Shown: positions 1 to 23,085 of the stretch, piece after piece
Position numbering within the stretch: position 1 is the first letter of the stretch
How the letters are laid out: each line of letters starts with the position of its first letter
Virus record (IMG/VR): IMGVR_UViG_3300036670_000056
Span: 1 to 23,085 of that record
From: a virus
Length of the DNA stretch: 23,085 nucleotides
Reading direction: 5' to 3' (one strand)
Program-made: the position numbers and the translations under genes
The notes under the pieces: generated by a model
Told to the model about the DNA's origin: nothing
The model's database searches: none
The model's input: only the letters and a program-made list of their open reading frames with translations

Positions 1-308
1 GCTACTATCTTGTCAACTTGCGCGTGTGTTAACACATCTTGCTTCTTTAATACTAAAGTAAGCGTTTGCGTGTTAACTCTTGTACCTGCCTCACGGCTGC
101 CTATTAGACCTTGGTCAAAAGTATTGCCCTCTGCTAGTGCTTCAAACTTGTAAACAGTGGTTAACTCTGTTGCAATAGCTGTTACCGCTCCGTCTAGTAC
201 TGTAAATGCTCCATCTGCCTCGACAAAATCCGCAAGGTACACCGCCCGAATACCTCCGAGCGTGTCCTTACATGGTTCTGTACGTCCTTTTGTTACCAAA
301 CAACTCAT
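1..308 (-). CDS. Phage structural protein after the capsid gene, C-terminus cut by the window edge
   Basis: The first 102 codons can be read, and the gene continues beyond position 1. The start ATG shares one base with the capsid gene stop (TAATG), so translation is probably coupled. The N-terminus reads MSCLVTKGRTEPCKDTLGGI, then a beta-strand-like stretch (RAVYLADF) and a Gly/Thr/Val-rich region with no obvious membrane segment. A Cys plus 'CKD..GGI' opening is one I associate with structural proteins next to the major capsid gene in Bacteroidota phages, often called tail tube or virion proteins; that is recollection, not something I could search. Position directly after the capsid gene supports a virion role. 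A connector or tail-tube role is inference. Confidence 0.7.
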   Translation of the reverse strand, partial: MSCLVTKGRTEPCKDTLGGIRAVYLADFVEADGAFTVLDGAVTAIATELTTVYKFEALAEGNTFDQGLIGSREAGTRVNTQTLTLVLKKQDVLTHAQVDKIV

Positions 309-1216
309 TATGCACCTACGTAATAAACGATGTCCTCACTATTATAGTAGTTTACACCACCGTTATATACCATTTTCATTCTAACTTGTCCGTCAAATAA
401 CACATCTTCCATGTCTTTAACTCTGATTTCGTTGTGATCTCCTAGCAAGCCAGTTGCAAAAGCAAGGTTTTTAACCTCATAAGCAACGATTGTATTATCT
501 GCAAGACCATTAACAATTTCTAGCGTGTAACGTCCGAATACTAATGATGCGTTAGCGTTTCCACCTAGACCGTTTATCGCTCCGAAAGATGTTAGTTTCT
601 GTAAGTACTTAGTAGCAACGTCAGGAGATACAATAAATACAAGGCTCTTGCGTAGCATTGCGGTAGGAATAGAATTTTCTACCAACTCCAAAGCCGCGAT
701 AACGTTGTCCTTTGTTATTGCTCCTGCTGCGGTAGGCTTAACTACTGCTGCGTCGGCTGCAAATAACTTTGTAAAGCCATCCCACTCACCTGCATTATCT
801 GAATCTCCATTCCATATAAGATCATCTGTACGTTGTGCTGTGCTTGCTAAAACCTCGGCAAGGATTGCGCTCTCGATGTCAGCAGCTAGAGTGTCGTTAA
901 AGGCGCTTGCACCAAAACCATCTTCGCTCCATGTTTGTCTGAAATCTTCTTTACAAACCTCTAAGTTGTTCATTAGCTTAACAGGTATAATCTGTCGCTC
1001 GTTTAAAAGGATTGCACCCGCTGGAGTGAATCCACAAGAATAAGCTACTGTGCCGTCTGTGTATCTTATGCGTCGCAAACTGATTTTATCGTTTACGTTA
1101 AATAAAGGCGTAATTAACCCCTTTGCTAGAGTGTCAGCTTCTCTGAATGCTGCACCGATTATTTCACCTGCGACCTTGCCCGCATAGTTACTTGATACTG
1201 TTGTAGTTGTTGCCAT
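308..1216 (-). CDS. Major capsid protein, HK97-fold type
   Basis: This 302-aa protein is the likely shell subunit of the head. It follows a protease-scaffold gene by 3 nt, the classical pairing. Features seen: a Thr/Ala-rich N-terminus without a long delta domain, the middle stretch LIWNGDSDNAGEWDGF (about residues 133-148) that matches the 'linGdg..Gi.G' loop of HK97-type capsid proteins, and a C-terminal beta-rich end (MKMVYNGGVNYYNSEDIVYY). Length fits a small HK97-type capsid protein. The lack of a delta domain agrees with scaffold function being carried by the upstream protease fusion. Start ATG at 1216 is the first in frame after the upstream stop. Family assignment is by pattern recognition; a structure prediction would confirm the fold. 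Confidence 0.8.
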   Translation of the reverse strand: MATTTTVSSNYAGKVAGEIIGAAFREADTLAKGLITPLFNVNDKISLRRIRYTDGTVAYSCGFTPAGAILLNERQIIPVKLMNNLEVCKEDFRQTWSEDGFGASAFNDTLAADIESAILAEVLASTAQRTDDLIWNGDSDNAGEWDGFTKLFAADAAVVKPTAAGAITKDNVIAALELVENSIPTAMLRKSLVFIVSPDVATKYLQKLTSFGAINGLGGNANASLVFGRYTLEIVNGLADNTIVAYEVKNLAFATGLLGDHNEIRVKDMEDVLFDGQVRMKMVYNGGVNYYNSEDIVYYVGA

Positions 1217-1219
1217 TTT

Positions 1220-2314
1220 TTAGTTTCTATTTTTTTGAATTTGAGCAAGTATACGCCCTTTGGCGGTTGCTGGTCTTTCGGTTAGTGTTACTTGTGATTT
1301 TGCCTGTATGCGTGTTGTTGCTGGCTGCTCGCCCATTTTAGAAAGTGCTATTTTAAAGTCTGCGTTTTCTTGCTTGACCTCGGCTAGTTGCGTAGTCAAA
1401 GAATTTAAACCGAATCTTTTTTCTAAAGCGTTAAAAAATTTATTCATTTCGTCGTCGGATAGTTCCGCTTCAACTTCTGGAGCGTCCTCTGCTGGTGCTG
1501 CTTCTGGTTGCATAATCTCTGCGATTATACCCTCCTCTGCGATCACCATCATAGTGCCATCCTCTAGGCTGTACTCACCTACTGGTAGAGGTACTTGCTC
1601 GCCTTCGTTCTCAATAAACACCACTGTGCCTACCTCTAGTGCCTCGCCTTCATAAAAGACTTCTACACCGTCAGCGGTTATTACGCTGCCTGCTAGTTTA
1701 ACGTCCGCTGGTTTTGATGCGTTAATTAGGGCTTCACCTAATCGCTGCAAAATCCCTTTGGACTCATTTGTTTTACTCATAGTTACATTTTTAGTTATCT
1801 CTTTTAAATTAAATATTCCATCTATACTAAAGCCTAAAATCTTGCCGTCTTTGGCGTCTTGCCATACCTTGTCATCGTGTACTTTCATCATTACCGCCCA
1901 TGAGCCTACGCGGTCAGTAAATCCAAACTTACGCGTCTTATCGTGTACGTCGTCCTCTATAATCCAAGATTCTACAACGCTTACCGCATCGCTTCCTAGG
2001 TCAATCTCATGCTCTAGTGTGCTGTTGTTTACGTTGCCTTTTTTCACAAAGTCGTGCGCGGCTTGTACTATTGTTTTGCTAGAAAATACTAGGTTATAGT
2101 CACCGCTTTCGTCGCTTCTAAAAATAGGCTTGTTAGGCACTAACGCTATACCCATAAGTATGCGTCTTTCCTCGTCAACCGTTGCAAGTTTTACCGTCTT
2201 TTTTTGCTCGGATAGTGTGATCCAGTTGCTTTGCATTGCTGGACTTTTAACCACCGACAAAGCGTAAACTCCCTCGTTTTCCTTTGGATTATACTCAACG
2301 TTGTAGATTCTCAT
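1220..2314 (-). CDS. Prohead protease (XkdF / Peptidase_S78_2 type) with C-terminal scaffold-like region
   Basis: This 364-aa protein should process the immature head and act as internal scaffold. The N-terminal 170 residues fit the XkdF-like protease family: a strand region with ALVPNKPIFR (57-66), a TLEHE stretch with a candidate catalytic His (about 102), VVESWI (113-118), GSWAVMMKV (137-145) and GFSIDG with a candidate catalytic Ser (about 163). The second half has a short beta region, an acidic Ala/Glu/Pro-rich stretch (about 265-290), then a helical and probably coiled-coil segment with Lys/Arg near the end, as expected of a scaffold that is later degraded. It is encoded directly upstream of the capsid gene. 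The ATG is preceded by an ATCGTTATAA box seen before two other late genes. Catalytic residues are inferred by family resemblance. Confidence 0.8.
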   Translation of the reverse strand: MRIYNVEYNPKENEGVYALSVVKSPAMQSNWITLSEQKKTVKLATVDEERRILMGIALVPNKPIFRSDESGDYNLVFSSKTIVQAAHDFVKKGNVNNSTLEHEIDLGSDAVSVVESWIIEDDVHDKTRKFGFTDRVGSWAVMMKVHDDKVWQDAKDGKILGFSIDGIFNLKEITKNVTMSKTNESKGILQRLGEALINASKPADVKLAGSVITADGVEVFYEGEALEVGTVVFIENEGEQVPLPVGEYSLEDGTMMVIAEEGIIAEIMQPEAAPAEDAPEVEAELSDDEMNKFFNALEKRFGLNSLTTQLAEVKQENADFKIALSKMGEQPATTRIQAKSQVTLTERPATAKGRILAQIQKNRN

Positions 2315-2318
2315 ATAG

Positions 2319-2328
2319 TTATAACGAT
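2319..2328 (-). promoter_or_regulatory. Conserved ATCGTTATAA box, 4 nt before the protease start
   Basis: The minus strand reads ATCGTTATAA, then CTAT, then ATG. The surrounding 24 nt match the copy at 9131-9140 at all but about three positions, beginning TAGG and ending TATATGA. A third copy is at 8067-8076. The distance to the ATG is nearly constant (4, 4 and 5 nt). It could be a late promoter element giving almost leaderless transcripts, or a translation-initiation element. Confidence 0.5.
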
Positions 2329-2365
2329 AGCCTAAACCTTTTGTTTAACTAAAAATAAAAATAAA

Positions 2366-4258
2366 TTATCCAAACGCAGCCTGCGACCTTGTACTGCGAT
2401 CTGCTGCTTGCTGGCTTGTAACATCTTGACCCACTACAAAGGCTCTTACAGGCGGTGTATCTAGCTCGTCTAAGCCTGTGCGTAATTGGTTTACGTTTGA
2501 CCTACCTACTAGATTAAACGCTGGCTGCTGCGTTGCTGTTGCCGTTGCTGTGTTACCACCAGAGCCGCCTCCTTGACCCGCTACCTTTACGGATAGTATT
2601 TGCTTAACGTTTGCCAGTCCAGCCGCTACCGCTGCCGCTGCTGCTATTGCTCCACGTATAGGCGCGTCAGGTGTTGCTAGTGTTTGCTGTGCTTTAAAAG
2701 CAGCCGTAGCACTTTGGTAAGTGTCTACTAAAGTAGTTGCGACCGCTAACGCTTTGCTTGCAACCGTTCTTTTTCCTGCTAACGCTTCTAACCCTTGCGC
2801 AACCGTGCTTAAATTATTAAGGGCTTGAATTTTAGAATTAGTTTTTAAATTTTCTAAATCTATTTCGTCTTGCGCATCTTTTTTGTCTTTTATTTTTTTT
2901 GCTTCTGCGGTTGTTTTATCTAAATCTTTTTGCTGCTGTGCAAACTTTGCATTTAACAATAAAAGTAACGCGGCTTTTTCTTCTTCTGTTTGCGCTAGTA
3001 GTTCTATTTCTTGCTCGGCTCTAGTGCGTGCTAAATCTAGTTTTTGCTGTGCTGTTATTGCCTCCGCGTCTTGCGCTTCTGTTCTGTATCTTTTCTCTAA
3101 ATCAGCAATCGCTTTTGCGTGGTCGTCAATCGCTTTTAACTCGCTTTCGTTTATTTTTTTTAAAAAATCCGCGCGGTCTTTTTCAGATAATTTGTTATTT
3201 TCTGCTATAAGTTTACGCTGCTCATCAAAGCCTAATTTTGTGTTAGTTAGCGCGTCGGTTATTTCTTGCTTGGCTTGCTCGTTAACCACCCTTAGACGTT
3301 CCTTTGCTGCGTCTGCTGCAACCTTTGCGCGGTCTTGCGCTGCTTTTGCTGCGGCTTTCCTAGCATCTTCTAACCCTTTAATTCTGGACTTCTCGTCGTT
3401 GTTGGCTCTTTCTTCTTGCTTGTTTATATTGCGTCTGTCCTCGGCTGACTTTCTTTCTAATGCTATTAAGGCAATTTCAGCGGATGCGGCTGCTTCTAAA
3501 TCTTCCTTACCGCTATCTGATTGCGCGTTAAGTGCAAGTATAGCGGCTAGTTTTCTCTTTGCGTTTGCTAGTTCCTGTGCGGTTTGCTCTCCCTCGGCTT
3601 TTTTAATTGCATCTAAAGCATTTTTTTTATCTTTAAAACTTGCGTTTTCGTCGGTTAGTAATTCCTTAGATACTGCAAGGTCTTTATCTAATCTAGCGCG
3701 GGAAACGCTTAATCCACGCATAGCGTCTGAAACCTCTTGCAGTACTTTTGTCGCATCCGCAGCCGCTTGAAACTCTTTTGCTACCTCGTCGCCAAAACCA
3801 TTAACCGCTGCCCTGCCCTCTTCTAAGGCTCCCTTAAAATCTCCGCTAAAAAATTTAACTATTGCGTTACCTACGTTTAAAATTCTATCTCTAACTACAT
3901 CTATAACCGCGCCTACTCCAGCCATTACTTGCTCTAGTTGCTCGCCTCCTGCTTTAGTAGAAGTAAACGCATTAAATAATAAAGTAAGCGCACCAACTAT
4001 TGCAACCAAAACAAGCCCTAAAGGATTTGCAACTATTGCAACCATTGCCTTTAGCATCCCTTTCATTCCCGAAATGGTTTGGCTTAATGCTGGTGAAACT
4101 CCAGATATTGCGCTTTCAGTACCCTTAAATCCTTGTGTAGTTTTCTTTGTTGCGTTATCGCTTGCCGTTCCTACATCGTTTATTTGACCTTTTAAATCCT
4201 TTACGCCTTTAGTTGCCTTTTCAGATTTAACTACAATTTCAATTTCTTTTTTTATCAT
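2366..4258 (-). CDS. Tail tape measure protein
   Basis: This 630-aa protein sets tail length and is ejected with the DNA. The N-terminus (MIKKEIEIVVKSEKATKGVK) is typical of tape measures. A hydrophobic segment covers about 71-97 (AMVAIVANPLGLVLVAIVGA). A very long Ala/Lys/Glu-rich coiled-coil region follows (about 150-480), then an Ala-rich helical part containing TLVDTYQSATAAFKAQ and GLANVKQIL, a C-terminal pattern common in Bacteroidota tape measures. At about 1.5 A per residue, 630 residues suggests a tail near 95 nm; that is inference. Its ATG overlaps the stop of the 50-aa gene upstream (ATGA). It lies after, not before, the two large tail proteins and far from the chaperone gene, which is unusual. 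Confidence 0.85.
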   Translation of the reverse strand: MIKKEIEIVVKSEKATKGVKDLKGQINDVGTASDNATKKTTQGFKGTESAISGVSPALSQTISGMKGMLKAMVAIVANPLGLVLVAIVGALTLLFNAFTSTKAGGEQLEQVMAGVGAVIDVVRDRILNVGNAIVKFFSGDFKGALEEGRAAVNGFGDEVAKEFQAAADATKVLQEVSDAMRGLSVSRARLDKDLAVSKELLTDENASFKDKKNALDAIKKAEGEQTAQELANAKRKLAAILALNAQSDSGKEDLEAAASAEIALIALERKSAEDRRNINKQEERANNDEKSRIKGLEDARKAAAKAAQDRAKVAADAAKERLRVVNEQAKQEITDALTNTKLGFDEQRKLIAENNKLSEKDRADFLKKINESELKAIDDHAKAIADLEKRYRTEAQDAEAITAQQKLDLARTRAEQEIELLAQTEEEKAALLLLLNAKFAQQQKDLDKTTAEAKKIKDKKDAQDEIDLENLKTNSKIQALNNLSTVAQGLEALAGKRTVASKALAVATTLVDTYQSATAAFKAQQTLATPDAPIRGAIAAAAAVAAGLANVKQILSVKVAGQGGGSGGNTATATATQQPAFNLVGRSNVNQLRTGLDELDTPPVRAFVVGQDVTSQQAADRSTRSQAAFG

Positions 4259-4407
4259 CTTAAAATAAATTTAAAGGATCGTTTTATTTTTACTTTTAAA
4301 TCTTTGCAGTCCTTTACAAGTTCATACTTTCCCTTTGCAATTTCTATTGTTTCGGTTTCACCGTAGTACTCAAATGCTTGCAGCGCGTCTATTATTTTGC
4401 CTATCAT
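4255..4407 (-). CDS. Small 50-aa tail-module protein, unknown function
   Basis: This short frame begins MIGKIIDALQAFEYYGETET and ends KRSFKFILR. It is linked by ATGA overlaps on both sides: its ATG overlaps the stop of the large tail protein, and its TGA overlaps the tape measure start. This exact double coupling and the absence of any other use of the interval make a real gene likely. It is basic towards the C-terminus with one Cys and no membrane segment. Position just before the tape measure would suit a small tail assembly partner, but no family is recognised. Confidence 0.7.
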   Translation of the reverse strand: MIGKIIDALQAFEYYGETETIEIAKGKYELVKDCKDLKVKIKRSFKFILR

Positions 4408-6647
4408 GTTGCTAATTGTAAAACTGTTATTGTTGGGTTACTTACTCCGTCCGTTATATTTATAGTGCCTACTCTGTCCTCTGTAAACGGATTATCATTA
4501 AAGGAAAATACAATGTTTTGCCCTGATTGAACTACCGACGTTTCTATTGTTATAAAGTCGCTTTGAGTCGTTACAAAGGCTTGCTCTGCACCTGTGTAGT
4601 AAATCGACCCACCGTTGGCAAATTGCCCAGTAGATTGTGAAACCTTGCTTATGTCGCCCGCGCTTAGGCTGGTAAAAATATCATTTATTAAAACCAATTT
4701 TGAAACGCCTGTTATAAGGTTAGAATCCACCGTATCTATAATGTACCTATCGCCTTTTATTATTAGTCTGTCGTTTAGTTTCAACTCACTTGCAAGTGTT
4801 ATCGGTAGGTTAGCATTTAGCGTGAACTGTCGTCGGTTTTCACTAAACAAATCATTTAGGTAATCGCTATAAAAGCGTGAATACCAGTTGTCTAAAAGAG
4901 TAGCACCGTTGTACTCGCTAAACTCCGCGTTAAATTGTGCCGCAAAACCACCTGTCAACTGCAAAGAATGACTAGGTAAGCGCGCTTTTATTACTTCTTG
5001 GTAGGTATCACCGCTGAATCCTATGCGATTATCGGACGTTAAATCCAATAATGGCGCGTAAAACAGGAACGGTGCGTTGTTATAGGTGTTTAAATCCTTA
5101 TCAACTATCAATCCGTATTGCACGGTTGAGCCTGTGAAGCGTTCAAACTGGGGATTTTCAAATGGTAGTTCTATTTTTAATTCATCTTCTGCTGAAATAT
5201 TCTCTAGGCTATCCTCAAAACCACCAAATTGCTGCGAAAAAATACCCTCGTATTGCTCGGCAAGTATGCTCTGTTGCTCTTTATAGCCGAAATTAATCTC
5301 GTTGTACAACTTACCGCGTGTCACGTCTAGGGTTTCTATATCTACATATTGCGATATGTCAGTAATTGCTCCGCTATCGTACCAGCTTGCAAGGTCATTT
5401 ACATAAAGGTCGCCATTATTTTGTGGCACGATTACTAAATTAAAAGCCTTTACGATTGCGGCTATAAAGTCCACTACTTTAATATCGGGCAAAATGTTTT
5501 TAATCTCTAATTGTGGCGCAAGGCTGGTAAAAGTGCTGCTGTTTGTGCTTTGGTCACTTACTAAAATATTACTGGAGTTGTTTACAAAGTTTAACGTTTG
5601 ATACGCGATGTCTACCGTCGCGGTTATTATGCCTTTTATTTCTAATTTATAATTAAATAAATACGCTCCAGGAGTAAACGGCAGCAAATCACCGCGATAA
5701 GTTATTAAATTATTACCTGTTAAATAATCGCTTTTAAAAACTTGTTCACCATTTATAAAAAATAACAAACGGTATTCAGAATCGCCCGCGCTTACATTTA
5801 CCTGAGCGCTTATTTCTGGTCTAAATCTCGGCTGGTACATTTCCCTCTGGTAAGGTGTAATACTAAAAGTGTGCAGGTCTATTATGCGACTAGGTATAGC
5901 ATCATCTTTGCCATTGCCTAAACTTATAAACAGGTCGTCGAACTCTTGGCGCGCAAAAAAATCATCTGTAAAAAATAACCCGTAGTCGGTGCTAATTGCT
6001 TGTATTATTTCTTTTACTTTTATAGCTGGTTTTAATTCTCGCCAGCTTAACCCGCTAGTAAATGCAGCGTCATACTTTATATTTATATTAGCCTCGTTGT
6101 CTAGTTGTGAGCCTTGAAACAAATATCTTCTGTCATAAGATAAAAGAGGATATACAACGCTGCCGTTTGCAATCCCTAGCGCGGTGTCTAATCCACTTAA
6201 AACTGTTTGCGGGCTGTATGTATGGTCAAACTCTGCAAGGTCTAAATCGCGCAGTTTGTCCTCACCTATCAAGTCCTTTATCTTTACCGTTTCACCAAAA
6301 AACTCAATCATATAGTTAACAGGTACATTTGATTGAAGCGATGCACCGTTAAGTTGAACCTTGCCTATCTTATAAGTTACACCACCTAAAAGTAATAACG
6401 CGCTTTGTTTTTTTCTTGCGTCAAAACCGTTTATAATTTGTGCGTCGTAGTAGTGCTTAAAAATAGCGTTGTTTAGGTCGTCAGCAGGTACTCTGAATTG
6501 CTGCGTAAAGTCTGTAAATATTTTGGTTAAATCCTGAATAGATTGCACCGACTGGTTTAACCTTATCGTTTCGTCTGGAAATAAAGTAACACGCTCAAAT
6601 GGCGATTGTTCTGTACGCTTTACATAAAGGGCTAAATCACTATACAT
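4404..6647 (-). CDS. Large tail or baseplate protein with a BACON-like C-terminal domain
   Basis: This 747-aa protein is predicted to be part of the tail tip or baseplate. Near the N-terminus (about 40-65) it has FTQQFRVPADDLNNAIFKHY, a signature I associate with Bacteroidota phage tail proteins. Most of the protein is beta-rich with many Asn, Thr and aromatic residues. The last 50 residues (VVQSGQNIVFSFNDNPFTED, then RVGTINITDG...ITVLQLAT) look like a BACON or Ig-type beta-sandwich, ending in the usual 'ItVlQ' strand; such domains bind carbohydrate or mucin in Bacteroidota proteins. A TTG five codons upstream is possible, but the ATG at 6647 gives a normal 8-nt overlap with the preceding gene. 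It could hold the receptor-binding function, which is inference. Confidence 0.7.
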   Translation of the reverse strand: MYSDLALYVKRTEQSPFERVTLFPDETIRLNQSVQSIQDLTKIFTDFTQQFRVPADDLNNAIFKHYYDAQIINGFDARKKQSALLLLGGVTYKIGKVQLNGASLQSNVPVNYMIEFFGETVKIKDLIGEDKLRDLDLAEFDHTYSPQTVLSGLDTALGIANGSVVYPLLSYDRRYLFQGSQLDNEANINIKYDAAFTSGLSWRELKPAIKVKEIIQAISTDYGLFFTDDFFARQEFDDLFISLGNGKDDAIPSRIIDLHTFSITPYQREMYQPRFRPEISAQVNVSAGDSEYRLLFFINGEQVFKSDYLTGNNLITYRGDLLPFTPGAYLFNYKLEIKGIITATVDIAYQTLNFVNNSSNILVSDQSTNSSTFTSLAPQLEIKNILPDIKVVDFIAAIVKAFNLVIVPQNNGDLYVNDLASWYDSGAITDISQYVDIETLDVTRGKLYNEINFGYKEQQSILAEQYEGIFSQQFGGFEDSLENISAEDELKIELPFENPQFERFTGSTVQYGLIVDKDLNTYNNAPFLFYAPLLDLTSDNRIGFSGDTYQEVIKARLPSHSLQLTGGFAAQFNAEFSEYNGATLLDNWYSRFYSDYLNDLFSENRRQFTLNANLPITLASELKLNDRLIIKGDRYIIDTVDSNLITGVSKLVLINDIFTSLSAGDISKVSQSTGQFANGGSIYYTGAEQAFVTTQSDFITIETSVVQSGQNIVFSFNDNPFTEDRVGTINITDGVSNPTITVLQLAT

Positions 6648-8061
6648 TTTGCACCGCGTCAAATGATTGTAAAAAGTCGATAGCGTAATTAATTAATTTA
6701 TCGTTAAGCCCTGTTAAAACCCTTAGCGATTTGCTGTCTACGTTTACAGGTGTGAAAGTTCCCGCATCATTAAAATAAACGTACTCACTATTTAGCAAGT
6801 CTTTAAGTACTTCATTCTGTTGCTCGTTTAGATAGCCGCTGTTGAGGCTTACCGTAGTTCGTGAGTTCTTGTTCCCGCTTCTATATAAGTGTCTTGAGGT
6901 GTCGTATAAACCACCTAGAACAAAGTTATTTTTATACTCGCCCTCTTGCGTAAATGTTACGTTTTCGGTTTTAGCCTTAAAAAAAGTTAGTTGCTCAAAT
7001 ACTCCGAGCCTATTTAAAAACATAACGTTAACAGGTGTGAATTTACACTCTTTTACTATCTCGAAAATATATTCTGTATTTAATACTATATAAGGCGTGG
7101 TTAATTCGGTAGTGTCTACAAATAAATACTGAACTCTGTTTTCAACTATCTGACTATTTACTATCGTATTACCATAAATAATATTTTGGTCTTTATCTTC
7201 AAAAAAATAACTGGATCCGTCTGCTAATACAGGAACTACGACTGTATCCCCTTGCTGCACTTGGTTAAACTTAGATGTGAGTAAGACGTTGCTAGTAGTG
7301 TCTAGGTAATTGGCTCCGTCAGCATAAGACGAATATCCGCGCGTAGTAATTAAGTCCACAATTCGCGACTGTGGCGAGGTCTGTACGTTGTTTTGTGTGA
7401 GTATTGTAGTGGCTACTAAAGAACCTACCGCGCTAGGTAATATGCCAGTAGATGCACGCCATACTGGTCTAGGATTTAGGAAGTCTAAAGCAAACCGCGA
7501 AATTAAAACGTCAAAATATTCCCAGTTTAAACTAGGAGTAAACACTTTTTTCTCATAGTTAGGTGATGCAAGGCTTGCGCTCGTGTCGCCTGTCCTAAAA
7601 AACATCTGCACATTTTGAAATAGTTCCGTAGTTATTCCTAAAGATAGGTAATAGTTTGAACGCGCAAGCATTAATCCGTCGATTGCTGGCACACTGCTAG
7701 GCGTGTTCGTTATTAATGCGCTTACTCGTACGTCGTTAGGCGCGAAAGTAAACAACTGATTTATAAATATGTCAGGATTTGTACTTTTAACCGTTACAAC
7801 GTTGACTAAAATAGTACATTCCCATTGCCCACTAGCCACAAAGTCTAAGTCTATCGCGTCTTTGTATAGTTGTGCCTGAGTGTTTGAGTCCGTTCCTGCT
7901 GAAAATTCAAAGGCTTGCGACCTTGTTTGTACGATAGTTTCTAAAACAACCCCGCTTGACTGCGTGGATTGATTTGTAAAGCCTATCGATAGACCGTTAT
8001 TTTGTACGTTAAAATCAAATTCTTGATCGAACGTTATTTCTATCTCTGCGAATGTTGCCAT
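6640..8061 (-). CDS. Tail structural protein, possibly distal tail or baseplate
   Basis: This 473-aa protein has no signal peptide or membrane segment and is beta-rich with many Asn, Gln, Thr and Ser residues, like a virion protein. The N-terminus (MATFAEIEITFDQEFDFNVQ) is acidic. The C-terminal third (from about 370) has NFVLGGLYDTSRHLYRSGNK and then a region resembling those of phage distal tail proteins, ending in LKDLLNSEYVYFND-like strands. It overlaps the next large tail gene by 8 nt, so the pair is co-translated. I see no portal-like stem, so a portal is unlikely despite the size. An ATCGTTATAA box sits 5 nt before the ATG. Exact role is not recognisable. Confidence 0.6.
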   Translation of the reverse strand: MATFAEIEITFDQEFDFNVQNNGLSIGFTNQSTQSSGVVLETIVQTRSQAFEFSAGTDSNTQAQLYKDAIDLDFVASGQWECTILVNVVTVKSTNPDIFINQLFTFAPNDVRVSALITNTPSSVPAIDGLMLARSNYYLSLGITTELFQNVQMFFRTGDTSASLASPNYEKKVFTPSLNWEYFDVLISRFALDFLNPRPVWRASTGILPSAVGSLVATTILTQNNVQTSPQSRIVDLITTRGYSSYADGANYLDTTSNVLLTSKFNQVQQGDTVVVPVLADGSSYFFEDKDQNIIYGNTIVNSQIVENRVQYLFVDTTELTTPYIVLNTEYIFEIVKECKFTPVNVMFLNRLGVFEQLTFFKAKTENVTFTQEGEYKNNFVLGGLYDTSRHLYRSGNKNSRTTVSLNSGYLNEQQNEVLKDLLNSEYVYFNDAGTFTPVNVDSKSLRVLTGLNDKLINYAIDFLQSFDAVQNV

Positions 8062-8066
8062 AGAAT

Positions 8067-8076
8067 TTATAACGAT
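8067..8076 (-). promoter_or_regulatory. Conserved ATCGTTATAA box, 5 nt before a tail gene start
   Basis: This is the second of three copies. The minus strand reads TTATCGTTATAA, then ATTCT, then ATG. It lies in a 133-nt gap in an otherwise tightly packed gene run, which suits a new transcription start. It is less similar to the other two copies outside the core. Confidence 0.45.
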
Positions 8077-8084
8077 AAAATGGG

Positions 8085-8092
8085 TATCTTTG
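8085..8092 (+). promoter_or_regulatory. Candidate plus-strand -7 promoter element, TATCTTTG
   Basis: TATCTTTG matches the Bacteroidota -7 consensus TAnnTTTG exactly and lies 19 nt before the ATG of the only plus-strand gene candidate. No convincing -33 TTTG is found at the right distance. The same 8-mer occurs on the minus strand at 15778-15785. Confidence 0.4.
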
Positions 8093-8111
8093 TTTAAATC
8101 AAAACAACGCT

Positions 8112-8186
8112 ATGAAATATACATTTGTAAGAACACAAGAAAAAAAAGATGGTTATACATTCGAGCAACCTGTCGATAGTGTTTAG
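8112..8186 (+). CDS. Plus-strand mini-gene, 24 aa, unknown function
   Basis: This frame encodes MKYTFVRTQEKKDGYTFEQP followed by VDSV. It fills a 133-nt gap inside the minus-strand tail operon that otherwise has no minus-strand coding. Evidence that it is real: a TAnnTTTG box 19 nt upstream, and a leader containing ATCAAAACAACGC, the identical 13-mer found just before the ERF gene start on the minus strand. The peptide is polar with no membrane segment. It could be a small antisense-encoded regulator, or the RNA alone may matter. Short length makes chance a real possibility. Confidence 0.4.
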   Translation: MKYTFVRTQEKKDGYTFEQPVDSV

Positions 8187-8194
8187 GTATGACC

Positions 8195-8686
8195 TTACGA
8201 CGTAGTAAATGTTAACAGGTCGTCAAGTTCTAATGCGAACGCTTCTACAACTTCCTCTGGCAGTTTCTTGAATTCGTTTTCGAATGGCTTAGTAAAAAAC
8301 TTTGTAGGCTTTATGCCGCGTTTAAAAATAGCCGTAGCAACAGCAAAACCAAATGACTTGTAAGTAGTGAATTTGCCTTGTTTATTTCTGGGCTTTATAC
8401 CTTTAAGTTTAGCCCACTTCTCAAATATTTGTGCAGGCGGTTTCTTTGTCTTGTAACTAAAAGGCGTGTTAAATTTGCGTTCCGTGCCGCTTACCCCGCT
8501 ATCTTGAAACTGCCAGTAATTCTCTAAATTAAAACTTAAAATAAAAGAGTTTGGGCTTACGGTTAAATCGTACTTTGTAGATTCATACAAGCCCTTACTT
8601 GCGTTCATTTTATTACGCGTTAAGTTTGCGCGCGCTTGCTGCTGTACGCGCTTACCGAACGTGTCAAGGGCTTTCTTTACGGACAT
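8195..8686 (-). CDS. HK97 gp10-like head-tail joining or tail-completion protein
   Basis: This 163-aa protein is basic, with an N-terminal helix (VKKALDTFGKRVQQQARANL), then LENYWQFQDSGVSGTERKF (about 54-72). The Y..f.dsGvsG element is the hallmark of the HK97 gp10-type family. The middle is Lys-rich with aromatic residues, and the C-terminus is helical (FENEFKKLPEEVVEAFALEL). The family acts at the head-tail junction. Its start overlaps the upstream gene stop by 10 nt, and that neighbour looks like a tail terminator, so the two probably work together in capping and joining tails. Confidence 0.7.
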   Translation of the reverse strand: MSVKKALDTFGKRVQQQARANLTRNKMNASKGLYESTKYDLTVSPNSFILSFNLENYWQFQDSGVSGTERKFNTPFSYKTKKPPAQIFEKWAKLKGIKPRNKQGKFTTYKSFGFAVATAIFKRGIKPTKFFTKPFENEFKKLPEEVVEAFALELDDLLTFTTS

Positions 8687-9126
8687 ATACTCATAACATC
8701 GTTAGGCACTTCAACTAACAAACTTAGTTCCCAGCCGTAAATACCATTTTTGACTGACTCTACCTTTGTGAATCCGCTATCGGTTGATACGCTTATTATC
8801 TCATTGCGTACTAACTCATTGTACATGCGTCTAAGCGATTGTAAAGAGGTGTTATAAACGTCTTGGCGGTTGTCGTTGGTAGTAAACTTGTCGGTGTTTA
8901 TCTCTTTACGTGTCTGCACCATATCAAGTATTTGAACGGTAACGTTAAACTGAAAATTATTAGCGGTAAAGTTTCCGTCGGCTGCTTCTATGTGCGCAAG
9001 CGGGTAAAGGTTCTTTTTTTGTATATCAATCTGGTCTATCTGGCTGCCCTCGGTAACCGTGTTAATGTCGGTATCTGCGCTTAAAATAGACAGTAGGTAG
9101 TTAAGTAGTTGTGTATATGCGTTCAT
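8677..9126 (-). CDS. Tail-terminator-like protein
   Basis: This 149-aa protein begins with a helix (AYTQLLNYLLSILSADTDIN), then a loop and the strand KKNLYPLAHIEAADGNF, a beta-rich middle (FQFNVTVQILDMVQTRKEIN) with a long gap region, and a final beta hairpin (NGIYGWELSLLVEVPND). This layout fits lambda gpU-like tail terminators of about 130-150 aa, and the next gene is gp10-like, a common pair. The start ATG lies 4 nt after an ATCGTTATAA box, which overlaps the stop of the methyltransferase upstream. Assignment is by layout and neighbours rather than a catalytic motif. Confidence 0.6.
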   Translation of the reverse strand: MNAYTQLLNYLLSILSADTDINTVTEGSQIDQIDIQKKNLYPLAHIEAADGNFTANNFQFNVTVQILDMVQTRKEINTDKFTTNDNRQDVYNTSLQSLRRMYNELVRNEIISVSTDSGFTKVESVKNGIYGWELSLLVEVPNDVMSICP

Positions 9127-9130
9127 ATAA

Positions 9131-9140
9131 TTATAACGAT
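9131..9140 (-). promoter_or_regulatory. Conserved ATCGTTATAA box, 4 nt before the tail-terminator-like start
   Basis: This is the first of three copies in transcription order. The minus strand reads TAGGTAATCGTTATAA, then TTAT, then ATG. It overlaps the methyltransferase stop codon (TAA at 9142-9140). The element and ATG context are nearly the same as at 2319-2328. Confidence 0.5.
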
Positions 9141-9895
9141 TACCTAGGATTTTTGTTTATTCGCTCGCTTGCTATGTCAAAATATCCCTGATCCATTTCT
9201 ATACCTATAAAGTTTCTATTAAGATTATTTGCAGCAACTCCAGTTGTTCCAGAACCCATGGTAAAATCTAAAACCGTTTCGTTTTCGTTGGTGTAGGTTT
9301 TTATCAAATATTCCATAACCTCCAAACATTTTTGAGTTGGATGCACACCCTTTCTTTTTGTTATAGTTTGCGAAAATGTTATTATACTTTTAGGATTTGT
9401 TCTTGTTGTGTCGTATTCATCAGACATTTTTACATTAAAACCTCCATAAAGTTTTTTATCTGTTTTCTTGTTGTTTTTTATAGCGTTCTTGGCTCTGTTT
9501 GGTCTTTGGTTTATTTTTGCTTTTGGTGTAAATTGTCTATTATAGGTACATTGTTTTTTGTAAAACACACAAATATCTTCGTGCTGTTTTAAAGGCATCC
9601 TTTTAGAGTTTAAATGTCCAGAGGGGTCTATTTTATCCCATACCCAACAATATTTGAACATTTTTGCATTACTCATTATTAAAGCACTTGTAAACGGTTG
9701 GCTACCAAAAAGAACAATAGCACCGTTTGGCTTTATAATCCTGTTTAACTGCTCCCACATTAACTCAAAATCAATTACACTATCCCATTTGCACGCAGTT
9801 GTCCCGTACGGAGGGTCTGTGATAATTGCATCTATACTATTATCTTTAATCGTTTTCATTACCTCTAGGCAATCGCCTAATCTTAAATCTATCAT
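9140..9895 (-). CDS. DNA (adenine-N6 or cytosine-N4) methyltransferase, DPPY type
   Basis: This 251-aa enzyme transfers a methyl group from S-adenosylmethionine to an amino group in DNA. Motif IV comes first (ITDPPYGTT, about 34-42), and the SAM-binding motif I is near the C-terminus (VLDFTMGSGTTGVAA), the beta-class order. GVHPTQKCLEVMEYLIKTYT precedes motif I as usual. The start is the ATG at 9895, one nt after the stop of the frameshifted chaperone frame. An upstream TTG start at 9979 would add 28 residues, but that DNA encodes the chaperone extension. It is a paralogue of the enzyme at 16268-17065 (shared TTACKWD, NRIIK, NGAIVL, SQPFT, FKYCW.WDKI). Its place between chaperone and tail genes suggests an inserted cargo gene. 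Confidence 0.9.
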   Translation of the reverse strand: MIDLRLGDCLEVMKTIKDNSIDAIITDPPYGTTACKWDSVIDFELMWEQLNRIIKPNGAIVLFGSQPFTSALIMSNAKMFKYCWVWDKIDPSGHLNSKRMPLKQHEDICVFYKKQCTYNRQFTPKAKINQRPNRAKNAIKNNKKTDKKLYGGFNVKMSDEYDTTRTNPKSIITFSQTITKRKGVHPTQKCLEVMEYLIKTYTNENETVLDFTMGSGTTGVAANNLNRNFIGIEMDQGYFDIASERINKNPR

Positions 9896-9896
9896 T

Positions 9897-10139
9897 TTAT
9901 GTTTTTTGTTTAGCCATTGTGTTAAGGTCGCTTTGGTACGCCATTTCCATAAACGCCTCGTGTATTCGCATTTGCTCAACTTGCTCTATCGTATAATTGA
10001 AAGCAGCGCATAGAACCCTTATGTGATGATACCAGCCCCATTTTTTACCGAAATTATTACGGATATTTGTCGCGTCGTTTACTTCCCCGCCTTGGAATAC
10101 TTCAGGGTAGAGGTTAACAAGTCGTCCCTTAAAGTCAAA
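9897..10139 (-). CDS. -1 frame extension of the tail-assembly chaperone (gpGT-like C-terminus)
   Basis: This frame has 80 sense codons and no start of its own at a sensible place. It is open from the slippery T run and reads FDFKGRLVNLYPEVFQGGEV, then a segment with FGKKWGWYHHI and a helical end (YTIEQVEQMRIHEAFMEMAY). The 'kkWGWy' element and the helical end resemble the T part of G/GT-type tail chaperones. With a -1 slip after codon 161 of the upstream gene, the fusion would be 241 aa. The stop TAA is one nt before the methyltransferase ATG, so the operon packing makes sense only if this frame is used. Ribosome slippage is inferred; the frame, run and spacing are seen. Confidence 0.75.
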   Translation of the reverse strand, partial: FDFKGRLVNLYPEVFQGGEVNDATNIRNNFGKKWGWYHHIRVLCAAFNYTIEQVEQMRIHEAFMEMAYQSDLNTMAKQKT

Positions 10140-10621
10140 AAAAAACCTATTGCCGACCTTACCACGTCCATTGGTAGCGCGTGTATTTTGTCTATGTGTA
10201 ACGCTTCCCCTGTGTACTTTTCCACGCTGTAAGAGCCTATTACTTTCTGTTCGATAGGCCTGTAAAGTACAGCCATAAAATAGTCGATAGTGCTTTCATC
10301 CTCTGTGTAGAATTTCTCTAAATCCACGTATTCCGATACGCTTACATTGTCTAAGTTAGGTATAAATCCCAATCCTTTATAAGTCGTTACAAGCGGCTTT
10401 GCTGGCTCTTCTAATACACCCTGTAAAATAGTTACTATTTCTTTATAATCCTTTACGGGTATTTGCTCCACCTCTTTTAAAGATAGACCGCAAAACACGC
10501 TTAAAAGATTCTTATCTGCTTGCTGCTGCGTTATATCTTTGTTAGCGTTTAAGTACTCGTTGTACTTCATAAACTGTATAAGGCTTACTTCGCTTAGTTG
10601 TGTGGGTATGTTTATGTTCAT
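10079..10621 (-). CDS. Tail-assembly chaperone (gpG-like), with programmed frameshift near the 3' end
   Basis: The zero-frame product is 180 aa, beginning MNINIPTQLSEVSLIQFMKY. It is mostly helical with acidic patches (ITQQQADKNLLSVFCGL, then EVEQIPVKDYKEIVTIL) and no membrane segment. Lambda-type tail chaperones are made as a short form and a rarer frameshifted long form that together coat the tape measure. Here codons 159-162 are GGT TTT TTT TTG, and the -1 frame downstream is open for 80 codons (see 9897-10139). The ATG at 10621 has an A-rich leader. Unlike lambda, it follows the large terminase rather than directly preceding the tape measure. The name rests mainly on the frameshift layout. 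Confidence 0.7.
   Translation of the reverse strand: MNINIPTQLSEVSLIQFMKYNEYLNANKDITQQQADKNLLSVFCGLSLKEVEQIPVKDYKEIVTILQGVLEEPAKPLVTTYKGLGFIPNLDNVSVSEYVDLEKFYTEDESTIDYFMAVLYRPIEQKVIGSYSVEKYTGEALHIDKIHALPMDVVRSAIGFFLTLRDDLLTSTLKYSKAGK
10137..10145 (-). promoter_or_regulatory. T9 slippery run for -1 frameshifting (T_TTT_TTT)
   Basis: The minus strand has GG, nine T, then GAC. The zero frame divides it as GGT TTT TTT TTG, so the first seven T form a classical X_XXY_YYZ heptamer with all T. A -1 slip leads to TTT GAC TTT and the long open frame. A +1 shift gives TGA at once. A homopolymer this long could also act by transcriptional slippage. I did not identify a clear downstream pseudoknot. Confidence 0.7.
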
Positions 10622-10646
10622 TTATTTGTTTTTTAAATTATTTTAA

Positions 10647-11834
10647 TTACCTAACGTAATAAACTCCTTTAGGCTTACCAAAGAGTTCCATTATCGCGTA
10701 CCGCACTCCGTCGATAGCGTGGTTATTTATATCAATAGGCTTGTTTAATCGCTCGCCTGTCTTATCGGTTGCCCATGTGTAAGATTGAAATTCTTTTATT
10801 ACGTTCTTAGACCGCGATGTAATTACAATATCCTGCTCTTGCATTAACTGTATACCAAAATTTATACTATCGTTGCCCTTTTTGGCTGGTAGTATGCGTA
10901 TGCCCGCACGCTTAATCTCTGCGATGCTTTTTGGTTCTGCGCTATCTGCGTATATGTATAGACTAGTTCCGATAGATTGTTGCTTACAGAGGCTTACAAT
11001 GTCGCTGTTGAGCAAACCAGTCTTATATACTTCCTCATCTAAGATAATGCTATCATTATATTTGTAGATACTTGTTATGGCGGTAGGGTCATTTGTATAA
11101 CCAAAATCTAAGCCATGACCTAGTAGCCTTGCATCTTGTGGCACGCTGTCTATTTGTTTAAAGGATTCAAATATAACGCCCTCAATGCCTCCTGTGTTAC
11201 CTAATCCGTAGACCTGCCATTTGTTAGCCCAGTACTCGCTCTTTATTGTTCCGTCGTCATTGTAGCCCTTACTCTTATACCTCAGTATCTCGTTGCGTTC
11301 TTGCTCGCTTAGATACTCGTTATCTAAAAATGTGAGTTGTAGGAAGTCGCAGTCGTCGCGTGGGATTACTTCCTTATGCGCCCAAAATTCAACGTTAGGA
11401 TTATAGTCAATTATGATGCGCTTAGCGCGTGAGGTTAATTCTCGATAAGATTCGAAGTTGATTTTGTTTGCTTCGTTAATATACACTAGGTCTGATCGTA
11501 AACCTTTGCCGACATCGTCTTTGTCTAATCCGATAAAGCGAATAAATGAACCAGTAGGAAGCGTTATTTTAGGCTGACCAAAATCAATGCCAGTCATTTT
11601 ACAAGTTATGCCTAGTTTCTCTATTATGTTAATGCAGTCTTTTAAGACCGTGTCCCGCATCTTTGACAGTTCAGCAGATACAATGTAGCACTCTTTACCG
11701 TTGTGCTGTGCTAAATGGTTTATAATAATTATGCACGCGCTATAAGTCTTTGCCGCACCTTGCGAACCTTGCAAGCACCATATCTTTTTTTTGAGTCCTG
11801 CGATTTTACGTAGCGCGGTTGTTTGCTTAATCAC
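10647..11834 (-). CDS. terL: Terminase large subunit (ATPase and nuclease)
   Basis: This 395-aa motor protein packages DNA into proheads and cuts it. Walker A is GSQGAAKT at 23-30, with Ser in place of the more usual Arg. Walker B is LVYINEAN with the catalytic Glu near 121. The nuclease domain has LDFGYTNDPTA (Asp about 243), YADSAEPKSI (Asp about 297) and NHAIDGVRYAIME (Asp about 375), the RNase H-like acidic set. Length is on the short side of the family but complete. The start is GTG at 11834, overlapping the small subunit gene by 8 nt; the next in-frame ATG lies after Walker A and would destroy the protein. Confidence 0.95.
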   Translation of the reverse strand: MIKQTTALRKIAGLKKKIWCLQGSQGAAKTYSACIIIINHLAQHNGKECYIVSAELSKMRDTVLKDCINIIEKLGITCKMTGIDFGQPKITLPTGSFIRFIGLDKDDVGKGLRSDLVYINEANKINFESYRELTSRAKRIIIDYNPNVEFWAHKEVIPRDDCDFLQLTFLDNEYLSEQERNEILRYKSKGYNDDGTIKSEYWANKWQVYGLGNTGGIEGVIFESFKQIDSVPQDARLLGHGLDFGYTNDPTAITSIYKYNDSIILDEEVYKTGLLNSDIVSLCKQQSIGTSLYIYADSAEPKSIAEIKRAGIRILPAKKGNDSINFGIQLMQEQDIVITSRSKNVIKEFQSYTWATDKTGERLNKPIDINNHAIDGVRYAIMELFGKPKGVYYVR

Positions 11835-12108
11835 TTAAAGGGTCTATATTTATAATTTGCTGCTTAATGCTTTCGCCATTCGTGGTTACGTCTATGCTTT
11901 GGTTAGGTCTGCCTATGTAATACTCTAGCAATATTTTTGCCGCTGCTGTATCTTCCTCGTTTATAGATTTGTCATGAAGCATTTTAATTACCTTTACTAT
12001 GTCTTTAGGTTCAAGGGCTTGTTCTAATACTTCCTTATACTGATTCTTTCGCTTATCGAATCCTTTTGCTGCGGTGCTGTTACCTCCGTTATTTTTTCTT
12101 TTGTCCAT
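11827..12108 (-). CDS. Putative terminase small subunit
   Basis: This 93-aa basic protein starts MDKRKNNGGNSTAAKGFDKR and then has a helical region (YKEVLEQALEPKDIVKVIKM) and AAAKILLEYYIGRPNQ. It lies immediately before terL with an 8-nt overlap, where the small subunit is expected. The Gly/Lys-rich N-terminus followed by helices and a tail mentioning 'GRPNQ' resembles small terminase-like proteins of Bacteroidota phages. It is shorter than most (120-180 aa), so the identification leans on position. A TTG two codons upstream is an alternative start; the ATG at 12108 is preferred. Confidence 0.5.
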   Translation of the reverse strand: MDKRKNNGGNSTAAKGFDKRKNQYKEVLEQALEPKDIVKVIKMLHDKSINEEDTAAAKILLEYYIGRPNQSIDVTTNGESIKQQIINIDPLSD

Positions 12109-12131
12109 AATCAATACAATTCAATATTTGA

Positions 12132-12491
12132 TTAATATTTAGCGTACACCTTTTCTATTCCTTTAATTAGTTGTAGCCAGCCTTCGCCTCCGCAGCTTCT
12201 ACATGGCTCTAATGATGTGATGTTAATAGCGTTGTAAGTATCTTCTATAAAGTCCATATCCGAATCTAAAATGATGTTCTTATCCGCTACTCTATACGCG
12301 CCCCAGTCCTCAAATTGCTGCTGTGTCATTTCGCCCTTAATATTATTAAAGGGAAACGCTTTGTTTAGAAACTTTTGCCTACGTGAGCAACCCTCGCATT
12401 GCTTAATGCCTAGTGATTGAGTAAACGCCTTAACGACATCTCCAATGCCTGTCATTTGCGGTTTGTTCTTAACTCCTTTTTTTCGTCCCAT
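12132..12491 (-). CDS. Small Cys-containing phage protein, unknown function
   Basis: This 119-aa protein starts MGRKKGVKNKPQMTGIGDVV, a basic opening like those of DNA-binding phage proteins. It has two Cys pairs, CEGC at about 32-35 and CRSC at about 97-100 followed by GGEGW, which could form one zinc site. Between them are RRQKFLNKAFPF and an acidic helix-rich part. It is located between the sigma factor and the terminase genes. I considered small terminase because of the opening, but the Cys pairs and the presence of a better candidate next to terL argue against it. A late-gene regulator or packaging accessory is possible. Confidence 0.6.
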   Translation of the reverse strand: MGRKKGVKNKPQMTGIGDVVKAFTQSLGIKQCEGCSRRQKFLNKAFPFNNIKGEMTQQQFEDWGAYRVADKNIILDSDMDFIEDTYNAINITSLEPCRSCGGEGWLQLIKGIEKVYAKY

Positions 12492-12582
12492 TTTTACGTT
12501 TGTATTTTTTTAATGCGTTTATAAACTGCTTAATGTCTTTGTCGCTTTCTTTTTCTGTTGCTTTGCTTTCTTTATCTTTCAT
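12469..12582 (-). CDS. Possible 37-aa highly charged protein
   Basis: This short frame begins one nt after the sigma factor stop codon and encodes MKDKESKATEKESDKDIKQF followed by a Lys-rich end. It overlaps the next gene start by 23 nt. Its in-register placement against both neighbours and its regular Lys/Glu composition support coding, and there is no other explanation for the gap. It has no recognisable domain. Compositional bias alone could produce such a frame. Confidence 0.4.
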   Translation of the reverse strand: MKDKESKATEKESDKDIKQFINALKKYKRKNGTKKRS

Positions 12583-12583
12583 T

Positions 12584-13069
12584 TTATTGTTTTTGTGCTA
12601 GGTATGAATCTCTTAACTCCTTATCAAATTTTAAACTGTCTTTAATTTTAACAACGTTGTATGAGATTGTTGAGTAGTGTACTTGATAACGCTTGCCGAG
12701 TTCACGAAAGGTTTTGCCGTCTACCTCCATAAGTGCTAAATCCGCATAGTATGGGTCGTGCTGTTTTAACTTTTCCGTAAGCATTAACTCCGCTGCTGTG
12801 GCTTCGTTATCTTCGTTCTCTTGCGTTAAGTAGTTGCTAACATCTTCTATATCTATATCGTGCTTGTCGGTTCTTAAAACGTCCCTAAACAAGTTTAAGA
12901 TACACCAGTATACATATGAACTATTTGTTTTGGTATAACCGTTGCGATCAAACTTTATATACATCTCCTGCACTAACTCATCGCCTAGTTGCGTGTTATT
13001 AGTTATAGAGTAAGCGTAAGCCCGCCATTTGTTATCATGCTCGGCTAGTTTGTGTAAGGTTGTTTGCAT
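12584..13069 (-). CDS. ECF-like RNA polymerase sigma factor (phage-encoded)
   Basis: This 161-aa protein resembles small sigma-70 family factors. Region 2 covers about 9-66, with NNTQLGDELVQEMYIKF (recognisable core-binding helix like 'd..DAEDlvQevflki') and YVYWCILNLFRDVLR. A short acidic linker follows (DIEDVSNYLTQENEDNEATA), then region 4 at about 95-150 with ADLALMEVDGKTFRELGKRY and a helix-turn-helix (YQVHYSTISYNVVKIKDSL). Length is slightly below the usual 165-190 aa. It stands between recombination genes and the packaging and structural module, which suits a middle or late gene switch. Which promoters it recognises is unknown; the ATCGTTATAA boxes are candidates. Confidence 0.7.
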   Translation of the reverse strand: MQTTLHKLAEHDNKWRAYAYSITNNTQLGDELVQEMYIKFDRNGYTKTNSSYVYWCILNLFRDVLRTDKHDIDIEDVSNYLTQENEDNEATAAELMLTEKLKQHDPYYADLALMEVDGKTFRELGKRYQVHYSTISYNVVKIKDSLKFDKELRDSYLAQKQ

Positions 13070-13106
13070 GGCTGTAAAGCTACTAAAAATAAATCAATAA
13101 AAAAAA

Positions 13107-13292
13107 CTACTGTGCGAGGTGCAGAATAGTTTTGTTAATTGCTTGCATTATTGTATTAGTGGTGTGGTCTACTTTACCCAATACTTCACGGTCTGGGTAG
13201 GTAGCCAAAACCCTAAATTTATAGTCGTGTTTTTTCCATCCTACGTTTATACCTTGCGCTGCTAGTTTCTGTATTGCTTCTTGTATTTCCAT
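13107..13292 (-). CDS. Small 61-aa protein, unknown function
   Basis: This short protein reads MEIQEAIQKLAAQGINVGWK, then KHDYKFRVLATYPDREVL and a helical end. It looks like a compact alpha-beta fold: helix, strand, strand, helix. There is a 37-nt gap to the sigma factor gene and a 49-nt AT-rich gap upstream. The upstream gap holds ACATA-CAAA-TATGT (an inverted repeat) at about 13322-13335. No family is recognised. Confidence 0.6.
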   Translation of the reverse strand: MEIQEAIQKLAAQGINVGWKKHDYKFRVLATYPDREVLGKVDHTTNTIMQAINKTILHLAQ

Positions 13293-13341
13293 TTTTATCG
13301 TGTATGCTTTTTATTTTTTAAACATACAAATATGTAGTTAT

Positions 13342-13779
13342 CTACAAATATCTTTTTTGCTTTTCAATTTCTGTATGTATGTGGTTGAGGTTGTCAATCT
13401 CACCCGCTTCTGGTAAGTATATGCCATTCTTAACGCTGTACGCTCTAAACCTGTCAATCGCTAGTGTCATTTGCGTACTGTCTAATAATGCCGTAGACCG
13501 TACGTCTTTGCGTGTTATCCCTGTCTTTGTGTTTAGTCGATCATATATAAACAGGTCAGCGTTTACTATTGCTTTAAAAATGTTTTGCTTTACGTAGTGT
13601 AGTGTTTCTCCATACTCCAGCGCAAACCAGCTTATAATTAAATGTAAATAACTGTTTTGAGGTATTGAACGTATCGGTTTCTTTTCCGTTAGTTCAAACT
13701 TTGCCTTTGCGGTCATTAACTTGTCAAACCTTGCTATTGCTGTTTGCCTATCAAAGTCTTTTGAGGTGTCAAATATCAT
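13342..13779 (-). CDS. NinB-like recombination protein
   Basis: This 145-aa protein resembles lambda NinB (Orf), a recombination mediator that binds single-stranded DNA. Matching features are KKPIRSIPQNSYLHLIISWF (about 33-52, like the 'rS..QN..lh.l..dia' core), a middle with YVKQNIFKAIVNADLF, and the end STALLDSTQMTLAIDRFRAY followed by GIYLPEAGE, similar to the NinB 'ST.dL...eM..yie.v..wa...Gi.lp' pattern. Length fits (about 140 aa). It is two genes after the ERF annealase, with a 4-nt overlap with the gene between, so it belongs to a recombination cluster. The NinB name is by pattern only. Confidence 0.55.
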   Translation of the reverse strand: MIFDTSKDFDRQTAIARFDKLMTAKAKFELTEKKPIRSIPQNSYLHLIISWFALEYGETLHYVKQNIFKAIVNADLFIYDRLNTKTGITRKDVRSTALLDSTQMTLAIDRFRAYSVKNGIYLPEAGEIDNLNHIHTEIEKQKRYL

Positions 13780-13991
13780 TTATGCCGTTTATTAAACAGA
13801 TATTCCTGCACCTCTTTTGTCGCCTTGCGTTTTGCCTTGTGAAGATTTATATAGTTAGGGTCGTTTTTGTTATTCTCGTATTCATTTGCTTCCCTTACTT
13901 CAACGTAGGTAAATATATTACGTTGCGCTGGCGTTAGATATTTAAAATCTTCTTCGCGCATCCTTAAAAAAAGTTCTTTTGCTCCTTGCAT
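13776..13991 (-). CDS. Small charged protein between ERF and NinB-like genes
   Basis: This 71-aa protein (MQGAKELFLRMREEDFKYLT at the start, Lys/Arg-rich helical end with KAKRKATKEVQEYLF) has no recognised domain. It shares one base with the ERF stop (TAATG) and overlaps the NinB-like start by 4 nt, so it is embedded in a translationally coupled recombination operon. It could be a partner of the annealase; that is inferred from context alone. Confidence 0.65.
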   Translation of the reverse strand: MQGAKELFLRMREEDFKYLTPAQRNIFTYVEVREANEYENNKNDPNYINLHKAKRKATKEVQEYLFNKRHK

Positions 13992-14512
13992 TATGATAAT
14001 TTTAATTTCATAGCGTCTTTAGTTGCAGCGGTTGCGGCTTGTTCTGCTGGTGTAAACGCCTTGTAGGTTGTTTGTAGTTCACTCATAGTATTGCAAGCGT
14101 TTAGCCTGTTGTTTAAACGTGGTACGTCTAGTTTTGCGGCTACTGGTTCGCCTGCTGCGTCTGCATCTTTGTCGGTTACTAATCCCAACATGCTAGAAAG
14201 GCTATAACGTCTTATATAAGTGATCGCACTGCCCAGTACTTGAAAGTCATTCATGCCTTTTAACGTCACGCCCTGTGGTATGTCTGTTATGCTTTTGATT
14301 GTTTCTCCACTATCTACGTGAAACAAAATAGTTTCAATAGTTATTCCGTTTACTAGTTGCGTAAAGCCTAAGCCGTTCTTATCCAATAAAGGGTTAATGG
14401 TTTCTAGTATTGTGCTTAGATTTGTGTACGTATAGCCGTAGCCTTTCGTGTCTTGGTGAATTGTTTTTACTTCTTGCTGAAATAAAGCTAGTGATTTATA
14501 AATGTTTTTCAT
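13991..14512 (-). CDS. erf: ERF-family single-strand annealing protein
   Basis: This 173-aa recombinase anneals complementary single strands in phage recombination. The N-terminus has the typical layout (LALFQQEVKTIHQDTKGYGY, then TYTNLSTILETINPLLDKNG), followed by GLGFTQLV, and the ERF signature GSAITYIRRYSLSSMLGLVT with DKDADAAG close behind (about 113-140). The C-terminal part is a short helical domain (RLNACNTMSELQTTYKAFTP), as in many ERF proteins. Length is normal for the shorter ERF members. Its leader contains ATCAAAACAACGC and lies after a stable hairpin (14541-14567). Neighbours NinB-like and DUF3127 support a recombination cluster. Confidence 0.9.
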   Translation of the reverse strand: MKNIYKSLALFQQEVKTIHQDTKGYGYTYTNLSTILETINPLLDKNGLGFTQLVNGITIETILFHVDSGETIKSITDIPQGVTLKGMNDFQVLGSAITYIRRYSLSSMLGLVTDKDADAAGEPVAAKLDVPRLNNRLNACNTMSELQTTYKAFTPAEQAATAATKDAMKLKLS

Positions 14513-14540
14513 TATATTTGCGTTGTTTTGATTGTTATTT

Positions 14541-14567
14541 AACCGCTGTACTCCTTGTGCAGCGGTT
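14541..14567. terminator. Hairpin AACCGCTG/CAGCGGTT between genes, T-tailed on the plus strand
   Basis: Perfect 8-bp arms lie at 14541-14548 and 14560-14567 with an 11-nt loop. On the plus strand six T follow at once, the look of an intrinsic terminator for plus-strand transcripts, though no plus gene ends here. On the minus strand there is no T tail, and the loop reads CACAAGGAGTA, so it is a leader hairpin 28 nt before the ERF ATG with an AGGAG in the loop. Possible uses: blocking antisense transcription, or a regulatory structure on the ERF mRNA. Confidence 0.55.
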
Positions 14568-14574
14568 TTTTATT

Positions 14575-14772
14575 TTAAAGTAATCCTTTGTATTCGTAGC
14601 CTTCGTGCTTTGCGTCCTGTATAAATTCTTTAGCAAGGCTTTTAAAGCCCAGTTCTAACGCGGTGGTTATTAGTATCGGGGCTTCTTGGTAAATATACTC
14701 GCTGTGCCAGTCTATTGCGTTAAAATCGTTTTGCAATAACTCTTTTAACTTGTCTTTTACTTTTGTTTTCAT
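14575..14772 (-). CDS. Small 65-aa acidic/basic helical protein, unknown function
   Basis: It begins MKTKVKDKLKELLQNDFNAI and continues with two helix-like segments (APILITTALELGFKSLAKEF). No domain is recognised. The leader is A-rich and G-poor as in other genes here. A 77-nt gap upstream carries a palindromic site like the one upstream of 17790-18233 (see 14794-14809). Confidence 0.6.
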   Translation of the reverse strand: MKTKVKDKLKELLQNDFNAIDWHSEYIYQEAPILITTALELGFKSLAKEFIQDAKHEGYEYKGLL

Positions 14773-14793
14773 TGCTTTGTGTTTATATTATTA

Positions 14794-14809
14794 GGTGTAA
14801 ATATACACT
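14794..14809. promoter_or_regulatory. Palindromic site GGTGTAAATATACACT, candidate operator and weak promoter
   Basis: GTGTA-AATA-TACAC is a 5-4-5 inverted repeat. It matches 18262-18277 (GGTGCAAATATACACT) at 15 of 16 positions, and both lie shortly before a minus-strand gene. On the minus strand it includes TATATTTA, one base off the TAnnTTTG -7 consensus, but no good -33 element is seen. A repressor such as the HTH protein encoded at 15017-15244 could bind here; that is a guess. Confidence 0.35.
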
Positions 14810-14849
14810 TATTAATGGTAATTAAAGCCATTTTATAAAAAATAAGACA

Positions 14850-15035
14850 TTAAAATAAATGTTTGTTAACGCAGTCATAAAGAAAATCAGTATCCTCATT
14901 AAGTTGATCCAGTTGTTCGTCTGTCATTGCTACTCCCTCATACTCCGCACTACAAATAAACGCATCGCAAAAATCTGGATAGTCATTTGTATCTATTCCG
15001 TCAATATCTATGTTACTTATTTTTGAGTAGTCCAT
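14850..15035 (-). CDS. Small acidic 61-aa protein, unknown function
   Basis: This Asp-rich protein begins [20 protein letters not shown] and includes DAFICSAEYEGVAMTDEQLD. It is strongly acidic, with two Cys. It overlaps the end of the HTH gene by 19 nt, so it is coupled to it. Very acidic small phage proteins are sometimes DNA mimics that inhibit host enzymes, and this one would be a candidate, but only composition supports that. Confidence 0.6.
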   Translation of the reverse strand: MDYSKISNIDIDGIDTNDYPDFCDAFICSAEYEGVAMTDEQLDQLNEDTDFLYDCVNKHLF

Positions 15036-15244
15036 TTAATAAAATCTATGTAGTTAAAATATAAAGTTAGGTCGTAACATTCGCCCCTTTCAAATCGTCT
15101 TATTTTTGTAAGATTACAATTCAACTCTATTGCGATGTTTTCTACCGATATATCCGCAGCGATTCTACTTGCGCGTAAGGACTTAACCTGCTCTGTTACT
15201 AGCTGTCTAGTTGTTAAGTCCTTAATATCGTTTAAAGTAGTCAT
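15017..15244 (-). CDS. Small Cro/XRE-like helix-turn-helix protein
   Basis: This 75-aa protein has a helical N-terminus ([20 protein letters not shown]) and the segment [20 protein letters not shown] (about 32-51), which fits the first two helices of an XRE-type helix-turn-helix, followed by [20 protein letters not shown], like the 'i.r.E.G....l..y.kia' part. Likely role: a small DNA-binding repressor or regulator. It overlaps the HNH gene stop (ATGA), so it may share that gene's promoter. Sites it might bind include the palindromes at 14794 and 18262. Confidence 0.6.
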
Positions 15245-15762
15245 ATTTTTTTTGATTTTGGTTGTGTGTAATTAAATCCAGCTTCTTTTATAAAACACAA
15301 GTGTTCTTCTTTACTGAATAGTTTTTTATTGTCCTTTTTAACAATAAACATTTTTGATTCTATGTCTAAATAAATAAGGTTATGTAATCTTTTGTGCTCA
15401 ACTATATTCATAGCAACGACATCTTTCAAGTGCTTATCTAAATAACTCCAGTGATGCAATTCAATTCCTTTTTCAATTATAAATCTTCTGCTAAGATTCT
15501 TAAGTACAGATAATGATTTCCATGGTCTTTTTTTATCCCATTCTTTTTGGCTTTCTTTATAGTTAAGCCTGTGATATTTTTCCCTATGCCTTAATCTTTC
15601 TTTTTCAAGACCATCTGTCGTAGCTGTTTTTAAAGCAGTTAACTTTTTAGAATCATTAACAGTACATGATTTACATTTATTAAGCCTACCGTCTTTCATT
15701 TGTTTATGAACGTAAAAAGATTCAATAGGCTTAATTTTATTGCATTTAAAACACTCTTTCAT
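15241..15762 (-). CDS. HNH endonuclease, possibly a free-standing homing enzyme
   Basis: This 173-aa protein has an N-terminal zinc ribbon with CFKC (about 4-7) and CKSC (about 30-33), a charged linker, and an HNH-like core with [20 protein letters not shown] (about 101-120) followed by [13 protein letters not shown], where HH at 103-104 and His at about 123 and 127 would form the metal site. The composition is more AT-rich than neighbours. It has its own candidate promoter (TATCTTTG at 15778-15785) and sits between DUF3127 and the HTH gene. Such genes are often mobile in phage genomes. Cleavage target is unknown. Confidence 0.75.
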
Positions 15763-15777
15763 ATTTTATAATTTTGA

Positions 15778-15785
15778 CAAAGATA
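15778..15785 (-). promoter_or_regulatory. Candidate -7 promoter element TATCTTTG for the HNH gene
   Basis: The minus strand reads TATCTTTG, an exact TAnnTTTG match, 15 nt before the ATG at 15762. A matching -33 is not clear. It is identical to the plus-strand box at 8085-8092. Confidence 0.4.
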
Positions 15786-15809
15786 AGACTTAAAATGGTA
15801 GTAAACTAT

Positions 15810-16163
15810 TTAAAAGGGTAAATTATCTGTATCGCTATCATTAATAACATAATCAGCTGGCTGGAATGGTGCGGTTGCGTTTAACGCTGCTTTTGCTTTG
15901 TCAATTCTCCAACCTGTAATGGTGTTAAAATACTTGTTTTCGCCTTGTGGTGATACCCATAAACGACCTCGAATGTTTATACCTACCGTTACCGACTCGC
16001 CAACTTTAACAGCGTTTAAAAGGTCTGTTTTGTCTTGGTGAAACTCCACTAAAATATCTTGCGGATATTGTTCTTCTGTTGTAATTACTAACTCGCGCTT
16101 TTTAAATTTCTCGCTTACCGCTTGCGCTGAGTTAATTACTTTTACTGTTCCTGATAATTCCAT
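15810..16163 (-). CDS. DUF3127 protein, OB-fold, probably a single-stranded DNA-binding protein
   Basis: This 117-aa protein matches DUF3127: MELSGTVKVINSAQAVSEKF, then KKRELVITTEEQYPQDILVE with FHQDKTDLL and GESVTVGINIRGRLW, and TGWRID near residue 90. The family is widespread in Bacteroidota and their phages and has an OB-like strand pattern. The C-terminus is INDSDTDNLPF, an acidic stretch closing with LPF, very like the tip by which bacterial SSB recruits partners. It is located with ERF, NinB- and NinG-like genes. I infer it takes the place of SSB; direct evidence is family and tail only. Confidence 0.8.
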   Translation of the reverse strand: MELSGTVKVINSAQAVSEKFKKRELVITTEEQYPQDILVEFHQDKTDLLNAVKVGESVTVGINIRGRLWVSPQGENKYFNTITGWRIDKAKAALNATAPFQPADYVINDSDTDNLPF

Positions 16164-16267
16164 TTGTTATTTATTTAGTTGTTAATTGTATTTATTTTTT
16201 TAAGTTTCACATATCCGATGTTATGTACAAGCACTACATTATCGTTTTAATTCAAGTTTTGTAGTAA

Positions 16268-17065
16268 TCATACCAAAATATTTTTAAAATCTCCCAAACG
16301 CTCTTTTATTATTTCATAATAATTAAGTTCTTTTTCAATTAGTATAAAATCTCTTTTCAAGTTTATACAAGCAACTCCAGTTGTTCCACTTCCCGCAACA
16401 TTATCTAAAACAATATCTCCTTCGTTTGTATAGGTTTTTATTAAGTATTCAAATAGTCTTACTGGTTTTTGTGTTGGGGCAAGTCTATTTAATGCGTTTA
16501 ATTCCCCTATCCTATTATTATATATAAGTTTATTTTTAGGATACCTTAAATTTTCATTATGCTTTTTAGATGTTTTAAAAACCCCACTTGCCATTCCTTG
16601 CGAATTAATATCTTTTCTTTCATAAGAGTTCTTTCTTGGTCGTTTGTTTTTATCTTCGGCTAATACCATTTGTGGATGGTAATTAATTTTATTGTTATTT
16701 TTTGAAAAAATACATATATCTTCAAAAACACTTAACGGTTTGTATTTTGCAGTAGCGAAGCCACCACTATTTATTTTATCCCAATACCAACAATATTTAA
16801 AAGATTTAATATTACTACCGATTAAAGCCGTAGTAAAAGGTTGTGATGCTGTTAATACAATTGCACCATTATCTTTTATAATTCTATTATATTGTTCCCA
16901 AAGTGGTTCAAAAGGTATAACTTCATCCCATTTACAAGCAGTTGTTCCGTAAGGTAAATCCGCAAGTATCATATCAATACTTTTGTCAGGTATATTTTGC
17001 ATTTCTACCAAACAATCTCCGTGTATTATTTTGCTTTTTTCAAAAGCATATTTGCCATCGCTCAT
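16268..17065 (-). CDS. DNA (adenine-N6 or cytosine-N4) methyltransferase, DLPY type
   Basis: This 265-aa enzyme (from the ATG at 17065) has motif IV as ADLPYGTT, with Leu in place of the first Pro of DPPY, and motif I near the C-terminus as VLDNVAGSGTTGVAC, preceded by RLAPTQKPVRLFEYLIKTYT. The order is beta-class. It is a clear paralogue of the enzyme at 9140-9895 (shared GTTACKWD, NRIIK.NGAIVL, SQPFT, FKYCW.WDKI). A TTG at 17095 would add ten residues (KHETKNIF...), but the ATG with an AAAATATTTTTAAA leader is more plausible. It is flanked by two non-coding stretches of about 100 nt in a compact region and is rich in A and T, which suggests separate acquisition. Confidence 0.9.
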   Translation of the reverse strand: MSDGKYAFEKSKIIHGDCLVEMQNIPDKSIDMILADLPYGTTACKWDEVIPFEPLWEQYNRIIKDNGAIVLTASQPFTTALIGSNIKSFKYCWYWDKINSGGFATAKYKPLSVFEDICIFSKNNNKINYHPQMVLAEDKNKRPRKNSYERKDINSQGMASGVFKTSKKHNENLRYPKNKLIYNNRIGELNALNRLAPTQKPVRLFEYLIKTYTNEGDIVLDNVAGSGTTGVACINLKRDFILIEKELNYYEIIKERLGDFKNILV

Positions 17066-17091
17066 TTTAAAAATATTTTTAGTTTCGTGTT

Positions 17092-17190
17092 TCAAATCAT
17101 CATTGTACTAAATTTACCGTGCCAGTACATAACACGTAATATATTTAATGGCGAAAAGCCACTAACCATATTACCATCCGTTGTAGGCAA
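17092..17190 (-). CDS. Possible 32-aa frame in the gap before the methyltransferase
   Basis: Starting at a TTG directly after the stop of 17191-17442, this frame reads LPTTDGNMVSGFSPLNILRV followed by MYWHGKFSTMMI. It is in the same frame as that gene, so it could be a readthrough tail, a separate tiny gene from an inner ATG at 17169, or a remnant. The residue pattern looks protein-like, but nothing else supports expression. Confidence 0.25.
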   Translation of the reverse strand: MPTTDGNMVSGFSPLNILRVMYWHGKFSTMMI

Positions 17191-17442
17191 TTAAATTGGT
17201 TTCCCGTCTTTACATTTATCATATACAGGGCAAAATCCATTCGCTTTTTCAAGGTCTATATTGCAAGTCTTACAATTTAACTGTTCGCTTTGCCCTACAA
17301 CACCAGATAAAAATAATTGCTCGGTTACGTGATTTTCAATTAAGGCATTTGCTTGGTTTAGTTTTTCAAAACCTTCTGCATCGTTTTTATAGCCATCTTT
17401 ACCCATATTTAGGATTTTTAGTGCTATTTCATTCTGTGTCAT
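17191..17442 (-). CDS. Small protein with a Cys cluster, unknown function
   Basis: This 83-aa protein starts MTQNEIALKILNMGKDGYKN, is helical through about residue 48, and ends with NCKTCNIDLEKANGFCPVYD followed by KCKDG. Four Cys at about 57, 60, 71 and 77 could bind one zinc ion. It lies in a run of small early genes. No family is recognised. Confidence 0.6.
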   Translation of the reverse strand: MTQNEIALKILNMGKDGYKNDAEGFEKLNQANALIENHVTEQLFLSGVVGQSEQLNCKTCNIDLEKANGFCPVYDKCKDGKPI

Positions 17443-17460
17443 ATTTATAAATTTAAGTTA

Positions 17461-17778
17461 TTAATTTCCGAAACTACGGCTACACGTGTACGCTAACTTA
17501 TTGGTAATTTCTTGCAGACAATCTGCTTGTATTTCGGTAGCCGTTACAAATAACTCATTTGCTATCTTTAAATCTGCTGGGCTTGTCAGGTCTAACTCGT
17601 TAAACTTTTGCGCTATGTAACTATCCGCGCATTCAAAACCGCATAGTTCTAAATACTCCCAGTCGTCATCTTGAAAATCTTGCTGGCAACATAAACAATT
17701 TGCTGGGTCTGGTGTGATTATGTTGTAGTTCCACGGTGCGCGTGGGTCGTGTTCTGCACCTGCTGGTAGATTGCTCAT
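17461..17778 (-). CDS. Small Cys-rich early protein with NLPAGAEHDPRAPWN opening
   Basis: This 105-aa acidic protein starts MSNLPAGAEHDPRAPWNYNI. The 'LP.GA..DP.APWN' opening is one I recall from many small Bacteroidota phage proteins. The middle has CLCCQQDFQDDDW (Cys at about 28, 30 and 31) and ELCGFECADSY (46 and 50), probably a metal site, followed by helices. It follows 17790-18233 by 11 nt, with a leader of the AATAACAATTAAAACA type. Function unknown. Confidence 0.7.
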   Translation of the reverse strand: MSNLPAGAEHDPRAPWNYNIITPDPANCLCCQQDFQDDDWEYLELCGFECADSYIAQKFNELDLTSPADLKIANELFVTATEIQADCLQEITNKLAYTCSRSFGN

Positions 17779-17789
17779 TGTGTTTTGTT

Positions 17790-18233
17790 TTAATTGTTAT
17801 TTTGTAATACTCTTTGAAATTCATTTACTGTTACCTCTGGCACTTTTATGTTGTCTAGTTCCGCTAGGTATTCTAGCACTGCCATTAGTGCATTGTATTG
17901 GTTGTCTTTGCTTTTCTCTTCGTTGTAGTTCAGCCCAACAAAACTACCCAAAAAAGTCTGCTCGATTTTGCTTAGTTCCTCAATAGTATAGCCGCTTTTG
18001 TTCTCGACTAGTTTTTTAATGCTATGGTCTTTGTGCATTCTAATTAAATCCCTCGTAAGTGGTTGTACCGTTCTTACTCCTTCAATTAATTCTGTTGTTG
18101 TGTTTGCACTGCCTGTCCAAAAGGCATGCCCCAACAAATTGCCCACTGCGCAAGCTGTGCATTTATTTTGGTCTAGTGTACCATTGTTAAAAGCGTTGTA
18201 CAGCTTTAACGCTGCGTTTTCAAATCTGTTCAT
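17790..18233 (-). CDS. Conserved early protein with a CTACAVGN motif, unknown function
   Basis: This 147-aa protein begins MNRFENAALKLYNAFNNGTL, then has DQNKCTACAVGNLLGHAFW (about 21-39), an acidic middle (YTIEELSKIEQTFLGSFVGL) and a helical end (NALMAVLEYLAELDNIKVPE). The Cys pair in CTAC and the CAVGN turn are distinctive. I recall similar Bacteroidota phage proteins being mislabelled as an NADH-quinone reductase subunit; nothing here suggests such a role. A full -33/-7 promoter (18266-18296) drives it, probably with the two or three small genes downstream. Confidence 0.7.
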   Translation of the reverse strand: MNRFENAALKLYNAFNNGTLDQNKCTACAVGNLLGHAFWTGSANTTTELIEGVRTVQPLTRDLIRMHKDHSIKKLVENKSGYTIEELSKIEQTFLGSFVGLNYNEEKSKDNQYNALMAVLEYLAELDNIKVPEVTVNEFQRVLQNNN

Positions 18234-18265
18234 TGTGTTTTTATTTAGATTGTTATTGTATGGTG

Positions 18266-18296
18266 CAAATATACACTAATATTATTGTTACGCAAC
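18266..18296 (-). promoter_or_regulatory. Bacteroidota-type promoter before 17790-18233
   Basis: The minus strand has GTTG (18296-18293), a 19-nt spacer and TATATTTG (18273-18266), matching the -33 TTG and -7 TAnnTTTG pattern with ideal spacing. The -7 box lies within GGTGCAAATATACACT (18262-18277), almost the same as the palindrome at 14794-14809, so a repressor could cover it. Confidence 0.55.
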
Positions 18297-18298
18297 TA

Positions 18299-18892
18299 TT
18301 AAAGCGTTTTTATATTTTTTTGGATTTCTTTTAATTCATGCAAAGTCCACTTTTTAATTTCAGATTTGCACCTGTGCGCTTTTTCTTTTAGCGCATTAAC
18401 TCTTTCCTTACCAATTCGCTTTTCTAAATTTAAAAGATAATTATCAAAATCTCCTTCTAAATACCTGTTAGCGTAAATACTCTGACCGTTTATGTTATCT
18501 AAGTCAAACCTTATTGCATTGTAGTTTTTTTTATTAAACAAATGACCAGCTTCAAAATCTTGTTTAAAAGGTATGTCTTGACTTACGCAATTTTTACCCG
18601 CATCCCTATTTCTGATGTATTTGTTTACCATGGTTTGTGTTTTAATAATCTCTTTAGATAAAGACCTATCTTCTTTCTCGCTTTCTATTTGCTTATCCAT
18701 CTCTAAACGTGGCGCAGCGGCTTTAAAAATAGCCTTATGCATCTTTATGCGACCCGCTTCGCTTGTTAGTAGCCAGTGAGAATAACAGCACATCTTGCCT
18801 AGACCATAAACTCGATGGTACGTAAGCTTCCCGCAGCCGTAACCTTTTGCGTTTCCTGTTCCCTTACACGCTTTTTCTTTTGGCTTAATCAT
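18299..18892 (-). CDS. NinG-like recombination protein with altered zinc ligands
   Basis: This 197-aa protein resembles lambda NinG (Rap), a Holliday-junction endonuclease. N-terminal Cys residues (ACKGTGNAKGYGC, CC at 35-36) are followed by a helical, Glu/Lys-rich middle and the core region KYIRNRDAGKNCVSQDIPFK (about 91-110), AGHLFNKKNYNAIRFDLDNI (115-134), then NGQSIYANRYLEGDFDNYLL. The family pattern is CiSCg...AGHy...lRFd..NihgQC..CN...G; here only the first Cys is kept and the others are Ser, Gln and Ala. AGH, RFD and the N..G..Y part remain, so the fold may be intact with changed metal binding. It follows the C5 methyltransferase by 16 nt. Confidence 0.75.
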   Translation of the reverse strand: MIKPKEKACKGTGNAKGYGCGKLTYHRVYGLGKMCCYSHWLLTSEAGRIKMHKAIFKAAAPRLEMDKQIESEKEDRSLSKEIIKTQTMVNKYIRNRDAGKNCVSQDIPFKQDFEAGHLFNKKNYNAIRFDLDNINGQSIYANRYLEGDFDNYLLNLEKRIGKERVNALKEKAHRCKSEIKKWTLHELKEIQKNIKTL

Positions 18893-18908
18893 TTTTATAG
18901 TTTAAATT

Positions 18909-19571
18909 TTAAAATACTAATTTAGTACTTTCAATAATCTCTTTACATAGTTCGTTTGGTATCTTACTTCTATTGTAGGATCCTTTTTTACCTTGTGTTC
19001 CTGTTGTCGCTCCACGTCTTGCGCTTTCGTGGTGGCAATGTCTATCAATTATTTCGCCTGTATCTTTTTTATATTTAAAGTTCTTGCACATTGGTTTTGA
19101 TTTCCAAGTTTTAGAGTTTGTCCATATATCTGTTGGTTTTGCCCTATCATCCCCATATTGGCAATACCATACCGTGTGCCTTTTAAATTCTTGCATCCAT
19201 TCCATATGTCGTAACATTCCTCTGGGGTTCTCGATAAAGAAAATAAGTTTAGGATTTTCAATTAACCATTCTTTTACTAGCCCAATCCAGTGTTTATTTA
19301 CTGTATCGCATTTTATAGCGTATTCGCTTTTTGGTTCTTTTGTGTTTGTTCGGTGCGTACTACAAGCCGCAATACTGTAAGTCGTGCAGTCTGGACTTGC
19401 CCAAACAACATCAGGAACAAAAGGTATATTTTCTTTTTGCAGTTCGCCTATATCAATACTTAAATCTATTTTATCATATGCCGTCCAATCTACGCTAAAA
19501 ACATTTAAACCTTGTTTTTCGGCTTCACTTCCTATACTTCTTGATCCTGCAAATAACTCTAATAAGTCCAT
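18909..19571 (-). CDS. C5-cytosine DNA methyltransferase-like enzyme with SPDC catalytic motif
   Basis: This 220-aa protein begins MDLLELFAGSRSIGSEAEKQ, the SAM-binding motif I (FAGSRSIG at 7-14, standing in for FaG.GG). VWASPDCTTYSIA (57-69) holds the candidate catalytic Cys at 62, with SPDC in place of the usual PPCQ. FFIENPRGMLRH (111-122) matches the ENV motif (ENP here). CQYGDDRAKPTDIWTN (137-152) may stand in for the QxRxR motif. It is shorter than typical cytosine-C5 enzymes (over 300 aa), with little room for a target recognition domain. The changed motifs leave open a different pyrimidine modification or a non-specific enzyme. It lies directly after the primase-helicase. Confidence 0.75.
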   Translation of the reverse strand: MDLLELFAGSRSIGSEAEKQGLNVFSVDWTAYDKIDLSIDIGELQKENIPFVPDVVWASPDCTTYSIAACSTHRTNTKEPKSEYAIKCDTVNKHWIGLVKEWLIENPKLIFFIENPRGMLRHMEWMQEFKRHTVWYCQYGDDRAKPTDIWTNSKTWKSKPMCKNFKYKKDTGEIIDRHCHHESARRGATTGTQGKKGSYNRSKIPNELCKEIIESTKLVF

Positions 19572-19603
19572 AGTGTTTGTGTTAAGTGTTATTGTGTTTG
19601 TTT

Positions 19604-21409
19604 TTAAAAAGGAATCTCATCATTATCAAACGCTTCTTGCGGTGTCTTAAAACTAAAGACTTCTTTTACTTCCTGCGTAGTATCTAATGTTGGCAAACCG
19701 TCAGCAAGCGCAAAAGGCGGGTAACTTTTACCTAGTGGAAAATATCTACTACTAGGCATATCATAAGTAAATCTTGCGCTTTGTCCGATTGTACCTTGAA
19801 AGCTGTATTTTGTTTTTAGGTTTACAAATTCTGTCTGGTCATTCTCTGGGTTTTCTGCATCAAAATGTCTGTAAATACAAAACCCGTCATGCGTTTGGTT
19901 TCTAAAGTCCGCGCTTCCTGCAACATCGTAAAGCGTTGGTGCAGGATATATGCCGTTATCTTGCTTTTTGCCCTTAGTCGGGTGCGCTACTAAGAATATT
20001 ATCACGTTGTGCATCTGTGCAAATGTAGTTAATTCTGTTAATACCGTGTTTATTTGCTCGTATCGGTTGCCGTTTTCGTTAAAAAGTACTTTGTTGAACG
20101 CGTCAATTACAAAAATATCTATGCCATAATTAAACATTTGTTCTTTAAACTTCTCTAGTAGCCATGACCATGTAGGTTTTTCGTTTTGGTCTGGTGCGGT
20201 TAAGTATATTTTCTCGTTTGCCCATTGCTCATAAACGTCTATTTGTTCTCGTGTAATCCTAGGAACGCCATTTGAACTACTAAAAAACGGCTGACCAAAG
20301 TACTTTTGTATGAAATTACTATGGTGCAATCTCATTGGGTTATGCTCTGGACTGAACCAACTCGCTTTCATGTCGTGATCGTTGCATAAATTCATAGCGT
20401 ACCAATCTGTAAAATTAGACTTTCCATGACTAGGAATACCAGTTCCCGTAACTAAATGCCCGCGCATTACGCTAAAAATACTGTTTAATTCGCTGAACCA
20501 TTCGCCCGTTGGCTTAATTGTTTCGGGTAAACCATTATCGTACAGGTCATAAATACCCTGCTTTAAATCCTTTACCGTGAATGTTCCTGTTACTGGGTAC
20601 TTTGTAAAGTTGTTTAAAGACGTTTTAAGCACTTCTAAGCCACTTAACAAATCATCATTAGCATCTTTGCCATTAAACTCTATTCGTGCGCAGCGATAAC
20701 GTCCTAGGCGTTGTGCTATCTTCTCGCTAAGTGCTTGACCTTTATCGTCCATGTCAGTAGCGATATAAAACTTCTTAACATCGGTAAGGTACTGTTTTGA
20801 GTTTTCCCATACATCGTCATTGTCGTTTGCACCGTTTGGTACGCTAATGCAATTTTTAAAACCCGCTTCGTACATTGCAAGTTTGTCTAGTTCCCCCTCA
20901 ACTATGTAGACATTTTCGCAGCCTATAATATCGTTAATTCCGTAAAAAATATTTTTAGTTCCTTTGCTTTGCGTGAAATGCTTCCCACCAGAACGGTATT
21001 TTTTATTAACCAAAGTATCTCGCTCAAAGTAATTAAAAACAATGTTACTGACTTCTTTACCTATTGCGGGCTGGTAATATTTTTCTTCTGTTATGCCGCA
21101 ATTTATTAAAGTACTTTGACTTATGGCGCGAATGTCTTTAAACCATTTTACGATGTTATCGCTTAACGCGGTGTAGTTTCTCCAGTCTTGTTTCGGTAAT
21201 TCATACGGCTTATCCTGTGGTGTTTGCTGGCTATCTTTAAATCCTAATGTTTCGCAGTTAAAACATTTTGCCACACCGCTATCTAAATTCACGTATAAGC
21301 ACGGGTCTTTTTTCTTTTTGCGGTCATGTGAGCATTTCGGGCAAATAGTTTTTGTAATGCCTTTTATTTTTGTAGTGGGTATCTCATCCCAGTTTATAAA
21401 GTCTTGCAT
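19604..21409 (-). CDS. Primase-helicase, T7 gp4/Twinkle-like (zinc ribbon, TOPRIM, RecA-type helicase)
   Basis: This 601-aa replication protein joins primase and helicase parts. The zinc ribbon has CPKC (23-26) and CFNC (49-52). The TOPRIM domain has VYIVEGELDKLAM (167-179, Glu 171) and FYIATDMDDKG (214-224). The helicase has an atypical Walker A, GIPSHGKS (324-331), Walker B DIFVID (431-436), IIFLVAHPTKG (470-480) and the GSADFRNQTHDGFCIYR region. The C-terminus is FDNDEIPF, which looks like the SSB tip. It starts 4 nt after the initiator stop and begins MQDFINWDEI. Family length is normal. Primase activity is inferred from the domains; I did not find an unusual break. Confidence 0.9.
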   Translation of the reverse strand: MQDFINWDEIPTTKIKGITKTICPKCSHDRKKKKDPCLYVNLDSGVAKCFNCETLGFKDSQQTPQDKPYELPKQDWRNYTALSDNIVKWFKDIRAISQSTLINCGITEEKYYQPAIGKEVSNIVFNYFERDTLVNKKYRSGGKHFTQSKGTKNIFYGINDIIGCENVYIVEGELDKLAMYEAGFKNCISVPNGANDNDDVWENSKQYLTDVKKFYIATDMDDKGQALSEKIAQRLGRYRCARIEFNGKDANDDLLSGLEVLKTSLNNFTKYPVTGTFTVKDLKQGIYDLYDNGLPETIKPTGEWFSELNSIFSVMRGHLVTGTGIPSHGKSNFTDWYAMNLCNDHDMKASWFSPEHNPMRLHHSNFIQKYFGQPFFSSSNGVPRITREQIDVYEQWANEKIYLTAPDQNEKPTWSWLLEKFKEQMFNYGIDIFVIDAFNKVLFNENGNRYEQINTVLTELTTFAQMHNVIIFLVAHPTKGKKQDNGIYPAPTLYDVAGSADFRNQTHDGFCIYRHFDAENPENDQTEFVNLKTKYSFQGTIGQSARFTYDMPSSRYFPLGKSYPPFALADGLPTLDTTQEVKEVFSFKTPQEAFDNDEIPF

Positions 21410-21413
21410 AATT

Positions 21414-22094
21414 TTAACCTTGAAAATGATAGTTAGCGCGTTTAGGTGCTTCCGTTGGTTTTACTTCTTGCTTGTTTAACCAATGCGTAAAGTGTGAACC
21501 GTAATCTTTAAAATTGTTTTTTTTGTCTAGGGTTGCCAAAAGTAAAGCATCGTATTCATTTAATTTACTTTTAACCGTAGGTAAATCTCGCTTAGTTGCT
21601 CGGCAAACATTTTCTAACCATGAATTAGAATTTAAAGCCCTTTGTAAAAAATCATTTGTATATAAATTATCTTCTTTTATTTTATCTTCTTTTATTTTCT
21701 CTTCTCTTATGGCTTTCGTTTCGCTTTCATTTGGCTTTAAGTTCGCTTTCGTTTCGCTTTCGTTTCGCTTTTCACTTTTAGGTCTACCACCCTTTGAACC
21801 GTTGGTACTGTTGGTTTTGCTTTGTGAAGTAGCTTTTAAAAATTGGTCATCTAAAAACTTAATTTTAACTTGATTTTCTTGCAAATCTATGATTCCCTCA
21901 TTAATTAGTTCATCAAACTCTTGAGGGTAATTTAGCCGTCTTAAAAATTGGTCTTTAGTCAATTTACATTCTCTTTGCCAATAATAAGCGCAGGCATTTA
22001 TAAACAATCCTTGCACCGCTAAAGAGCAAAAAGAGATATCTTTTGTTAAATATTCTGCTGGTTCAAATTGAAAATATGGAAGTTCCTTTGCCAT
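21414..22094 (-). CDS. Phage replication initiator / replisome organiser
   Basis: This 226-aa protein has a likely winged-helix N-terminal half (MAKELPYFQFEPAEYLTKDI, SLAVQGLFINACAYYWQREC, RLNYPQEFDELINEGIIDL), similar to DUF1376/DUF4373-type phage initiators. A low-complexity, Lys/Glu-rich linker follows (about 98-145, GSKGGRPKSEKRNESETKAN, NESETKA, then KIKEDKIKED). The C-terminal helical domain (VCRATKRDLPTVKSKLNEYD, FKDYGSHFTHWLNKQE) is like the helicase-loading ends of such proteins. It stands just before the primase-helicase, as lambda O precedes P. The linker codons contain an 11-bp tandem array and an AT-rich tract (21669-21771), a candidate origin. Confidence 0.75.
   Translation of the reverse strand: MAKELPYFQFEPAEYLTKDISFCSLAVQGLFINACAYYWQRECKLTKDQFLRRLNYPQEFDELINEGIIDLQENQVKIKFLDDQFLKATSQSKTNSTNGSKGGRPKSEKRNESETKANLKPNESETKAIREEKIKEDKIKEDNLYTNDFLQRALNSNSWLENVCRATKRDLPTVKSKLNEYDALLLATLDKKNNFKDYGSHFTHWLNKQEVKPTEAPKRANYHFQG
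21669..21771. repeat. 11-bp tandem array plus AT-rich tract inside the initiator gene, candidate replication origin
   Basis: At 21717-21771 five consecutive 11-bp units occur (plus strand CGTTTCGCTTT at 21717, 21750 and 21761; CATTTGGCTTT at 21728; AAGTTCGCTTT at 21739). Eleven is not a multiple of three, so the repeat is not a simple peptide repeat. Directly beside it, 21669-21698 is an exact 15-bp tandem duplication (ATCTTCTTTTATTTT twice), pyrimidine-rich and easily melted. Iterons next to an AT-rich strand-biased tract within the initiator gene is the lambda ori/O layout. Function is inferred. Confidence 0.55.
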
Positions 22095-22095
22095 T

Positions 22096-22305
22096 TTAAA
22101 AGTCGTTAAAAGTTAATAAATTAATTTCTTGTTGTGATACATACCTTGCCAAAAAAACGCGCGTATTTGGTTTGCTCAAAACTTTAGAAACGTTAGCAAT
22201 GTTTTTTAAGGTCATAGCCTTTTTTGAATAACATAACGCTTTTTTATTTAACGCGTCTTTCTTTTTTTGCAGCAAATGCTTTTGCCAAATCTTTAAATTT
22301 TCCAT
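22096..22305 (-). CDS. Small basic protein, unknown function
   Basis: From the ATG at 22305 this is a 69-aa, strongly basic helical protein (MENLKIWQKHLLQKKKDALN at the start; VSQQEINLLTFNDF at the end). A longer version from 22362 would run through an inverted-repeat leader, so the shorter start is preferred. Its stop is one nt before the initiator ATG. It is the first gene after the promoter at 22418. The charge suggests nucleic-acid binding, but no family is recognised. Confidence 0.55.
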   Translation of the reverse strand: MENLKIWQKHLLQKKKDALNKKALCYSKKAMTLKNIANVSKVLSKPNTRVFLARYVSQQEINLLTFNDF

Positions 22306-22321
22306 AATATTTTTAAAATGT

Positions 22322-22406
22322 AAAATCCGATAAATCAAAAAGGGCTTCACGTCTTTTATCATTATCGGATTTTTATGAAATCTTTAAGTTACTATGTTGT
22401 GAAGCC
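22322..22406 (-). ncRNA. Folded 5' leader with interleaved inverted repeats (pseudoknot topology)
   Basis: On the minus strand the order is A, B, A', B'. A is GGCTTCAC (22406-22399) and A' is GTGAAGCC (22350-22343), a perfect 8-bp match. B is AAAATCCGATAA (22373-22362) and B' is TTATCGGATTTT (22333-22322), a perfect 12-bp match. The pairs cross, so they form an H-type pseudoknot or two mutually exclusive hairpins. The block lies between the promoter (22418-22448) and the ATG at 22305, so it would be in the leader. B-B' followed by a few T could act as a weak terminator, so attenuation is possible. Confidence 0.55.
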
Positions 22407-22417
22407 GTAACCGTTTA

Positions 22418-22448
22418 CAAATGTAATACTATTTATTCGATATACAAT
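22418..22448 (-). promoter_or_regulatory. Bacteroidota-type promoter for the early replication operon
   Basis: The minus strand has ATTG (22448-22445), a 19-nt spacer and TACATTTG (22425-22418), an exact TAnnTTTG. Spacing is ideal. It is right after the methyltransferase stop and before the folded leader and 69-aa gene, so it probably starts the transcript for the initiator, primase-helicase and downstream genes. Confidence 0.6.
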
Positions 22449-22454
22449 ACTTTT

Positions 22455-23084
22455 TTAAAACATTTTTAGTTGTTGCTGGTGCTGCTTTAGTCTTAGCATA
22501 GCCGCGTCGTAGTACTCTTTGTCTAATTCGCAAGCTGTTAGATCGTACTTTAGATTGTGGCACGCTAAGGCTATTGAGCCAGAGCCTAGGTGCGTGTCTA
22601 GTATATTGTCGCCCTCTTTTGCGTAGTTCATTAAAATCCATTCGTAAAGTTTAACGGGTTTTTGTGTTGGGTGGATTTTAACCTCTTTGTTTTTCATGTC
22701 GTGTTGTATCATTCCATTCCATGTGCATTCATAAACCTTTACGCTTTTGTGAGTTGAGCAAATTGCTAGTTCAGCCTCGCCAAATGCAGTTCCATTCTTT
22801 TGCCAAACAATAGCTCCACCGCATAAGCCTAAGTAGTTTCCTCCCCAAACTATTTGATTTTTAGAAACTCTTTCTAGTTCAATGTAATACTTATCTTCAG
22901 GAGCTAAATTATCAAACAATTTATAATTAGTTCTTTTAGTTGCTTGTTTTCCGCTCTTTTTATTATCTATTAATCCTATCGCATCAATGTTCTGGTAAGG
23001 CGGATCAACAATAGCTAAATCAAAGTGATTATCAGGATAGCGAGCCATTAACTCCATGTTATCTTCGTTGCTTATATTTATCAT
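22455..23084 (-). CDS. DNA adenine-type methyltransferase, DPPY type
   Basis: This 209-aa protein starts MINISNEDNMELMARYPDNH at the window edge; the ATG at 23084-23082 matches the normal start for this family, but an extension beyond the window cannot be excluded. Motif IV, LAIVDPPYQN (23-32), comes first and motif I, ILDTHLGSGSIALAC, near the C-terminus, preceded by KIHPTQKPVKLYEWILMNYA, the beta-class order. QIVWGGNYLG and GAIVWQKNGT lie between. It is only distantly related to the two paralogous enzymes in this window. It is followed by the early promoter. Target sequence is unknown. Confidence 0.9.
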   Translation of the reverse strand: MINISNEDNMELMARYPDNHFDLAIVDPPYQNIDAIGLIDNKKSGKQATKRTNYKLFDNLAPEDKYYIELERVSKNQIVWGGNYLGLCGGAIVWQKNGTAFGEAELAICSTHKSVKVYECTWNGMIQHDMKNKEVKIHPTQKPVKLYEWILMNYAKEGDNILDTHLGSGSIALACHNLKYDLTACELDKEYYDAAMLRLKQHQQQLKMF

Positions 23085-23085
23085 A

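Follow-up and report, generated by a model that had tools for sequence, protein, structure and literature searches.

Frameshifts in tail assembly chaperone genes are a textbook case of ribosomal recoding, and for a ribosomal slip on a heptamer of the X_XXY_YYZ type, such as T_TTT_TTT, seven T's suffice. The pair gpG and gpGT of phage lambda and other frameshifts in chaperone genes were described by Xu, Hendrix and Duda in 2004 (summarised in PMC5009743). Programmed transcriptional slippage is known from mxiE of Shigella, in which one nucleotide added at a U run joins two ORFs, from dnaX of Thermus (A9) and from IS elements (PMC1088944). The RNA:DNA hybrid in the elongation complex is nine bases long and insertions made in transcription predominate in A/T runs (PMC5574713). 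As a criterion for purposeful slippage, Baranov and co-workers (2005) proposed a run of 9A or 9T conserved in all the homologues (PMC1088944).

The stretch of DNA analysed here (the window, 23,085 nt, IMG/VR record IMGVR_UViG_3300036670_000056) contains on its minus strand an ORF of 180 aa (10621-10079, the zero frame) coding for a short, G-like product that matches PHROG 32199 at 8e-12. A run of nine T's (T9, 10145-10137, minus strand) within this ORF goes from the third position of codon 159 to the second of codon 162 in the context GG-T9-GAC, and the zero-frame codons across it are GGT TTT TTT TTG, with T_TTT_TTT in phase at 10145-10139 and two extra T's after it. Counted from the run, the -1 frame extension (10145-9897, minus strand) has 82 codons (80 in the preliminary description) before a TAA at 9899-9897, just ahead of the ATG of a methyltransferase gene that begins at 9895. 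It matches PHROG 38404 at 1.3e-7, and its product, FFFDFKGRLVNLYPEVF...KKWGWYHH...MAKQKT, is the C-terminal part of a fusion of 241 aa. The +1 frame is stopped by a TGA immediately after the run. All these coordinates were recomputed, and the position and phase of the run, the end of the -1 frame and the length of the fusion hold as originally described. The stretch in which the zero-frame tail and the -1 frame are both coding (10136-10082, minus strand) is short in the lineage of the window. This T9 is the longest homopolymer of the whole window, and in 485 kb of related loci there are 16 other runs of nine or more T's on the gene strand. Rfam gave no match anywhere in the window. The -1 frame opens 150 nt upstream of the run; between this opening and the KWGWY motif it has neither an ATG nor a GTG nor a TTG, so that in the window it could hardly be translated except by way of the zero frame.

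The preliminary description had named conservation of the run and of the -1 frame in related phages as a way to check the proposal. Both frames and the T9 are kept in 11 viral contigs with a protein 95-97% identical (one of the 11 ends upstream of the -1 stop). Before the run, the variable sites among these near relatives fall 10/4/65 on the three codon positions of the zero frame, while past the zero-frame stop the distribution in the same positions is 0/25/4, so 25 of the 29 are third-position sites when read in the -1 frame. The distinct codon changes in the region coded only in the -1 frame are 25 synonymous and 4 nonsynonymous, and in the 58-nt dual-coded stretch the changes are 0/4/5. 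This pattern of substitution indicates that zero frame and -1 frame alike are under purifying selection. The observation of a T9 with an open and conserved -1 frame is thus confirmed and is not due to chance.

The gene containing the run (hereafter the slip gene) has homologues in two cultured phages of Nonlabens, P12024L and P12024S, with 30% identity and an identical T9. In each phage the annotation divides the gene into a pair of hypothetical genes (P12024L_40 and P12024L_41 in one, gp38 and gp39 in the other), bearing out the earlier suspicion that the second half is missed by ORF calling. The recoded P12024L gene is located at L018:4001-4695 (JQ823123 23946-24640). PHROG 32199 and PHROG 38404 are actually the two halves of one recoded protein, with conserved columns upstream and downstream of the slip site (FF at the run, followed by F.xRL..LYPE, KWGWYH and AYQSDL), and conservation of the -1 frame starts at the run and not at the annotated ATG of P12024L_41.

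Profile scans of IMG/VR and of GTDB genomes provided more than 200 further loci. The -1 relation with T9 or T10 was found in 244 of the 245 readable loci (68 clusters at 80% and 40 at 70% amino acid identity, single linkage), and in the remaining one, L151, the frames are fused by a T10. When distinct 400-nt sites were taken as the unit, including those of a later flank-anchored scan, the total reached at least 285, and those listed comprise 220 T9 and 64 T10 in the -1 relation and the single fused T10. Runs of seven or more were counted, and no T7, T8 or T11 and longer was found at the 285 homologous sites listed. T9 appears in all three codon phases (0, 1 and 2) and T10 in two of them (0 and 1), and the residues before and after FF vary among homologues. 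Four loci outside the motif filter (L065, L146, L219 and L220) have T9 too, L146 in codon phase 0. The flank-anchored scan of IMG/VR served as a control without homology-based choice of sites; it searched for six T's followed, after 1-6 bases, by the common downstream flank, so that T7 to T12 were admitted. Among the matches listed (at least 119), 108 were T9 or T10 sites, 94 of them with a WGWY-type motif downstream within reach and 14 without, and the remaining 11, with T6 or T7 and another gap length, lacked the downstream motif; no homologous T7, T8, T11 or T12 was present among the scan matches listed.

The exceptional locus, L151:478-1236, carries T10 at a site of the T9 type, which joins the short and the long frame in a single ORF of 252 aa; it could be a true fused allele or an assembly error. 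A narrower profile search of genome contigs linked four loci to hosts: a prophage in the isolate genome of Flagellimonas onchidii, MAGs of Flavobacteriaceae and Winogradskyella, and one contig binned as Epsilonproteobacterium. Prophage copies are rare, with matches in 3 of 396 genomes, one of which (L254) is not recognisably a slip gene. A distant copy, G397 (profile E=8.6e-5), has kept the T9 and a -1 frame with KWGWM; its prophage region (L374:7365-10305) contains terL, then a 204-aa ORF and then the slip gene with T9. To judge from these searches, the slip-gene family is large and its named hosts are mostly Flavobacteriaceae.

Past the run, the zero frame stays open for at least 53 codons over the -1 coding sequence in 60 of the 68 clusters, and random synonymous recoding of the -1 frame leaves it equally open in a mean of ~6% of trials. 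The overlap in most relatives is about 50-60 codons, for example in L044:5001-5734 with a tail of about 58 codons. Such a long open frame in 60 clusters indicates that the short product of most relatives has its own tail of conserved length. The lineage of the window has a shortened zero-frame tail (about 20 codons) and has lost the long dual coding. The stop in the third frame lies close by the run, at 2-9 codons.

Directly upstream of the slip gene is terL (10647..11834, minus strand; Pfam PF17288 at 3.4e-21), which is also the upstream neighbour in 65 of the 66 clusters with enough sequence; the earlier remark that the gene adjoins terL and not the tape measure is valid for the family. The DNA methyltransferase gene that starts 1 nt past the -1 stop (9140..9895, minus strand; PHROG 67 at 6.3e-82) is context and lies outside the slip mechanism; neither P12024L nor the Flagellimonas prophage has a gene at this place. 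Other methyltransferase-like genes were recognised by eye, from translations only, at 16268-17095, 22455-23084 and 18909-19571. The downstream block, on the minus strand as well, begins with proteins of 149 aa (g149, 8677..9126) and 163 aa (g163, 8195..8686), followed by one of 473 aa (g473, 6640..8061), and the order g149, g163, g473, g752 was found in 62 of 62 clusters as far as the contigs reach, with the tape measure after g752 where the sequence extends that far. In the window the same order leads to a tape-measure-like protein (2366..4258, minus strand; PHROG 3336 at 2.4e-8; ~5.6 kb from the slip gene), an XkdF-like protease and the capsid, and in the Flagellimonas prophage it is preserved as far as the protease. 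The predicted fold of a g473 homologue (pLDDT 86) has a segment of ~140 residues resembling tail-tube and baseplate chains, among them monocin tube and cap, phiCD508, E217 and the lambda tail tip (probability 0.97-1.00, with modest TM-scores and E 0.002 or worse). The top-ranked fold matches of this protein were multi-domain immunoglobulin-like proteins, which have no meaning here. The gene order downstream and the tube-like segment of g473 indicate that the slip gene opens a tail-type block. Over positions 308-11834 the window reads a possible terS, terL, slip gene, tail block, tape measure, protease and capsid, with tail-type genes ahead of capsid genes; the window as a whole has no recognised portal gene.

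Among Pfam families, PF10109 (Phage_TAC_7) scores highest with the window protein, over residues 27-70 (E=0.0022; 18.4 bits, the cut-off being 25), and 2 of 17 members match it, below the cut-off. There is also a weak match to PHROG 166, 'tail protein', at 6e-4. PHROG 166 and PF10109 had no match in the 148 genomes of the order that were the intended comparison set, and NCBIfam gave nothing of weight for the slip-gene protein. The fold predicted for the natural fusion of L151, with its relatives aligned, has a mean pLDDT of 87 and a pTM of 0.80. It consists mostly of helices and has a small beta part; residues 182-192 form a linker predicted with low confidence, and the C-terminal domain is helical. 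Neither sequence profiles nor fold comparison matched the fusion to a PDB entry. Foldseek against BFVD gave 43 matches at E <1e-3, all of them uncharacterised or unnamed Caudovirales proteins including that of P12024S, and the first match with an informative name was the tail assembly chaperone of Arthrobacter phage Kitkat (E=0.16, probability 0.82). Another weak Foldseek match, gp10 of Flavobacterium phage 6H, was set aside, this gene having no run of nine or more T's. Taken together, we infer that the slip gene is likely to act in tail assembly. The more precise identity of tail assembly chaperone, given in the preliminary description, is plausible with homology below the curated thresholds: the two-product gene resembling lambda G/GT stands, while in sequence the likeness stays sub-threshold (18.4 against 25 bits for PF10109).

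The gene pair might instead be some other two-product assembly factor, involved for example in head-tail joining or packaging, as the fixed place beside terL in 65 of 66 relatives, the tape measure ~5.6 kb away and the weak chaperone homology would allow. We find this rather unlikely, because the block downstream is tail-type, the known phage precedent for a rare C-terminal extension in the -1 frame is the tail assembly chaperone, and PF10109, though below its cut-off and in 2 of 17 members, is the best-scoring Pfam family. Whatever the function, the T9 almost certainly gives programmed access to the -1 frame. Replication slippage could turn the run into a phase-variable switch, T9 alleles giving the short form and T10 alleles the fusion only, and the T10 of L151, amid related T9 lineages and with fused frames, is what such a switch would leave; this is very improbable given one such allele in the 285 sites listed, no T8 alleles, purifying selection on both frames and a zero-frame tail open in 60 of 68 clusters, L151 itself being possibly an assembly error. 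Two independent overlapping genes, the downstream one self-started or coupled, are how P12024L and P12024S are annotated, and P12024L_41 begins at an internal ATG that overlaps the P12024L_40 stop. However, 44 of the 68 clusters, the window included, have no ATG, GTG or TTG between the run and the -1 motif, and the -1 frame is conserved from the run onwards and not just from that ATG, so that this arrangement has hardly any credibility. Homopolymers are error-prone, and the least credible reading of all, an error of sequencing or assembly or a pseudogene in decay, can be ruled out by the run length being identical in many separate assemblies, in the two cultured phages and in the prophage of the Flagellimonas onchidii isolate genome, and by the purifying selection on both parts.

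As for the layer at which the slip occurs, the preliminary description spoke of a programmed -1 frameshift and gave polymerase slippage at the T9 as another possibility. The conserved entry into the -1 frame at this run supports the first part, whereas a ribosomal mechanism appears less likely than slippage of the polymerase. If the fusion is made, RNA polymerase slippage rather than a ribosomal shift is the probable route as far as can be judged from sequence, because the run always has 9 or 10 T's, lies in any codon phase and goes without detectable ribosomal stimulators. All the 285 sites listed are T9 or T10, the constancy of length expected by Baranov for purposeful slippage, and the flank-anchored scan agrees. 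A run of nine also equals the RNA:DNA hybrid in length. One added nucleotide restores a conserved ORF, of which the T10 of L151 is a natural example. The eighth T could be replaced by C synonymously in both frames, leaving U_UUU_UUC, and it is T in 33 of 33 phase-1 T9 clusters; the chance of this is 10^-1.8 with both frames weighted and 10^-3.8 with the zero frame only, assuming independent clusters, which is true only in part. Elsewhere in these loci Phe-Phe is written TTTTTT in 108 of 257 cases, never within a run longer than T8. Programmed -1 ribosomal frameshifting on U_UUU_UUU in the style of lambda G/GT, with no part for the polymerase, has in its favour the in-phase T_TTT_TTT of the window, a heptamer contained in any T9 or T10, and that it is the classic mode of tail assembly chaperone genes (PMC5009743). 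Yet seven T's would be enough for it and there is no T7 or T8 among the sites listed. The 60 nt downstream had no excess of pseudoknot-free RNA structure across the 68 clusters (mean z 0.07), and SD-like motifs of 5 nt were found in 0 and of 4 nt in 5 of them. Moreover, Bacteroidia ribosomes do not recognise SD sequences (PMC9976891), making it unlikely that an SD-stimulated route is open to these phages. Some T's are forced by the amino acids (V/I/L before FF, Y/W/L after), and since any T9 also includes the heptamer, a ribosomal or mixed mechanism keeps some weight, but a purely ribosomal shift seems to us doubtful.

Our best explanation, to which we would give a probability of about 0.6, is that transcriptional slippage in one gene yields a tail-assembly chaperone pair with a common N-terminus. 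Normal T9 transcripts would give the 180-aa product. In some transcripts RNA polymerase would slip on the nine T's adding one U, giving the mixed run lengths in the mRNA population that mark genes with programmed transcriptional slippage, and their ordinary translation would produce the 241-aa protein, with the C-terminal domain (F..KWGWY...) encoded in the -1 frame. The shared domain would most probably handle the tape measure and the rare extension would recruit the tail-tube subunit, as lambda gpG and gpGT do. For the wider claim, that a Bacteroidota-phage lineage of chaperone-like genes makes an obligatory short and long pair by polymerase slippage on T9 or T10, we consider the odds to be about even. 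Such a use of the polymerase layer would perhaps be explained by Bacteroidia ribosomes being unable to use Shine-Dalgarno-stimulated frameshifting.

If transcriptional slippage is the mechanism, it would mean that the ratio of the products is what matters and that the decoding layer is exchangeable, for which dnaX is a known precedent. P12024L and P12024S, growing on Nonlabens/Persicivirga sp. IMCC12024, offer a cultured system in which to test it. For annotation, hundreds of marine viral contigs have the second half of the gene split off or missing in their ORF calls. In the literature searched, mostly open-access, transcriptional slippage was not described for any tail assembly chaperone.

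The comparison with lambda G/GT shows one gene in both cases, with two N-coterminal products of which the longer is reached by the -1 frame near the 3' end, a place among tail genes, an X_XXY_YYZ heptamer and an extension without a start of its own. In the lambda type the G part binds the tape measure and the T part the tube protein, and the products are missing from the virion and required at a set ratio. Lambda-type genes lie between those of tail tube and tape measure, whereas the slip gene is beside terL, always has T9 or T10, has no stimulators that could be seen and resembles them in sequence only below threshold, and the zero-frame tail of most relatives shares about 50-60 codons with the -1 frame. 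With the gpE/41/14 tail assembly chaperones of PF10109 the likeness is limited to the weak match at residues 27-70. In P12024L and P12024S the gene (gp40+gp41 and gp38+gp39) is homologous, has the same T9 and comes after terL, but it is annotated as two unrelated hypothetical genes and, unlike in the window, no methyltransferase gene is inserted downstream. Like mxiE, dnaX and the IS elements, the slip gene has an A/T run of nine of conserved length, ORFs joined by one inserted nucleotide and a stop nearby in the third frame; it differs in being an assembly gene of Bacteroidota phages, in which slippage is predicted from the sequence. Phage assembly genes with two products and a recoded extension are already known, and what sets the slip gene apart is the fixed T9/T10, the site beside terL, the long dual coding and a probable change of the decoding layer.

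Follow-up and report, generated by a model that had tools for sequence, protein, structure and literature searches.

Could a short stretch of phage DNA that lies within a coding sequence and repeats in steps of 11 bp serve as an origin of replication? We addressed this question with a 23,085-nt stretch of DNA from an IMG/VR virus record (IMGVR_UViG_3300036670_000056, positions 1 to 23,085), referred to here as the window, for which a sequence-only reading had proposed a lambda-like origin inside an initiator gene. Our results support that proposal. The segment is very probably a phage replication origin on the plan of lambda, placed within the linker-coding part of the phage's own initiator gene, with iterons spaced by one helical turn and a melting tract phased in pentamers. 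DNA binding, opening of the duplex, strand capture, helicase recruitment, and replication itself are steps that we infer.

An initiator-type gene and its linker

The gene that contains the segment (positions 21414 to 22094, minus strand) encodes a protein of 226 amino acids. This protein matched phrog_29280 in PHROGs (E 1.3e-71), where its weak neighbors were two primosomal-protein families, and it matched DUF7833 in Pfam over residues 152 to 208. It adjoins the next gene downstream (19604 to 21409, minus strand), which family matches identify as a TOPRIM primase-helicase. These matches fit the earlier reading of the gene as one that looks like an initiator and precedes the primase-helicase. 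Among related phages, a primase or primase-helicase follows the initiator gene in phi19:1, morran9-1, and Nekkels_1, with one HNH gene between them in phi19:1, while the gene in this place in Arctus_1 is annotated as a "DNA replication protein." The initiator of these flavobacterial-type phages is annotated as a "hypothetical protein," and our analysis provides the group with a concrete origin candidate.

The AlphaFold model of the protein contains a winged helix at about residues 25 to 77, a helix that continues to residue 100, a disordered stretch from 109 to 144, and a helical C-terminal domain from 146 to 209. Confidence was high over residues 21 to 80 (pLDDT of about 90), which comprise helices and a beta-hairpin. 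On the minus strand, the N-terminal domain (residues 1 to 85) corresponds to 21840 to 22094 and the C-terminal domain to 21468 to 21659; the stretch predicted to be disordered falls in the same place as the DNA element described below. A structure search with the N-terminal domain returned middling matches to many winged-helix domains (Z 6 to 7), the best of which (Z 7.3) lies in a range that the tool calls common. We propose that this domain binds the iterons and that the C-terminal domain, which is exchanged among relatives, is the part that recruits the replisome. At the thresholds used, the protein had no match in Pfam or PHROGs to the lambda O (Phage_rep_O) or DnaD families, nor did it match a plasmid Rep family in either database, and no solved relatives were found by sequence. 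A remote relation to lambda O may still exist despite the missing sequence match.

Other parts of the window also carry features of interest. By eye, the open reading frames at 9140 to 9979, 16268 to 17095, and 22455 to 23084 resemble DNA adenine methylases (DPPY motif), and the one at 18909 to 19571 resembles a cytosine methylase. In addition, a short AT-rich tandem repeat, TTAT-like and with a 17-bp period, is found at 16164 to 16202, just upstream of a DUF3127/SSB-like gene.

Two phased arrays and their conservation

The coding (minus) strand carries six 11-bp units at 21711 to 21776, five of them strong, in a register anchored on the adjoining tract. Along the coding strand their order is AGTGAAAAGCG AAACGAAAGCG AAACGAAAGCG AACTTAAAGCC AAATGAAAGCG AAACGAAAGCC. 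Numbered by increasing position, the units occupy 21711 to 21721 (AAACGAAAGCC), 21722 to 21732 (AAATGAAAGCG), 21733 to 21743 (AACTTAAAGCC), 21744 to 21754 (AAACGAAAGCG), 21755 to 21765 (AAACGAAAGCG), and 21766 to 21776 (AGTGAAAAGCG), all on the minus strand. The five units named previously are present in exact 11-bp register and three of them are identical: the plus-strand letters at 21717, 21728, 21739, 21750, and 21761 are CGTTTCGCTTT, CATTTGGCTTT, AAGTTCGCTTT, CGTTTCGCTTT, and CGTTTCGCTTT. The total is six rather than five, with the last unit being degenerate (7/11 match to the array consensus). TRF assigned 5.5 copies to the array and the top tandem-repeat score in the window (85). Furthermore, the lag-11 score over 49 positions was 41 for the array, compared to 26 for the best segment elsewhere in the window (>100 nt away) and a maximum of 34 in 300 first-order Markov simulations of the window, taking the best over lags 5 to 30.

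Next to the iterons, at 21666 to 21710 on the minus strand, is an AT-rich, purine-biased tract of nine consecutive ANAAN pentamers; the longest other run in the window, counting both strands, has 3. This tract had been described as a 15-bp tandem duplication, of which TRF counted 2.9 copies. Its AT richness and purine/pyrimidine bias hold, but the true unit is 5 bp, with three pentamers per 15 bp. The pyrimidine fraction on the plus strand is 0.89, which ranks first among the 23042 stretches of 44 bp in the window, and the duplex of the tract's 50-bp window is the 36th least stable of 23035. We propose that the tract serves as an unwinding and single-strand capture element.

Both arrays are conserved at the DNA level beyond what the peptide needs. 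From viral contigs we fetched 76 relatives; 19 nonredundant homologues were used in codon-identity and fixed-interval lag tests. For the null expectation of the lag tests, the protein and each gene's own codons were held fixed while synonymous codons were permuted. Lags of 11 and 22 stood out against these shuffles in most relatives. Specifically, lag 11 in the 66 nt upstream of the anchor had a z of 14.5 (P < 0.05 in 17 of 19 genes) and lag 5 in the 40 nt downstream had a z of 9.9 (P < 0.05 in 15 of 19), values that sum related genes as if they were independent and so overstate certainty. That the genes are related is not enough to produce the signal, since ten tests on control intervals in the N- and C-terminal domains of the same 19 genes were flat (z −2.5 to 1.0). 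When lambda O was run through the lag test as a positive control, it yielded lags of 20, 44, 23, 24, 47, and 68, against annotated iteron spacings of 20, 24, and 23 and the sums of these.

Codon usage gave a similar picture. Across the 19 homologues, codon identity at residue-identical positions was 0.93 in codons 121 to 135, compared to an expectation of 0.51 (peak ratio of 1.83), and was 0.88 to 0.93 over the tract, compared to 0.51 to 0.57. Elsewhere, the ratio to expectation ranged from 0.90 to 1.13 over codons 1 to 95 and from 0.84 to 1.15 beyond codon 151; the rise is confined to the linker element and the codons leading up to it, beginning near codon 86. We also looked for homologues without a repeat in the linker, as such cases would have spoken against the proposed origin. 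The repeat was present, and synonymous sites in the linker were conserved rather than free. No clear 11-bp array was seen in the distant members L055-L057 and L060. Finally, the pentamers place TnnT on the complementary (pyrimidine) strand to a degree that exceeds the synonymous null (z 6.4, or 7.5 in one phase), and a consensus A at positions 5k and 5k+3, with TnnT in register, recurs in nearly all of 28 genes.

Alternative explanations and known origins

An argument can be made that selection acts on the linker as a flexible, charged, Lys/Glu-rich peptide, with the repeats arising from slippage and low complexity and having no function as DNA. At the peptide level, the tract does yield a motif of five residues (KIKED) that repeats, and the iterons yield an 11-residue repeat (NESETKANLKP / NESETKA; 33 bp make 11 codons), while the linker is predicted to be disordered and the I-R-E-D-K motif is common to many initiators. 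This peptide repeat is a correction to the original reading, in which the DNA rather than the peptide seemed to be conserved because 11 is not a multiple of three. Yet lags of 11 and 22 bp do not keep the reading frame and call for an explanation at the level of DNA; together with lag 5 they lie far above shuffles that preserve the peptide and the codon usage of the gene. The conservation of synonymous codons across homologues also speaks against a peptide-level cause, as does a shift in codon choice within the tract: in ED/EEKI, the AAG:AAA ratio for Lys is 42:19 versus 355:1290 elsewhere, and ATA accounts for 92 of 100 Ile codons versus 445 of 956. We consider this explanation already disfavored and very improbable.

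The iterons vary among relatives in a manner that bears on a further possibility. In the close group, the units follow AA(A/T)NNAAA(G/C)C(C/G) in fixed register with the tract. Their number, which alignment with related phages had been expected to clarify, is nearly constant, being mostly 6 (range 5 to 7, with one 9, at a lenient threshold of 6/11 matches). Other groups have repeats of the ATAGC, TTAAGCCACCC, or GATGCG type. Iteron similarity was correlated with N-domain identity (Mantel r 0.46, 0 of 5000 permutations) and less so with C-domain similarity (0.17), showing that iteron sequence tracks the N-terminal domain, a correlation to which shared ancestry and physical linkage can contribute in part. 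The C-terminal domains were unrelated in 167 of 232 pairs with close N-terminal domains, and matches to most relatives end at residues 128 to 150. Moreover, phi19:1 and Nekkels_1 have nearly the same C-terminal domain (92 of 99 residues and 286 of 300 bases identical), whereas only 37 of 84 residues are identical in the N-terminal domain and the iterons differ, with AAACC-type units in phi19:1 and TTCAA units in Nekkels_1 (spacings of 11, 11, and 33), both 11-bp spaced. The pair represents a natural exchange of domains at the linker. The linker DNA might then be kept similar by homologous recombination that swaps C-terminal domains between phages, and the unrelated pairs and the phi19:1/Nekkels_1 swap fit such a view. 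However, homology accounts neither for the 11- and 5-bp phasing nor for iterons that change with the N-terminal domain, making recombination a most unlikely cause of the element; it is probably a consequence of the origin being located there.

Alternatively, the iterons might act as an autoregulatory operator, at which the bound protein represses its own operon, and not as a site for starting replication. The case for such an operator comes from general knowledge and from no tool result: repeats bound by the protein encoded alongside them are common operators, and initiators often regulate themselves. Against it, the site occupies a place some 320 to 430 bp into the coding sequence, the pentamer tract that follows in fixed register is strand-asymmetric and of low stability, and the arrangement matches the origin of lambda. 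We give very little credence to an operator in place of an origin, while operator function may be an additional role of the site.

If the segment is an origin, copies of the winged-helix domain would bind the six iterons, one per helical turn and on one face of the DNA, and the resulting nucleoprotein array would open the adjoining 45-bp tract. Owing to the pentamer phasing, a single motif would then recur at 5-nt intervals along the exposed strands, with TnnT on the pyrimidine strand, and the initiator or a partner would capture one strand. Recruitment of the phage primase-helicase, the product of the next gene, would fall to the C-terminal domain. Should the pentamers prove to be a strand-capture code, the way in which phage helicases are placed on one particular strand could be tested directly. 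Support for a lambda-like origin comes from the linker between a winged-helix and a helical domain, the neighboring primase-helicase, the one-turn spacing, and the purine-asymmetric, low-stability tract. GC skew, which had been suggested as a check, was uninformative, being monotone in phi19:1, the one complete relative analyzed, without a turn at the site. There was no DnaA box near the site, and the origin model does not require one; the window has a single match, far away, which is fewer than expected by chance. The phi19:1 protein gp042 (KC821607.1, 17110 to 17553) is annotated with a DnaA domain and might subject the origin to a further level of control.

In lambda, iterons and an AT-rich, purine-asymmetric tract are located in the linker-coding part of gene O (PMC5043065, PMC7466680). 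The window likewise has tandem sites within an initiator gene, between its N- and C-terminal domains, and an adjoining AT-rich, strand-asymmetric tract. In contrast to the four 18- to 19-bp inverted-repeat iterons of lambda, which O dimers occupy at spacings of 20 to 24 bp, the window has about six 11-bp direct repeats, which are too short for a lambda-type palindrome. The two also differ in that the tract of the window has a 5-bp period, the next gene encodes a primase-helicase where lambda has a P-type loader, and the protein has no detected homology to O. By analogy, the site would work like the origin of lambda, yet it falls outside the lambda O family in iteron form and sequence match.

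Plasmid iterons are about 17 to 22 bp long; their initiators belong to the Rep family, and DnaA boxes are usually present. The window differs in having 11-bp units, a protein of another family, a location inside a gene, and no DnaA box nearby. Nevertheless, it shares with plasmid iteron origins (RK2, P1, F, R6K class) the helix-phased direct repeats beside an AT-rich region (PMC5043065). The tract, in turn, resembles the DnaA-trios and DnaD Recognition Element of Bacillus oriC, where a short motif is regularly repeated in the melted strand. Bacillus DnaD recognizes TnnT motifs that occur in pairs on one strand (PMC10201434), and the window also repeats TnnT on one strand, although DnaA-trios are trinucleotides as opposed to a period of 5, no DnaD domain was detected in the protein with Pfam, and the structure search mainly returned generic winged helices. 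The comparison with DnaD is therefore an analogy. We found no published description of such an arrangement in a search that lay mostly outside subscription journals, so a prior description is possible.

The pentamer tract in other initiators

A search with the tract sequence recovered 70 viral contig stretches. Matches from outside the family lie in initiator-type proteins without evident similarity to the 226-aa protein, several of which match replication-initiation families, and the I-R-E-D-K motif recurs in many initiators. Upstream of the tract, lag 11 alone was clearly raised (mean z 1.94, in a set that includes one truncated family member, L106), for example in L154 (CAAGCGTCAAC), L179, and L195, the last in a Clostridiales genome (ATGCGACCGCA). 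In viral contigs, the proteins of L154 and L195 had too few relatives to support another test of synonymous sites. From Phage_rep_org_N we obtained a single usable match, whose linker was masked, along with weak ones that resemble regulators.

As an independent sample, we chose Lin1244_N initiators from Bacillota genomes by protein domain. This sample showed a 5-bp period of AAAGT pentamers (mean lag-5 z 3.5 over 11 genes) and on average no 11-bp iterons (mean lag-11 z 0.4); three further genes had lag-11 z values of 1.1, 3.3, and 3.7. The idea that 11-bp spacing is universal was rejected on account of this average. Bacteroidota Lin1244_N genes were mixed: L234 had both parts in the same geometry (lag-11 z 6.3) and L232 had 11- and 22-bp spacing, while an 11-bp array was not seen in L228.

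It is conceivable, at a likelihood that we put somewhat below even, that the pentamer tract is a code by which single strands are recognized at phage origins in general, akin to DnaA-trios and the DnaD Recognition Element, and that initiator families with no relation to one another share it in Bacteroidota, Bacillota, and further hosts. Iterons would then be the interchangeable, initiator-specific part, and the linker a joint for swapping DNA-binding and helicase-recruiting domains. More generally, sequence alone might suffice to locate origins in other phages, by searching initiator linkers for a pentamer tract, a short lag that is out of frame, and conserved synonymous sites.

Among the Lin1244_N loci of Bacillota and Bacteroidota, L213-L226 and L229 are prophage-type initiators whose iterons are unrelated to those of the window; most have AAAGT tracts, often after a similar CCACAAAGTAAAG edge. 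The linker of L227 contains consecutive AAACAG hexamers (encoding TETETETE) in place of pentamers, which may be a different type of tract or simple slippage. Finally, L183 (5375 to 5446) and L186 (8483 to 8540), both in reverse-strand coordinates, have more tandem KIRED-coding copies than the window, which suggests that tract length varies between phages.
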